Positions 1-55,958 of a DNA stretch of 55,958 nt are shown piece after piece. This stretch comes from Candidatus Cacconaster caballi. Its GTDB lineage: Bacteria > Bacteroidota > Bacteroidia > Bacteroidales > UBA932. Location: contig JAGHST010000007.1 in NCBI GenBank assembly GCA_018065695.1, forward strand, positions 1 to 55,958, written 5' to 3'. Every line of letters begins with the position of its first letter. Position 1 is the stretch's first letter. The position numbers were made by a program, and so were the translations under genes. The notes under the pieces are model-generated. The model made no database searches. It had not been told where the DNA came from and worked only from the letters and a program-made list of their open reading frames with translations.

Positions 1-21
1 GGGGCTTGCCTGCGGCCGGAG

Positions 22-63
22 TGGAATCTTCTCCCGCCTTGCGGCAAGCGGAGAGACTTCCTT
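22..63. repeat. Imperfect inverted repeat
   Basis: A GC-rich imperfect hairpin whose arms run from GGAATCTTCTCC to GGAGAGACTTCC around a CGC-CTT-GCG core. It lies about 170 bases beyond the stop of the leftward MFS gene. A similar but weaker hairpin core follows the M28 peptidase gene near 26585. It could be a distal terminator or a degenerate repeat. The rest of bases 1-234 holds no gene I can support: a short rightward frame is open from the window edge to about 132, but it matches nothing I recognise. Confidence 0.3.
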
Positions 64-234
64 CACGGTGGAAACAGTATCTTTCCTCCCGGATTAGCAA
101 AAAGTCATCCGTCTGTACGGATAAATGGTACATAGGTAGTTGCTAGCCATAGCCCCTCCTGTGATTTCATATAAAAATCCGGCACCAGGTCAGGTGAGAT
201 GTCCAGATGGCTATAAATTCCTGTTTGCAGTGTT

Positions 235-1443
235 CTATCGCAGTTTACAGGTTTCGAAATGGTTTCTGACGCGGAGGAAATAGTATGCGGTACCTGCCGC
301 TTTCACGGCAGCGGCTGCCCAGAAAGCCCAATGATATCCAAGATGTTCGGCCAGAAGGCCACCGAACAGCACACCCAGACCGACTCCGGCATCCCAGGCC
401 GTAAGGATTGAAGAATTTGCCGTACCTCTCTTGCTGTGAGGCGCGAGATTGATGAACATATTCTGGAAAGCCGGGTACATGTGCCCGTTGCCCATTCCGA
501 TGACGAAGGCCGATGCATAGTAGCCGAAACGGTTGTGCATCAAAGCAAAGAGAGCATATCCGAAAACAGATATCACAAGGCCCAGACCGGCGTTGCGGCT
601 TACGCGGTTGCTCCGCAGGGCGTGAGCCCCGGTGAGGCGCGAGAGTATAAGGCCGACGGCCAGAAGGGAGAAGAACAGCCCGGTTCCGCCTGTAATCCCG
701 AGTTCTTCCTTCCCATATATGGCCACATAGGTTGATACTACACCGTATGAGAATGAATAACAGGTCATAGCCGCAGCTTCTCTCCATCCTTCAACCAGAA
801 AGAACCGGTCCATCGAAATTATCTTTTTATCCGGGATGAAGTCCCTCTGCGGAAATTTGATTGTGGCATCAAGCACCAGCCCGGCCAGGGAGAACAGCAG
901 TGACAACCAGAAGAGCGCCTGAAAGTTGCCGGAAAACGCTTGCAGCATATATATCGCCACCACTGGGCCGATGGCGGTCGCAAGGTTGTTGCTGAGCCCG
1001 TAATAGCCTATGCCTTCAGTCCTGCGTTCGCTTGGAAGCACGTCGATGGCCACTGTACTGGCTGCTACCGTGGTGGCTCCGAACGGCGCGCCGTGAAGTG
1101 TGCGGAATATCGTGAACATAGTCAGCGAACCGGCGACGAGATATCCTCCGAACAGTGCGAAGAAGATAAAGTTGCAGACTATCAGAACTGCCCTTCTTGG
1201 GAAACTGTCCACGACATAGCCGCTGAAAGGCCTGATTACAAGAGCCATAACCGTATATCCGGCCAGACACAGACCGATTGTCTGCTTGTTGGCTCCGAAT
1301 GTCTCGGACAGATAAAGAGGCAGAAGCGGAACAATGAGAGTGAAGGAGAAATGAATCAGGAAATTGCCGAGCCATACCTTCAGGTAGTTCGCGTTCCACA
1401 GTTTCGGCCTTGACGGCCCAGATATGTTGCAATCCTTTTTCAT
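235..1443 (-). CDS. MFS transporter
   Basis: A polytopic membrane protein of the major facilitator superfamily, about 402 residues with roughly 12 hydrophobic segments. The first helix runs into an F-T-L-I-V-P-L-L-P-L-Y-L stretch, and the loop after helix 2 carries the MFS-type motif G-Y-V-V-D-S-F-P-R-R. The overall pattern resembles small drug or metabolite exporters of the DHA1/AraJ type; the substrate cannot be read from the sequence. I place the start at the ATG of MKKDCNIS; the frame stays open 22 codons further upstream but that stretch is not protein-like and covers the promoter. A TATCTTTG box lies only three bases before this ATG, so the message may be leaderless. It is transcribed divergently from the carbonic anhydrase gene. 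Confidence 0.85.
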   Translation of the reverse strand: MKKDCNISGPSRPKLWNANYLKVWLGNFLIHFSFTLIVPLLPLYLSETFGANKQTIGLCLAGYTVMALVIRPFSGYVVDSFPRRAVLIVCNFIFFALFGGYLVAGSLTMFTIFRTLHGAPFGATTVAASTVAIDVLPSERRTEGIGYYGLSNNLATAIGPVVAIYMLQAFSGNFQALFWLSLLFSLAGLVLDATIKFPQRDFIPDKKIISMDRFFLVEGWREAAAMTCYSFSYGVVSTYVAIYGKEELGITGGTGLFFSLLAVGLILSRLTGAHALRSNRVSRNAGLGLVISVFGYALFALMHNRFGYYASAFVIGMGNGHMYPAFQNMFINLAPHSKRGTANSSILTAWDAGVGLGVLFGGLLAEHLGYHWAFWAAAAVKAAGTAYYFLRVRNHFETCKLR

Positions 1444-1446
1444 TGT

Positions 1447-1454
1447 CAAAGATA
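1447..1454 (-). promoter_or_regulatory. -7 box (TATCTTTG) for MFS gene
   Basis: On the minus strand TATCTTTG fits the Bacteroidota TAnnTTTG -7 consensus. It ends three bases before the ATG at 1443. No convincing -33 TTTG is visible. Confidence 0.5.
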
Positions 1455-1478
1455 AAGCGCAAGTTACGGAATTTTCAT

Positions 1479-1486
1479 TATATTTG
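1479..1486 (+). promoter_or_regulatory. -7 box (TATATTTG) for carbonic anhydrase
   Basis: TATATTTG fits the Bacteroidota -7 consensus and ends 28 bases before the ATG at 1515. It sits in the 71-base gap between two divergent genes. Confidence 0.6.
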
Positions 1487-1514
1487 CTTATTATAACAAT
1501 TAAAGTCAACCGCT

Positions 1515-2060
1515 ATGGGACAAATTGAACAGATGCTTGAATATAACAGGCAATTCGTCAGCAACAAGGACTATCTGCTTCACCAGACAAGCAAATACCC
1601 GGACAAGAAGATTGCAATCGTAACTTGTATGGATACGCGTCTCCTGACGCTTCTCCCGGCTTCGCTCGGAATCAAGAACGGCGATGTAAAGATGATAAAG
1701 GTGGCCGGAGGTGTCATCACCAACCCTTTTGACAGCGCCATGAGAAGCATATTGATTGCGGTTTATGAGCTCGGAGTGAATGAAGTGATGATTATCGGCC
1801 ATTCCGGTTGCGGAGTGCAGGGTATGAATTCACAGGCAATGCTGGATTTGATGCGACAGCGCGGCGTATGTGAAGAGAACATCAATCTTATGCGCCACTG
1901 CGGCATCAATCTGGAAAGATGGCTGAAAGGTTTCGATGACGTCAATACCGCGATACTCGAGACTGTAGATCTGGTCCGCAACCATCCTCTGATGCCTAAG
2001 GATGTCAACGTCGCCGGCTATGTCATGAATTCCCAGACAGGTGAACTTGAATCCATCTGA
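1515..2060 (+). CDS. Beta-class carbonic anhydrase
   Basis: Interconverts CO2 and bicarbonate in the cytoplasm. The 181-residue protein has the beta-class zinc site: Cys38 with the adjacent Asp40-Arg42 dyad in CMDTR, and His96 and Cys99 in GHSGCG. The core VAGGVITN and the helix that follows also match the family. The length is at the short end for beta-class enzymes and fits the compact bacterial subclass. It is monocistronic or reads into the sugar kinase operon, which has its own -7 box 10 bases after this stop. In a capnophilic anaerobe it would supply bicarbonate for carboxylations; that role is inference. Confidence 0.93.
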   Translation: MGQIEQMLEYNRQFVSNKDYLLHQTSKYPDKKIAIVTCMDTRLLTLLPASLGIKNGDVKMIKVAGGVITNPFDSAMRSILIAVYELGVNEVMIIGHSGCGVQGMNSQAMLDLMRQRGVCEENINLMRHCGINLERWLKGFDDVNTAILETVDLVRNHPLMPKDVNVAGYVMNSQTGELESI

Positions 2061-2069
2061 TGAAATCAC

Positions 2070-2077
2070 TATATTTG
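2070..2077 (+). promoter_or_regulatory. Promoter of ROK-MFS-SIS operon
   Basis: The -7 box TATATTTG is preceded by a TTG at 2047-2049, a 20-base spacer that fits the Bacteroidota -33/-7 geometry. The ATG follows 17 bases downstream. Confidence 0.65.
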
Positions 2078-2094
2078 CAGATTGAATTTATGTT

Positions 2095-3018
2095 ATGGCA
2101 GTAATCGGAATAGACCTTGGCGGAACAAAAGTCGCAGCCGCTGTATTTCACGCAGACGGCAAAATGCTCCTGAAAGACACGAGGCTGTTGAACGGCGCTT
2201 CCGGCACCGCAGTGGCAGACCTCATTGTGGACACCGTTAAATCCTTGATTGACAGGAAGCCGGATGTGCACATAGACGCAGTTGGCGTCTGTGTACCCGG
2301 AATTGCATACTCACAGAAAGATACCGTCTGGTGTCCGAACATCCCCGGATGGGATGATTTTCCCCTTAAAGAGTACATTCTCAGCCGGCTTGGACTGGAG
2401 AACCTGAAGGTCTGCGTCGAGAGCGACCGCACCTGTTACATTCTGGGCGAGGCTTGGAAGGGTGCGGCGAAAGGATGCAAGGATGCCATATATCTTGCGG
2501 TCGGCACAGGCATCGGAGCAGGCATCCTGCTTGACGGCCGCATCATCCACGGTGCAAGCGACATCACCGGCGCCACCGGCTGGATGGCGCTGGAACATCC
2601 TTACCGGGAAGAATTCGTCCCCGTCGGATGTTGGGAGTACTACGCTTCAGGCAACGGCATCGGTACAAACGCCAGGAAACTGTACAATGACGAGAGCAAG
2701 AGCAGTTACGACGTTTTCGCCCTCTACGGCACGGATCCCATCGCCACGCAGATTCTCGACAAGGCGATACAGATGTGGGGTATGGGGGCCGCCAATCTCG
2801 TCAGCCTTTTCAATCCCGAGAAGATTATCTTCGGCGGCGGCGTATTCGGCCCTGCCGTCAAGTTCATTCCACGAATATATGAAGAGGCCTGCAGATGGGG
2901 CCAGCCCATTTCAATGAAACAGGTCGAGTTCTGTGCGTCGCAGATAGACGGCGAAGCGGCATTGCTCGGTGCTACAGCTCTGGCCATCAGATCGATAAAT
3001 CCTAGTGACTATGAATAA
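2095..3018 (+). CDS. ROK-family sugar kinase (zinc-site-less)
   Basis: Probably phosphorylates a hexose or amino sugar with ATP in the cytoplasm. The 307-residue protein starts with the ATP-binding loop GIDLGGTK (residues 5-12) and has the second phosphate motif GTGIGAG (137-143) and a C-terminal FGGGVFG adenosine motif. The catalytic base is likely Asp111 in ESD, where classical glucokinases have NDAN. The usual zinc site is missing: the E-x-G-H segment reads A-T-G-W (160-163) and the C-x-C-G-x2-G-C knuckle is reduced to PVGCWE. The start is the ATG after the promoter. The MFS gene overlaps its end by 8 bases, so the two are translationally coupled. Substrate specificity beyond the ROK family is not determinable. 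Confidence 0.85.
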   Translation: MAVIGIDLGGTKVAAAVFHADGKMLLKDTRLLNGASGTAVADLIVDTVKSLIDRKPDVHIDAVGVCVPGIAYSQKDTVWCPNIPGWDDFPLKEYILSRLGLENLKVCVESDRTCYILGEAWKGAAKGCKDAIYLAVGTGIGAGILLDGRIIHGASDITGATGWMALEHPYREEFVPVGCWEYYASGNGIGTNARKLYNDESKSSYDVFALYGTDPIATQILDKAIQMWGMGAANLVSLFNPEKIIFGGGVFGPAVKFIPRIYEEACRWGQPISMKQVEFCASQIDGEAALLGATALAIRSINPSDYE

Positions 3019-4156
3019 ACAATACAACACCGCATCAGTATTCGTGGCCGCCTGCGCAGGTATGGGATTCTTCGGAGTCACTATGCTGTCGCTCGGCCCG
3101 CTTCTCGGCCGAATAGGAGCACTGGGCGTAGATGCCAATGCGCTCCCATCGACTCTGACCGTCGGCATCATAATCGGAACCCTGCTTTTCGGCCCGATTG
3201 TGGACAAGTTCGGCTACAAGGGACTCACAATTCTCAGTTCGGTACTTGCCCTTGCCGGAATCCTCGGTCTCAACTTTTTCGCCACCAATGCTCTGCTTCA
3301 GGGGTCCATATGCAGTCTCGGCATAGGCGGTGGAGTGCTCAACGGCCTTACCAACGCGCTTGTATCCGATATTTACGATGATGACAAACGCGGTACGCGT
3401 CTCAGTATTCTGGGCGCTTTCTACTGCATCGGAGCTCTGCTCTGGACTCTTCTGAACTTTTTCATAGCAGACTATCACATTCCATTGTACGCTATGAGTG
3501 CATTGATGGCCTGCTTTATCATCTACTTTTTCTGCATCAGTTTTCCAAAGGCCAAACCGGCTTCTGAAGTCGGTCTGAAAAAATCTCTCGGCCTGCTTAA
3601 ATATCCGGCTCTGCTGATGTTCGGCATCGTGCTCTTTTTCCAAAGCGGTCTCGAGGGCTCCAGCGGAGATTTCACCGTTTCCTTTCTGGAGAAGACCGGA
3701 CGTATGGACACCACTGCTGCAACTCTTGCAATGACATGGTTTACAATAGGAATGCTTGCAGGACGTCTGATCCTCGGTACCATTATGAAAGTTCTTCGTG
3801 ACATCGGAACGTTCTATACATACCTTGGCATAGCTCTTTGCGGAGTTGCGGTGCTTGCATTCTGTCCGAGCACTGTGGGAGCCTACACGGCAATGACTCT
3901 TCTTGGGTTCGGAGTGGGTGCTACCTTCCCGGTGGTTCTGGGCTATGTGGGTGGAACATTCCGCAATCAGTCAGGCACGGCCATATCCATTGCCGTGTTC
4001 ATTGCTCTTTTGGGCCAGTTCACTCTCAAGAAGATTACAGGAGTGGCATTCAATGCCGAAGCTTATATGACACTTCCCATCGTACTCGCATCTGCGATAG
4101 TGATAATGATGTGCCTTATACCGCTTGCGATATCAGTTGGAAAGAAAACCAAATGA
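3011..4156 (+). CDS. MFS sugar permease-like transporter
   Basis: An integral inner-membrane transporter of about 381 residues with 12 predicted helices. The motif G-P-I-V-D-K-F-G-Y-K-G after helix 2 is the MFS loop 2-3 signature. The overall look is that of sugar-phosphate or fucose-type porters. I prefer the ATG of MNKQYN over the GTG two codons upstream; either start overlaps the ROK kinase stop. Its position between a ROK kinase and a SIS protein suggests that it imports the sugar the kinase phosphorylates, which is inference from context. A 33-base AT-rich gap separates it from the SIS gene. Confidence 0.85.
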   Translation: MNKQYNTASVFVAACAGMGFFGVTMLSLGPLLGRIGALGVDANALPSTLTVGIIIGTLLFGPIVDKFGYKGLTILSSVLALAGILGLNFFATNALLQGSICSLGIGGGVLNGLTNALVSDIYDDDKRGTRLSILGAFYCIGALLWTLLNFFIADYHIPLYAMSALMACFIIYFFCISFPKAKPASEVGLKKSLGLLKYPALLMFGIVLFFQSGLEGSSGDFTVSFLEKTGRMDTTAATLAMTWFTIGMLAGRLILGTIMKVLRDIGTFYTYLGIALCGVAVLAFCPSTVGAYTAMTLLGFGVGATFPVVLGYVGGTFRNQSGTAISIAVFIALLGQFTLKKITGVAFNAEAYMTLPIVLASAIVIMMCLIPLAISVGKKTK

Positions 4157-4189
4157 CAAATAAAACAGTTTATTTTTATCTAAAAAATT

Positions 4190-4975
4190 ATGAAGTACGC
4201 AAAAAAATGGAAAGAAAATGCCTTTGAGGTAATGAACAAAATCGAGGCAACACAGGAGGAACAGATCAAGGCTGTCGCAAAACTCTTTGCTGACACTATC
4301 CAGTCAGGACACCTTGTACACACATTCGGCTGCGGTCACGCAAATCTTCCTATCGAGGAGATGTATCCCCGCATCGGAGGTTTCGTAGGATTTCACCCTA
4401 TCTGTGAACTTCCTCTTACCTTCTTCACCCATATCCGCGGAGAGATGGGTATCGACCAGTTCCTCTTCCTCGAACGCTGTCAGGACTATGCAGATGCAAT
4501 CATGAAGAGTTGGAATTTCGACAAGGATGACGTTATGTGGATTTTCTCACATACCGGAATCAACGCCGTCAACATACAGATAGCAATGAAGGCTAAAGAA
4601 ATCGGTATGAAGGTGGTCGTCTTCGGCTCTGCAAAGAATACCGGCGACAAGAAGTCGGCTCACACCAGCGGCAAGAACCTCTTCCAGGTCGCAGACTATG
4701 TGGTTGACAACTGCTGCCCTCTTCAGGACGCATCTGTTGAAATCAGACAGCTTGCAGACGAGAAGAACAACATCAAGAACTTCATCGGCCCTCTCTCTAC
4801 AATAGGTTTCATTACCGATGTCTGGATGACTATGGGCGCTACTGCTGAAATTCTCGAGGATCGCGGAGTCAAACTCTACATCCACCCGAGCCACAATCAG
4901 CCTGGCGATACTACCGCTCGCGAAAGACTCGCAGAATGTGTAGAAAAGTATCGCGAAGTTACTCAGCGCTGCTAA
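4190..4975 (+). CDS. SIS-domain sugar isomerase-like protein (UPF0309 type)
   Basis: A 261-residue cytoplasmic protein with a single SIS (phosphosugar-binding) fold. FGCGHANLP near residue 45 is the substrate loop, SHTGINAVNIQIA near 120 corresponds to the S-x-S-G-x-x-x phosphate site, and VVFGSAKN follows as the second strand. It resembles the UPF0309/GmhA-like group rather than GlmS. With the ROK kinase and permease it forms a three-gene unit for uptake, phosphorylation and isomerisation or deacylation of an amino sugar or related compound; the exact reaction is unknown. The last 4 bases overlap the end of the convergent C_GCAxxG_C_C gene. Confidence 0.82.
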   Translation: MKYAKKWKENAFEVMNKIEATQEEQIKAVAKLFADTIQSGHLVHTFGCGHANLPIEEMYPRIGGFVGFHPICELPLTFFTHIRGEMGIDQFLFLERCQDYADAIMKSWNFDKDDVMWIFSHTGINAVNIQIAMKAKEIGMKVVVFGSAKNTGDKKSAHTSGKNLFQVADYVVDNCCPLQDASVEIRQLADEKNNIKNFIGPLSTIGFITDVWMTMGATAEILEDRGVKLYIHPSHNQPGDTTARERLAECVEKYREVTQRC

Positions 4976-5436
4976 ATTTTCTGAAGCCTTTCGGCAAGAA
5001 TCCTTGCCGCGGCAGCTACACGATCCCCGCACGACCTGCTTTTGTAGTATTCAGGCGTGCGGGGATTTGGCGTAGGCCCCTCTTTGGTGCCCGGCGCAAG
5101 CCCCAGCAACTCGCGGCAGACGATGCTGCCTTCCTTTTTGCGGAACTCTTCTGCAAGTTCTTGAACCAAAGCGTAATTGTCTCGTCTTGCTTCCATATTG
5201 GAAGGTTCGTGGGCAGGAGAGACGAATCCTGCAATCAAAGTCATTCCGCTTACGCAACCGCACACCTCGCGGAGCCTTCCGAATCCTCCGCCGAAGCCCG
5301 AGGCCGCTGCTGCAAGGGCTTTTTCGTCTATGCCTGCCAAGCCGCTGAATGCCAACGCAACTGATTGGCAACAATTGAATCCTGAATGGAAATATTCTTT
5401 TGCGCGGCGTTCGCGCTCATCAATGTCTATTGTCAT
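4972..5436 (-). CDS. C_GCAxxG_C_C family protein
   Basis: A 154-residue cytoplasmic protein of the C_GCAxxG_C_C family, thought to bind a redox cofactor or metal. The signature cysteines are visible: FNCCQSV near residue 22, CGCVSG near 60, VCREL near 107 and SCGDRV near 135, with a glycine-rich SGFGGGFG helix start between the first two. The second motif reads G-C-V-S-G where G-C-A-x-x-G is typical, a small change. No signal peptide. Its ATG overlaps the stop of the upstream secreted S9 peptidase (ATGA), so translation is probably coupled although the two act in different compartments. The biochemical function of the family is not established. Confidence 0.85.
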   Translation of the reverse strand: MTIDIDERERRAKEYFHSGFNCCQSVALAFSGLAGIDEKALAAAASGFGGGFGRLREVCGCVSGMTLIAGFVSPAHEPSNMEARRDNYALVQELAEEFRKKEGSIVCRELLGLAPGTKEGPTPNPRTPEYYKSRSCGDRVAAAARILAERLQKI

Positions 5437-7334
5437 TTCAGATAGTCTTCAAAATAGGCGGTAACTTTCTCCATCAGATGGACTCTCTCTTTGCCCCGGA
5501 CATTGTGCGGGTGAACCGGGTACGGGAAGTAGTCCAGTTGCACTCCGTTGAAGATGCACTCGTTGGTGAAGTTGAGGCTGTGCTGCCACACAACTGTGCT
5601 GTCCATAGCTCCCTGGCAGATGAGAAGTTTGCCTCTGACGTCCTTGGCGCGTGGAATCAGACTTGTTTTTGCAAAACCTTCCGGATTGGTTTTTTCTGTC
5701 TCCATATAGCGTTCGCCGTACATCACTTCATACCATTTCCAGTCTATTACCGGCCCTCCGGCAACAGCTACCTTGAACACTTCAGGGTAGTTGACAAGGA
5801 GCGAAATGGTCATAAATCCACCGTAGCTCCATCCGTGAACTCCTATGCGGGAGTCATCCACCCAAGGCTGCTCCATCAGAAAGCGGATGCCTACCATCTG
5901 GTCGGCCATTTCAACCTGACCGCACTGCTTGTGAATGGCCTTTTCATATTCTGCTCCGTGATACATCGTGCCACGGTTGTCCATAGTGAACACGATGTAG
6001 CCTTTCTGAGCCATCAGAATGTCCCAGCGACTCAGTCCGGCCAGATAATTGTCGGATATCATCTGCGAGTGCGGACCTCCATAGACGTACAGCACTACGG
6101 GATATTTCTTTTCAGGATTGAAGTCTGCGGGTTTGACCAGACTGAAGTGGTTGTCATATTTCCCGTCTGCGCTTTTGAGAGTTCCTCTTTCGATGATACA
6201 GTTCTTGATCTTGCAGGAGAGATCCTCCCGCTCCACGTGAACCAGTTCTTTTACCTTGCGGCCTTTCATGTCCTTGATGGAGAGAGTCAGAGGCACTTCG
6301 TACGATTTGATTTCATCGGAATAATACTTGCCGTCCGGGCTCAGGCTGCAGGTGTGCCATCCCTTTTCCATAGTCACCCTCTCCATCTTCCCGTTGCGGA
6401 GAGATACTCTGAAAAGCTGTCTTTCAATAGGGGAGACCTCCCACGAGTAGTAGTAGATCCAGTTGCCGCTTTGGAATACATATTCGACATCGGCATCGAC
6501 AGGAGTAAGACGTTTGGTTTCTCCGCTCTCGAGCGAATGGAGATATAGATTGCGATAGCCGTCGCGGCAGTTGGTCGTATAGATGAACCGTGAAGGGTCT
6601 TTTTCAAGGAAGTAAAGCGGATACTGCGGCTCTGCATACCTGCTGTCGGAGTCTGTAAGCACCGTCTTTACGAATGCTCCGGTGGAGGCGTCGTAGCAGT
6701 TCAGATGTACGTGCTTCTGCGCCCTGTCCAGAACCTGAATATAGATGTGCTCTCCGGCCGGATCCCAGGTTACGTTGGTGAGGTATCTCTCCCGGTCGAA
6801 GTCTGTTACGTCCAGCCATACGGTTTTGCCGGAGGTGAAGTCATATACGCCGAGCGAAACGATTTCGGACGGCATTCCGTTCATAGGATACTTGATGTTG
6901 AGCAGTTCTCCCGTGCGCGTCGTGATATCGAGCAGAGGGAATGTCGAAACCCTGCTTTCGTCCTTGCGGTAGAAGGCCACTTTGCTGCTGTCCGCAGACA
7001 GGAAGTATCCTCCGTCTATGCCGAACTCATTGCGGCTGACCGGAGAGCCGCATACTATGTTCGTGTCCGAGTATGAGGTGATGGCTTTCTCCACTCCATC
7101 CGCTCCTTTATAGTAGAGGTTGTTTCTTCTGGCATAAACCGTAGGAGCCCCCGGCGTGGCTTTTGCCTTGCCGGGAACGGCTATGCTGCCGTCAGATGTC
7201 CAATGAAAGCTGGTGGAGGGAAGAGCGATGCCGGTGCCGAGCACGGCCTCTTCCATTGTGAGGATGTCGCTTTGCGCTGAAACGGATCCTGTCAGGGCTG
7301 CTATAAATGCAATGCAGAGAAATAATTTTTTCAT
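5433..7334 (-). CDS. Secreted S9 prolyl oligopeptidase / DPP-IV-like peptidase
   Basis: An exported serine peptidase, 633 residues. A signal peptide of about 20 residues ends at VSAQS. Residues 30-390 form the DPP-IV-like beta-propeller and 400-633 the alpha/beta-hydrolase domain. The triad can be placed at Ser503 in GWSYGG, Asp578 in GAMDST and His610 in HPHNV. GGPHSQM near 425 is the oxyanion-loop region. Typical family members are about 700-750 residues, so the propeller is somewhat reduced. It should remove N-terminal dipeptides from peptides in the periplasm or at the surface. The start is followed by a clear signal peptide and preceded by a -7 box at 18 bases. Confidence 0.92.
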   Translation of the reverse strand: MKKLFLCIAFIAALTGSVSAQSDILTMEEAVLGTGIALPSTSFHWTSDGSIAVPGKAKATPGAPTVYARRNNLYYKGADGVEKAITSYSDTNIVCGSPVSRNEFGIDGGYFLSADSSKVAFYRKDESRVSTFPLLDITTRTGELLNIKYPMNGMPSEIVSLGVYDFTSGKTVWLDVTDFDRERYLTNVTWDPAGEHIYIQVLDRAQKHVHLNCYDASTGAFVKTVLTDSDSRYAEPQYPLYFLEKDPSRFIYTTNCRDGYRNLYLHSLESGETKRLTPVDADVEYVFQSGNWIYYYSWEVSPIERQLFRVSLRNGKMERVTMEKGWHTCSLSPDGKYYSDEIKSYEVPLTLSIKDMKGRKVKELVHVEREDLSCKIKNCIIERGTLKSADGKYDNHFSLVKPADFNPEKKYPVVLYVYGGPHSQMISDNYLAGLSRWDILMAQKGYIVFTMDNRGTMYHGAEYEKAIHKQCGQVEMADQMVGIRFLMEQPWVDDSRIGVHGWSYGGFMTISLLVNYPEVFKVAVAGGPVIDWKWYEVMYGERYMETEKTNPEGFAKTSLIPRAKDVRGKLLICQGAMDSTVVWQHSLNFTNECIFNGVQLDYFPYPVHPHNVRGKERVHLMEKVTAYFEDYLK

Positions 7335-7352
7335 AGCGGGTCAAATTGTTTC

Positions 7353-7360
7353 CAAAGTTA
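7353..7360 (-). promoter_or_regulatory. -7 box (TAACTTTG) for S9 peptidase
   Basis: On the minus strand TAACTTTG lies 18 bases before the S9 peptidase ATG. The opposite-strand box for the divergent gene begins two bases away, so the two promoters are back to back and could interfere. Confidence 0.55.
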
Positions 7361-7361
7361 C

Positions 7362-7369
7362 TAAATTTG
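7362..7369 (+). promoter_or_regulatory. -7 box (TAAATTTG) for SGNH-EEP gene
   Basis: TAAATTTG fits the -7 consensus and lies 24 bases before the ATG at 7394. Confidence 0.5.
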
Positions 7370-7393
7370 TGAAGATATAGTAATTCCAATCCA

Positions 7394-8806
7394 ATGAAAA
7401 GAATCCTGACATTCGTTGTCCTTATGCTGCTCTGCTGCATCGCAGTGGCACAGGACTGGGCCAATCTCGGCCGTTTTTCCGACGCTGATGCCGTTCTGGC
7501 TGCACGGCCCGTAAAAAGCCGCGTGGTGTTTATGGGCAATTCCATAACTGAAAACTGGATAAAATACCACCATGAATTCTTCGACAGATATGGCTTCATC
7601 TCCCGTGGAATCAGCGGCCAGACCACGCCTCAGATGCTGATACGCTTCCGCCGCGATGTGGTGGACGCCGGCGCTTCGACTGTCGTTATCCTTGCCGGAA
7701 CCAACGATATAGCAGGCAATACCGGAGACAGCACTCCGGAGATGATTCTTGACAACGTGAAGGGGATGTGTGAAATAGCGCGTGCCAACGGCATCAGGGT
7801 GGTTCTGTGCTCTCTTCTGCCGGCTCACAGATATTATTGGAAAAGCGCGCAGGACAAGCATCCGGAAATTGTCGTGCCTCAGTACAACAGCATGCTGAAG
7901 GCATATGCTGATGCTGAAAACATCACTTTCGTGGATTTCTTCTCTCCGATGGTGGATCCCGATCCTGATAATCTCAATGGCCTTCCTGAAAAATACTCGA
8001 AGGACGGCATCCACCCGACACCGGAGGGATACCGTGTGATGGAAGAGATTCTGCTGAAAGCCCTTGCGAAAGAGGTGAAGGCAGCCGGGAGGGCTTTGGA
8101 AGGCCGTACTCTGACTCTGATGAGCTACAACATCCGCAGCGGAAGCGGGATGGATCGCCGGCGACGCTACGACAGGGTGGCTGCGATAATCAGCGATTGC
8201 CATCCGGACGCGGTTGCAGTGCAGGAGGTTGACAGTCTGACGGCACGTACTGACCGTCACGACGTTCTTGGCGATATAGCCCGCCGTACAGGCTTGTATG
8301 GCACCTTTGCGCCCGCGATTGATTATGACGGGGGCAAGTACGGTGTGGGAATACTGTCCCGGGAGAAGCCGCTGCGAACGGCCGCTGTGGCTCTGCCCGG
8401 CAGGGAAGAGCGCCGCACCCTGCTGATGGCGGAGTTTTCGGGCTACGTATATTGCTGTACGCATCTTTCCCTGACAGAAGAAGACAGGCTCTCTTCAGTC
8501 GATTTGATCGGGAAGGCCGTAGCGAAGTTCGCCGAAGGCATGTCCACGGACAAGCCCGTATATATTGCGGGTGACTGGAACGACTCTCCGGATTCCGAAT
8601 TTATGGAGAAAATGAAGGAGAAATTTGAAATTCTGTCAGATATGTCCATCCCGACGTTCCCTTCGGACTCTCCGCGCTCCACTATAGACTACATAGCCCG
8701 CTGGAAGGGTAACGGACTTGCAATGGGAAGCGGCAAAGTGCCCGATACTTACGTACCTTGCAGTTCGATGGCCTCCGACCATCGTCCTGTCGTCGTGATA
8801 TTGTAG
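7394..8806 (+). CDS. Secreted SGNH hydrolase fused to EEP-family phosphohydrolase
   Basis: A 470-residue exported two-domain protein. A signal peptide (1-20) ends at AVAQ. Residues 35-230 form a GDSL/SGNH esterase: Ser50 in MGNSITEN, the glycine block near 72-75, Asn104 in AGTND, and Asp204/His207 in DGIHP. Residues 240-470 form an endonuclease/exonuclease/phosphatase domain: Asn246 in SYNIRSG, Glu278 in QEVD, His357 in THLSL, Asp394 and Asn396 in GDWND, and Asp462-His463 in SDHRP. Both active sites look complete. The SGNH part resembles acetylhydrolases acting on carbohydrates; the EEP part could be a phosphodiesterase or a sugar-phosphate or lipid phosphatase. The combined substrate is unknown, but a glycan or lipid carrying both an ester and a phosphoester is plausible. 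Confidence 0.88.
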   Translation: MKRILTFVVLMLLCCIAVAQDWANLGRFSDADAVLAARPVKSRVVFMGNSITENWIKYHHEFFDRYGFISRGISGQTTPQMLIRFRRDVVDAGASTVVILAGTNDIAGNTGDSTPEMILDNVKGMCEIARANGIRVVLCSLLPAHRYYWKSAQDKHPEIVVPQYNSMLKAYADAENITFVDFFSPMVDPDPDNLNGLPEKYSKDGIHPTPEGYRVMEEILLKALAKEVKAAGRALEGRTLTLMSYNIRSGSGMDRRRRYDRVAAIISDCHPDAVAVQEVDSLTARTDRHDVLGDIARRTGLYGTFAPAIDYDGGKYGVGILSREKPLRTAAVALPGREERRTLLMAEFSGYVYCCTHLSLTEEDRLSSVDLIGKAVAKFAEGMSTDKPVYIAGDWNDSPDSEFMEKMKEKFEILSDMSIPTFPSDSPRSTIDYIARWKGNGLAMGSGKVPDTYVPCSSMASDHRPVVVIL

Positions 8807-8861
8807 TTTTTGCGTTCCGACAGCGGATTCTGCTCTCTCAGGCAAGACCGGGAGATGTCAC

Positions 8862-9476
8862 TCAGAACAGGCCGAAGAGGCGGGCGTCGATTTTATCGAC
8901 TATCGATGCGAAATCTTCGGGATTGTGCTCGAAATCAAGATTGTCCGTCTCTATTGTGAGCACCTCTCCCTTGTATTGCCCGTAGATGAATCGGTCATAG
9001 CGGTCGTTGAGGCCTTTGAGATAGTCGAGGCTCATGCTCTGTTCGTAGTCTCTGCCCCTTTTCTGTATCTGTGCCACGAGGTGCGGAATGGAACTTTTGA
9101 GATAAATCAGAAGGTCAGGCACCTTTACGTTCTGCATAACGACGTTGAAGAGGTCCATATATGCATCGAAATCTCTTTGTGAAAGATTGCCCTGCTCGTA
9201 GTTGTTGGCGACAAATACATACACACCCTCGAATATGGTGCGGTCCTGTATGACGGTTTCGCTGCTGCGTGCTATTTCCATCACGTCCTTGAGCCTCTGC
9301 GTGAGGAAATATACCTCCAGATTGAAAGACCACCGGGGGATGTCTCTGTAATAGTCTTCCAGAAACGGATTGTAGGAAACCGCTTCGTATTTCGGCGTCC
9401 AGCCGTAGTGTTTCGAGAGCAGGCCTGTGAGAGTCGTTTTCCCGCTTCCTATGTTTCCAGCTACACCTATGTGCAT
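8862..9476 (-). CDS. Deoxynucleoside kinase
   Basis: Phosphorylates deoxynucleosides with ATP in the nucleotide salvage pathway (dAdo/dGuo kinase group). The 204-residue protein has the P-loop GNIGSGKTT (7-15), the DRT motif near residue 78 (IQDRTIFEG), a substrate segment around PRWSFNLEVYFL, and the lid RGRDYEQS near 140. Length and motif order are typical of bacterial enzymes. It is divergent from a Gate-domain membrane protein across a 64-base gap holding both -7 boxes, which suggests a functional link to nucleoside uptake. Confidence 0.93.
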   Translation of the reverse strand: MHIGVAGNIGSGKTTLTGLLSKHYGWTPKYEAVSYNPFLEDYYRDIPRWSFNLEVYFLTQRLKDVMEIARSSETVIQDRTIFEGVYVFVANNYEQGNLSQRDFDAYMDLFNVVMQNVKVPDLLIYLKSSIPHLVAQIQKRGRDYEQSMSLDYLKGLNDRYDRFIYGQYKGEVLTIETDNLDFEHNPEDFASIVDKIDARLFGLF

Positions 9477-9492
9477 ATAATCAACTTTTTTA

Positions 9493-9500
9493 CAAAATTA
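9493..9500 (-). promoter_or_regulatory. -7 box (TAATTTTG) for deoxynucleoside kinase
   Basis: On the minus strand TAATTTTG lies 16 bases before the kinase ATG. Confidence 0.5.
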
Positions 9501-9513
9501 ATGTTTTTATGAT

Positions 9514-9521
9514 TAACTTTG
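9514..9521 (+). promoter_or_regulatory. -7 box (TAACTTTG) for Gate-domain gene
   Basis: TAACTTTG lies 19 bases before the ATG at 9541. It is only 13 bases from the divergent box of the kinase gene. Confidence 0.55.
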
Positions 9522-9540
9522 TTTGATATCTTCATTTTAA

Positions 9541-10692
9541 ATGGCAACTGAAAAGAAAAGAATGAAATTGAAGTGGCCGCAGGGACTCACCTGCCTTCTG
9601 ATTCTCTGTATATTGTTCGGTTATCTCGGTTCCGTTATGGGTGCGGCAAATCTGATGAACACAGTGATGCATACGGCCCACGACCTGCTTCTCAACACCG
9701 TCTTCTTCCTTATGGCCGTGTGTGTGCTCACAGGAGCCATAGGCAAGATAATGATAGAGTTCGGAGTGGTGAATCTTCTGGGAGCCATTCTGCGCCCTCT
9801 GATGAAGCCTGTTTTCAATCTGCCCGGAAGAGCCGCCCTCGGCGGAATACTCACCTTCCTCTCCGACAATCCGGCCATCATCACTCTGGCACGTGACAAG
9901 CGCTTCGCCGGCCATTTCAAAAAATATCAGTTCATCTCGCTCACCAACTTCGGAACAGCCTTCGGAATGGGTCTGCTCGTGGTGGTCTTTATGCTCGCAC
10001 AGGGTTTCACTTATGAGCCTTTGATGGGCTTTTTCGGGGCAATATGCGGATGCGTGCTCTCTACTCGTCTCATGCAGCGTTTCGTGCTGAAAAAATATCC
10101 TCAATACAAGGATGAACCGGCCTATCCGCCTATGGCTGAAGAGACGGACACCAAAGAAGAAGGCAATAAAAAAAGCACTTTCCTGCGTATTCTGGATGCT
10201 CTTCTCGACGGTGGCAAGAACGGTGTGGAGATAGGACTCTCCATAATTCCCGGCGTCCTCATCATCTCCACACTCGTGATGATTCTGACCTTCGGCCCCT
10301 CTGCAGACGGAACATATACCGGAGCGGCGTATGAAGGTACCGAGCTTCTGCCGATGGCTTTCAGCCATATCAACTTTCTGTTCGAGTGGCTTTTCGGATT
10401 CAATGACCCTCATCTGATGGCCTTTCCCATAACGTCTCTGGGTGCGGTGGGGGCGGCGCTCGGCATCGTGCCCAATTTCGTGGAGCAGGGTTGGATGAAC
10501 GGCAATGCCATCGCAGTATGCACCGCCATCGGAATGTGCTGGAGCGGATTTCTCAGCACTCACACCGCGATGCTTGACACTCTCGGGTACAGGGAACTGA
10601 CGGGCAAAGCCATTCTCGCCCACACTCTTGGAGGTATCTTGGCGGGCATCTCGGCCCATTGGGCATATGTTCTCATATCAATGATAATTTGA
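9541..10692 (+). CDS. Gate-domain (nucleoside recognition) membrane protein
   Basis: A 383-residue inner-membrane protein with about eight hydrophobic segments and two Gate-type halves. FLSDNPAII near residue 106 and the later GMCWSGFLSTHTAM segment are the paired conserved elements of this family, which is related to the CD0519/CD1768-type proteins. A charged cytoplasmic loop with a run of E, D, T and K (near 198-215) separates the halves. Family members are annotated as nucleoside recognition proteins from homology to transporter gates; a substrate has not been established. The neighbouring deoxynucleoside kinase makes nucleoside transport an attractive but unproven role. Confidence 0.8.
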   Translation: MATEKKRMKLKWPQGLTCLLILCILFGYLGSVMGAANLMNTVMHTAHDLLLNTVFFLMAVCVLTGAIGKIMIEFGVVNLLGAILRPLMKPVFNLPGRAALGGILTFLSDNPAIITLARDKRFAGHFKKYQFISLTNFGTAFGMGLLVVVFMLAQGFTYEPLMGFFGAICGCVLSTRLMQRFVLKKYPQYKDEPAYPPMAEETDTKEEGNKKSTFLRILDALLDGGKNGVEIGLSIIPGVLIISTLVMILTFGPSADGTYTGAAYEGTELLPMAFSHINFLFEWLFGFNDPHLMAFPITSLGAVGAALGIVPNFVEQGWMNGNAIAVCTAIGMCWSGFLSTHTAMLDTLGYRELTGKAILAHTLGGILAGISAHWAYVLISMII

Positions 10693-10702
10693 TGGAAATT
10701 GC

Positions 10703-10710
10703 TATATTTG
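10703..10710 (+). promoter_or_regulatory. -7 box (TATATTTG) for DUF4290-ftsK operon
   Basis: TATATTTG followed by CAGATTG, the same downstream bases as at the ROK operon promoter. It ends 26 bases before the ATG at 10737. Confidence 0.6.
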
Positions 10711-10736
10711 CAGATTGTAAAATACTTTGACAGACT

Positions 10737-11372
10737 ATGGATTATAATACGCAGAGGGAGAAACTTGTTCTGCCTGAATACGGCAGAAACGTGCAGAAGA
10801 TGATAGAAATGGTAAAGGCCATTCCCGACAGGGAAAAGAGGAGTGAGCAGGCTCGCGCAGTGGTGCAGGTGATGGGCATTCTCAATCCGCAGGTAAGGGA
10901 ACTTCCGGACGGTAAGCACAAGCTGTGGGACCACGCTCACGTAATAGCCGGTTTCGACCTGGATGTGGACGCTCCGTTCCCGGCACCGGTAAGCGCACAG
11001 TTCGAAGAGCGCCCCGAGCCTGTTGAAAGGCCGAAAAGTCCAATCAAGGCGGCTTGCTATGGCCGTAATATCGAAAATATGATAAATGTCATATCGGACC
11101 GCGAGGACGATGACATCAAAAAAGAAATGATAAGGGTGCTCGCAATCTATATGCGTCAGCAGTATCTCATCTGGAACAAGGACAACGTTGCCGAGGAGAC
11201 CATATTCGCCGATATCGAGAAACTTTCCGACGGCAGACTCAAGGTGCCTTCCGACGTGCACCTTTCAGCATTGTCCCAGAATGCCACTTTCTCCCGTCCG
11301 GGAATGAATCTGTCTGACGTCAAGGGTGCAGGCTTCCACAAAAACGGTCGTAGGAAAAGGAAGAAACAGTGA
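10737..11372 (+). CDS. DUF4290 domain-containing protein
   Basis: A 211-residue soluble protein of the Bacteroidota-specific DUF4290 family. The family hallmark is the start with YNTQREKLVLPEYGRN and the later repeat YGRNIENMI near residue 103, which suggests two related halves. The C-terminal 20 residues are strongly basic (KNGRRKRKK), compatible with nucleic-acid or membrane-surface binding. No function is established. The stop codon shares a base with the ftsK ATG (TGATG), so the two are translationally coupled, consistent with a chromosome or cell-division role. Confidence 0.85.
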   Translation: MDYNTQREKLVLPEYGRNVQKMIEMVKAIPDREKRSEQARAVVQVMGILNPQVRELPDGKHKLWDHAHVIAGFDLDVDAPFPAPVSAQFEERPEPVERPKSPIKAACYGRNIENMINVISDREDDDIKKEMIRVLAIYMRQQYLIWNKDNVAEETIFADIEKLSDGRLKVPSDVHLSALSQNATFSRPGMNLSDVKGAGFHKNGRRKRKKQ

Positions 11373-13771
11373 TGGCCCGGGCAGGAAAAACGAAAAAGAA
11401 AAAAAGTACTCCGGCAGACTTGGAAAAAAGAGCCGAAACATTGCGGATGGTCCGAATCATTTTCGGAATAATCTTCGCAATGCTGGCTTTTTATACACTG
11501 GCTGCCCTTTTTTCATATCTCTTCACTTGGACTTCGGATCAGAGCCTGATTTTCGAGAACCGGCTTTTCTCAAATGAAGTGTCCGCCGAAAACAGCGGAG
11601 GCAAACTTGGCTTCTTCTGGGCGGATCTGCTTGTGGCGGATCTTTTCGGACTGGGAGCGTTCATACTCCCGTTCCTTTTCGGAGCCGTGTCTCTTGCGTG
11701 CTTCCGTGTGAGAAAGGTAAACCTCTTGAGAGTCAGTCTTGTGTGTCTGTTCGGCTCCATAGTGGTTTCTGTTCTGCTTGCCTATCTCTTCAGCCTTTTT
11801 GCAGGCAAGGATATTTTGACTTCGGGCGCGGGAGGCTCGTACGGACATTATGCCAATGCCTGGCTTTGCAGTGTGGTAGGCCCTGTCGGAGCCGGTTTCA
11901 TACTGCTGCTTGCGATGTTTCTTCTCGCTACGATGTGCACTCCGAAGGTGGCGTATTGGTTCGACGACCTGATTTTTGACATATCGCACCGCGAAAAATC
12001 CGCTTCCGACGAAGTTGTATCACCGATAAAGGATGGCGGAATGGCAGCTGAAGAATACCACGATATTCTGGAAATGCTCCCGCAGGAGCCTGTGGGAGAT
12101 GACGAGTCTGAATCAGAGTCCGATGTGCCTGAGTCTGATGTGTCTGAGTCTGATGTGTCTGAACCTGCTGCCGAGGCTGTTGTCGAAGATGTCCAGCTCA
12201 CTATCGAAGATTCTGAAAACGATTTTCTCAAAAACCTTACGGACGACGAGAAGGCCCGTCTCTTTGACCCGCGTCTGGACCTTCCGAACTACCAGTTCCC
12301 ATCGCTTTCGCTGCTTAACGACTATCGTGACAAGTGGTATGAAGTCTCCCGCGACGAACTGGAAATGAACAAGGAGCGAATTGTAAAAGCTCTTGACAGT
12401 TATCGCATTAAAGTCACAGGCATTACCGCCAGGATGGGCCCTACCGTGACTCTGTACAAGATTCATCTTGCCGATGGAGTCAAGATATCACAGGTGCGCA
12501 GCCTGGAAGAGGATATCGCCGTTTCTCTCGGCGCCAAGGGTGTCCGCGTTGTAACTCTGCTCGACTCTGTGGGAATAGAAGTGGCGAACGAAAGACCGAG
12601 TGTCGTAGCTCTCAAGGCAATTCTCAATTCTCCGCAGTTCAAGGAGGCTCAGATGGAACTTCCTATGGCTATGGGTATTACGGTCACCAACGAGCCGTTC
12701 TTCATAGATCTGGCCAAGATGCCGCATCTTCTCGTGGCAGGTGCGACCGGTATGGGTAAGTCGGTGGGACTCAACGCTATGATTGCTTCTTTGCTCTTTA
12801 CCAAGCACCCGTCCGAACTTAAGCTGGTGCTGGTGGATCCAAAGAAAGTCGAACTCTCGCTGTATTCAAAACTTGAGAAGCACTTCCTTGCAATGCTGCC
12901 GGACGGCGATGAGGCCATCATCACCGATACCAAGAAGGTGGTGAACACCCTCAAATCACTCTGCATAGAGATGGATGCCCGCTACGACCTGCTTAAAGCA
13001 GCGGACGTCCGTCAGATCAAGGAATACAACAAGAAGTTCCTCAATCGCAGGCTCAATCCTAAGAACGGACATAAGTTCCTGCCTTACATTGTGGTGATAA
13101 TCGACGAGTTTGCAGACCTTCTGATGACCGCCGGACGGGAAGTCGAAGAACCTATTGCACGTCTCGCGCAGAAAGCCCGTGCAGTCGGCATCCACCTCGT
13201 GATTGCAACCCAGAGACCTACGACCAACATCATCACCGGAACCATCAAGGCGAACTTCAACTCCCGCATAGCGTTCAAGGTCAATTCAAGCGTGGATTCC
13301 AAGACCATTATAGATTCTCCGGGAGCGCAGCGCCTCATCGGCCGCGGAGATATGCTTGTGATTTCTCCGGGCTCAGACCTTACGCGCGTCCAGTGCGCAC
13401 TGATAGATACTCCTGAAATAATAGATCTGGTCCGTTCTATATGGGATCAGAGCGGTTACAGTCATCCGTTCTATCTTCCTGAATATGTGGATGAATCCGA
13501 GGAAGGAGCAGGAGTGGGCGAGATGGACCTCCACAAGAGGGACCAGTTCTTCGAGGATTGCGCCAAACTTGTTGTCCAGTATCAGCAGGGTTCCACCTCT
13601 ATGATTCAGCGGAAGCTCGGCATAGGCTATGCAAGGGCCGGCCGCATTATGGACCAGCTCGAGGCCGCCGGCATTGTAGGGCCTCAGGAAGGCAGCAAGG
13701 CACGGAATGTGTATATAACCGATTTTGACGCTCTGGACAGACTTCTTGAGTCTCTGGATCACGCATCATAA
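11372..13771 (+). CDS. ftsK: FtsK/SpoIIIE family DNA translocase
   Basis: A hexameric DNA pump at the division septum that aligns chromosome ends for dimer resolution. About 799 residues from the ATG that overlaps the DUF4290 stop; a GTG one codon upstream is also possible. Residues 20-200 carry four membrane segments, about 210-290 an acidic linker, then the alpha/beta RecA-like motor. Walker A is GATGMGKS at 457-464, Walker B VVIIDEFADL near 578-587, and the C-terminal gamma winged helix contains RKLGIGYARAGRIMDQLE. The linker includes three tandem copies of ESDV[P/S] at 249-263, encoded by 15-base repeats. Confidence 0.96.
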   Translation: MARAGKTKKKKSTPADLEKRAETLRMVRIIFGIIFAMLAFYTLAALFSYLFTWTSDQSLIFENRLFSNEVSAENSGGKLGFFWADLLVADLFGLGAFILPFLFGAVSLACFRVRKVNLLRVSLVCLFGSIVVSVLLAYLFSLFAGKDILTSGAGGSYGHYANAWLCSVVGPVGAGFILLLAMFLLATMCTPKVAYWFDDLIFDISHREKSASDEVVSPIKDGGMAAEEYHDILEMLPQEPVGDDESESESDVPESDVSESDVSEPAAEAVVEDVQLTIEDSENDFLKNLTDDEKARLFDPRLDLPNYQFPSLSLLNDYRDKWYEVSRDELEMNKERIVKALDSYRIKVTGITARMGPTVTLYKIHLADGVKISQVRSLEEDIAVSLGAKGVRVVTLLDSVGIEVANERPSVVALKAILNSPQFKEAQMELPMAMGITVTNEPFFIDLAKMPHLLVAGATGMGKSVGLNAMIASLLFTKHPSELKLVLVDPKKVELSLYSKLEKHFLAMLPDGDEAIITDTKKVVNTLKSLCIEMDARYDLLKAADVRQIKEYNKKFLNRRLNPKNGHKFLPYIVVIIDEFADLLMTAGREVEEPIARLAQKARAVGIHLVIATQRPTTNIITGTIKANFNSRIAFKVNSSVDSKTIIDSPGAQRLIGRGDMLVISPGSDLTRVQCALIDTPEIIDLVRSIWDQSGYSHPFYLPEYVDESEEGAGVGEMDLHKRDQFFEDCAKLVVQYQQGSTSMIQRKLGIGYARAGRIMDQLEAAGIVGPQEGSKARNVYITDFDALDRLLESLDHAS
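12116..12160 (+). repeat. Three 15-bp tandem repeats inside ftsK
   Basis: Three head-to-tail 15-base units with the core GAGTCTGATGTGTCT. The last two are identical and the first differs at two positions. They encode acidic ESDV[P/S] in the flexible linker between the membrane anchor and the motor, and are likely to vary in number by slippage. Confidence 0.85.
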
Positions 13772-13795
13772 ATCTGTCCGAAGCAGGAGTTTGCA

Positions 13796-14275
13796 ATGAA
13801 AAGGTTTGTAACGGTTTATATATTGGCTCTGGCCTGTGCACATATCTGTGCGGCCCAGAATTCCGGGCTTGTCGGACAGTTGGCGGGGGACGGCTCACTG
13901 ACCTGCCGTTTTTCTCTTACCGGAAGTTCCCTCGCCGGATCCTTGGACGGGAATGCATGGGTTCAGGGAGATTGCTATCGCATCGAAGCGGATTCATTCC
14001 TGATTATCTGCAACGGCAAGACACGATGGATCTACAATTCCGCCAGTGATGAACTTGTAGTGGAGCACAACAACCTCTCATTCATGAACAATCCTGTTGA
14101 GAAACTGGCAGACGGCTCGTACAGAATGGTGATTGAGAGCGTAGAAGGCGCGGGTGCTTCCCTTTCCGTCACCGCTTACAACTTGAAACGGCAAAAAGAA
14201 AAGTACCCTTTCGAGTACTTTATGATGGATCCGGAAAAGATTTCGCTTGATACTATAGTTACAGACCTTCGATGA
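13796..14275 (+). CDS. LolA-like outer-membrane lipoprotein carrier
   Basis: A 159-residue exported protein with a signal peptide of about 20 residues ending ICAAQ. The remainder has the LolA/LolB-like unclosed beta-barrel pattern: alternating strands with a KTRWIYNSASDELVVEH segment near residue 75, where LolA proteins have their W-x-Y strand. LolA carries lipoproteins across the periplasm. Location directly after ftsK is the common arrangement in Bacteroidota and supports the call. The protein is shorter than typical LolA (about 200 residues). The last 17 bases overlap the convergent Nudix gene. Confidence 0.7.
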   Translation: MKRFVTVYILALACAHICAAQNSGLVGQLAGDGSLTCRFSLTGSSLAGSLDGNAWVQGDCYRIEADSFLIICNGKTRWIYNSASDELVVEHNNLSFMNNPVEKLADGSYRMVIESVEGAGASLSVTAYNLKRQKEKYPFEYFMMDPEKISLDTIVTDLR

Positions 14276-14738
14276 CGGAAGCGAAAACTTCCGTAAGAGA
14301 GGGGAAAGTGGATTGTGCAATTTCCGGCAATTCTTCGGCCGATACCCAGCGTACACCGGTTATCTCCTCTTCCAATTGCGGCGTAGGTGTTTCGCTGCCT
14401 GCGTAATCCATATTAAACCAATGGGTGTGCTTCAGCACGGGCTGTCCGTCCAGCTTGTAGGTGTGGTGGGTGATGCAGATGGGGGAGCCCAGAACGAGAC
14501 CATTCAGCCCGGTCTCTTCATTTACTTCGCGAAGTGCACATTCTTCAATCTTCTCTCCTTCCTCCTGCTTGCCCTTCGGCAGATCCCATACACCGCGGCG
14601 GAAGATTACCAGAAACTTGCCCTCACCGTTCTTCACCAGACCTCCTCCGGCATTTACCTCCTTGTATTTGCTGCAGAATTCGCTCATTGCGCCATCCGCC
14701 ACAGTTATACATTGCTTGTCGATATATATGTTGGCCAT
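14259..14738 (-). CDS. Nudix hydrolase
   Basis: A 159-residue cytoplasmic hydrolase of nucleoside-diphosphate-linked substrates. The Nudix box runs from GKQEEGEKIEECALRE to VNEETGL (about residues 56-78) with the metal-binding R-E-x-x-E-E core intact. The first 27 residues, with a C-S-K-Y motif, are an N-terminal extension beyond the minimal fold. The substrate cannot be predicted; short Nudix proteins of this type act on dinucleoside polyphosphates or damaged nucleotides. It is divergent from the RNA methyltransferase gene, with interlocking promoters. Confidence 0.9.
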   Translation of the reverse strand: MANIYIDKQCITVADGAMSEFCSKYKEVNAGGGLVKNGEGKFLVIFRRGVWDLPKGKQEEGEKIEECALREVNEETGLNGLVLGSPICITHHTYKLDGQPVLKHTHWFNMDYAGSETPTPQLEEEITGVRWVSAEELPEIAQSTFPSLTEVFASVIEGL

Positions 14739-14749
14739 TGTTTTTTGTT

Positions 14750-14757
14750 TATCTTTG
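14750..14757 (+). promoter_or_regulatory. -7 box (TATCTTTG) for RNA methyltransferase
   Basis: TATCTTTG ends eight bases before the ATG at 14766, so transcription would start about at the start codon. The opposite-strand box begins at the very next base. Confidence 0.55.
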
Positions 14758-14765
14758 CAAAGTTA
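14758..14765 (-). promoter_or_regulatory. -7 box (TAACTTTG) for Nudix gene
   Basis: On the minus strand TAACTTTG is preceded at 20 bases by a TTG (CAA at 14786-14788 on the plus strand), good Bacteroidota promoter geometry. The ATG is 19 bases downstream. The -33 element lies inside the coding region of the divergent methyltransferase. Confidence 0.6.
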
Positions 14766-15626
14766 ATGCTTCCTTCCGAATTTATCAATAATATGACAGT
14801 TGCGCTCGGCCCGGAAATGGCCGGGCAGCTGTTTGACGCTTTGGCCCGTGAACCCGAAGTGTCGGTCAGGGTCAATCCGTTCAAAATGAGTCTGGAGGCT
14901 TTGCGTGAGCATTTCGGCCCCATTGCCGGCGAGCCTGTGGAGTGGGCTGCCCAGGAGGCATTCTATCTCACGGAGCGTCCTTCATTTACACTGGACCCTC
15001 TGTTCCACGCCGGAGGATATTACGTTCAGGAGGCATCTTCGATGTACGTAGGGGTATTGTTCGACAGGGCATTGGCGACGTTCGGAGCTTCCGGCGGCAA
15101 GGGCGGCCTTGCCGTGCTGGACCTTTGTGCGGCACCGGGTGGCAAGACCACACAGTTGCTCTCGCATCTTCCTTCGGATTCGCTGCTGGTGGCCAACGAA
15201 ACTGTCCCGCAACGCGCCACCATTCTCGCGGAGAACGTCGCCCGCTGGGGATGTCCGAACGTTGTCGTCACAAATAACGATCCATCCTCTTTCAGAAATG
15301 AAAGATTTGATATAGTAGTGGTCGATGCCCCGTGCTCGGGAGAAGGGATGTTCCGCAAAGATTCTTCTTCAGTCCGTGAGTGGTCTCCGGACAACGTGAA
15401 GTTCTGCGTCGGCCGCCAGCGCCGCATCCTGTCTGATATATGGCCGGCACTGCCATCGGGAGGATTTATGATTTATTCCACCTGCACTTTCAATGCTGAT
15501 GAAGATGAGGGTAATGTCGGGTGGGTATGTTCACAATTTGGCGCGGAGTGTATCGAAATGCGCCATTTTTACCCCGGTCGGGAGCGGGGCGAGGGCTTTT
15601 TCTGCTCTCTGATTCAAAAGCGATGA
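14766..15626 (+). CDS. RNA m5C methyltransferase (NOL1/NOP2/Sun, RsmF-like), catalytic part
   Basis: Transfers a methyl group from SAM to C5 of a cytidine in rRNA. The 286-residue product has the N-terminal substrate domain (SVRVNPFK near residue 37), the SAM loop LDLCAAPGGKT near 119-129, the catalytic DAPCSGEGMFR (Cys in PCSG) and YSTCTFNADEDEGNV with the second conserved Cys. It ends at GEGFFCSLIQKR, just where the family continues into its C-terminal RNA-binding domain. That domain is found in the next frame, overlapping by ATGA. Start chosen because MLPSEFINN aligns with the known N-termini; the -7 box is only eight bases upstream. Confidence 0.88.
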   Translation: MLPSEFINNMTVALGPEMAGQLFDALAREPEVSVRVNPFKMSLEALREHFGPIAGEPVEWAAQEAFYLTERPSFTLDPLFHAGGYYVQEASSMYVGVLFDRALATFGASGGKGGLAVLDLCAAPGGKTTQLLSHLPSDSLLVANETVPQRATILAENVARWGCPNVVVTNNDPSSFRNERFDIVVVDAPCSGEGMFRKDSSSVREWSPDNVKFCVGRQRRILSDIWPALPSGGFMIYSTCTFNADEDEGNVGWVCSQFGAECIEMRHFYPGRERGEGFFCSLIQKR

Positions 15627-16033
15627 AGCACAGTGCCGCACTGCCGCAAATCCCCGGGATGACTCCGGTTGAGAAGGATGGACTCTACAAGTTGTGCCCT
15701 CAGCCGCTGGCTGACCGGATGCTGCAGATGGAGAAGCGCTTGAAGGTAATCCGTTCCGGAGTCGCCTGTGCGACGCGCAAGGGGGAGGATCTTATCCCTG
15801 AAGCAGACTGGGCGATGGCCACTTGTTGTGACCGTTCTGCGTTTGAAGTGGTGGAACTCTCACGCGAGGACGCCCTGAAGTTTCTGGCGAAAGAGCCGCT
15901 GACCTTCCCGGATTGCCCGAAAGGATATATACTCCTTACATACAAAGGATTGGGATTAGGTTTCGTAAAAAATCTCGTTTCCCGTTCAAATAACCTGCTT
16001 CCCGTATCCCGCCGAATACGTCTCAAACTGTAG
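15623..16033 (+). CDS. RNA methyltransferase C-terminal RNA-binding domain (separate frame)
   Basis: A 136-residue reading frame that corresponds to the C-terminal PUA-like domain of RsmF-type methyltransferases. Family-like blocks include IRSGVACATRKGEDLIPEAD, an ALKFLAKEPLTFPD segment and the closing LLTYKGLGLGFVKN with NNLLPVSRRIR. It begins at an ATG that overlaps the TGA of the catalytic part (ATGA), one base back in frame. Either this is a natural gene fission with coupled translation or one base has been lost or gained in a single 420-residue gene. There is no long homopolymer at the junction, only four A residues. The domain looks intact and under selection. Confidence 0.75.
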   Translation: MKHSAALPQIPGMTPVEKDGLYKLCPQPLADRMLQMEKRLKVIRSGVACATRKGEDLIPEADWAMATCCDRSAFEVVELSREDALKFLAKEPLTFPDCPKGYILLTYKGLGLGFVKNLVSRSNNLLPVSRRIRLKL

Positions 16034-16092
16034 TCCCGGTCCGATATTCGCATCCGGCTCCTGAGCCGACAGTATGGCGGAAGGGCTGCTCC

Positions 16093-18477
16093 CTACCTGA
16101 CGATGCGGAGTTTGGCGAATTTCAGAAGCAGCGTGCGTTGTCCGCCCTGGACGAAATCAACGACAGCCTTGCGGTTTGCACCGTTGCCGTCGAAACTGAG
16201 AATTGTGCCGAAGCCGAAGTGATCGTGCTCCACTTTCTGCCCGATGCGCAGCTCTTCGACAGGGGATGGTTTGAAGCCCGGCGTCGGGGTGTGGGATGGG
16301 GCAGGACGAGGCGGAAGCGGCCGCGAATTTCCGACTGATGTCGTATGAGCACCATAGTTAGGTGATCCGGTCCGGAAAGTGCTCTGTCCACCGTCGGAGC
16401 GGTGCGGTGTGCGCGGAATTTCGTCGTAACTCAGCGCGCTGGAAGAAACAGGCTTATCGAGATATCTGCTGTCTATCTCCTTGAGGAAACGGCTCGGCGG
16501 GTTGCTCTCTTCGCTGGCCCATTTGCGGCGGTTCTGTGAGAACGATACCGAAACGGCTTTCTTGGCGCGTGTCAATGCCACATAGAACAGACGCCTCTCT
16601 TCTTCAAGTTCCTTGAGCGAACCGTTGCGGGTGTCGGAAGGAAACAGGTTCTCCTCCATTCCAGTTATATAAACGTAAGGAAACTCCAGCCCCTTGGAGG
16701 CGTGAACCGTCATCAGTGTAATCTTGTTGGAATTGGTGCGGTCCGAATCCTGCTCATCGTCTTTCTCAGCTTCGCTCATCAGGTAGATGTTTTCCAGATA
16801 GTCACTCAGCGTGACTACGCTTCCGACTTCGCCTTCTCCGTCATCGGAGAGAATGCGCCTCATTTCGGATTCTTCCTCACTGTAATTCTTGATACTGCTG
16901 AAGAGAGATTCCAGATTTTCGAAGCGGGAGATGCCTTCCGCGGATGAATCCGTCTTGAGAGACATAAGATATCCGCTCTCGTTTCCTATTTCAAGCGCCA
17001 TCTTGTAGCAGTCGGTGACGGTCACGCTACCGGCGCACTGTTCCACAATCTTGACAAAGCCGCGCAGTTTCGTCACGGCACTTTCCTTGAGGCCGGCTGC
17101 CAGCAGGTCCGATGACGGCAGGAATACGGCATCATACAACGAACATTGCCGGGCCGATGCTGCTGCAGAGAGTCTCTCCAGTGTAGTGTCGCCTATTCCG
17201 CGGGCAGGAACGTTGACTACCCTCCTGAACGATTCATTGTCTTTCGTATTGACTGTCAACTTGAAATATGCCAGCATATCCTTGATTTCCTGCCTGTCAT
17301 AGAAGGAATGACTGCCGTAGATGCGGTAGGGGAGGTTCTTCTTGCGAAGGCTCTCTTCGAATGCCCTGGATTGGGCGTTGGTCCTGTATAATATTGCGAA
17401 ATTGTCGTAGGAAGCCTTGTCTTCGTGTATCCTGTCAACTATTGAAGATGCTACGAGATACGCCTCCTCTGTTTCGGTGAATGCTTTTATTACACCTATC
17501 TTTTCTCCCACTTCGGCTTTGGAGTAGCACTCTTTCTTGAGCCTGTTTTCATTCTTTTCTATCAGGCTGTTGGCGGCATTCACGATAGTCTGGGTGGAGC
17601 GGTAGTTCTGCTCAAGCTTGAACTCGTGCGCCTCGGGGTAGTCCCTCTTGAAACGGAGGATGTTCTCGATGCGGGCTCCCCGGAAGGCGTAGATGCTCTG
17701 GGAATCGTCTCCCACCACACAGATATTCCGGTGTACGGCCGCCAGTTTCTTGAGAATGGCATATTGAGAGAGATTCGTATCCTGATATTCATCAACCATT
17801 ATATATTTGAACCGTCCTGCGATAGCTTCCAGTGCATCCTTATAGTCCCTGAAGAGGATGTTGGTGTTGAGCAGCAGGTCGTCGAAGTCCATAGCGCCGG
17901 CAGAGATGCATTTTTTCTGGTAGAGCGAATATATGTCGGCGATTGCCGGTCTGCGGGACGCTCTGTCCTCCTCCACGAGCTCGGGAGTGTTGCGGTATGA
18001 TGCCGCCGTTATGAGATTGTTCTTCGCCATTGAGATGCGGCTTTGGACCACATTCGGTTTGTAGTTCTTTTCATCCAGCTGCAACTCTTTGATACACTGC
18101 TTTATCAGATTCCTGGAGTCGGTCTGGTCATATATCGTGAACTGCTCGGGATAACCCAATCTGGAGGCATATTCCTTCAGAAATCTGATGAATATGGAAT
18201 GGAAAGTCCCCATACATATCCACCTGGCCTTCTTTTCGCCCACGAGCAGGGCGATTCTCTCCTTCATCTCGGCAGCCGCTTTCTTGGTGAAAGTGAGGGC
18301 CAATACCTCTGAGGGCCTGCAATCACCCTCCAGAATGTGCGCAACCCTGCAAGTCAATACCCGTGTCTTTCCCGATCCTGCACCGGCAACAATCAGGGAA
18401 GGACCGTCAATGCACATAACAGCCTCTTTCTGAGCGCTGTTCAATCCTTCATAAAGGTCCGTTTTCAAATTGTCCAT
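16093..18477 (-). CDS. uvrD: UvrD/PcrA-type superfamily 1 DNA helicase
   Basis: ATP-driven 3'-5' DNA helicase of repair and replication-conflict resolution. The 794-residue protein has Walker A AGAGSGKT (31-38), motif II VDEYQDTN near 225, QNYRS as motif IV, HASKGLEFPYVYITG near 605 and YVALTRAKK as motif VI. The C-terminal 100 residues after a low-complexity P/S/T-rich linker contain GQKVEHDHFGFGTILS and a final basic beta segment, the Tudor-like RNA-polymerase-interaction domain seen in PcrA. This makes a PcrA-like role likely. The -7 box is eight bases before the ATG. Confidence 0.93.
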   Translation of the reverse strand: MDNLKTDLYEGLNSAQKEAVMCIDGPSLIVAGAGSGKTRVLTCRVAHILEGDCRPSEVLALTFTKKAAAEMKERIALLVGEKKARWICMGTFHSIFIRFLKEYASRLGYPEQFTIYDQTDSRNLIKQCIKELQLDEKNYKPNVVQSRISMAKNNLITAASYRNTPELVEEDRASRRPAIADIYSLYQKKCISAGAMDFDDLLLNTNILFRDYKDALEAIAGRFKYIMVDEYQDTNLSQYAILKKLAAVHRNICVVGDDSQSIYAFRGARIENILRFKRDYPEAHEFKLEQNYRSTQTIVNAANSLIEKNENRLKKECYSKAEVGEKIGVIKAFTETEEAYLVASSIVDRIHEDKASYDNFAILYRTNAQSRAFEESLRKKNLPYRIYGSHSFYDRQEIKDMLAYFKLTVNTKDNESFRRVVNVPARGIGDTTLERLSAAASARQCSLYDAVFLPSSDLLAAGLKESAVTKLRGFVKIVEQCAGSVTVTDCYKMALEIGNESGYLMSLKTDSSAEGISRFENLESLFSSIKNYSEEESEMRRILSDDGEGEVGSVVTLSDYLENIYLMSEAEKDDEQDSDRTNSNKITLMTVHASKGLEFPYVYITGMEENLFPSDTRNGSLKELEEERRLFYVALTRAKKAVSVSFSQNRRKWASEESNPPSRFLKEIDSRYLDKPVSSSALSYDEIPRTPHRSDGGQSTFRTGSPNYGAHTTSVGNSRPLPPRPAPSHTPTPGFKPSPVEELRIGQKVEHDHFGFGTILSFDGNGANRKAVVDFVQGGQRTLLLKFAKLRIVR

Positions 18478-18485
18478 AACAAGTA

Positions 18486-18493
18486 CAAATTTA
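18486..18493 (-). promoter_or_regulatory. -7 box (TAAATTTG) for helicase gene
   Basis: On the minus strand TAAATTTG ends eight bases before the helicase ATG, another near-leaderless arrangement. Confidence 0.5.
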
Positions 18494-18539
18494 GTTTGAA
18501 AAATCCGTTTAAAGGCTTTTTTTACTCGTTTTTTATAGG

Positions 18540-18547
18540 TAATTTTG
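18540..18547 (+). promoter_or_regulatory. -7 box (TAATTTTG) for nqr operon
   Basis: TAATTTTG lies 41 bases before the nqrA ATG. A T-rich stretch precedes it but no clear -33 TTTG is seen at the usual distance. Confidence 0.5.
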
Positions 18548-18588
18548 CAGGCTATTTGTAAATCATTTATAGTTAACCAAATATAATA

Positions 18589-19950
18589 ATGTCAGATCAC
18601 ATCAGATTGAAAAAGGGCCTCGACCTCCCGATAGCAGGAGCCGCCCTTTGCAAAGTGACCAAGACTGTGACACCGGACGTAGTTGCCGTCAAGCCTACCG
18701 ATTTCCGCGGCGTGGTCCCACGCCTGCTGGTTCACGAAGGTGACCCGGTAAAGGCCGGCTCTCCTCTCTTCGCCGATAAGACAAACACTGACATCGTTTT
18801 CGTTTCACCGGTAAGCGGTACCGTAGAGGCTGTCGTTCGCGGTGACAAACGCAAACTTCTTGCAGTGACTGTCAAAGCCGACGGAAAGAACGAGTCTGTA
18901 AACTACGATTTTCCTAAGCTCTCCCAGTTGAACAGGGAAAGCGCTGTCAGGGTTCTGCTCTCAAGCGGTCTTTGGCCTTGCATCAAACAGCGCCCTTACG
19001 GCGTGGTAGCCAACCCGAACGTCAAACCGAAAGCCATTTTCATCTCGGCGATGAATACGGCTCCTCTGGCAGCGGACATCGATTTCACTCTTGTAAATGA
19101 ATTCGACGCCGTTCAGGCAGGCGTGGAGCTTCTCGGTATGCTCACAGATGGCGGTGTACACGTATCTCTTGCAGCCGGAAGTTATGCTGGAAGCGAGTTC
19201 CACAAACTTAAAAAAGTGGTGTTCCACACTTTTGACGGCCCGCATCCTGCAGGTAACGTAGGTGTCCAGATCAATCACATCAGCCCTATCAACAAGGGCG
19301 AGACAGTATGGACGGTGGATCTGTTCCTCGTGGCTGCCATCGGCCGTCTTCTGACAAAAGGTGTCTGTGACCTGAGCCGCACCATTGCAGTTGCGGGTCC
19401 CGCAGCCAACAATCCTTCTTATGTCAAGGTTCCTTGCGGAGTCTCGATGCAGGCTCTTTCCGAATACTTCAATACGGAAAAAGGTGAGGTCCGCGTAATC
19501 AGCGGTGACGTCCTCTCCGGTGAGAATGTCGGCAGAGATGGATTTCTCGGCTTCTACAGCAATCTGGTCAGCGTCATTCCGGAGGGTAACTACTTCGAGA
19601 TGTTCGGATGGTGCAAGCCGTTCCGTCTCAAGAAGTTCAGCTTCTCACGCTCATACTGGTCACGTTTCGCATGCGGAAAAAAGAAGTATGCAATGGACAC
19701 CAACACCAATGGAGAAGAACGAGCTTTCGTTGTATCCGATGTCTATGGAAAGGTGTTCCCTATGGACATATACCCGGTATATCTGCTCAAGGCAATCCTC
19801 GCGGGCAACATCGAAAAGATGGAGGAACTCGGAATATACGAGGTCATCGAGGAAGACTTTGCGCTGTGTGAGTATGTGGATCCTTCCAAGATTGAAATTC
19901 AAGAGATTGTCCGTAAGGGCATTGAACTTATGATGAAAGAAATGGCATAA
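18589..19950 (+). CDS. nqrA: Na+-translocating NADH:quinone reductase subunit A
   Basis: Cytoplasmic subunit of the Na+-pumping NADH:ubiquinone/menaquinone oxidoreductase, implicated in quinone binding. 453 residues, the family's normal size. The N-terminal biotinyl-lipoyl-like domain (LDLPIAGAA, then FADKTNTDIVFVSPVSGTVEAV near residue 64) and the Rossmann-like middle region match NqrA. First gene of a six-gene operon in canonical ABCDEF order with gaps of 2-18 bases. The nqrB gene follows after 12 bases, with a rare GGAGG-like purine run in front of it. Confidence 0.97.
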   Translation: MSDHIRLKKGLDLPIAGAALCKVTKTVTPDVVAVKPTDFRGVVPRLLVHEGDPVKAGSPLFADKTNTDIVFVSPVSGTVEAVVRGDKRKLLAVTVKADGKNESVNYDFPKLSQLNRESAVRVLLSSGLWPCIKQRPYGVVANPNVKPKAIFISAMNTAPLAADIDFTLVNEFDAVQAGVELLGMLTDGGVHVSLAAGSYAGSEFHKLKKVVFHTFDGPHPAGNVGVQINHISPINKGETVWTVDLFLVAAIGRLLTKGVCDLSRTIAVAGPAANNPSYVKVPCGVSMQALSEYFNTEKGEVRVISGDVLSGENVGRDGFLGFYSNLVSVIPEGNYFEMFGWCKPFRLKKFSFSRSYWSRFACGKKKYAMDTNTNGEERAFVVSDVYGKVFPMDIYPVYLLKAILAGNIEKMEELGIYEVIEEDFALCEYVDPSKIEIQEIVRKGIELMMKEMA

Positions 19951-19962
19951 GGAGGAACCGAT

Positions 19963-21105
19963 ATGAACGCATTAAGAAATTATGTAAGCAAGATCAAGCC
20001 TACCTTCTCCAAGGGAGGCAGATTCGCATGGCTCCACTCCACTTTCGAGGCATTTGAAAGTTTCCTTTTCGTGCCTGACACCGTTACCGTACGCGGTGTC
20101 CACGTACGCGACAGCGTGGATCTCAAGCGCACCATCACTGTGGCAATGATTGCACTTCTGCCTTCAGTGCTCTTCGGAATGTACAACATCGGTTACCAGC
20201 ACAATCTCGCCATAGGCGGTGATATGGGTTTCTGGCCTATCGTATGGTATGGTTTCCTCAAGATTCTGCCACTCTACCTTGTGACCTACATAGTGGGCCT
20301 CGGCATAGAGTTCGCATCAGCTCAGATAAAAGGCCATCAGGTAAATGAAGGATTCCTCTTCACGGGCCTGATCATACCTCTCATAGTGCCTGTAACGGTT
20401 CCTCTCTGGATGCTCGGCCTTGCCGTGGCATTCGCAGTCATTTTCGGCAAGGAGGTGTTCGGCGGCACCGGTATGAACATCTGGAACCCGGCCCTCATCG
20501 CCCGTGCATTCCTCTTTTTCTCATACCCTAACCAGATGTCCGGAGATTCCATCTGGGTATCCCTCGGCAAAGGCACTGCCCTCGACGGTTTCAGCGGCGC
20601 AACCCCTCTGTCCCAGGCGGGCGGCGGTCTGGCCAATATCCAGTACAGTATTTCCGATATGTTCTTCGGCTTCATACCGGGTTCTGTCGGTGAGACATCG
20701 AAACTCTGCATCCTCATAGGTGCATTCATCCTCATCTACTGCGGAGTTGGCAGCTGGAAGATAATGCTCTCCAGTGTCGCCGGCGGACTTCTTGTAGGAT
20801 GGCTCGCCAATGTGGCAGGTGCAACCGACATTCCTGCGTACTATCATCTCATGATGGGCGGTTTCCTCTTCGGTACCGTGTTCATGGCAACAGATCCTGT
20901 GACCGCAGCACAGACAGAGTGCGGCAAATGGGTTTACGGATTCCTGATAGGCGCAATTGCAGTAGTCATCCGACTCTTCAATCCTGGTTATCCGGAAGGA
21001 ATGATGCTTGCAATCCTTCTTCTCAACACATTCGCTCCTCTCATCGACCACTGCGTAGTCAGCAGAAACGTCAAGAGAAGACTCAACCGCGCAAAGACAG
21101 TCTAG
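19963..21105 (+). CDS. nqrB: Na+-NQR subunit B
   Basis: Membrane subunit with about ten helices that carries a covalent FMN and riboflavin and forms part of the Na+ path. 380 residues. The FMN attachment threonine is Thr214 in SGATPLS. The N-terminal amphipathic region (residues 1-40) and the GxGMNIWNPAL segment near 170 match the family. The stop and the nqrC ATG are two bases apart, so nqrB and nqrC are tightly coupled. Confidence 0.97.
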   Translation: MNALRNYVSKIKPTFSKGGRFAWLHSTFEAFESFLFVPDTVTVRGVHVRDSVDLKRTITVAMIALLPSVLFGMYNIGYQHNLAIGGDMGFWPIVWYGFLKILPLYLVTYIVGLGIEFASAQIKGHQVNEGFLFTGLIIPLIVPVTVPLWMLGLAVAFAVIFGKEVFGGTGMNIWNPALIARAFLFFSYPNQMSGDSIWVSLGKGTALDGFSGATPLSQAGGGLANIQYSISDMFFGFIPGSVGETSKLCILIGAFILIYCGVGSWKIMLSSVAGGLLVGWLANVAGATDIPAYYHLMMGGFLFGTVFMATDPVTAAQTECGKWVYGFLIGAIAVVIRLFNPGYPEGMMLAILLLNTFAPLIDHCVVSRNVKRRLNRAKTV

Positions 21106-21107
21106 TT

Positions 21108-22043
21108 ATGAATACAAACAGCAATGCATATACAATCATCTACTCCACGATAGTCGTGGTGGTAGTTGCCGCTGCCCTTGCCTTCGTGGCTATGACTCTC
21201 AAGCCGAAGCAGGAGGCCAATATCAAGGCTGAAACCATCAGCCAGATGCTTTCAGCAGCGCAGTTCGCTTCCAAAGAAGACCTTACGGCTCTGGGAAACG
21301 AAAACATCCTCAAAATGTACTCCGAGAAAATTGTGAACGCATTTACGATTGATGCTCAGGGCAATAAAGTCAGAGACCTCGAGACTCAGGGCAGCAACAT
21401 AGAACTTGCCGATAATCTCAAGGCTCAGAACTACAATATCAAAGACGGTTCTTCAGTGGAACTTCCGGTCTATGTATTCGAAAAGGACGGACGGAATGTC
21501 AATGTCGTTCCTGTATATGGAGCCGGCCTTTGGGGTCCCGTATGGGGCTACATCGCCTTCAATGCGGATTGCAGCGAGATAGTGGGCGCTTATTTCGACC
21601 ACGACAGCGAAACTCCGGGCCTTGGCGCAAAAATCAAGGATGAAGCGTGGTTCCGCGAACAGTTTGCCGGCAAGCGCATAAATTTCGACAATCCTGACAA
21701 TCCTTTCAATATCGTCAAGGGAGGCGTTCCTCAAGGCGAAGAAGGTGCTTCGATGGTTGATGCCATTTCAGGCGCAACAATGACCTGCAACGGTCTGGAT
21801 GCCGCCATAGACATCTGGATGAAAGCATACATCCCGTTCCTTTCAGCCAAGGCTGCGGCCGCTCGCGAAACTGAATGCAACTGTGGTGGCGAAGGCTGCG
21901 AAGAACACAGTTGCGGCGACACCTGCACCGGAAATTGCACAGGCGCCGAAGAACATAGTTGCACCGGTTCCTGCACAGGAACTTGCACCGGCACCTGCGG
22001 AAGCTCCTGCGGCGTCACTAATACTAAAGCAGAGGAGGAATAG
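21108..22043 (+). CDS. nqrC: Na+-NQR subunit C with cysteine-rich C-terminal tail
   Basis: Subunit with one N-terminal membrane helix (9-28) and a periplasmic FMN domain. Covalent flavin attachment is expected at Thr224 in SGATMT, which would need an ApbE transferase encoded elsewhere. The catalytic domain is normal through about residue 250. The last 55 residues are unlike NqrC family members I know: 11 cysteines at 257, 259, 264, 269, 273, 277, 285, 289, 293, 297 and 301, with strict four-residue spacing in two blocks, each opened by EEHSC. The DNA shows matching 12-base periodicity. The start is the ATG two bases after nqrB; the frame is open far upstream but that part overlaps nqrB. Confidence 0.95.
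   Translation: MNTNSNAYTIIYSTIVVVVVAAALAFVAMTLKPKQEANIKAETISQMLSAAQFASKEDLTALGNENILKMYSEKIVNAFTIDAQGNKVRDLETQGSNIELADNLKAQNYNIKDGSSVELPVYVFEKDGRNVNVVPVYGAGLWGPVWGYIAFNADCSEIVGAYFDHDSETPGLGAKIKDEAWFREQFAGKRINFDNPDNPFNIVKGGVPQGEEGASMVDAISGATMTCNGLDAAIDIWMKAYIPFLSAKAAAARETECNCGGEGCEEHSCGDTCTGNCTGAEEHSCTGSCTGTCTGTCGSSCGVTNTKAEEE
21876..22013 (+). repeat. Cysteine-codon repeat region in nqrC
   Basis: Degenerate 12-base units (TGC-ACC-GGx-xxC type) encode the CTGx repeats of the NqrC tail. The duplicated block EEHSC occurs at residues 265-269 and 281-285. Confidence 0.8.
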
Positions 22044-22046
22044 ACT

Positions 22047-22652
22047 ATGAATGAGAATTTGAAAAACACCATTCTTAACCCTATATTCAAGGGCAATCCT
22101 ATCTCCGTACTGGTACTCGGCATCTGCTCTTCACTTGCCGTTACGGTACAGCTGAAAGGCGCCTGCGTGATGGCACTTTCCGTGATTGCCGTGACCGGCC
22201 TTTCGAGCTTCGTGGTTTCCCTGCTGAGAAACACTATCCCGAATCGCGTGCGCATCATCGTGCAGCTTGTGGTGGTGGCCCTTATGGTTATCCTTGTGGA
22301 CCAGTTCCTCAAGGCTTATGCATATTCGATTGACAAACAGCTCTCCGTATATATCGGACTCATTATCACCAACTGCATCGTAATGGGACGCATAGAGGCC
22401 TTCGCCCTTGGCAACAAGCCGGGAGTGTCTCTCCTTGACGGTCTTGCAAACGGTGCCGGTTACGGTATGATTCTGGTGATTGTGGCCTTTTTCCGTGAAC
22501 TTCTCGGAAGCGGCACTCTCTTCGGATTCAGAGTGCTTCCGGAAAGCTATATTCCGAACAACCTCGTGATTCTTCCTCCGATGGCGCTGATTCTTCTGGG
22601 CTGCATTGTCTGGATACAGCGTTCAATCCAGAAAGATCTTCAGGAAAAATAA
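22047..22652 (+). CDS. nqrD: Na+-NQR subunit D
   Basis: Integral membrane subunit, 201 residues with six helices, inverted-symmetric to NqrE. Cys27 in GICSSLAV and Cys110 in TNCIVMGRIEAFA are the family's conserved residues that, with the NqrE pair, hold the intramembrane iron centre. Start is 3 bases after the nqrC stop. Confidence 0.97.
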   Translation: MNENLKNTILNPIFKGNPISVLVLGICSSLAVTVQLKGACVMALSVIAVTGLSSFVVSLLRNTIPNRVRIIVQLVVVALMVILVDQFLKAYAYSIDKQLSVYIGLIITNCIVMGRIEAFALGNKPGVSLLDGLANGAGYGMILVIVAFFRELLGSGTLFGFRVLPESYIPNNLVILPPMALILLGCIVWIQRSIQKDLQEK

Positions 22653-22670
22653 CAATAACTCGAACTGATT

Positions 22671-23285
22671 ATGGATTACATTAGCTTATTCGTAAAGTCA
22701 ATTTTTGTTGACAATATGATTTTTGCATACTTCCTCGGTATGTGCTCATATCTGGCGGTATCCAAAAATGTGAAGACGGCAAACGGTTTGGGTATTGCTG
22801 TTATCGGAGTGCTTCTCATCACACTCCCCGTCAACTATCTTCTCAACAAGTTCGTGCTTCAGCCGGGCGCTCTCGCTTGGCTGGGTGAAGGCTTCGAAAA
22901 CGTGGACCTCAGCTTCCTGAGCTTCATCATTTTCATAGCTGTCATCGCCGCAATCGTCCAGATTGTGGAGATGGTTGTCGAGAAGTTCCTTCCTGCGCTC
23001 TACTCATCTCTCGGAATCTTCCTTCCCCTCATTGCGGTGAACTGCGCCATCCTCGGCGGTTCCCTCTTTATGCAGCAGAAGGATTTTGCTTCCTGCGGTG
23101 AGGCTGCCGTATATGCACTCGGTTCCGGCATCGGCTGGTACCTCGCTATCGTGGCTCTCGCGGCAATACGCGAAAAGATGTCTTACTCCCACGTTCCTGC
23201 CGGCTTGAAAGGCCTCGGCATTACCTTTATCGTGGTGGGTATGATGGGTATCGCATTTATGGCATTTATGGGTATCAAACTTTAG
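22671..23285 (+). CDS. nqrE: Na+-NQR subunit E
   Basis: Integral membrane subunit, 204 residues with six helices. Cys25 in GMCSYLAVS and Cys125 in [11 protein letters not shown] complete the four-cysteine intramembrane iron site with NqrD. The motifs and size are typical; the RnfA paralogue is excluded by the operon context. Confidence 0.97.
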
Positions 23286-23300
23286 AAAGGAGGCTGTAAT

Positions 23301-24572
23301 ATGAATATGACAATCATTTCTGCAGTTGCAGTCATCGTGGCAGTCACCATTATTCTCGTGGCGCTGCTCCTTTTCATAAAGACCAAGCTCACACCTTCCG
23401 GGAATGTCACCATCGACATCAACGGCGGCAAGAAAGTGGTTGAAGCTCCAATGGGCGGTTCGCTCCTCTCCACACTCGCCGAGCAGAAGATTTTCCTTCC
23501 GTCGGCTTGCGGTGGAAAAGGCAACTGCGGTCAGTGCAAGTGCCAGGTTCTCGAGGGCGGTGGCACAATCCTCCCTACCGAGGTGGGATTTTTCAGCCGC
23601 AAGCAGATTCTTGACAACTGGCGTCTCGGCTGTCAGGTCAAGGTGAAGGACAACCTGAAGATTCAGGTTCCTGATTCTGTCCTGAGCGTGAAGAAGCTTG
23701 AGTGCGAGGTTATCAGCAACCACAATGTGGCTACCTTCATCAAGGAGTTCACCGTGAAGTTGCCTGAAGGCGAACATATAGAATTCAAGAGCGGTGAGTA
23801 TATCCAGATAGACATTCCTGCCTGCGACATCAACTTCGCCGATATGGACATCGACCCTATCTACAGGGCGGACTGGGAGCGTTACAACTTCTTCGATTTG
23901 AAGATGCACAACCCTGTGGCCACAATCCGTGCCTATTCGATGGCCTCTTATCCCGCAGAGGACAACATCGTCAAACTGAATGTCCGAATCGCCACACCTC
24001 CGTTTGACCGCAGCCAGCCTAAGGGTGTGTTCAAGTGTCTGCCTGTCAATCCGGGTGTTGCTTCATCGTATGTCTTCAGCCGCAAACCGGGTGATAAAGT
24101 CACCATCAGCGGCCCTTACGGAGACTTCCTTCTTCCGAAGGACGATCCGAAGGATGTCGAGTACGTATTTGTCGGTGGCGGAGCCGGTATGGCACCTCTC
24201 CGCAGCCACATAATGCATCTGTTCAAGACTCTCAAGACAGACCGCAAGGTGAAGTTCTTCTATGGCGCACGTGCGCTTGTGGAGGCTTTCTATCTCGAGG
24301 ACTTTGCACAGATCGAGCGTGAGTTCCCTAATTTCGAGTTCCATCTGGCTCTCGACCGTCCGGACCCTGCAGCTGATGCAGCCGGTGTAAAATACACCGC
24401 AGGCTTCGTTCACAACGTGATGAACGATTTGTATCTCAAGAATCACGAGGCTCCGGAAGATATCAAGTACTTTATGTGCGGACCTCCTATGATGGTTTCA
24501 TCCGTGGTAAATCTGCTTGACAGTCTGGGAGTTCAGCCTGAGAATATACTCTACGACAATTTCGGTGCATAG
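23301..24572 (+). CDS. nqrF: Na+-NQR subunit F (NADH dehydrogenase subunit)
   Basis: Entry point of electrons from NADH. 423 residues: membrane anchor (5-27), a 2Fe-2S ferredoxin domain with ligands Cys70, Cys76, Cys79 and Cys111, an FAD domain with RAYSMASYP near 215, and the NADH domain with GGGAGMAPLRSH and the closing MCGPPMM. The ligand spacing C-x5-C-x2-C-x31-C is the NqrF pattern. It ends the operon 24 bases before a strong terminator. Confidence 0.97.
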   Translation: MNMTIISAVAVIVAVTIILVALLLFIKTKLTPSGNVTIDINGGKKVVEAPMGGSLLSTLAEQKIFLPSACGGKGNCGQCKCQVLEGGGTILPTEVGFFSRKQILDNWRLGCQVKVKDNLKIQVPDSVLSVKKLECEVISNHNVATFIKEFTVKLPEGEHIEFKSGEYIQIDIPACDINFADMDIDPIYRADWERYNFFDLKMHNPVATIRAYSMASYPAEDNIVKLNVRIATPPFDRSQPKGVFKCLPVNPGVASSYVFSRKPGDKVTISGPYGDFLLPKDDPKDVEYVFVGGGAGMAPLRSHIMHLFKTLKTDRKVKFFYGARALVEAFYLEDFAQIEREFPNFEFHLALDRPDPAADAAGVKYTAGFVHNVMNDLYLKNHEAPEDIKYFMCGPPMMVSSVVNLLDSLGVQPENILYDNFGA

Positions 24573-24596
24573 CACCATTGCCGCAATCTATCCTGA

Positions 24597-24628
24597 TGGG
24601 GCGTCCGATTTGGCGGGCGCCCCATTTT
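24597..24628 (+). terminator. Rho-independent terminator of nqr operon
   Basis: An 11-bp GC-rich stem (TGGGGCGTCCG with CGGGCGCCCCA, one G-T pair) with a 6-base loop, followed by TTTT. It lies 24 bases after the nqrF stop. Confidence 0.9.
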
Positions 24629-24670
24629 GATAGCCCGTGACTGAGCAAGAGTACAACTTTTTTAAATTAT

Positions 24671-24701
24671 TTTGATAATATTGAATTTATGCATACATTT
24701 G
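24671..24701 (+). promoter_or_regulatory. Promoter of tRNA-Lys
   Basis: A textbook Bacteroidota promoter: TTTG at 24671-24674, a 19-base spacer, and TACATTTG at 24694-24701, 22 bases before the mature tRNA 5' end. Confidence 0.75.
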
Positions 24702-24723
24702 CACTCCCTTATCGGGAGGATTC

Positions 24724-24796
24724 GATTCGCTAGCTCAGTAGGTAGAGCACAGCACTTTTAATGCTGGGGTCTTGGGTTCGAGCCCCAAGCGGATCA
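24724..24796 (+). tRNA. tRNA-Lys(TTT)
   Basis: A 73-base cloverleaf: acceptor GATTCGC/GCGGATC (one T-G pair), D stem GCTC/GAGC, anticodon stem CAGCA/TGCTG around loop CTTTTAA (anticodon TTT), T stem TTGGG/CCCAA with TTCGAGC loop. The 3' CCA is not encoded (ACGA follows). Confidence 0.96.
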
Positions 24797-24812
24797 CGAA
24801 AAATCATCAATG

Positions 24813-24836
24813 GGAGTGCTTTTACGCACTCCTTTT
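24813..24836 (+). terminator. Rho-independent terminator of tRNA-Lys
   Basis: Perfect 7-bp stem GGAGTGC/GCACTCC with a 6-base loop followed by TTTTTG, 16 bases after the tRNA. Confidence 0.88.
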
Positions 24837-24894
24837 TGTTTTCCACCACAGATTCTTTTGATGAACGGTAGGGTTGGTACAAGTTCATACAAAT

Positions 24895-24981
24895 TCAGTC
24901 GAGTTTCCTGAGCATTTCTTTCTTGAGGTCGAGAGATACCTTGCGGTAACGGGAGAAAGCCCTGCTCGTGTAAATAGTCAA
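24895..24981 (-). pseudogene. Possible 3' remnant of a coding sequence (integrase-like tail?)
   Basis: The stretch 24841-25001 between the tRNA-Lys terminator and the M28 gene holds no full gene. On the minus strand 28 codons are open and read like a protein C-terminus: TSRAFSRYRKVSLDLKKEM followed by LRKLD and a stop. The Arg/Lys-rich helix ending in a short acidic tail resembles the last residues of some tyrosine recombinases. No start codon or upstream body remains. A location just 3' of a tRNA is where integrases are expected. The identification is tentative and chance cannot be excluded. Confidence 0.22.
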
Positions 24982-24989
24982 TTATTTTG

Positions 24990-24997
24990 TATATTTG
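24990..24997 (+). promoter_or_regulatory. -7 box (TATATTTG) for M28 peptidase
   Basis: TATATTTG ends four bases before the ATG at 25002, a leaderless-like arrangement. Confidence 0.55.
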
Positions 24998-25001
24998 GGG
25001 T

Positions 25002-26576
25002 ATGGAACGAAAGTCATTATATCTTCTTCTTGCCTCAGCGCTTCTTTTGCCGTTGCAGGCATCTTCGCAGAATGCTGCGGACAGGTTTTGCGATGATTTC
25101 AGAAACTGGGTGCGAACTATCGGGTCGGACGAATTCGGCGGCCGGAAGCCTATGACGCCTTATGAAACGAAAACAATCGAATATCTGGCGTCGGAATTCC
25201 GTTCTCTCGGTCTGGAGCCGGCCTTCGATGGAAGTTATTTCCAGAGCGTAAAGGAGATCTCTTCGATTGTCACGGTTCCCGGCAATGAAATACCGGTCAA
25301 ACATCCCGGTGGAGTTGACAGGCTTACACTTCCCGATGACATTATGATATGGACCTCGCAGGCGTCTGACAAAGTCACATTCGACAATGCCGAATATGTA
25401 TTCTGTGGATTCGGCATAGACGCTCCTCAATACGGATGGAATGATTTCGAAGGCGTGGACGTAAAGGGCAAAATCGTCATAGCCATGGTAAATGATCCGG
25501 GCTTCTACGACAAGTCGCTGTTTCGCGGCAGGAATATGACCTACTACGGCAGATGGACCTACAAACTTGAACAGGCCCGCAAACTGGGAGCCGCAGGATG
25601 CCTGATACTGCACAACGAAGCGGCCGCCGGCTATGGATGGCACGTTTGCGTGAACGGCCATAACGAAAGCAATCTCGCGCTCTTCAATGAAGAGACCGGC
25701 AACAGGAATGAACTTGGAATGAAGGGATGGCTCAATGAGAATGGTTGCAGACGCCTTTTCAGAATGGCCGGACTGGACTACGACAGGACTCTGCAGGAGG
25801 CAAAGAAGCCTGGATTCAAGGCCATTCCTCTGAAGGTCACCAGCAATTTCACCATGAAGGTTGAATATCAAATCGGTGAGACCTGCAACGTCGGGGCAAT
25901 CCTCCCCGGCACAGACCTCAAGGATGAGTGTATAGTTTATAGTGCCCATTGGGACCATTTCGGGGTAGGCCTGCCGGACGGGACGGGGGATAATATCTAC
26001 AACGGTGCTTCCGACAACGGCTCCGGACTTGCCGCAATCCTGATGATTGCCAAGAAAATGCAAAGTCTCCCCGCACCGCGCCGTTCAGTTCTGTTTCTGG
26101 CAGCGACTTCCGAAGAGAGCGGCCTGTTCGGCTCGGAATACTATTGCCTGCACCCGTCGTTTCCAATGGAGAAGACGGTTACCTGCATAAACTTTGACTG
26201 TATCGCACCCGCTGCGCTGACGCACGATATTATCATCCTCGGAGGGGGTGAAAGCGGACTTGACCGTTATATCACATCTGCTGCAGCTGCGCAGGGACGG
26301 TACGTGGTCTTTGATGACGACAATTCGGACGGTTGGTTCTTCCGTTCAGATCATTGGAATTTCGTCAGGAGAGGAGTACCGGCCGTGGTGATAAAGGCCG
26401 GCAAGGATCTTGTAAATCCCGACAGGCCCAACAAATACCCGCAGAATTCGTGGTATCACAAACCCAACGACGAATATCTGGACGACTGGGACATCGAAGG
26501 TGCCATCGCAAATGTCAACCTTATGTATGCCGTCGGCCTTCACCTGACCAATTCCCCGTCTTCCGAACGTCCTTAG
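25002..26576 (+). CDS. Secreted M28 family zinc aminopeptidase with PA domain
   Basis: An exported metallopeptidase of 524 residues. The signal peptide (about 1-22) ends QASSQ. A PA insert occupies roughly residues 110-260 (FCGFGIDAPQYGWNDF, then GKIVIAMVNDPGF). The M28 metal site is visible: His316 in SAHWDH, Asp in GASDNGSG, Glu-Glu in TSEESG and a later Asp in NFDC, with a final His in SDHWNF. All metal ligands appear present. It should cleave N-terminal residues from peptides outside the cytoplasm. I use the ATG of MERKS; an upstream TTG would lie within the promoter box. Confidence 0.92.
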   Translation: MERKSLYLLLASALLLPLQASSQNAADRFCDDFRNWVRTIGSDEFGGRKPMTPYETKTIEYLASEFRSLGLEPAFDGSYFQSVKEISSIVTVPGNEIPVKHPGGVDRLTLPDDIMIWTSQASDKVTFDNAEYVFCGFGIDAPQYGWNDFEGVDVKGKIVIAMVNDPGFYDKSLFRGRNMTYYGRWTYKLEQARKLGAAGCLILHNEAAAGYGWHVCVNGHNESNLALFNEETGNRNELGMKGWLNENGCRRLFRMAGLDYDRTLQEAKKPGFKAIPLKVTSNFTMKVEYQIGETCNVGAILPGTDLKDECIVYSAHWDHFGVGLPDGTGDNIYNGASDNGSGLAAILMIAKKMQSLPAPRRSVLFLAATSEESGLFGSEYYCLHPSFPMEKTVTCINFDCIAPAALTHDIIILGGGESGLDRYITSAAAAQGRYVVFDDDNSDGWFFRSDHWNFVRRGVPAVVIKAGKDLVNPDRPNKYPQNSWYHKPNDEYLDDWDIEGAIANVNLMYAVGLHLTNSPSSERP

Positions 26577-26669
26577 ATGGCGGAACTTCTCCCGCTTTGC
26601 GCGAAGTCATAGGAAGCTCAAATTTTTCTTTCCGATTGCGTTTTTGTGGTTGAACTCAAGTAGAGTGTT

Positions 26670-27455
26670 ATGAAAAGATATTATGTAGATGCATTTACAG
26701 GCAAAGGATGCCTTGGAAACAGAGCCTGCGTCGTGGATTGCGGCTCTGTGACAGACGCTTGGCCGACAGATGAGGAAATGATGAAGCAGGCCAGAGAAAA
26801 CGCTCTGCCCGAAACGGCGTTTTTCCTCAGCGACGGAGACTCCTACCGCCTGCGGTGGTTCACTCCTGATATCGAGATGGATCTGTGCGGCCACGCGACT
26901 CTCGCAACCGCTTTCGTCATATCATCGTTGGCTGATTTCAGCGGAAGGGAGGTGGTGTTTGACACCTGCAGCGGCAAGGTCAGCGTGAACGTAGCCTCTG
27001 ACGGGATGCTCACTCTCGTCTTCCCGTCAAGGCCCCCGGAGTCTGCCCATCTACCGCAGAATATTATGGATTCTCTAAAATTCAAGCCGTTGGAAGTAAG
27101 CAAGGCGCGAGACTTCGTGCTGCTCTACGACAGTCCGGAGAAAGTGGCCGGTATGAGCGTGGACAGAGCTCTTTTCGACAAATACAACATAGATCCCGGC
27201 GGAGTCATCTTTACAGCACAGGCCGTAGAAGGCGCCGATTGCGACTTCGTCTCCCGGTTCTTCACCCCTCAGGCGACTATTCTGGAAGATCCTGTGACGG
27301 GCTCGGCGCACTGCTCTCTGATTCCGTATTGGAGCAGAAGGCTCGGAAAGAGCAGACTGGTAGCGCGTCAGATATCCTCTCAGGGCGGCATTCTTTACTG
27401 CGAAGATTGCCGGGAGCAGGTCAGAATTTCAGGTTATGCAAAATTTGTAGAATGA
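26670..27455 (+). CDS. PhzF-family epimerase/isomerase-like protein
   Basis: A 261-residue cytoplasmic protein with the PhzF diaminopimelate-epimerase-like fold. The catalytic glutamate is Glu48 in LPETAFF; the paired motifs DLCGHATLA near residue 72 and EDPVTGSAHC near 210 are intact. PhzF proteins isomerise small metabolites, and most non-phenazine members have unknown substrates. It is the first gene of a two-gene unit: its TGA overlaps the ATG of the DUF4886 protein. The 93-base upstream gap holds a weak hairpin near 26588-26610 but no convincing -7 box. Confidence 0.9.
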   Translation: MKRYYVDAFTGKGCLGNRACVVDCGSVTDAWPTDEEMMKQARENALPETAFFLSDGDSYRLRWFTPDIEMDLCGHATLATAFVISSLADFSGREVVFDTCSGKVSVNVASDGMLTLVFPSRPPESAHLPQNIMDSLKFKPLEVSKARDFVLLYDSPEKVAGMSVDRALFDKYNIDPGGVIFTAQAVEGADCDFVSRFFTPQATILEDPVTGSAHCSLIPYWSRRLGKSRLVARQISSQGGILYCEDCREQVRISGYAKFVE

Positions 27456-28714
27456 AAAATATGAAAAGAATCCTTATCATTCAGCTGGCGCTTCTGGTTT
27501 TTGCAGGCAGCGTTGCAGCACAGAATCTTCCGAGCAAGTGGAAGATGATGAAAGCTACCCGCAACTCGTTTGAAATGCTTTGGGAGGCTGACAGCAGTCA
27601 TATTGCCGCAACTGAGTGCGGAGAAGGCTACGTAGATGCTCCGAAATGTGAGAATATGAAGGATGGAGACCTCTGGACATTCCATTTTCCTGTCAGAGGG
27701 CTGGAAGCCGGCACTTATTTCGAATTTGACATAATGCTCGGCAGCAAGCCCGCATCTCCGAAATACTATGAAGTGGAGTATCTTGACGGCAATGTCTGGA
27801 AAAATGCCGGCGAGGTGAAATGCACCGGTGGTTCGAGCGAGTCTTCGGACATCATGCGCACGTTCCGTCTGGAGAACGCTATCGGAGACGGCGAGGTGCT
27901 TGTGCGCCTGAGGGTAAAGGGTGATGAAATCTGCAGAAAGGAAGCTCTCGGCGATGCGGATGCAGACAGCCACGTGAAACTAATGCCTTACGGGTATATA
28001 GGAGCATATGCACGTGTGGCAGGTACCACCCGGCCGCGGGACACTACAAAAGTAGGATACCTCGGCAATTCCTTCACTTTTGTCAACAGCGGAGATTTCA
28101 TCCTGAAGGAACTTGCATGGGCGGAAGGCCACTATCTGGATATGCACGTCAATTCGTATCCCGGAGCCTCGTTCCGCAGCCATTTCTCACTCGAAGGAAG
28201 CCTTGACGTCATATCAGAAGGCGGATACGACTGGTTCATCCTTCAGGACCAGAGCCAGCAGGCGGGAAAGTACGGCAGAGACTCCCTCAAAGCAATAATG
28301 GACTATACCAAATCCATCGCCAGTCTCATCCGATACTTCTCACCTGAGGTCAGAATCCTGTATGAACACACGTGGGCATACAGCGAAGGCAACTACGGCG
28401 GATTCGGAAGTTTCAACGACTTTGACAGGTGTTCCACTGCAGGAGCAGATAGGCTTTCTTCTGCCATCAAAGCGGAAAAATCGCCCATAGCTGCGGCATT
28501 TGCAATAGTCCGCAGCGAACGAGCGGACATTGAGATATACAGCACCGATTTTCAGCATCCCGCTGCATATGGCGCATATCTGAAAGCCTGCTGCAACTAT
28601 CTCAGCATATTCGGCGAACCTTTCACCGGCAGCGATGCAAACTTCGCTCTCAATCCGGAGATATGCGCTTATCTGCGCTCGGTGGCGGAGCGGTGCTGCC
28701 TCACTGTGAATTAA
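27452..28714 (+). CDS. Secreted DUF4886 SGNH-like hydrolase
   Basis: An exported protein of 420 residues. A signal peptide covers about 1-24 (ends AAQN). Residues 28-190 form a beta-rich, galactose-binding-like domain with two VRLRVKGDE-type strands. Residues 200-415 are a DUF4886 SGNH-fold domain: Ser207 in LGNSFTF is the nucleophile and Asp366/His369 in DFQHP the remaining dyad. DUF4886 proteins are presumed esterases on polysaccharides. The ATG at 27452 overlaps the PhzF stop; an ATG three codons later gives a shorter signal peptide and is possible. The last 14 bases overlap the convergent lipoprotein gene. Confidence 0.82.
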   Translation: MKNMKRILIIQLALLVFAGSVAAQNLPSKWKMMKATRNSFEMLWEADSSHIAATECGEGYVDAPKCENMKDGDLWTFHFPVRGLEAGTYFEFDIMLGSKPASPKYYEVEYLDGNVWKNAGEVKCTGGSSESSDIMRTFRLENAIGDGEVLVRLRVKGDEICRKEALGDADADSHVKLMPYGYIGAYARVAGTTRPRDTTKVGYLGNSFTFVNSGDFILKELAWAEGHYLDMHVNSYPGASFRSHFSLEGSLDVISEGGYDWFILQDQSQQAGKYGRDSLKAIMDYTKSIASLIRYFSPEVRILYEHTWAYSEGNYGGFGSFNDFDRCSTAGADRLSSAIKAEKSPIAAAFAIVRSERADIEIYSTDFQHPAAYGAYLKACCNYLSIFGEPFTGSDANFALNPEICAYLRSVAERCCLTVN

Positions 28715-29720
28715 CGGTATAATCACAGACCGCCTTCAGACCTGCAGTGGAGAAGTAGGTAAGTACCGTACCTTGGACGTGTACCCTGCAGCCGGCAAGT
28801 GAAGGATTGGATGTGAGACTGAGAGCGTTCTGAAGGGCCTGAGTCTTCAACTCCACCGGAAGGCAGACGGCCAGGGTGCTGTCGGAGGGGTTGTCTGCCA
28901 GCAGAATGTTCGAAGAGATGCTGTAGTCGGCACTGCCGGCCCTTACCACCTTGCTGTTTTTCACCCCTCCTATGATGTATCCCATAACGCAAGCCTTCAG
29001 ACTGTCGGCTGTCGGCAGCCTTTTTGCCTGGGCAACGCTCAGCAGGGGCAATGAATCCACCGCTATGCTGGTTTTCTCCTCGATGACCGCCTGCCCTACA
29101 TTGACCAGAAAAGCCACTGTCGAGCCTTTCTTTTCAGCATCCAGCTCAAGTGCAGTAACCACCCCGTTTCTGAGAGGGACGGCGGCGATTATCTCACCTC
29201 CGCAGGAAATGAATGCGTCTCCCTGATGGAAATAGGCTGTCTTGTCGCAGCCGTAGGTATATTCAATGGAGGTTCCTTCCTGATGAACAATCAACGGTCC
29301 AACGGGATACACAGCCTTGAAGTTGTTTGTAACGGATATTTTCAGGCCTGCGTTCAGAAGCGTGCAGTTGAGCGTCACCGTCGATGTCTGCCCGGCTTCC
29401 AGCGTGAATCTCAGGGAGTCTCCGAATTGAGGGGCATCAAACCGGGGTGTGTCGAATTCCCCGCTGATAAGTTTGGCCGAATAATCTCCGGCGGGAACAA
29501 TCATTTCCTGCGGCCTGTCCGCGAAGCGTCCGTCATAGTAAGTCTTGTCGTCTGAGGATACTTTCAGCGTAAAATCGTCAATCTTCACTTCCGCACCTTT
29601 TGTACCCACCACTTTGAAAATAATTTTTGCGTTTTCCTCTTCGGGAATCCAGTTGCATCCGGCCGTGCAGGCCGTCAGGGCGATGGATGACATCACCATC
29701 ACAAATCCATTCGTTTTCAT
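28701..29720 (-). CDS. DUF4493/DUF6359-like lipoprotein
   Basis: A 339-residue exported protein with a type II signal: two candidate lipoboxes, LTAC (Cys18) and TAGC (Cys22). Residues 30-180 show the beta-sandwich pattern of DUF4493 lipoproteins (IPEEENAKIIFKV, DDFTLKVS, PAGDYSAKL). Residues 220-335 look like an OB-fold DUF6359-type module (ACVMGYIIGG, SNILLADNPSDST, LPVELKT, VHVQGTVLTYF). The family is surface-associated in Bacteroidales with no proven function. The start is the ATG of MKTNGFVMV; the frame upstream is open but not protein-like. Confidence 0.72.
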   Translation of the reverse strand: MKTNGFVMVMSSIALTACTAGCNWIPEEENAKIIFKVVGTKGAEVKIDDFTLKVSSDDKTYYDGRFADRPQEMIVPAGDYSAKLISGEFDTPRFDAPQFGDSLRFTLEAGQTSTVTLNCTLLNAGLKISVTNNFKAVYPVGPLIVHQEGTSIEYTYGCDKTAYFHQGDAFISCGGEIIAAVPLRNGVVTALELDAEKKGSTVAFLVNVGQAVIEEKTSIAVDSLPLLSVAQAKRLPTADSLKACVMGYIIGGVKNSKVVRAGSADYSISSNILLADNPSDSTLAVCLPVELKTQALQNALSLTSNPSLAGCRVHVQGTVLTYFSTAGLKAVCDYTVNSQ

Positions 29721-29856
29721 ATCGCATCCTTTTTTTAGAACTGTTGGTTCCGTAAAATTAAGGGATTGGAGGCTCAAGGGAAAGCGGTGGGATGAAAAAT
29801 TGAGCCCCGAGGGTGCAAGTTTTTTGATTTTCAAAAAAACATAGAAAAAAATGGAT

Positions 29857-29864
29857 TAACTTTG
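29857..29864 (+). promoter_or_regulatory. -7 box (TAACTTTG) for polysaccharide locus
   Basis: TAACTTTG ends 26 bases before the GT4 gene. The 170-base gap between 29721 and 29890 is A/T-rich toward this box and shows nothing else. Confidence 0.55.
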
Positions 29865-29890
29865 AAGGATTGTTGTTTTTACGGAAAAAG

Positions 29891-31009
29891 ATGAGAATAG
29901 CCTTTATGTCCACCTTTTACCCCTATCGGGGAGGAATCGCCCAGTTCAATGCCAATCTCTTTGACGAACTGTCCCGCGAGCATACAGTAAAGGCGTTCAA
30001 CTTCACCTGTCAGTATCCTTCGGTGCTTTTCCCGGGAAAAACACAGTACGTCACTCCGGAGGATAATGCAAAACCGACTGAGAACGAAAGGATTCTGAAT
30101 TCGGCCAACCCGCTCTCATACCTTCGTGCGGCTGGCAGGATTGCGGCTTGGAAGCCCGATTTGGTCGTAATGCGCTATTGGATGACATACTTCGCTCCGT
30201 CGCTCGGTACAGTGGCCCATATCCTCCGCCGCCGCGGCGTCAAGGTCGTTGCCGTTCTTGACAATGTGGTGCCGCACGAACCGAAATTCTATGACAGACC
30301 TTTTTCAAAGTGGTTCCTCCGTCAGTGTGACGGATGTGTGGCATTAAGCAGATCTGTGATGGAAGATATGCTGTCTCTCGCTCCCGAGGTACCTCATACC
30401 CTTCTCTTCCACCCATTGTACAATCATTTCGGCGAAGCTATGCCGAAAGAGGAGGCGCAGAAGGCTCTGGGCTTGCGCACGGACCTCCGTACCCTGCTTT
30501 TCTTCGGCTTGATAAGGGATTATAAAGGTCTGGATATCCTTCTGGAAGCTTTTCCGTCTCTGGGCGGGGAGTATCAGCTTGTGGTTGCCGGCGAAGCATA
30601 CGGCAGTTTTGAAAAATATCAGAAGATAATAGATGAGAGCGGTTGCGCCGGCCGCATAAAGGTGTTCAACCGCTACATTGACGATTCACTTGTACCGGAG
30701 TTCTTCTCTGCCGCTGACCTTTGTGTGCTGCCTTACAGAACCGCCACTCAAAGCGGCATCACTGCAGTAGCCTTGCATTTCGGTCTGCCTGTGGTGGCCA
30801 CCCGCACCGGAGGCCTTGAAGAAACCATTGAAAAGCCGGGCATCGGACTGATGGCTGATGAAATTTCTTCCGAAGGAATCGGAAAGGCGGTATCGGCGTT
30901 TTTTGCTGCCGGCCCTCAGCGCTACCGCGATGCGATAATGAGATACAAGAAGACAATCGGATGGGATGTTTTTTCAAAGAGATTTATGGATTTTTGTAAT
31001 ACGCTGTAA
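29891..31009 (+). CDS. GT4-family glycosyltransferase
   Basis: Cytoplasmic retaining glycosyltransferase of GT-B fold, 372 residues. The N-terminal half begins MRIAFMSTFYPYRGGIAQFN, and the C-terminal GT4 half has LLFFGLIRDYKGLDILLEA near residue 197, VAGEAYG, and the E-x7-E nucleotide-sugar region around LPYRTATQSGITAVALHFGLP. Sugar donor and acceptor are unknown. It opens a five-gene forward cluster; the flippase ATG directly abuts its stop. The start chosen is the ATG of MRIAF, since seven upstream in-frame codons start at TTG and are unlike the family. Confidence 0.9.
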   Translation: MRIAFMSTFYPYRGGIAQFNANLFDELSREHTVKAFNFTCQYPSVLFPGKTQYVTPEDNAKPTENERILNSANPLSYLRAAGRIAAWKPDLVVMRYWMTYFAPSLGTVAHILRRRGVKVVAVLDNVVPHEPKFYDRPFSKWFLRQCDGCVALSRSVMEDMLSLAPEVPHTLLFHPLYNHFGEAMPKEEAQKALGLRTDLRTLLFFGLIRDYKGLDILLEAFPSLGGEYQLVVAGEAYGSFEKYQKIIDESGCAGRIKVFNRYIDDSLVPEFFSAADLCVLPYRTATQSGITAVALHFGLPVVATRTGGLEETIEKPGIGLMADEISSEGIGKAVSAFFAAGPQRYRDAIMRYKKTIGWDVFSKRFMDFCNTL

Positions 31010-32530
31010 ATGACCGTAATCAACAGAGGCAAGATAGCGCGAAACACGTTGATGCTCTATTTCCGTATGGGCGTCCTTCTGTTTATCAGCCTTTTTACAT
31101 CCAGGGTCGTACTTGATGCCCTCGGAGAATTCGATTTCGGTATATACAATGCCGTAGGAGGCATAGTTGCGATGTTCTCCTTCTTGAGCGGCTCGATGTC
31201 CGGAGCCTGCCAGAGATTCTATCTCGTGGAGATGGGGCGGAACGATTTCGGGAACCTGAAAAGGATATTCAGCATATCCCTGCTGGTGTTCGCAGTGTTT
31301 GCCGTTCTGGTGCTGCTTGTTACCGAGCCCGTCGGTCTATGGCTGCTTGAAAACAAGATGAAGGTCGGATTGCGCTCGGATGCGGCCGCCTGGGTGCTCC
31401 ACTGCAGCATCCTTTCCTTTATGGCTGTTGTAATCCGTCTCCCGTATCAGGGTATGGTCGTGGCAAAGGAAAAGATGAAGGTCTTCGCCTATATCAGCAT
31501 AGTTGAGGCTATCTGCGCACTTGGAGTGGCATTGCTTCTGAAAACCTCAGGGAGTGACCGCCTCGTTCTGTATGCCGTGCTGATGTTTGCCTCCCAGTTG
31601 GTCGTCACACTGCTGTATGTCTTCTACTGCCTGCGTTATTATCCGGAATGCCGATATTCCTATTTTTGGGATACGGCAAAATTCAAGGAGATATTCAGTT
31701 TTGCCGGATGGAACCTGATAGGTTCTTCAGCGTGGACGTTCAGGATTTTCGGAGTGAATATACTGCTCAATATGTTTTTCGGACCTGTGGTCAACGCTGC
31801 CCGAGGACTTGCATTCAAGGTTTACAGCACCGTGTCGCAGCTTCAGGAAAATTTTATGACAGCATCGAAGCCTCAGCTGATAAAGGCTTATTCTGCAGGA
31901 GAATTGGACGGGATGAGGCGTCTGGTATGCCAGACTTCCAAATTTTCATCATACCTGATGCTTTTTGTTTCAGTGCCGGTGGCTCTGGAGATGCCTTTCC
32001 TTCTTGGAGTCTGGTTGAAGGATGTCCCTCAACTGACAGCTCTCTTTGCCGTGATAATGCTCTTTAACTGCCTTGTGGATTACATAGACCAGCCTGTCTG
32101 GACTGTGATTCAGGCTGTCGGAAAGATGCGCAACTACCAGCTTGTGGTGGGTGGAATGCAACTGCTGGTGCTGCCTCTGGCTTATATCATGCTGAAATTC
32201 TCTGATGCGGAACCTCAGTCGGTATTGTACCTCACTCTGGTCGTATCAGCTGCGGCGGTGATAGCCAGACTCTTTTTTGCAAGGAGCCTTGCCGGCCTTC
32301 GTCCTATATATTTCATAAAGGGGGCGCTTCTGCCCGTAGCCGCAGTCGGAGCCGTGGCGCTGGCCGCCGGCTTCGCCGTCCGCAGCGCCCTGCCGGAGGG
32401 TTGGCTCCGTCTTCTTGCTGTTGTGGCCGCGACACTCGCTGCCCAGTGCATCTCAATATATCTCTTCGGTCTGACAGGGGCTGAAAAGAGTGCAATAGAA
32501 TCGGGAATAAAGAAAAAATTCAGGAAATAG
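31010..32530 (+). CDS. Oligosaccharide flippase (Wzx/MATE-like)
   Basis: Integral membrane protein with 12-14 hydrophobic segments, 506 residues, of the polysaccharide-exporter clan. The N-terminus NRGKIARNTLMLYFRM followed by a first helix and VVLDALGEFDFGIYNAVGGIV is typical of Bacteroidales repeat-unit flippases. It would turn lipid-linked oligosaccharide from the inner to the outer face of the plasma membrane. It is in the middle of the glycan cluster, with the fusion gene two bases downstream. Confidence 0.88.
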   Translation: MTVINRGKIARNTLMLYFRMGVLLFISLFTSRVVLDALGEFDFGIYNAVGGIVAMFSFLSGSMSGACQRFYLVEMGRNDFGNLKRIFSISLLVFAVFAVLVLLVTEPVGLWLLENKMKVGLRSDAAAWVLHCSILSFMAVVIRLPYQGMVVAKEKMKVFAYISIVEAICALGVALLLKTSGSDRLVLYAVLMFASQLVVTLLYVFYCLRYYPECRYSYFWDTAKFKEIFSFAGWNLIGSSAWTFRIFGVNILLNMFFGPVVNAARGLAFKVYSTVSQLQENFMTASKPQLIKAYSAGELDGMRRLVCQTSKFSSYLMLFVSVPVALEMPFLLGVWLKDVPQLTALFAVIMLFNCLVDYIDQPVWTVIQAVGKMRNYQLVVGGMQLLVLPLAYIMLKFSDAEPQSVLYLTLVVSAAAVIARLFFARSLAGLRPIYFIKGALLPVAAVGAVALAAGFAVRSALPEGWLRLLAVVAATLAAQCISIYLFGLTGAEKSAIESGIKKKFRK

Positions 32531-32532
32531 AT

Positions 32533-34347
32533 ATGCAAGCTGTAATTCTGGCTGCAGGTATGGGCAACCGCCTGGGCGAATTGACAAGGAACAACACAAA
32601 ATGTATGATAGAGGTCGGGGGTAAAAAGCTCATCGACAGGATGCTGCTGCAACTTTCCGCTCTGAGGCTCAGCCGTGTCGTGATTGTGACCGGCTACAAG
32701 GAAGATAATCTCAGGTCCCACATAGGCAACCGCTACGACGGAAAGCTCAGAATAGAATATGTGAGCAATCCGGTATATGAAAGAACCAACAATATCTACT
32801 CCCTGGCACTTGCCGCGGAATATCTTGCTCAGGACGATACACTTCTTCTGGAGAGTGATCTCATATTCGAGGACAAGGCTCTGCGTCTTATTATGGACAA
32901 TCCTTGCCCCAATCTGGCCCTCGTGGCAAAATACGAAACGTGGAATGACGGCACGATGGTGCGCATAGATCAGGACAACAACATCGTGAGCTTTGTTCCT
33001 AAGGCCGCGTTCCGCTACAGCGACGTGCCGTTCTACTACAAGACCTGCAATATCTATAAGTTTAGCCGTGAATTCTCTGTAAAACAGTACATTCCTTTCC
33101 TCAAGGCATATATGGACGTAATGGGGGAGAATGAATATTATGAGCAGGTTCTGCGTGTCATCACGGCACTTGACAAGACTTCGATGAAGGCTCTGCCGGT
33201 CAGCGGGCTCAGGTGGTATGAGATAGACGATATCCAGGACCGCGATATAGCGGAGACACTGTTTGCCGAAGGTGATGAAATGCTTTTGGGATATGCATCC
33301 CGCTATGGTGGATACTGGCGTTTCCCTCATATGACCGATTTCTGCTATCTTGTCAATCCTTTCTTTCCGACCGCCGGAGTCAGAGATGAAATCAAGGCGA
33401 ATTTCGATGCCCTTCTGGAAAGTTATCCGTCGGGAATGAGGGTGAATTCCCTTTTGGGAGGCAAATATTTCGGCATAAGGCCTGAGTATGTGTGTGTCGG
33501 CAACGGCGCATCGGAAATCATCAGAAATCTTGTTGAGAATCACGTAGATGGCCGTCTTGGAATCATTTTTCCGACCTTTGAGGAGTATCCCAACCGCGCA
33601 GAGGCGGATAGGATAGTCAGATTCGAACCTCAAGGTGCTGACTTCTCGTATACTGCGGAGGATATAATGAAATTCTTTACGGGAAGGAATCTTTCCGCGC
33701 TGTTTCTCATCAACCCTGACAACCCGTCCGGCAACTACATTCCGCGCAAGGATGTCATCACTCTTGCAGAGTGGGCTGCGGGTGAACATATCAGAATGGT
33801 GTTGGACGAAAGTTTCGTGGATTTCACGGATGGCTCCGTTTCCAATTCGCTTCTTGAGAATGGCGTTCTGGAAAAATATCCGAATCTGGTAGTGATAAAG
33901 TCCATCAGCAAATCGTATGGCGTGCCGGGATTGAGACTGGGAGTCGCCGCCTCCTCGAATTCCGCCCTTGTCGCCGCGCTGCGTGGCGAGGCTTCCATCT
34001 GGAACGTCAATTCCTTTGCCGAGTTCTACCTCCAGATATTCAACAAGTACAAAGCCGACTACATTCAATCGTGCTATCGGTTTGCCCGGGAGAGAAGAAC
34101 CTTTGCAGACGAACTTTCAAGAGTTCCGTTCCTTCGGGTGATACCTTCCCAGGCCAACTATTTTCTCTGTGAGGTAACCTCACGTTTCACTTCACGGGAA
34201 CTGACGGCCAGACTTTTGGAAGATTATAACATCCTTGTCAAGGACTGCGGGACGAAGTCTGCATTCAACGGTAGAAATTATATTAGAATCGCAATACGGG
34301 GCAGGGAAGACAATGCCCGACTTGCATCGATTCTTTTGAAAATGTAA
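32533..34347 (+). CDS. Cytidylyltransferase-like / PLP-dependent aminotransferase-fold fusion
   Basis: A 604-residue two-domain cytoplasmic enzyme. Residues 1-245 are a LicC/PntC-like nucleotidyltransferase: LAAGMGNRL (7-14), Lys23 in TKCMIEVGG, the NNIYSL segment (86-91), ESD with Asp109, and EIDDIQD (230-236). Residues 265-604 are a class I/II PLP fold of HisC/CobD type: NPDNPSG (394-400), D425 in VLDESFVDF, PLP Lys460 in SISKSYG and Arg468 in GLRLG. The combination suggests that the PLP domain makes a phosphorylated amino alcohol and the other domain activates it as the CDP form. LicD follows. A CobD-like decarboxylase (from O-phosphoserine or O-phosphothreonine) is more in line with the motifs than a plain aminotransferase, but that is inference. 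Confidence 0.82.
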   Translation: MQAVILAAGMGNRLGELTRNNTKCMIEVGGKKLIDRMLLQLSALRLSRVVIVTGYKEDNLRSHIGNRYDGKLRIEYVSNPVYERTNNIYSLALAAEYLAQDDTLLLESDLIFEDKALRLIMDNPCPNLALVAKYETWNDGTMVRIDQDNNIVSFVPKAAFRYSDVPFYYKTCNIYKFSREFSVKQYIPFLKAYMDVMGENEYYEQVLRVITALDKTSMKALPVSGLRWYEIDDIQDRDIAETLFAEGDEMLLGYASRYGGYWRFPHMTDFCYLVNPFFPTAGVRDEIKANFDALLESYPSGMRVNSLLGGKYFGIRPEYVCVGNGASEIIRNLVENHVDGRLGIIFPTFEEYPNRAEADRIVRFEPQGADFSYTAEDIMKFFTGRNLSALFLINPDNPSGNYIPRKDVITLAEWAAGEHIRMVLDESFVDFTDGSVSNSLLENGVLEKYPNLVVIKSISKSYGVPGLRLGVAASSNSALVAALRGEASIWNVNSFAEFYLQIFNKYKADYIQSCYRFARERRTFADELSRVPFLRVIPSQANYFLCEVTSRFTSRELTARLLEDYNILVKDCGTKSAFNGRNYIRIAIRGREDNARLASILLKM

Positions 34348-34351
34348 CAGT

Positions 34352-35176
34352 ATGATTGATACTGAATTGCAAAAGGAGCTAAGAGCAATGTACAATCCGG
34401 ACGGGTCATTGCTTCGTGCAGAGCAGATGCGTCTGCTCGATATTCTCGTAGCGGTTGACGCCATTTGCCGCACAGAGAATATCGGATATTGGCTTGATGC
34501 CGGAACGCTTCTCGGGGCAGTCCGTCACGGCGGATTCATTCCCTGGGATGACGATATCGACATCTGCATTCTCAAAAAAGATTACAAACGATTCAAGGCA
34601 GCGATGCTCCGCAGCCTTCCGCCCAATATGGCATATCAGGACTGGACTACCGACCCGTACCACTTTGAGATGGCTGTCCGCATCAGGGACCTCAATTCCC
34701 TCTTCGATCAGGAAGAATCCCGCTTCCAAAAGTGGAGAGGTCTCTTTTTGGATGTAGTCCTTCTCGAAAATATGCCTTCGATGAGGTTCCACGATTTCCT
34801 CTATCCGCTCTACGGCAGAGTCACCCGCACATTGCACAATCAAGGCTATGCACAGGGCAAGAGTGGTGTCAGGATAGCGGCGGAGAAAGTTGCCGCCATT
34901 GTCCTTCTGCCTTTTGCGGAGGCTCTTCGAGGTCTGGGCGCCATTGTGGCAGCACTGAAAGGGAATGGACTAGTGGGTCGTTACTATTCCGGCTTTCGCA
35001 ACCCTCGTCATCTGGCCAATGTTTTTCCTCTTGGCGAAATCGATTTTGAAGGATGTTCCTTCAAGGCCCCCGGCAATGCGGACCTATATCTCCGGGAAAT
35101 GTTCGGAGATTATATGAAACTTCCTTCAGAAGAACAGAGGGGAGGACATCAAGTTCATATAGAGTTGTACAGATGA
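34352..35176 (+). CDS. LicD-family phosphotransferase
   Basis: Transfers a phospho-amine group (phosphocholine in characterised members) from its CDP-activated form to a glycan. The 274-residue protein has the family's DAGTLLGAVRHGGFIPWDDDIDI block (49-71), whose D-D-D triad binds metal, and RFQKWRGLFLDVVLLE near 125. A hydrophobic segment near 175-200 suggests membrane association. Directly downstream of the cytidylyltransferase-like fusion and overlapping the next gene by ATGA, so the three are probably one functional set. Confidence 0.9.
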   Translation: MIDTELQKELRAMYNPDGSLLRAEQMRLLDILVAVDAICRTENIGYWLDAGTLLGAVRHGGFIPWDDDIDICILKKDYKRFKAAMLRSLPPNMAYQDWTTDPYHFEMAVRIRDLNSLFDQEESRFQKWRGLFLDVVLLENMPSMRFHDFLYPLYGRVTRTLHNQGYAQGKSGVRIAAEKVAAIVLLPFAEALRGLGAIVAALKGNGLVGRYYSGFRNPRHLANVFPLGEIDFEGCSFKAPGNADLYLREMFGDYMKLPSEEQRGGHQVHIELYR

Positions 35177-36201
35177 AAGGTAAAATTCTCATAATCGGCC
35201 CGAATTATTTCAATTTTTTGACAGCTGCCGCGCATTCCTGCGAGGAACTGGGGTATGAAATACAAGTGCTTCCTTACGACAATCCAATCCACCCTTACAC
35301 CACTCTGATGAAGTGGCGCTACAGATTTGGCAACAAGGAGAAACTTCGCTCTGAAAGCCGCGCTTTCTTCGCGCAGACAGTTCTGTCCACATTCAAGAAT
35401 TTCTCTCCAGATATCGTTTTCATAATGAACGGGGAAATACTGGATGCGGCCATTCTTGACTTCTTACGAAAAACGGCGAAAGTGGCCGTCTGGTTTTTTG
35501 ACAACCGGGAGAAACTTCCGTGCGCGGAAAATCACGTGGACCACTGTGACGCATTATTCTGCTTTGATCGTGGCGATGTGGAATGGTACCGCTCGAAAGG
35601 GAAGGCGGCATATTTTCTTCCTCAGGCCTGCGACTGTGAAATATACTTTCCTCTCAAGGAGGAACGCGACATAGATATTCTCTTTATCGGTGACCTTTTC
35701 TATTCGCAAAGGAGGAAAGATATCATGAATGCCGTCATCGGGCACTATCCGAAAAGGGACATAGTGGTTTACGGAAGCTATCAACCCTGGTACAAGGGGC
35801 TTTGGAAGTGGATATGCCGCCCGCACAAAGGTATTTACCGCAATATGAACGTCACCGGAGCGGAAGCCAATTTCCTTTACAACAAGGCGAACATCGTGCT
35901 CAATATCCATCGGGAGAGCCAGATGGACGGGGCCAATCCCCGGTTCTTTGAAATCTGCGGAAGCGGGGCATATCAGATATGTGACCGCAATTCATATACC
36001 GCATCCGTCTTTCCCGAAGGCACTGTCGGCCTTTACTCGGATATGGATGAACTATTTGCCCTGATTGATTTCGCCCTGCACAACAATATGGAGGAGCAGG
36101 CCCGTAAGGCCCGCGAAGAACTTCTCTCCAAGCATACCTTCACCCGGCGTATGGAAGAGGCCTTAAAGGTTGTTTTGAATGAAGTCCCTGACTGCCAGTA
36201 G
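35173..36201 (+). CDS. Glycosyltransferase (CgeB-like)
   Basis: A 342-residue GT-B-type glycosyltransferase of the CgeB/DUF3880-like group: N-terminal KGKILIIGPNYFNFLT, a mid segment KVAVWFFDNREKLPC, and a C-terminal part with IDILFIGDLFYSQRRK and GANPRFFEICGSGAYQI (near 255) which is the glycosyltransferase nucleotide-sugar signature of this family. The ATG overlaps the LicD TGA. An upstream in-frame extension overlaps licD and is not real coding. Its last 39 bases overlap the convergent GT2 gene. Confidence 0.85.
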   Translation: MKGKILIIGPNYFNFLTAAAHSCEELGYEIQVLPYDNPIHPYTTLMKWRYRFGNKEKLRSESRAFFAQTVLSTFKNFSPDIVFIMNGEILDAAILDFLRKTAKVAVWFFDNREKLPCAENHVDHCDALFCFDRGDVEWYRSKGKAAYFLPQACDCEIYFPLKEERDIDILFIGDLFYSQRRKDIMNAVIGHYPKRDIVVYGSYQPWYKGLWKWICRPHKGIYRNMNVTGAEANFLYNKANIVLNIHRESQMDGANPRFFEICGSGAYQICDRNSYTASVFPEGTVGLYSDMDELFALIDFALHNNMEEQARKAREELLSKHTFTRRMEEALKVVLNEVPDCQ

Positions 36202-36984
36202 ATATCCTTTTTTCCAGCTGATAAGTCGCAAAGAGAGAGCATAACGGCCGTAGATTCCTTTTTCCTTTGCGTATGAACGAAGGTGGCGGAAAGATGCAAG
36301 ACGGCTGCGGAAGCGGTTTCTGTCCCGGGTTCTGCTCACTGAAGTGCGATAGACGAGATAGTGATACAGGGGCCTGTCCACTGCTGCGATGCGCTCGGCC
36401 GAGAGAAGGCAGCATCCGAGGAAACAACTGTCCTCTGCGCTGTGGGTACTGGGAAAACAGATTCCATTTTCGAGAAGGAAGGCTCTTTTGTAGATGTATG
36501 TGGTGAAGAAGGATTTGTATCTCAAGAGGTATCTGCGCTTCTCCTTTCCTTCGAAAACGCTGCTCCGCACCATAGGGTTGCGCCCTTCGATGCTTCTGCC
36601 GCCAGGATAGTCGAAATTGAGGTGGCAGTATGCCATATCTGCGCCCACCTGCTTTGCCGCACTGTAGAGGGCACTGCAGAACTCCCTGTCCACAAAGTCG
36701 TCGCTATCCACAAACGCTACATATTCGCCACTTGCCGCCCGTATGCCGATGTTTCTGGCCTCGCCGGGACCCGCATTGCTTTCTGTCTGAGTGAAAACGA
36801 AACTCTTCGGCCCGCTGTATGCACCCACAAAAGTATGTGCCAGTTCCATACTGTCATCGTCTCCGTGGTCGTCCACAATGACAATTTCGATGTCGTCCAT
36901 GGTCTGGTCGCAGAGCGATTCCATGCAGGATGTTAGATAATCTCTTGATTTGTAAACAGGTACTATGACAGAAATGCCGGCCAT
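36163..36984 (-). CDS. GT2-family glycosyltransferase
   Basis: Inverting glycosyltransferase of GT-A fold, 273 residues. ISVIVPVYKSRDYLTSCMES begins the protein, IVIVDDHGDD is the first aspartate motif, AFVDSDDF near residue 93 is the DxD metal motif, and the C-terminal half includes a conserved HSAEDSCFLGC. Donor and acceptor are unknown. It is the last of three leftward genes that lie tail-to-tail against the forward part of the glycan cluster. Confidence 0.92.
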   Translation of the reverse strand: MAGISVIVPVYKSRDYLTSCMESLCDQTMDDIEIVIVDDHGDDDSMELAHTFVGAYSGPKSFVFTQTESNAGPGEARNIGIRAASGEYVAFVDSDDFVDREFCSALYSAAKQVGADMAYCHLNFDYPGGRSIEGRNPMVRSSVFEGKEKRRYLLRYKSFFTTYIYKRAFLLENGICFPSTHSAEDSCFLGCCLLSAERIAAVDRPLYHYLVYRTSVSRTRDRNRFRSRLASFRHLRSYAKEKGIYGRYALSLRLISWKKGYLLAVRDFIQNNL

Positions 36985-36999
36985 TGGTTGAAAGGGGTT

Positions 37000-37785
37000 T
37001 TATCGGTTCTGGGATGAAAGTGCGAGTTTCCGCTTTATTTTATAGGGCCAGCGCGAAATACGCTGGGGGACCTTTATTGCCCAGCGCACGGTTTTGTCTG
37101 CGGCAAAACGGATGCGGCTGCAGGCGTTCCATACTGGAACTTCCAATTTGCGGATATCGTATGCTTCACGTATAAGTGCATCTATGCGCTTCTTCTGTGT
37201 TCCGTGAGTGGGCTCGATGCGCCGTACGACGAACGAGGGCATCGAATAGAATCTGGAAAACCAGGAGTGGAGGCAGATGGTGTGGCCTTCATCGTCTAAG
37301 GCGATTGTCGATATGCCGTCGCCGTGTCGGGAGGCAGGTAGATACAGAGTCTTGAAATTTTCTGCAATCCAGCGGAAAAATGGGTAGTAGGGCTCACGGT
37401 CAGAGTATTTGCACACCATCAGCGAGCGGTCGAAGCGTGTTCTGATGAGACTCAGGTTGATAACGTTGAAAAACGGGTTGGTCACTATGGGGTCTCTGCC
37501 TGTTACGGCAGGATCTCCGTCGCTGTATCCGGCGTTGGCATAGCCCTCTTCCCAAACTTTGCGTGCAAGTGCCACCACGGCTTCGGGGTCTGTAATGAAG
37601 GCATCCTCATCCACGTTAATGGCTATGTCACATTCCCTGTCGCGCAACATGCTGTAGAAATATCCGTCTGCGCTCTTGTCGGTCAGCCGGACGCAGGGAA
37701 ATCCCATCTGCTCGAAAAGGCCCTTGCTGCAGAGATACAACTTCAAGTCGAATGATCTGGTATATATTTTAATTCTCGGCTCCAT
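37000..37785 (-). CDS. Putative glycosyltransferase-like protein, unassigned
   Basis: A 261-residue cytoplasmic protein I cannot assign to a named family. A short hydrophobic-strand pattern followed by INVDEDAFITDPEAV near residue 68 has a D-x-D-like element in the position expected for a GT-A fold, and a later HGDGIST segment could close the active site. The C-terminal 60 residues are basic and aromatic (WAIKVPQRISRWPYKIKRK), compatible with membrane-surface attachment. It starts at the ATG of MEPRIKIY, which overlaps the end of the YfhO gene by 17 bases. Context alone suggests a role in glycan assembly. Confidence 0.6.
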   Translation of the reverse strand: MEPRIKIYTRSFDLKLYLCSKGLFEQMGFPCVRLTDKSADGYFYSMLRDRECDIAINVDEDAFITDPEAVVALARKVWEEGYANAGYSDGDPAVTGRDPIVTNPFFNVINLSLIRTRFDRSLMVCKYSDREPYYPFFRWIAENFKTLYLPASRHGDGISTIALDDEGHTICLHSWFSRFYSMPSFVVRRIEPTHGTQKKRIDALIREAYDIRKLEVPVWNACSRIRFAADKTVRWAIKVPQRISRWPYKIKRKLALSSQNR

Positions 37786-40234
37786 CCTCTTTCTTTCTTC
37801 TGAATCTGCCGGCCAGAGCCTTGGCAATGGCTGCTGCCGTCAGGCCGTACATCAATATGATGCAAGCGGTTGCGATTGCATCGCCCTTTTTGACGCTGTC
37901 AGGATCGAACTCGAATGTTATCTCGTGCTCTCCTTCCGGTACGTTGAGGCCCCTGAGCGTGTAGTTGGCGCGGAAATGCCCGGCAGGAATACCGTCTATC
38001 GAGGCCTTCCAGCCGTATGGGTAGTAAATTTCCGAAAAAATGATTGTGCCCGGTATGGAGGAGGTGCAACGGTAGTCTATCTTGCGCGGCAGATATTTCA
38101 CCAGTTCAACCTTAGCGCCGGGGTCCCGTCCCGGAGAAAGATTCCCGACGTTTGGGGCAAATTCCTTGTCTATGACGGCGGTGGTGGAGAGATCTATTTC
38201 TGAAAGGGCGTCACTCTCTTCCTGCGCTCCGTCAGCCACTACTATTTTCTCCACGAACCAGGCGTTGCCCAGAGCGTATTGGTTTAAAACCGGTACCTGC
38301 CGGCCGTCTTCATCCTCCGTTATGAGGTATTTTGCATTGAGCATTCCGATAACGGGAAGTTCCACTTTGGAGAGGTGCTCGTCAATGAGGTCCTGATATC
38401 TTCGCAGTTTGGCTGCACTGTAGCCGCCTATGGATTTCAGACGGTAGGATGTGCGGGCGTCGTTGAAGGGGTTTGTGTAGAGATTCAATACGCGGAAGTG
38501 AGGGTCCGGGTCTTCAAGAATCATCTCTTCATAGGGCTGGATTGCGAATGCGTTGCCTCTTTCTCGCGGAGATATGAAGTGGGAGTCGTTGAAGTACCTG
38601 CGGTCCACCGGCCACATGTCTGCGACAATCAGAATGCCGAGAGTTGCAGCGAGCATCCCGTTTTTGATTTTGCCCTTATTGTATAGCAACAGCAGGACCA
38701 CGGTTGCGGCAATAAAGAAGAGACTTCTCCATGAATCGCTTCTCAGAAGGTCTGCGCGCTGCTTGACCAGAGCGGCGTAGGCCCATTCGGGAAGTTGGCC
38801 CGAGAATGCCGCGTCGGAGGCCGAGACAAAACTTCCCAGCGATCCTCCCATCAGTGCGGCAATAAGGCAGATGCCGCCTGCAATGCCTCCGCTTACGAGA
38901 ATGGCCTTAGTTGCATCTTTACTTGAGGTTTGTCCATCCATAAGCTGTTTGACGGCGAGGAAGCCCAGAAGGGGCATAGTTATTTCTGCCACAATCAGTA
39001 TGGATGAGACCGCCCGAAATTTGTTGTAGAGCGGGAAATAGTCGAAGAATAATTCAGTGAGCCATAAGCAGTTGTGCCCCCAGGCAAGGGCTATTGAGAA
39101 AAGTGTGGCTATGAGAATCGCCCATTTGTAAGGACCCTTCACGATGACAAGTCCCAGTATGAAAAGCAGACATACTACGGCTCCCATATAGACATTGCCG
39201 GCAGTGAACGGCTGCTCACCCCAGTACATCGGGGCGTTGGCACAGAAATCCGCTGCACTGCGCGGGGGCACTCCGTGGCGGACCAGTTCACCGTAAAGGT
39301 ATGAGTCATTGCCAAGAGGATATGATGAAGATCCGCCTTTGACTCCTGGAATCAGAAAGCTCAACGTTTCGTCAATTCCGTAGCTCCACTGGGTGGCGTA
39401 TTCTATATCGAGTCCGCTCTTCCGGCCGTTATCTCCATCTTTGACAAGATCGGAGTGGCCGCCTCTCATCGTTTGGGATGCATATTCGCTGTTGGCGAAG
39501 ATGTTGGAGCAGCCGGTGCCGAGACCGATGGCCAGCGCGATGGCGAAAATGCCGGTGGCGGCAGCCAGATCCTTGTATCTCTTTTCCTTGATGTGTATCC
39601 AAAGTTCAGCGAGGAAAAACACGCCGATCATCAGGAAAAGATAGTAGGCCATCTGGGGATGAATGCTGAATCCGGCAGCTGAGAAAAACATCGTAAAAAT
39701 AGCACCCAAACTATATTTTTTTCTGAATACCAGGTAGAAACCTGCGGCCACCAGAGTGATGTAGGAGATTGAGATGGTCTTGCCTCCGTGCCCTGCTGCT
39801 ATTATGACGATGAAATATGAAGATAGCGCAATGGCGAAGGCTCCTGCGATGGAAAGCCATTTGTCAACTCCGAAGCAGCGCAGAAACGTGAAGAAGCAGA
39901 CAAAGTAGAAAATCAGAATCCATGCGGGATGCTTCGGACCTCTGTGGAGGAAATTTATCCAGGGAGCGGTGAGTTCCGATGAGCGGTAGTGGCCGCCGCC
40001 TATCTGATAGTTCGGCATACCGCTGAACATCGAGCCGTTCCAGAAACCGTATTCCCCCTCCGACTTGTCGAATGTCTGCGCTTCGTGGACTGCGCTCAAG
40101 GCATTGACGTCGTCGCCCGACAGAAGTACTTTCCCCGAGAGTTCCTCACTGCAGTAGGCGTAGGCTGCGAATACGAAAATGAAGGCCGCTGCCAGATATG
40201 CACCATATTTCCTCAAAATGTCACCAATTTTCAT
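37769..40234 (-). CDS. YfhO-family membrane protein
   Basis: A large integral membrane protein, 821 residues with about 12-14 helices, of the YfhO family, which has a GT-C-type fold. The first outer loop with LLSGDDVNALSAVHEAQ near residue 38-54 contains acidic residues of the type that act as catalytic base in GT-C enzymes, and a folded periplasmic region lies at about 590-780. In Firmicutes, YfhO proteins glycosylate cell-surface polymers from lipid-linked sugars. Here it could transfer side-chain sugars onto the local glycan. It has its own promoter at 19 bases. Confidence 0.82.
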   Translation of the reverse strand: MKIGDILRKYGAYLAAAFIFVFAAYAYCSEELSGKVLLSGDDVNALSAVHEAQTFDKSEGEYGFWNGSMFSGMPNYQIGGGHYRSSELTAPWINFLHRGPKHPAWILIFYFVCFFTFLRCFGVDKWLSIAGAFAIALSSYFIVIIAAGHGGKTISISYITLVAAGFYLVFRKKYSLGAIFTMFFSAAGFSIHPQMAYYLFLMIGVFFLAELWIHIKEKRYKDLAAATGIFAIALAIGLGTGCSNIFANSEYASQTMRGGHSDLVKDGDNGRKSGLDIEYATQWSYGIDETLSFLIPGVKGGSSSYPLGNDSYLYGELVRHGVPPRSAADFCANAPMYWGEQPFTAGNVYMGAVVCLLFILGLVIVKGPYKWAILIATLFSIALAWGHNCLWLTELFFDYFPLYNKFRAVSSILIVAEITMPLLGFLAVKQLMDGQTSSKDATKAILVSGGIAGGICLIAALMGGSLGSFVSASDAAFSGQLPEWAYAALVKQRADLLRSDSWRSLFFIAATVVLLLLYNKGKIKNGMLAATLGILIVADMWPVDRRYFNDSHFISPRERGNAFAIQPYEEMILEDPDPHFRVLNLYTNPFNDARTSYRLKSIGGYSAAKLRRYQDLIDEHLSKVELPVIGMLNAKYLITEDEDGRQVPVLNQYALGNAWFVEKIVVADGAQEESDALSEIDLSTTAVIDKEFAPNVGNLSPGRDPGAKVELVKYLPRKIDYRCTSSIPGTIIFSEIYYPYGWKASIDGIPAGHFRANYTLRGLNVPEGEHEITFEFDPDSVKKGDAIATACIILMYGLTAAAIAKALAGRFRRKKEDGAEN

Positions 40235-40253
40235 TTTAAAGCTGTTAATAATG

Positions 40254-40261
40254 CAAAGGTA
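40254..40261 (-). promoter_or_regulatory. -7 box (TACCTTTG) for YfhO gene
   Basis: On the minus strand TACCTTTG is 19 bases before the YfhO ATG. The divergent box starts 14 bases away. Confidence 0.5.
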
Positions 40262-40275
40262 TGAATAATTATTTT

Positions 40276-40283
40276 TAACTTTG
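40276..40283 (+). promoter_or_regulatory. -7 box (TAACTTTG) for SLBB export gene
   Basis: TAACTTTG is 37 bases before the ATG at 40321. Confidence 0.5.
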
Positions 40284-40320
40284 TAAGTTGAATATTGTAA
40301 AATCGAATCAGTATATCATA

Positions 40321-42690
40321 ATGAAAAAATTATTTCTGACATTTATCTGCATTCTGGCTTTCGGCTCTTTCGCCTTTGCTCAGAGCGCCAGCGAATTGAA
40401 TGCGGCCAGGGCGATGGCCAAACAGTATGGCTACACCGAAGAGCAAATCAATAAGATGATGAGCCAGCAGAAGGACAAAAACAAGAATGATTCAAAAACT
40501 TCCAAAAAGAACTCGAAGCAATCCTCCAGAGTTTTTGATGAAAATCAGACGTTTGACGAAGAAGGCAACGTTGTCGGCAACAGATACGGCGAAATTCCTT
40601 TCGATATGAAGGATTCCACAGACCTGATGCTGATCAAGCCGGCGAAGCCTGCTCCGAAAGACAGCATATACGGCCATATCTTCTTCAAGTCAAAAGGATT
40701 CGAGATAGTTCCTTCGTATAATGCTCCGGTGCCTGACAGTTTTGTGCTGGGGCCTGGAGATGAGGTGGTCGTCAATATCTGGGGCGCCACCAACACCAGT
40801 ATTTCCGGCGTCGTCGGCAAGAACGGCAGTGTCGTACTCGCCGAAGCCGGTCCTGTCGCCATAGGCGGAATGACTCTCGGCGCAGCCGAGAAACTTATCC
40901 GCAACAGGCTCTCCAGCATATACGGAGGGCTCTCCAGCGGAGAATCGAAGATGCAGCTCACGCTTGGCCGCATCAGGGGCGTCTCAGTTAATGTCCTCGG
41001 AGAGGTGGTGACACCTGGTGTATACAATCTTCCGAGTCTGAGTACCATCCCATCAGCCATCTTTATGGCCGGAGGCCTTCAGGAACTCGGCACCGTACGC
41101 GACATCACCCTCTTCCGAGGTGGTAAGAAGGTTGGCGTATTCGACCTCTATGATTTTATGATGAACGGCAATCCCGGCGCCAACTGCAGCCTTCAGGAGA
41201 ACGATATCATAACCGTAAATCCTGCCGCCGTGATAGTAAAGGCAGAGGGAGCCGTCCAGCGTCCGCTCCTCTATGAAATGAGGGAGGGGGAGACAGTGGC
41301 GGACCTCATCAAATATGCAGGAGGCTTCAGCAGTCTTGCCGACAGGAGCAAAGCCCACATAGACCGCACAGTAGGCTTCACCTCCGTCTCGTATGACGTG
41401 TCGTCTTCGGATTTCGCCAACTTCAAACTCGCAGACCAGGATGAGGTCACATTCTATGAGAACAGAAATCCCGAGATACGCAACCGCGTACAGATATATG
41501 GCGCCGTAGAGCACGAAGGCCCTTATGCCATAGGGGAGAGCGTCTCTTCGGTATCCCAGCTCATCAAGGCTGCCGGTGGTCTGAAGAAGGGTGCATATCT
41601 TGAGCGCGCAATCCTTCGCCGCACCGACGATGAAGGCCGCTATTCAATGATTCAGTTCAATGTCGCCGATGTGTTGAAAGGCCGCACCGACATCAAGCTC
41701 CAGCAGCAGGATTCCCTCCATTTCTACCTTGTAAAGGATATGATTGAAGAGCAGACGGTCCTCATCTCCGGTGCAGTCATCGAGCCGGGCATTTTCGACT
41801 ATTCGGAAGGGATGACCCTCGGATCTCTCATCATTATGGGAGGAGGATTCGCCAACGGAGCCTGCCTGACCAACATAGAGATTGCCAGCCGTGGCGACCG
41901 CTCTGTCGGCGATGTCGTCACAGTGAATCTTGAAACCAATCCCGAAGCTATGGAGACCCCTCTCAAGGCGTTCGATCAGGTTTCAATCAGGAAGAATACC
42001 TACAACAGACCTTTGAGCTCCGTCTCTGTTGAAGGCGAAGTGATGTTCCCGGGCGATTACGTGATTGAAAGCAGTTCTGTCCGTATTTCCGACGTCATCG
42101 ATCGTGCGGGACGCTTTACTCCGGACGCATACGCCAGAGGTGCCCGTCTTGTCAGGACAATGACCCTTGAAGAGCGCCAGCGTATCGAGCAGGCATTCGA
42201 GGTTGCCAAGAAGCAGGCCGGCAAGGACTCCCTGACAATGGAGGATCTCGGTCTTGACCAGAACACCTACACTGTCGGTATCGACATCGTCTCCGCAATG
42301 GCGAACAAGGGGTCTGAAGATGACATCACCCTTCGCGACGGAGACAGAATCATCATTCCCCAACTCAACAACACCGTCAAGATATCGGGAGGAGTGCTCT
42401 ATCCAAATACGGTCGGCTACAGCAGGGGCGCTACTCTCCGTGACTATATAAGCCAGGCCGGAGGATATACCAAGAAAGCCCGTCGCGGACTTGTCTATGT
42501 GGTCTATATGAACGGCACTGCAGCCGCGAAGGGGAGCCGTCAGTTCCATATGGAACCCGGAATGGAGATAATAGTGCCTGAAAAGGGCGAGCGCCAGAGT
42601 ATGAGTCCCGCAGAGATTGCATCTCTCGCCTCAACCGCCACCTCAACCGCAGCTCTCATCACCACTATTGTGAACTCTTTTGTAAAATAG
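40321..42690 (+). CDS. Polysaccharide export outer-membrane protein (SLBB, Wza-like)
   Basis: Forms the periplasmic and outer-membrane conduit for capsular or exopolysaccharide. 789 residues with a signal peptide (about 1-20, ends AFAQ) followed by a charged Lys/Asn/Ser-rich linker. The poly-export domain is near 135-210 (DSFVLGPGDEVVVNIWG), then about five or six SLBB repeats follow, recognisable by V-x-V-x-G-E-V-x-x-P-G-V-Y at 220-235 and later VQIYGAVEHEGPY, ISGAVIEPGIF, VEGEVMFPGDY and ISGGVLYPNTV. A short C-terminal hydrophobic segment closes the protein. The start chosen gives the signal peptide; 11 upstream in-frame codons do not. Confidence 0.93.
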   Translation: MKKLFLTFICILAFGSFAFAQSASELNAARAMAKQYGYTEEQINKMMSQQKDKNKNDSKTSKKNSKQSSRVFDENQTFDEEGNVVGNRYGEIPFDMKDSTDLMLIKPAKPAPKDSIYGHIFFKSKGFEIVPSYNAPVPDSFVLGPGDEVVVNIWGATNTSISGVVGKNGSVVLAEAGPVAIGGMTLGAAEKLIRNRLSSIYGGLSSGESKMQLTLGRIRGVSVNVLGEVVTPGVYNLPSLSTIPSAIFMAGGLQELGTVRDITLFRGGKKVGVFDLYDFMMNGNPGANCSLQENDIITVNPAAVIVKAEGAVQRPLLYEMREGETVADLIKYAGGFSSLADRSKAHIDRTVGFTSVSYDVSSSDFANFKLADQDEVTFYENRNPEIRNRVQIYGAVEHEGPYAIGESVSSVSQLIKAAGGLKKGAYLERAILRRTDDEGRYSMIQFNVADVLKGRTDIKLQQQDSLHFYLVKDMIEEQTVLISGAVIEPGIFDYSEGMTLGSLIIMGGGFANGACLTNIEIASRGDRSVGDVVTVNLETNPEAMETPLKAFDQVSIRKNTYNRPLSSVSVEGEVMFPGDYVIESSSVRISDVIDRAGRFTPDAYARGARLVRTMTLEERQRIEQAFEVAKKQAGKDSLTMEDLGLDQNTYTVGIDIVSAMANKGSEDDITLRDGDRIIIPQLNNTVKISGGVLYPNTVGYSRGATLRDYISQAGGYTKKARRGLVYVVYMNGTAAAKGSRQFHMEPGMEIIVPEKGERQSMSPAEIASLASTATSTAALITTIVNSFVK

Positions 42691-42692
42691 CG

Positions 42693-43838
42693 ATGGAAAT
42701 GGACAACGAAATGGAAAACGAATTGGATTTGATGGAGATTCTCAGGAAGTTCTGGGACAAGCGCATTCTCATCATCAAGATTGCCGTTGTTTTTATGGTT
42801 ATCGGCCTTTTTGTGGCCCTGTTCTCACCGAAGCAATTTACGGCCGAGCGCGTCTTCGTGCCGCAGACCGGCAAGAGTACAAGTGCCAGCAGATATGCGG
42901 GACTTGCCGCAATGGCCGGCATCAGTCTTGATATGGGCGGGTCCGATGCCACAATCAGCCCGATGGTCTATCCCCACATCCTCAAGAACGTGGATTTCCA
43001 GAAGGAACTTATGCACACCCCGATTCATTTCGAAGGATATAACGAACCCATAGAATTGTATGACTACTATACCGACAAGAAGTATCATAAGTTCAACCTT
43101 CTGGGCGCCATAAAGAAATATACCATAGGCCTTCCCGGTGTAATCCTCACTGCAGTTCGCGGCGACGATGAGGACAAGCCCGCAAAACCTCTACCCGAGG
43201 TGGATGAAGAGAGCGGCAGATTGAATGCCCTCACCGTAAAGGAAGACCGTATTGCCAAGACACTTTCCAAGAGCATCTCCTTGAGCGTGGATCAGAAACA
43301 GGGCTACGTGACCCTTACCGCCAATATGTCTGAGGCTGTGGCTGCCGCCGAACTTTGCAACAGCACATATAATCTTCTCAAGAAGTATGTTTCAAGCTAC
43401 AAGACAGTCAAGGCCCAGTCCGACCTGGAGTTCGTGGAGGCTCAGTGCGAGCAGGCAAAGAGGGATTATGAAGAGAAGCAGAGCAGATATGCCTCTTACG
43501 TGGATTCGCACAGAGGTGTTTCAACGGCTTCTGCCGCAGTGGAGCAGCAGCGCCTCGAGGCAGATATGCAGCTTGCCCAGCAGCTCTACAGCGAACTTGC
43601 CAAGAATGCCATGACCTCCCGCATCAAGGTCAAGGAAGAGACCGTCTCCTTCAGCGACCTTGCCCCAGCAAAGGTTCCAATCCAGAAGACCAAGCCCAAG
43701 AGGGCCACTATTCTCGTGATATGGACTTTCCTCGGTATCTGCGCCGGTTGCGGATGGGTATTCGCAAAAGACTGGTGGAGAGAACAGAAGGGAAAGTTTA
43801 CCTCCAAATCCCCTAAAGAGGATCAACGTCAAGAATAA
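42693..43838 (+). CDS. Polysaccharide chain-length regulator (Wzz-like)
   Basis: Inner-membrane co-polymerase of 381 residues that sets glycan chain length and partners the export protein. N-terminal helix about 30-50 (IIKIAVVFMVIGLFVALFSP), long periplasmic coiled region (about 200-320) and a C-terminal helix (ATILVIWTFLGICAGCGWV) with the Pro-rich P-K-R-A approach typical of Wzz. No tyrosine-kinase domain follows. It begins two bases after the export gene. The last 26 bases overlap the convergent priA. Confidence 0.9.
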   Translation: MEMDNEMENELDLMEILRKFWDKRILIIKIAVVFMVIGLFVALFSPKQFTAERVFVPQTGKSTSASRYAGLAAMAGISLDMGGSDATISPMVYPHILKNVDFQKELMHTPIHFEGYNEPIELYDYYTDKKYHKFNLLGAIKKYTIGLPGVILTAVRGDDEDKPAKPLPEVDEESGRLNALTVKEDRIAKTLSKSISLSVDQKQGYVTLTANMSEAVAAAELCNSTYNLLKKYVSSYKTVKAQSDLEFVEAQCEQAKRDYEEKQSRYASYVDSHRGVSTASAAVEQQRLEADMQLAQQLYSELAKNAMTSRIKVKEETVSFSDLAPAKVPIQKTKPKRATILVIWTFLGICAGCGWVFAKDWWREQKGKFTSKSPKEDQRQE

Positions 43839-45822
43839 TCGAAGGTCCGCCTTTGAACTCCTTTTCAATAAGCTCTATCCGTTCGGACAGAGCTTTTTTG
43901 ATTATAGACATCCTGCGGTCCCGTTGCAGTTTGATCCAGAATTCTCTTATATGGCAGCGTCCGACCATCCCGGGGGAAGGCGTCAGGGGGCCTGCAATGT
44001 CGGTTATGCCACACTCGGCCGCAGCTTCGGAAATCCGCCTGCAAACATTCCAAAGACGCCCCTCCTGAGGATCCTTGACGGTTATGGTTATCAGCCTGAC
44101 GTATGGCGGATAGTTGAACAGCCTGCGTTCCGCCAAAGCTGCTGAGTTGTCAGCGGTTCCTCCGCTTCCTGAAACAGTCTTGAAAACGGGATGATCGCTC
44201 TGAGCTGTCTGTATCACCAGTTTCCCCGCCTTGTTGCGTCTTCCCGCACGGCCGAGCAACTGGGTGATGAGCTGCAATGCCTTCTCGTCGCTTCTGAAGT
44301 CCTGAACGGCGAGAATGCTGTCCGCGTTGACGATTACGACAAGGGAAAGATTCTCGAAATCAAAGCCTTTCGTAATCATCTGCGTCCCGACCAGAATGTC
44401 TGTGCGGCCTTCGGCAAACTCCTTTATCGTTTTTTCTTCAGCTTTTTTCCCGGAAGCGGTATCGGCATCGAAGCGCGCCACATTCAAGCCAGGAAATGCC
44501 GCCCGTAGTTCTTCCTCGATTTTTTCGGTGCCTGCTCCCCGGTCTGCGAGCGACGGCTCTCCGCAATTTTTGCAATAGGGACTGAAAGAGGTGCTCCAGC
44601 CGCAGTAGTGACAGGAGAGAGTATTGTTGAATCTGTGGTAGCTCAAAGAGACGTTGCACTGCGGGCATTTAGGGACAGTGCCGCAGATGGAACACTGTAC
44701 GAAAGGGGCGTATGCCCTGCGGGAGCGGAATACCATAACCTGTTCCCCATTGTCGATTCTCTTCCGTATCTGCTTAAGCAGGCCTCTGGAGAATGACCCC
44801 TGCATATTGCCCAGCCTCCTTTCACGGACCGTATCGATAATTTCGACGGTGGGTGGGGGACTGTCGTGGAATTTGGTGTCGAGCCGGACCATACAATATT
44901 TGCCTGTCGAGACATTGAACAGGGATTCCAGGGAAGGGGTGGCACTGCCGAGCACTATATCCGAGTTGAGACGTGTGCCTAGCATTATGGCCGCATCGCG
45001 GCCGTTGTATCGCGGAGCCGGGTCTTCCTGCTTGTACGAATGGTCGTGCTCTTCATCCACTACCACAAGCCCGAGGTGTCTGAACGGCAGGAAGACGGCG
45101 GAGCGGGTGCCGAGAACGATTTTGGGAGAGTCATTCCGGCGAAGTGCCTCGATGACTCTCTTCCTTGAGGGGGCCGTCTGCTTCGAGTGAAATACCAGCA
45201 CCTTGTCGCCGAAGGCTTTCTCCACTCTTTGCTGCAATTGACGGGATATGGCAATTTCGGGTACGAGCATCAATACACTGCGGCCGTTTTGTAATTGTTC
45301 GGCCGCCATTTTCATATATATTTCAGTCTTTCCGCTGCCTGTGATTCCGTGCAGCAGCACGGGCTTGCCTGTTGCCAGACCGGCTTTGATTTCTCCCAGA
45401 GCGGCTTGCTGCGCCGGCGAAAGACTGCTGGGGCCGCACCCTTCCGAAGCCGGCGTGCCCTTCTGTGTCGCAGGGCGTCCGGACTCTTTGGCAACAGCCT
45501 TCTGAAGAGCAGTGCTGTAAGCCGCCTTGAAAACTTCTCCCACCGTACACATATAGTATTGGGCTATATCTTTCCAGAAAGATATTTCCTCTTTCCCGAC
45601 GGATTCTTTGCCGGGGATGATTTCAGCGGTTTTTATGCGGTCGGCGTCGATGCAGTCGGGGAGTGTAAGCGACACGTTTTCCACGATGCCTATTGCGTCG
45701 CAGTTGCGGATTCTGACCTTTACCCAATCTCCCGGCTTTGCCTCCGGGGAGGTGCAATATGTGAGCGTCCCCCTGAGTTTCAGAGGGAGAATTACATTCG
45801 CGTATGTTTTTTCAGCAGCCAT
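43813..45822 (-). CDS. priA: Primosomal protein N' (PriA helicase), winged-helix domain apparently missing
   Basis: Reloads the replisome at stalled forks. 669 residues, shorter than E. coli PriA (732). The N-terminal 3'-DNA-binding domain (1-100), Walker A GITGSGKT (159-166), VVVDEEHDHSYKQED, and the zinc cluster region with paired C-x2-C motifs (QCSICGTVPKCPQC, then SCHYCGW and YCKNCG) are all intact. Only about 50 residues, mostly low-complexity, separate the first domain from Walker A, where E. coli has about 100 more including a winged helix. The box TAATTTCG (one mismatch to the consensus) ends seven bases before the ATG. Confidence 0.94.
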   Translation of the reverse strand: MAAEKTYANVILPLKLRGTLTYCTSPEAKPGDWVKVRIRNCDAIGIVENVSLTLPDCIDADRIKTAEIIPGKESVGKEEISFWKDIAQYYMCTVGEVFKAAYSTALQKAVAKESGRPATQKGTPASEGCGPSSLSPAQQAALGEIKAGLATGKPVLLHGITGSGKTEIYMKMAAEQLQNGRSVLMLVPEIAISRQLQQRVEKAFGDKVLVFHSKQTAPSRKRVIEALRRNDSPKIVLGTRSAVFLPFRHLGLVVVDEEHDHSYKQEDPAPRYNGRDAAIMLGTRLNSDIVLGSATPSLESLFNVSTGKYCMVRLDTKFHDSPPPTVEIIDTVRERRLGNMQGSFSRGLLKQIRKRIDNGEQVMVFRSRRAYAPFVQCSICGTVPKCPQCNVSLSYHRFNNTLSCHYCGWSTSFSPYCKNCGEPSLADRGAGTEKIEEELRAAFPGLNVARFDADTASGKKAEEKTIKEFAEGRTDILVGTQMITKGFDFENLSLVVIVNADSILAVQDFRSDEKALQLITQLLGRAGRRNKAGKLVIQTAQSDHPVFKTVSGSGGTADNSAALAERRLFNYPPYVRLITITVKDPQEGRLWNVCRRISEAAAECGITDIAGPLTPSPGMVGRCHIREFWIKLQRDRRMSIIKKALSERIELIEKEFKGGPSIILDVDPL

Positions 45823-45829
45823 GCAGATG

Positions 45830-45837
45830 CGAAATTA
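45830..45837 (-). promoter_or_regulatory. Imperfect -7 box (TAATTTCG) for priA
   Basis: One mismatch to TAnnTTTG on the minus strand, seven bases before the priA ATG. Weaker than the other boxes. Confidence 0.35.
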
Positions 45838-45846
45838 ACATTTTTT

Positions 45847-45877
45847 TTTGCAGATAAAGAATTAAAATCTATCTTTG
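45847..45877 (+). promoter_or_regulatory. Promoter of tRNA-Phe
   Basis: TTTG at 45847-45850, a 19-base spacer and TATCTTTG at 45870-45877, 19 bases before the mature tRNA. Confidence 0.75.
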
Positions 45878-45896
45878 CATTCCCGTTTGTGAAAAA

Positions 45897-45969
45897 GGTG
45901 CCATAGCTCAGTTGGTAGAGCAAAGGACTGAAAATCCTTGTGTCCCTGGTTCAATTCCCGGTGGCACCA
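45897..45969 (+). tRNA. tRNA-Phe(GAA)
   Basis: A 73-base cloverleaf: acceptor GGTGCCA/TGGCACC, D stem GCTC/GAGC, anticodon stem AAGGA/TCCTT around CTGAAAA (anticodon GAA), T arm CCTGG-TTCAATT-CCCGG. The T stem has one T-C mismatch at the middle pair. The discriminator is A; CCA is not encoded. Confidence 0.95.
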
Positions 45970-45979
45970 CTAAAATGAA

Positions 45980-46012
45980 AGAGAGTCGTTATCGCGGCTC
46001 TCTGTTTTTTTT
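45980..46012 (+). terminator. Rho-independent terminator of tRNA-Phe
   Basis: A 9-bp stem AGAGAGTCG/CGGCTCTCT (one T-G pair), 6-base loop, then G and eight T residues. Confidence 0.9.
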
Positions 46013-46014
46013 AT

Positions 46015-46022
46015 TATATTTG
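46015..46022 (+). promoter_or_regulatory. -7 box (TATATTTG) for TfoX-like gene
   Basis: TATATTTG directly follows the tRNA-Phe terminator T tract and ends eight bases before the ATG at 46031. Confidence 0.5.
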
Positions 46023-46030
46023 AAGCCGAT

Positions 46031-46369
46031 ATGGCTACTTCAAAAGATTATTGCGAATTCATACGCTCCAAATTCGCGCGGCTGGACGTTGTGACAGTGC
46101 GTCCGATGATGGGTGAATATGTCATTCATATGGCCGGCAAAGTTCTTGGCTTCATAGGGGATGACAGGTTGATGCTGGAGCCCGGTCCGACTATCGACCG
46201 GCTTCTGCCCGATGCGGAAAAGATGGAACTTTTTCCCGGCAGCAAACTTTTTATGATTGTCCCGGACGGCATTTCTGCCGGAGAATTGTGTGCATTGGCC
46301 GAAGCCATCTACGATGACCTTCCAGTCAGCAGGGCAAAGACACTCGACAAGAGGCCGGACTGCCTATAG
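46031..46369 (+). CDS. TfoX N-terminal domain protein
   Basis: A 112-residue stand-alone TfoX/Sxy N-terminal domain. VRPMMGEYVIHMAGKVLGFI near residue 24 and KMELFPGSKLFMIVPD near 65 match the domain. In gammaproteobacteria Sxy/TfoX activates competence genes with CRP; Bacteroidota members lack the C-terminal domain and their function is not known. Its -7 box is near-leaderless and its end overlaps the convergent Gate gene by 6 bases. Confidence 0.85.
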   Translation: MATSKDYCEFIRSKFARLDVVTVRPMMGEYVIHMAGKVLGFIGDDRLMLEPGPTIDRLLPDAEKMELFPGSKLFMIVPDGISAGELCALAEAIYDDLPVSRAKTLDKRPDCL

Positions 46370-47332
46370 ATTGTTCGCCGCCCGGCGATGGTCGGCAATG
46401 AAAAATTCGAGTTTCTGCTCCCAGACGAGCACGATGGCCATTATCCATCGTGACAGCAGCATTATCCACCACGATGCACCGCAGGCGGTGAATAGAAGGA
46501 GATCTTCCAAATTGCTGTGGGAGATGCAGATATGGCTGTCAAGCAGTTTGACGTCACGCGGGGAGAGGGCATTGCGCGACATGGAGTCGAGTATTGCGGC
46601 GGCCCCATAGCCGAGGCCTATGAAGTTAGCTACAAGCCAGAGAAAAACGGTATTTGCAGGCAATCCGAACGCCAGCATCAGCGGCTTGAAAACGTTGGCT
46701 ATACTGTCCATTATTCCGAACTCCTGAAGAATCCGCTGGAGGATATTGAGCGAGTAAATGATGCATATCATCATCACAACCAGTTTCAGAGCCCCTTTCG
46801 CCCAATCAAGCAGGGCTTGCAGAAAAGTGACTTCGCCAGTCGGCCCGACAGAGATGGCTTCGCTGAGGGAGGCTTGCGCCTGAACCGGCTCGCCGGGCAG
46901 TACAAGATTGAGTCCTGCTCCCAGGATAAATGCACTCAATGTTCTGACAATCACCATCCTGATGGCGCTGGCCCCGGTCTTTTTCAAAACAGGGGTCTCG
47001 AGAAACATGGAATGGGCGCACATGACCATAGTGCAGAGAATGGATAGTTCTCTCCAGTTCAAATCCAGGGTTGACATTACGGCGATGGCTGAGTAGCAGT
47101 TTACAAAGTAACCCGATACGAAAGCAAGAGCGGTGGAGCCGGGAAGTCCGAAAATCCTGAAGACAGGACTGACGAAATCGGAGATGTACGGAAGTATATT
47201 GAAAAATTTAAGCAGCATCATCGCCAGTGAAACACCCAGCGTGATTTTGATTATCCAAATGCAGGTCTTTGTGGTTGAGGGAAGGACATCCTTCACGCAA
47301 CTTTTCAGTCTGAGAGCGGTCTCCTGCTTCAT
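46364..47332 (-). CDS. Gate-domain (nucleoside recognition) membrane protein
   Basis: A 322-residue membrane protein with about eight helices and two Gate-type halves; GLPGSTALAFVSGYFVNCYSA near residue 58 and GLPANTVFLWLVANFIGLGYG near 220 are the paired family blocks. Its ATG overlaps the stop of a Fur-family regulator (ATGA). Similar Gate halves occur in the FeoB pore, so a metal or cation role is possible given the Fur partner, but no substrate can be assigned. It differs clearly from the other Gate protein at 9.5 kb. The frame is open upstream of the chosen ATG, but that region is the fur-like gene. Confidence 0.8.
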   Translation of the reverse strand: MKQETALRLKSCVKDVLPSTTKTCIWIIKITLGVSLAMMLLKFFNILPYISDFVSPVFRIFGLPGSTALAFVSGYFVNCYSAIAVMSTLDLNWRELSILCTMVMCAHSMFLETPVLKKTGASAIRMVIVRTLSAFILGAGLNLVLPGEPVQAQASLSEAISVGPTGEVTFLQALLDWAKGALKLVVMMICIIYSLNILQRILQEFGIMDSIANVFKPLMLAFGLPANTVFLWLVANFIGLGYGAAAILDSMSRNALSPRDVKLLDSHICISHSNLEDLLLFTACGASWWIMLLSRWIMAIVLVWEQKLEFFIADHRRAANNL

Positions 47333-47754
47333 TTCGTTTTCTGGAATTTGCCGACAATCTGGATTTCCACGTGGTCCAGATCGAAGTTTGCTATTTTTTT
47401 GTTTTTGAGATAACCGGACACAAGTTTCATCAATTCCGTATCGTTGAAGTCCGTTATGGTGTGTGAGGCCTCGTCGTAGATGTGGCAATGGTCCGAGACA
47501 GTGATGTCGTAGTACATTTTATTGTTGGCGCTCATCCGTTTGCGGAGCAGTCCCGCCTGTTTGAGGTCCCCAAGCACATTATATATGGTAGCTACCGAGA
47601 TTCCGCTTTTGCCGCTGCTCTCCAGCGTCTGCTTTATGTCGTCGGCGGAGGCGTGACCGAGCAGGCGCATCGCGTCAAGGACGGCGATGCGCTGCGCAGT
47701 CGCCTTGAGGCCGCTGATATTGAGCAGTTCGGATGTATCCCCGGCTTCTTTCAC
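47329..47754 (-). CDS. Fur-family transcriptional regulator
   Basis: A 141-residue regulator with the Fur winged-helix fold: LKATAQRIAVLDAMR (16-30), ISVATIYNVLGDLKQAGLL recognition helix (52-70) and the metal-sensing strand SDHCHIYDEASH (88-98). His89, His91 and His98 could bind metal; the C-x2-C pairs that hold structural zinc in most Fur proteins are absent. The proposed start is a GTG one base after the upstream GDPD stop, since no ATG fits and longer frames overlap that gene. Probably represses its own operon in response to a metal or peroxide. Confidence 0.82.
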   Translation of the reverse strand: MKEAGDTSELLNISGLKATAQRIAVLDAMRLLGHASADDIKQTLESSGKSGISVATIYNVLGDLKQAGLLRKRMSANNKMYYDITVSDHCHIYDEASHTITDFNDTELMKLVSGYLKNKKIANFDLDHVEIQIVGKFQKTK

Positions 47755-47755
47755 T

Positions 47756-48535
47756 TTATCGGGCCTGTTTGCGCTCTGCAATAAGTTCCGTTGCGAGAAC
47801 AGGTGCGTTGGTGGTGACGAAATCGACTCCGAGGTCAAGCATCGCGTTGATATTCTCCTCTTTGGAAACTGTCCACGCATTGCATATCATCCCGAGGCTG
47901 TGAGCTTCCTCGACCCATTCCGGATGAGCTTCGAAGACGCTGAAATGGTAGTCTATGCCCATTATGCCCATCTCCTTGAGTTCAGCGGGAGCGACATCGC
48001 CGGTAAGATATTCCACCATAGTGCCCGGCAACTGCTCAGCGAATTTCCGGCATGCGGTAAGACTGAAAGAGATGATGTCGGTGCGTTCCACAAGGTCGTA
48101 TTTTTTCAGAAGAGCGACAATTTGCGTGGTGGCGCGATCTTCATATCCGGCATCACCTTTGCTCTTGAGCTCAAGCACCATCTGAAGTTCGGGATATTTT
48201 ACTCCCAGTTCGAGATACTGCTCCAGCGTCGGAATGACTTCCCCGTTTGCGAGGGTGGAGTCCTTGATGGCATCGTAAGGGTTTTCGTCTATCATTATGC
48301 CGTGGAACGTGAAGTCGTGGTTTATCACGAGAACGCCGTCCGAAGTCATATTGACGTCGAATTCCGAGCCGTAAACGCCGAGTTCACCGGCAAGACGGAG
48401 GGCTTCAAGGGAGTTTTGGGCAGAACCTTCGGCATCCCAGTGACCGCGGTGTGCAACGACCTGAGGCCCTGTCGGTTCAGTCGTGCAGGATATTGCTGCG
48501 ATGCAGCAAACGATTGCAAAGATTGATTTTTTCAT
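47756..48535 (-). CDS. Glycerophosphodiester phosphodiesterase lipoprotein
   Basis: An exported lipoprotein of 259 residues with lipobox AISC (Cys17). The GDPD TIM-barrel motif set is present: VVAHRGHWDAEGSAQNSLEA near residue 27, EFDVNMTSDGVLVINHD with the metal-binding E and D, LELK near 121 and AWTVSKEENI near 220. It should hydrolyse glycerophosphodiesters to glycerol-3-phosphate outside the cytoplasm. First gene of a GDPD-Fur-Gate unit; the box TAATTTTG ends six bases before its ATG. Confidence 0.92.
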   Translation of the reverse strand: MKKSIFAIVCCIAAISCTTEPTGPQVVAHRGHWDAEGSAQNSLEALRLAGELGVYGSEFDVNMTSDGVLVINHDFTFHGIMIDENPYDAIKDSTLANGEVIPTLEQYLELGVKYPELQMVLELKSKGDAGYEDRATTQIVALLKKYDLVERTDIISFSLTACRKFAEQLPGTMVEYLTGDVAPAELKEMGIMGIDYHFSVFEAHPEWVEEAHSLGMICNAWTVSKEENINAMLDLGVDFVTTNAPVLATELIAERKQAR

Positions 48536-48541
48536 AACTCA

Positions 48542-48549
48542 CAAAATTA
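48542..48549 (-). promoter_or_regulatory. -7 box (TAATTTTG) for GDPD-Fur-Gate operon
   Basis: On the minus strand TAATTTTG ends six bases before the GDPD ATG, near-leaderless. Confidence 0.5.
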
Positions 48550-48667
48550 CAATTTATTTTCTGAACATAATCCGGTATGCCGTGATTTATTGCCACTTGG
48601 CTGCGTGACTGTGATGCGCGCAATCGGTCATAAGTAAGCATAAGTGTATGATTGTATTGAAAAAATG

Positions 48668-48697
48668 TTGGATAAAAGAGAAAATGCTTTATATTTG
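48668..48697 (+). promoter_or_regulatory. Promoter of YitT-like gene
   Basis: TTG at 48668-48670, a 19-base spacer and TATATTTG at 48690-48697, 40 bases before the ATG at 48738. The remaining 48550-48667 shows no other feature. Confidence 0.7.
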
Positions 48698-48737
48698 CTG
48701 CTGAAAATTGAATAATGATTATAATTTGTAAGCAGAT

Positions 48738-49637
48738 ATGAATCTTATCAACGCTCTGGGTGTGGTGAGAACCGCCAAATTCTGGAAGGAATTGATAATA
48801 ATGACCATCGCAATGATGGTGGCCTCAAGTGCGGTTTACTATTTTATGGTACCGGCAGATCTTGTCCTCGGAAGCATTTCCGGCCTTTCGATAGTCCTTT
48901 GCGGCGTACTTGAAATGTTCGGAATTCAATTCAAGGTGTCGCTTATGATAGTTATTGTGAACGCCTTCCTTCTGATTCTCGCATGGCTCCTGATAGGGAA
49001 GGAGTTCGGGGCGAAGACTGTCTATACCGCAATGATTCTCGGCCCGTGCATGGACCTTTGGGAACTGGTTCTCCCTTATCAGAAACTTATCCCTGCGGGG
49101 CAGACCAGCATTATGGGCGATCTCTGGTTTGACCTGCTCTGTTTCGTGCTTATCGTAAGCATCTCACAGGCGATACTCTTCCGCATCAACGCATCTACGG
49201 GAGGTCTTGACATTCTTGCAAAGATAGTCAACAAGTATTTCCATTTCGATATAGGCAGGAGCATAACCGTGGCCGGAGTCTGCATCTGTCTCACCTCATT
49301 TGCAATCAATCCTTTCAACCTCGTTGTCGTGGGTCTGGTGGGTACCTGGATCAACGGCATTGCCGTGGATTACTTCATGGCTATGCTCAACAGGCGCAAG
49401 AGAGTATGTATCATATCTCCCGAATATCAAAGAATCAATGAGTACCTTGGTAAAAGCCTTCATAAGTCCAGCACGCTGTACCCTGTAGTGGGCGGCTATT
49501 CCGGAGAGGAGCGCATAGAGATACAGACTCTGATTACCCAGACGGAATTCGCAGCCCTTCTGGAATATATCAAAACGAACAGAATCCGCGCTTTCGTTAC
49601 GGCAGGCAATGTCAGCGAAGCATGGTATTTTGAGTAA
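48738..49637 (+). CDS. YitT family membrane protein (DUF161/DUF2179)
   Basis: A 299-residue protein: an N-terminal membrane domain of five to six helices (about 20-200) and a C-terminal cytoplasmic DUF2179 domain (about 210-299). The segment FRINASTGGLDILAKIVNKYF near residue 148 is the family's signature. The function of YitT proteins is not established; the DUF2179 module resembles ligand-binding PII-like folds. Monocistronic, with a well-formed promoter. Confidence 0.9.
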   Translation: MNLINALGVVRTAKFWKELIIMTIAMMVASSAVYYFMVPADLVLGSISGLSIVLCGVLEMFGIQFKVSLMIVIVNAFLLILAWLLIGKEFGAKTVYTAMILGPCMDLWELVLPYQKLIPAGQTSIMGDLWFDLLCFVLIVSISQAILFRINASTGGLDILAKIVNKYFHFDIGRSITVAGVCICLTSFAINPFNLVVVGLVGTWINGIAVDYFMAMLNRRKRVCIISPEYQRINEYLGKSLHKSSTLYPVVGGYSGEERIEIQTLITQTEFAALLEYIKTNRIRAFVTAGNVSEAWYFE

Positions 49638-49667
49638 GATTATAAGGTAATATACGAAAAAATTACT

Positions 49668-49675
49668 TACTTTTG
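49668..49675 (+). promoter_or_regulatory. -7 box (TACTTTTG) for trxB operon
   Basis: TACTTTTG ends 22 bases before the trxB ATG. Confidence 0.5.
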
Positions 49676-49697
49676 CAGTTTGAAAGATTGTCAACAG

Positions 49698-50630
49698 ATG
49701 AGTTCACAAACTGTAAAGTGTCTTATTATCGGCAGCGGCCCTGCGGGCTATACGGCTGCAATTTATGCATCCCGTGCTGCTTTGTCTCCGGTCCTCATTG
49801 AAGGAATGCAACCCGGCGGCCAGCTCACCACCACCACCCTCATTGAGAATTTCCCCGGATTTGCCAAGGGTATAGACGCCAACACTCTGATGGAGGAGAT
49901 GCGCCGGCAGGCAGTCGGTCTGGGAACCGACCTCAGGCGCGGTGCCGTCACCGGAGCCGATCTTTCGAAGCGTCCTTTCCGGATTACGGTTGACGGAAAG
50001 GAGGAAATACTTGCAGAAACTCTCATAATCGCAACAGGTGCTACTGCAAAGTATCTCGGTCTCCCGAGCGAACAACGTTTCAGAGGAATGGGCGTCTCCG
50101 CCTGTGCAACCTGCGACGGCTTTTTCTATCGTGGCAAAGATGTTGCAGTAGTGGGTGGCGGCGACACAGCCTGTGAAGAGGCGTCATATCTCGCGCAGCT
50201 CTGCAGAAAGGTCTATATGATTGTCCGCCGCAACGAACTCCGCGCTTCAAAGGCAATGCAGCAGAGAGTGATGTCGACGGCCAATATAGAAATACTTTGG
50301 GAATGCCGTACCGAAGAGATTCTCGGAGACGACAGCGGCGTGACCGGAGTCAGACTCGTACGCAATGACGGAACCCGCTTTGAAAAGCCGATAGACGGAT
50401 TTTTCCTCGCCATCGGCCATCATCCCAACTCCGATCTTTTCAAGGAGTGGGTGGAGACGGATGCAAACGGCTACATCCTGACTGACGGCAAGAGTTCCCG
50501 AACCTGCGTGGAGGGAGTCTTTGCGGCGGGAGACGTTCAGGACCCGTCCTACAGGCAGGCAGTGGCAGCGGCCGGCAGCGGTTGCCGCGCAGCGCTTGAC
50601 GCCGAACGTTTCATTCATTCCAATTGTTGA
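49698..50630 (+). CDS. trxB: Thioredoxin reductase
   Basis: NADPH-dependent flavoenzyme that reduces thioredoxin, 310 residues. FAD motif GSGPAG (12-17), NADPH motif GGGDTACEEA (near 156), the R-R-x-x-x-R element in VRRNELR, and the redox pair Cys136-Ala-Thr-Cys139. The closing FAD motif GVFAAGDVQDPSYRQAVAAAGSG is intact. The ATG of MSSQT is preferred over an upstream TTG. bamD follows three bases later, so this heads the trxB-bamD-rpoZ-recN-nagB run. Confidence 0.96.
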   Translation: MSSQTVKCLIIGSGPAGYTAAIYASRAALSPVLIEGMQPGGQLTTTTLIENFPGFAKGIDANTLMEEMRRQAVGLGTDLRRGAVTGADLSKRPFRITVDGKEEILAETLIIATGATAKYLGLPSEQRFRGMGVSACATCDGFFYRGKDVAVVGGGDTACEEASYLAQLCRKVYMIVRRNELRASKAMQQRVMSTANIEILWECRTEEILGDDSGVTGVRLVRNDGTRFEKPIDGFFLAIGHHPNSDLFKEWVETDANGYILTDGKSSRTCVEGVFAAGDVQDPSYRQAVAAAGSGCRAALDAERFIHSNC

Positions 50631-50633
50631 CAG

Positions 50634-51443
50634 ATGAAGACAAAAGCCATCATTATCTCCATTGTCCTGCTTGGGGCGCTCACGGCTTGCAAGAGTCAGT
50701 ATGAAATGATTCTCAACAGTTCGGATGCCGGCGAGAAGTACAAGTATGCAATGGAACTTTTCGAAAAGGAAAGATACGGCAAGGCTGCCGAACTCTTCGA
50801 ATCCCTTTCAATGCTCACCAAGGGTACGGATCAGGACGATACCGTTCAGTTCTTTTGGGGAATGAGCAATTACAAGTACGGCGACTATACGACAGCCGAA
50901 TCAAATTTCACGACTTTCATAGCCACTTTCCCTCTCAGCAGTTTTTTTGACGAAGCTCAGTATCTCCGCCTCGACTGTATGTACCGCGGCACCTACAGAT
51001 ACGAGCTCGACCCGCTTCCGACACAGAAGGCTCTCTCCGCAATGAGAGTCTTCCAGATGGAAAACCCATCTTCGATATATCGCGAAAAGGTGTTCACCCT
51101 TATTGATGACCTTGAAGACCGTCTGGATATGAAGGCCTACAAGGCGGCTCATCTCTACTATCATATGGAGGATTATCTTGCAGCCCACTATGCCCTGAAA
51201 AACGTCCTTCGCGACAATGCCGAGAACCGTTACAGGGAAGACATCCTCTATTATACGGCGATGTCGGCATACAAGTATGCCTTGAACAGCATCGCCGACA
51301 AGCAGAAAGAGAGATATATGGAGTTCGTGGATGACTATTTGAACGTCATCAGCGAATATCCCGAAACCAAGTACCGCAAGGAACTTGACAACCTTTACCA
51401 GAAAGTTCAGAAAATACTAAAAAAGCACGAAGATAATGGATAA
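50634..51443 (+). CDS. bamD: Outer-membrane assembly lipoprotein BamD
   Basis: Lipoprotein of the BAM complex that inserts beta-barrel proteins into the outer membrane. 269 residues, lipobox LTAC (Cys19), followed by five TPR-like units (KYKYAMELFEKERYGKAAELFE near 35; YKYGDYTTAESNFTTFIATFP near 82; AHLYYHMEDYLAAHYALKNVL; two more C-terminal). It overlaps rpoZ by 8 bases. Size and repeat count match BamD of Bacteroidota. Confidence 0.93.
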   Translation: MKTKAIIISIVLLGALTACKSQYEMILNSSDAGEKYKYAMELFEKERYGKAAELFESLSMLTKGTDQDDTVQFFWGMSNYKYGDYTTAESNFTTFIATFPLSSFFDEAQYLRLDCMYRGTYRYELDPLPTQKALSAMRVFQMENPSSIYREKVFTLIDDLEDRLDMKAYKAAHLYYHMEDYLAAHYALKNVLRDNAENRYREDILYYTAMSAYKYALNSIADKQKERYMEFVDDYLNVISEYPETKYRKELDNLYQKVQKILKKHEDNG

Positions 51444-51747
51444 GAAAAATCAGGTGCCAGTCAACACCGTTACCAGAAACCTTTCTGAGTTCGCAGCTCC
51501 TACCGGCAATATCTATGAAACCGTGATGATAATTGCAAAGCGTTCGAATCAGATTGCCTCCGACGTGAAACAGGAACTCAGCAAGAAACTTGAAGAATTC
51601 TCAAACTATGCCGACACTCTCGAGGAGACTTTCGAGAACCGGGAGCAGATAGAGATTTCAAAGTACTACGAAAAACTTCCGAAGCCGACACTTGTTGCCA
51701 CCAAGGAATTTCAGGACGGTGAGATATTCTATCGCAAAGCAGAATAA
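51436..51747 (+). CDS. rpoZ: RNA polymerase omega subunit (Rpb6-like)
   Basis: A 103-residue omega/Rpb6-type subunit. GNIYETVMIIAKRSNQIASDV near residue 24 carries the conserved omega helix (A-K-R-A-x-Q-I form). Bacteroidota omega is of this diverged type and usually sits just after bamD, as here. Translationally coupled to bamD and 9 bases ahead of recN. Confidence 0.92.
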   Translation: MDKKNQVPVNTVTRNLSEFAAPTGNIYETVMIIAKRSNQIASDVKQELSKKLEEFSNYADTLEETFENREQIEISKYYEKLPKPTLVATKEFQDGEIFYRKAE

Positions 51748-51756
51748 GCCATTCTG

Positions 51757-53373
51757 ATGATAAAGCGCCTGACAATAGAGAATTACATTCTGATCAATCA
51801 CCTGGACACTCAGTTTCCGGGTGACCTTGTCATTATAACCGGCGAAACGGGCGCCGGCAAGTCGATTCTCCTTGGCGCGCTTTCACTCCTTCTCGGTGCA
51901 AAGGCCGATGCTTCAGTAGTGAAGGATTCATCCCGCAACTGTGTGGTGGAGGCCGAATTCGAAACAGCTGCAGAGCCGATGATCATACGCCGCGTGGTAA
52001 GCGCACAGGGGCGTTCGCGCGCCTTTGTCAACGATGAACCCGTAACGCTTGATGCTCTGAAGGAGATGTCATCCAATCTGCTTGATATCCACTCGCAGAA
52101 CCAGCATCTTCTTCTTGCGGACCGCCGTTTCCAACTTTCCGTCATAGACGGCTATGCATCTCTCGGACAAGAAACAAAAAATTATTCCACCCTGTATCAG
52201 CAATATGCCGCATCCTGCCGCGAACTTGAAACTCTTGAAAGCGGCATTGCCCGCTCGGAAAGGGACCGTGAGTACCTTGAGTTTCAATACGGGAAATTAT
52301 GCGCGGCGAATCTTGTCGAGGGAGAACTTCCCGAACTTGAAGCGCAGCAGAAGCAGCTGGCCAACAGCGAGCAGATCAGGGAAAGTCTCGAAAAGGCAGT
52401 CTCTTTGTTTGACGACGGTCGTCAGCCTCTTGACAGTGTGCTCAAAGAAGCGGAATCTTCTCTTTCCAGAGTGGCAGAGTATGTCCCCGGACTGAAAGAG
52501 ATTTGTGACAGGATTTCCAGCGCCCGCATCGAACTGAAAGACATTTATGAAGATATAGAAGGCCGAAGGGAGAGCGCTGCAAGTTCGCCTCAGCGTCTTG
52601 AGGATGTGGAAAGCCGCCTCGCTCTGCTGTATGACCTCATGCGCCTCCACGGAGTTTCCTCCGTAGAGGAACTTGCCGCTTTGAGGGATTCCATTGCCGG
52701 AAAACTCGGTGGCTGCAGAGAAGATAAGGAAAAGTTGGAAGAATTGCGCCGAAGCTGTGCAGAACTGAAGTCGCGCTGCACTCTGGCTGCTGATGCACTG
52801 CACGCAAAACGTGCAGCTGCCGCCGGAAAACTCTCCGATATTCTTCAGACGCAGATACGCGAACTGGAAATGCCTCGGGCCGTTTTCTCGATAAAAGTTG
52901 TGAAGAAAGATTCGTTCGGCCCTGACGGGGCGTCGGACATCATTTTCCTCTTCAATGCCAACGGTGGAGAAATGCAGAACCTTTCCAAATGTGCCAGCGG
53001 CGGTGAACTTTCACGTATAATGCTCTGCATAAAATCACTGGTATCACGCTTCGCGGGGATGCCTACCGTTATTTTCGATGAAATCGATACCGGTGTGTCT
53101 GGCAGCATAGCTGACAGGATGGGAAGGATGATTGTAGAGATGGGAAGCCATCAGCAGGTCTTCGCAATCACACATCTTCCTCAGGTTGCAAGCAAAGGTT
53201 CCGCACACTATCTCGTATATAAGGAAATCGGGCCTCAAGGGCCTCAGAGCCATATAAAAATATTGGAAGGGGAGGAGCGTACCCGCGAAATCGCCCGTAT
53301 GCTCAGCGGCTCCACGGTAACGCCTCAGGCATTGGCCAATGCCGAGGTGCTTTTGAAAACAGACAAACAATAA
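51757..53373 (+). CDS. recN: DNA repair ATPase RecN
   Basis: SMC-like ATPase for double-strand break repair, 538 residues. Walker A GETGAGKS (29-36), a coiled-coil centre from about 160 to 370, ABC signature [12 protein letters not shown] (near 408) and Walker [13 protein letters not shown]. The Ser-Gln-Asn H-S-Q-N-Q-H segment near 113 is the Q-loop region of the family. It is followed 11 bases later by nagB. Confidence 0.96.
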
Positions 53374-53384
53374 ACGATAATACA

Positions 53385-54197
53385 ATGCGTCTAATCATTC
53401 AAGAATCCTATGGCAAGATGTCTCAGTGGGCTGCGGCATACATTGCCAAGAAAATCAACGATTTCAAACCTACACCAGAAAAACCTTTCGTTCTCGGTCT
53501 GCCGACAGGCTCCACACCGGTGGGAACGTACAAGGAACTCATCCACCTCTGCCGTATAGGGAAAGTGTCGTTCAAAAACGTCGTGACATTCAATATGGAC
53601 GAATATGTGGGCATTCCTGAGAACCACCCTGAAAGCTACCATACCTTTATGTGGGACAACTTCTTCTCTCACGTGGACATTCAGAAGGAGAATATCAATA
53701 TTCTCAACGGTAATGCTCATGATCTTGAGAAGGAATGCTCCGATTATGAAGCCCGCATCAAGGCTTGCGGCGGCATAGACCTCTTTATGGGCGGCATAGG
53801 TCCTGACGGCCATATCGCCTTCAACGAGCCCGGCTCATCCCTCAATTCACGCACGAGAGTCAAATCTTTGACCACCGATACCATAATCGCAAATTCCCGT
53901 TTCTTCGACAATGACATCAACAAAGTGCCTAAGACAGCACTCACGGTAGGTGTCGCCACCATTATGGATGCCAAGGAAGTTATGATTCTGGCAAACGGCC
54001 ACAACAAAGCCCGCGCCCTGTATCACGCTGTCGAAGGGGCAGTCAACCATATGTGGACCATCTCCTCGATGCAACTCCATCCGAAGGGCATAATCGTATG
54101 CGACGATGCTGCAACCGTAGAGTTGAAGGTCGGAACAGTTAATTATTTCAAGGATATTGAGAAGAGCAATATCGACCCTATTTCTCTATTGAAATAG
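53385..54197 (+). CDS. nagB: Glucosamine-6-phosphate deaminase
   Basis: Converts glucosamine-6-phosphate to fructose-6-phosphate and ammonia, 270 residues. [16 protein letters not shown] (38-53) binds the phosphate, FNMDEYVG contains the catalytic Asp, [18 protein letters not shown] near 140 holds the second active-site block with the ring-opening His, and [19 protein letters not shown] follows. All known catalytic positions are present. The last 20 bases overlap a convergent gene. It is unlinked to the ROK/SIS operon. Confidence 0.96.
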
Positions 54198-55305
54198 TGA
54201 AGTCGGGCGAATAGACCAGATTGCGGGTGGCGCAGTTGTGCCATCCGCTTTTTTCATCACTTCTGACGAAGTGGAAACTGCATTGAAGAAGTTCCATAGG
54301 GTGGGAGGAGATATTGGCGGCAAACTGACTGCCTTCCTGACGAATCACCTCAAGGAAATAGGTGAGGATGTCGAAACCCTGGAATGAGAACGCTGTGGGC
54401 TCAGTGTTGAAAAGAGCGCGGTACTTCAAGATGAAGTCCTTTGTGACAGGATCTGAATAATCCACGAAGTATGGCGCCGAGAAATGGCCGTTGAGCAGGT
54501 AGAAACTGTCCGTATCCACCGAATCGAAATTACGTATCCTGTTGCTGCAGAACACTTGGATTGGAATATATCTCCCCGTCATCTTGAGATTTCTGATGAC
54601 GTCCGGAGCAAACGCCGGGTCTTCGGAAGCTACGATTATCTTATAAGTGTATCGGTCTGACCATTGTTTGCCGAGCGAGATGCCGAGCTCTCTGCCTCGC
54701 AGAATGTCATAACTTACCGGAGTGTAGTTTTCTATGCCGTTTTCAAGGAGATGGACTTTGATGGAATCTGCGAGCGGGTCAGAAGGGAATCTGGAGTCGC
54801 AGAACAGATATACTCTCTCGCTGTAGGAAGGAGAAACTCCGGCAATGAGATTTCTGATCTGGTTTTTGTGTGAAACCGGAACCTGGAACAGGTAAGGATT
54901 GTCTGCAAGAAGTGAGTCCGCCCGGCTGTCCATTGCGCTGACAAGAGGAATTTGCCTTGTGGCAGCAAATTCCGCAAGGGGACGGAGCTTGTCAAGTGTG
55001 TTGGTGCTGATGAGGAGATCGTTTCCCTCAAGCACTTCCATTCCTTCCTGCAAAAGCTCCATTTCGTCATATACGGAGAGTACGACATCCATCTCCATTG
55101 TGCCTTTCGCCTGATAGACCGCCTGCAGGGCTCCGCTGTAGAAATCCATTGCCTGATTGGATGGAGAATCGGAGCGGGCGTGGAACGGGAGTACAAGCGC
55201 AATGCGCGCCTCGGTCTTTTCGGCCGTCGCTTCATAAAACGGTTCCTGAGCGGCGGCCGAAACGGCCACAAGGAGTGCTGATGCTATTGAAAGGACTCTC
55301 CGCAT
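54178..55305 (-). CDS. Exported periplasmic-binding-protein-like fold protein
   Basis: A 375-residue exported protein with a signal peptide of about 20 residues ending SAAAQ. The rest has the two-lobed type I periplasmic-binding pattern: [16 protein letters not shown] opening strand, [41 protein letters not shown] and [15 protein letters not shown]. It resembles the branched-chain-amino-acid-binding or LpoA-like domain found in Bacteroidota, often with LysM repeats, which are absent here. No transport genes are adjacent. Ligand unknown. Starts seven bases after the OmpH gene, so probably co-transcribed with it. Confidence 0.75.
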
Positions 55306-55312
55306 CAGTGCG

Positions 55313-55924
55313 TTATTTTTTGTTTCTCTCTTTGATGTAGATGGCGTTGAGGTTGTCGACAATCTCCTGAGTGATGTCAAGGCCGCTGTTGCCGACGATT
55401 ACTACGTTGGTAGCATCTGAAGTGGTCAGGATAGCTGCGAAATTGTGCTCTTTGTTGTACTCCTCAAGATATGTCTTGATGGCGTCCATAACCTGATTGT
55501 TGAGCACGATTTCCTCTTCCTGAAGTTCATACTGACGCTGCTGGGCGAGATTCTGGAACTCCTGCTGCCTCTGCTGGAGGGAAGCCTGCTGCTGCTCTGC
55601 TGCAGAACGGGTCAGAAGACCTTTGTTGAACTGGTTTTCAAAAGCCTTGATATCGCTTTCGAGTTTGCGTCCCTTCTTGCTGAGGTCGTCCTGAATGGTC
55701 TGAGCCTTTGCTTCGAGAGATGAGCGAAGGTCGCTGTACATATCGTACTGCATTATGAGGGTGTCGATACGGACATATACGATGTCGCCTGCTGCTGCCG
55801 TTGCGGTCTGTGCTGCATCTTCCGTTTTCTTGGTCGAACTCTTCGGTGAGACGAGAGTGAGGACGAGAGCAACGACAGCTACGACGGCAGCTGCGATGCT
55901 CAGGATAAGTGAACTGTTTTTCAT
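55313..55924 (-). CDS. OmpH/Skp-family periplasmic chaperone
   Basis: A 203-residue Skp/OmpH-like chaperone for outer-membrane proteins. A hydrophobic segment (6-26) ends without a clear signal-peptidase site (TLVSPKSS), so it may stay as a membrane anchor. The short beta motif IVYVRIDTLIMQYDMY is followed by a long Gln/Glu-rich coiled coil (about 65-155) and a terminal strand (FAAILTTSDATNVVIV). These are the tentacle and body of Skp. The 34 bases beyond the ATG to the window edge hold no -7 box I can recognise. Confidence 0.9.
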   Translation of the reverse strand: MKNSSLILSIAAAVVAVVALVLTLVSPKSSTKKTEDAAQTATAAAGDIVYVRIDTLIMQYDMYSDLRSSLEAKAQTIQDDLSKKGRKLESDIKAFENQFNKGLLTRSAAEQQQASLQQRQQEFQNLAQQRQYELQEEEIVLNNQVMDAIKTYLEEYNKEHNFAAILTTSDATNVVIVGNSGLDITQEIVDNLNAIYIKERNKK

Positions 55925-55958
55925 TGCTTTTTATTGATTATAATTAATTTGAATATTC

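Follow-up and report, generated by a model that had tools for sequence, protein, structure and literature searches.

A recurrent cysteine-rich C-terminal tail on the NqrC subunit of Na+-NQR in Bacteroidales, with a possible metal-binding role

Introduction

Metallothioneins have a very high Cys content, and NqrM (PF04400), the Na+-NQR maturation protein, has four conserved Cys. SlyD offers a further comparison: in E. coli and H. pylori it has an unstructured tail, rich in His, Cys, Asp and Glu, that differs from one SlyD to another and can take up as many as 7 Ni (PMC7055735). As for Na+-NQR, PMC12174285 describes NqrC as the moving electron switch of the enzyme and gives the FMN-attachment role to a Thr of the V. 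cholerae protein; the same paper and PMC10643135 place the NqrC domain in the periplasm, swinging between NqrD/E and NqrB, and let it reach the NqrD/E cluster from the periplasmic side.

Here we describe the NqrC encoded in the window, which is the whole stretch of 55,958 nucleotides analysed from Candidatus Cacconaster caballi (GCA_018065695.1, contig JAGHST010000007.1). The protein is the same as NqrC of TIGR01938 in its core, fold, GATMT flavin site and place in the operon, but differs by about 60 extra Cys-rich residues. These are, like the SlyD tail, C-terminal, predicted to be unstructured, rich in Cys and Asp/Glu, provided with His in most relatives, and variable between species. SlyD, however, carries its tail on a prolyl isomerase, whereas this one sits, as a putative metal binder, on a respiratory subunit; a Pfam search of the whole NqrC found no FKBP domain, the prolyl isomerase of SlyD. 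NqrM shares with the tail its tie to NQR, and iron supply would be a shared task, but NqrM is a separate small membrane protein, and its profile PF04400 had no match in the window NqrC or its tail. Metallothioneins are Cys-rich too, but the tail is not a separate protein, and searched alone against Pfam (HMMER filters on) it had no matches up to E 10, metallothionein and ferredoxin-like families included. A literature search, with most subscription papers outside its reach, found no publication on a Cys-rich NqrC tail. Judging by composition, we read it as an appendage of the periplasmic FMN subunit that is disordered and binds metal much as the SlyD tail does, a reading that we think probable, if only just.

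Results

A complete nqr operon with an extended nqrC

The source assembly is 81% complete (1.38 Mb in 53 contigs). The window contains a complete nqrABCDEF operon on the forward strand (18589-24572): nqrA (18589-19950; TIGR01936, 470 bits, cut-off 321), nqrB (19963-21105; TIGR01937, 457 bits, cut-off 350), nqrC (21108-22043, complete, 311 aa; TIGR01938, 184.5 bits, cut-off 144), nqrD (22047-22652; TIGR01939, 280 bits, cut-off 245), nqrE (22671-23285; TIGR01940, 311 bits, cut-off 248) and nqrF (23301-24572; TIGR01941, 563 bits, cut-off 295), with nqrC between nqrB and nqrD. Matched by eye to published ligands, Cys27 and Cys110 of NqrD and Cys25 and Cys125 of NqrE are by position likely cluster ligands, and Cys70, 76, 79 and 111 of NqrF correspond to positions in V. 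cholerae NqrF, whose Cys numbering and ligand positions were taken from PMC10739449. FMN_bind was the sole domain found when the whole NqrC was searched against Pfam. The Thr224 codon (21777-21779, forward strand), within SGATMT, is the equivalent of V. cholerae T225; T224 and T226 are invariant in a 45-row alignment (A1), and T224 would be the FMN-attachment threonine.

NqrC continues about 60 residues beyond its core, with 11 Cys at positions 257, 259, 264, 269, 273, 277, 285, 289, 293, 297 and 301 (21876-22010); the Cys-rich tail proper spans residues 257-302 (21876-22013, forward strand). An earlier note on this DNA had described an 11-Cys tail, placed at the right coordinates, on an otherwise normal NqrC, and this description was confirmed, as were its regular C-x3-C spacing (six of the ten intervals) and its EEHSC blocks (two). 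The window tail is unlike most relatives' tails in having just 2 His and in lacking CC pairs. Tandem Repeats Finder placed in it a 48-base direct duplication (EEHSCGDTCTGNCTG / EEHSCTGSCTGTCTG; 21899-21992, forward strand; 2.0 copies, 80% matches). The 12-base repeats mentioned in the earlier note are present as 12-base steps inside this 48-base unit, but the program listed no separate 12-base array there; expansion by repeat duplication, also proposed in that note, fits the 48-base duplication and the length changes among near relatives. Elsewhere in the window, at 12116-12162, there is a 15-base tandem repeat of 3.1 copies (unit GAGTCTGATGTGTCT).

Such a Cys density is not expected by chance: if Cys is as frequent as in 42 crudely called window genes (1.78%), at least 11 Cys in 46 residues has P ~4e-10, and the densest 46-residue stretch among those genes has at most 8 Cys. 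At least four Cys in the last 40 residues occurred in 2 of 528 crude genes, both in the window, and at least four tail Cys in 37 of 189 distinct NqrC, a contrast to be taken as a guide only, since the rows share ancestry and the tail is defined differently in the two counts. The 528 genes come from 80 named loci and the window (530 minus two NqrC, L057 and L062). Five Cys also fall within the final 40 residues of a crude ORF of the window at 47687-48526 (279 aa).

Searched against its own incomplete genome, the window tail matched only itself. The His-rich tail of a relative, used as query in nine genomes, found nqrC tails in three; in a fourth it hit a single place, at a score no better than chance (E 0.18). 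This search was insensitive, missing known nqrC tails in six of the nine. Cys-dense frames other than NqrC (at least 7 Cys per 40 residues, in stop-to-stop frames of at least 80 residues from the window and L001-L209) had by eye an antisense or wrong-frame look. Given these searches, other genes may still carry such tails. We also rejected ApbE, the FMN transferase, as a tailed partner. It is present in 34 of 41 genomes, and among 19 regions retrieved, 17 had ApbE-like frames whose final 40 residues hold 0-2 Cys, the longest frame in the other two (L220 and L229) being another gene; where an ApbE frame is longer, the surplus is read-through ahead of the start codon.

The last Glu codons of nqrC contain AGGAGG (22033-22038, forward strand), a Shine-Dalgarno-like sequence 8 bases before the nqrD ATG (22047), which may serve nqrD as a ribosome-binding-like site. 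Counted by eye, 23 of the 39 tailed rows have AGGAGG or GAGGAGG inside the end of nqrC, and eight more (L019, L020, L045, L047, L048, L115, L116 and L117) have GGAGG at or just past the stop. The -EEE and -QEG ends of NqrC may therefore be set by the embedded site, and the last residues need not mean protein function.

A predicted disordered arm on the periplasmic side

The AlphaFold model of NqrC, built with 45 sequences (mean pLDDT 82.1), matched V. cholerae NqrC (8a1t_C) at a Foldseek E of 2.6e-14 and 3lwx with a TMt of 0.87. In the model a single helix begins at T224 and stops at residue 256, and the tail departs from its far end, so that the tail root would lie about 48 angstroms from the flavin Thr along the helix (32 residues of 1.5 angstroms). 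From residue 267 on, pLDDT is below 50 except at 271 (267-270 and 272-311), and we predict that the tail is disordered; matches to eight solved NqrC/RnfG sequences stop at query residues 237-252. The placement beside the FMN on the periplasmic side that was first suggested for the tail holds in part: by homology it should be periplasmic, but the modelled helix end from which it leaves is far from the FMN. A flexible arm of 45 residues could nevertheless fold back toward the flavin.

Three residues past Thr224, right after GATMT, the window protein has a Cys (Cys227; 21786-21788) where most sampled NqrC have Ser. Of the 39 tailed rows 20 have Cys at this position, as do 3 of the 150 without a tail; in independent pairs the link between Cys227 and the tail was not significant.

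Tails of similar composition appear repeatedly at one spot

The tail is not unique to a single assembly, as the earlier note had considered it might be. All 40 genomes returned for the genus were searched, and 30 had an NqrC core (E 1e-30 or better), 28 of them with a tail of at least four Cys and 17 of these 28 also with at least four His. The other ten genomes gave four weak or partial matches (G013, G017, G022 and G031) and six none. By core identity to the window protein, 18 further NqrC at 67-73% are all tailed, as are nine at 43-45%, and two at 58% (G002 and G030) are tailless. The 43-45% group (L112-L117, L119, L121 and L122) stands apart from L001-L020, with Cys tails in both, and its presence within the genus suggests operon transfer or replacement.

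Cys-rich C-termini were also sought in a wider set of NqrC homologues. From 209 loci we obtained 189 distinct complete NqrC, 14 being duplicates and six dropped for a contig end or an absent motif. Their tail Cys counts are bimodal, with none in 145, one in 5 and at least three in 39. Within the family of the window, 33 of 78 NqrC are tailed; among named records of uncertain family code 6 of 66 are, and among 45 NqrC from other families of the order there were none. The named tailed records include assemblies titled omasum, reticulum, rumen and horse faeces. The 39 tails have a common composition (E 16.7, C 16.6, G 14.6, H 10.4 and D 9.1%) but not a common Cys spacing: Cys number ranges from 3 to 15 and spacing is variable.

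A tree of the core alone, with 189 rows, requires 10 changes of the tail; well-supported branches force 9 of these, and Cys thresholds from 2 to 5 give 9-10. A careful core tree of 48 rows, hand-chosen from the 189, also needs 10, and a single clade of all its 24 tailed rows was rejected (p-AU 0.0001). The tail is thus recurrent, with about 10 changes at one spot in NqrC, gains and losses being indistinguishable on these trees. Tailed and tailless sisters include L057/L068, L047+L048/L051, L023/L031 and L030+L120/L127. The ends of L057 and L068 still match by eye (ETKTEEE and EPKTEED), therefore the Cys block entered or left in frame.

Selection acts on the tail in the Cys frame

We compared 13 hand-picked pairs of near relatives, with no row reused and inner branches possibly shared, in nucleotide-level alignments (1303 bases in register-keeping blocks, out-of-register blocks skipped). 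Tail mismatches by codon position were 54, 54 and, at the third, 109. For the tails, the Cys frame gave a pN/pS of 0.35 and the two alternative frames gave 1.25 and 1.18, values to be read knowing that alignment itself favours similarity. These figures speak against the frameshift near residue 250 that had been raised as a possible cause of the tail. BLOSUM alignment inflates Cys and His conservation through its matrix, so nucleotide-scored alignments were used instead, giving pN/pS of about 0.20 for Cys, 0.19 for His, 0.46 for Asp/Glu, 0.69 for Gly and 0.35 for the rest. In the window, the two repeat copies differ at 9 of 46 bases compared, 4 of them third codon positions, and this small sample gives pN/pS values of 0.34 for the Cys frame and of 1.24 and 0.54 for the other two. 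Selection acts on the tail in the Cys frame.

These data bear on whether the tail is a weakly constrained low-complexity extension, a harmless hydrophilic product of slippage in which Cys is tolerated and not used. Such an extension would fit the internal 48-base duplication, the quick length change between near relatives (L116 and L117 have 96% identical cores and 18 unaligned tail residues) and a pN/pS that, in a codon-scored alignment, is roughly doubled in the tail (0.33) relative to the core (0.17). We nevertheless judge it rather unlikely: the Cys frame is the only one whose pN/pS lies well under 1, tails of the same composition arose repeatedly, and L011 and L014 share 41 identical tail residues encoded with 6 silent changes, while their cores are 86% identical.

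Gene content and the state of the tail thiols

Among the 40 genus genomes, many of them incomplete, DsbB was found in none (6 of 14 controls positive), VKOR over the cut-off in two and below it in two more (3 of 14 controls), and DsbD, which is reducing, in 34 (10 of 14 controls). Most of the genus thus seems to have a system that reduces thiols but neither DsbB nor VKOR, the two disulfide makers; as far as gene content tells, the periplasm would be a reducing one and the tail thiols are probably free and reduced.

The tail could alternatively be a thiol redox device, accepting electrons from the FMN of NqrC or shielding it from oxidants as a dithiol/disulfide relay or buffer. Many Cys on a flexible arm that should be long enough to reach the flavin, Cys227 close behind Thr224 and the frequency of DsbD would all suit this role, which we still hold to be fairly improbable: it leaves the His of many tails without a role, Cys pairing is not constant, the helix sets the tail root far from the FMN, and the pairwise comparison did not bear out the association of Cys227 with the tail.

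Discussion

A metal chelator is favoured because the composition is common to the 39 tails, Glu, Cys, Gly, His and Asp making up about two thirds of them, and the spacing is not. Disorder predicted by the model, well-kept Cys and His and few disulfide-making genes agree with it. The earlier note had offered metal or iron-sulfur binding; metal is the best reading, but a defined iron-sulfur cluster in the tail is unlikely, with 3-15 Cys, varied spacing and no family match. On the metal-binding reading, an intrinsically disordered tail with reduced thiols, often His-rich, on the periplasmic side of Na+-NQR would use its many soft ligands, in no fixed geometry, to chelate several transition-metal ions, and chelation would buffer, store or intercept metal beside the periplasmic redox switch of the pump. 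From its position, the benefit may be local protection of the pump or metal supply to it. Counting against this are the 145 of 189 sampled NqrC without tail Cys, the tailless G002 and G030 within the genus, the fast change of tail length and spacing, and the 2 His of the window tail.

An iron donor or scaffold that stands in for NqrM and helps to assemble the NqrD/NqrE [2Fe-2S] centre seems very unlikely. Access of NqrC to that cluster from the periplasm, as described in PMC12174285 and PMC10643135, is in its favour, and PF04400 matched none of 148 relatives; however, none of 14 controls was positive either, which makes the absence of NqrM doubtful, untailed relatives equally lack a match, and the tail itself is not matched by the profile. 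Scarcely credible is a frameshift or assembly artefact hiding a true Ala/Pro-rich tail in the +1 frame, which in the window is open and ends, by eye, at a TGA overlapping the nqrD start: TGC-rich DNA is automatically Ala-rich in +1, in 38 further distinct NqrC the Cys tail is in frame with the core, and relatives change at third positions of the Cys frame, with a +1 pN/pS of 1.25, evidence that for the window itself is limited to the 9 mismatches between repeat copies.

The tail might also take part in the work of the pump itself, as a tethered metal or thiol arm, evolved repeatedly, that loads or guards the NqrD/E [2Fe-2S] cluster from the periplasm or hands electrons of the NqrC FMN on to metals or thiols in the periplasm. 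We regard this as decidedly improbable; if true, the NQR of these gut bacteria would be a metal-handling or extracytoplasmic electron-export enzyme. As for the metal-binding reading that we prefer, a metal-binding tail gained or lost about 10 times at one spot would suggest that, in gut Bacteroidales, the pump is tied in an unrecognised way to the handling of metals or thiols.
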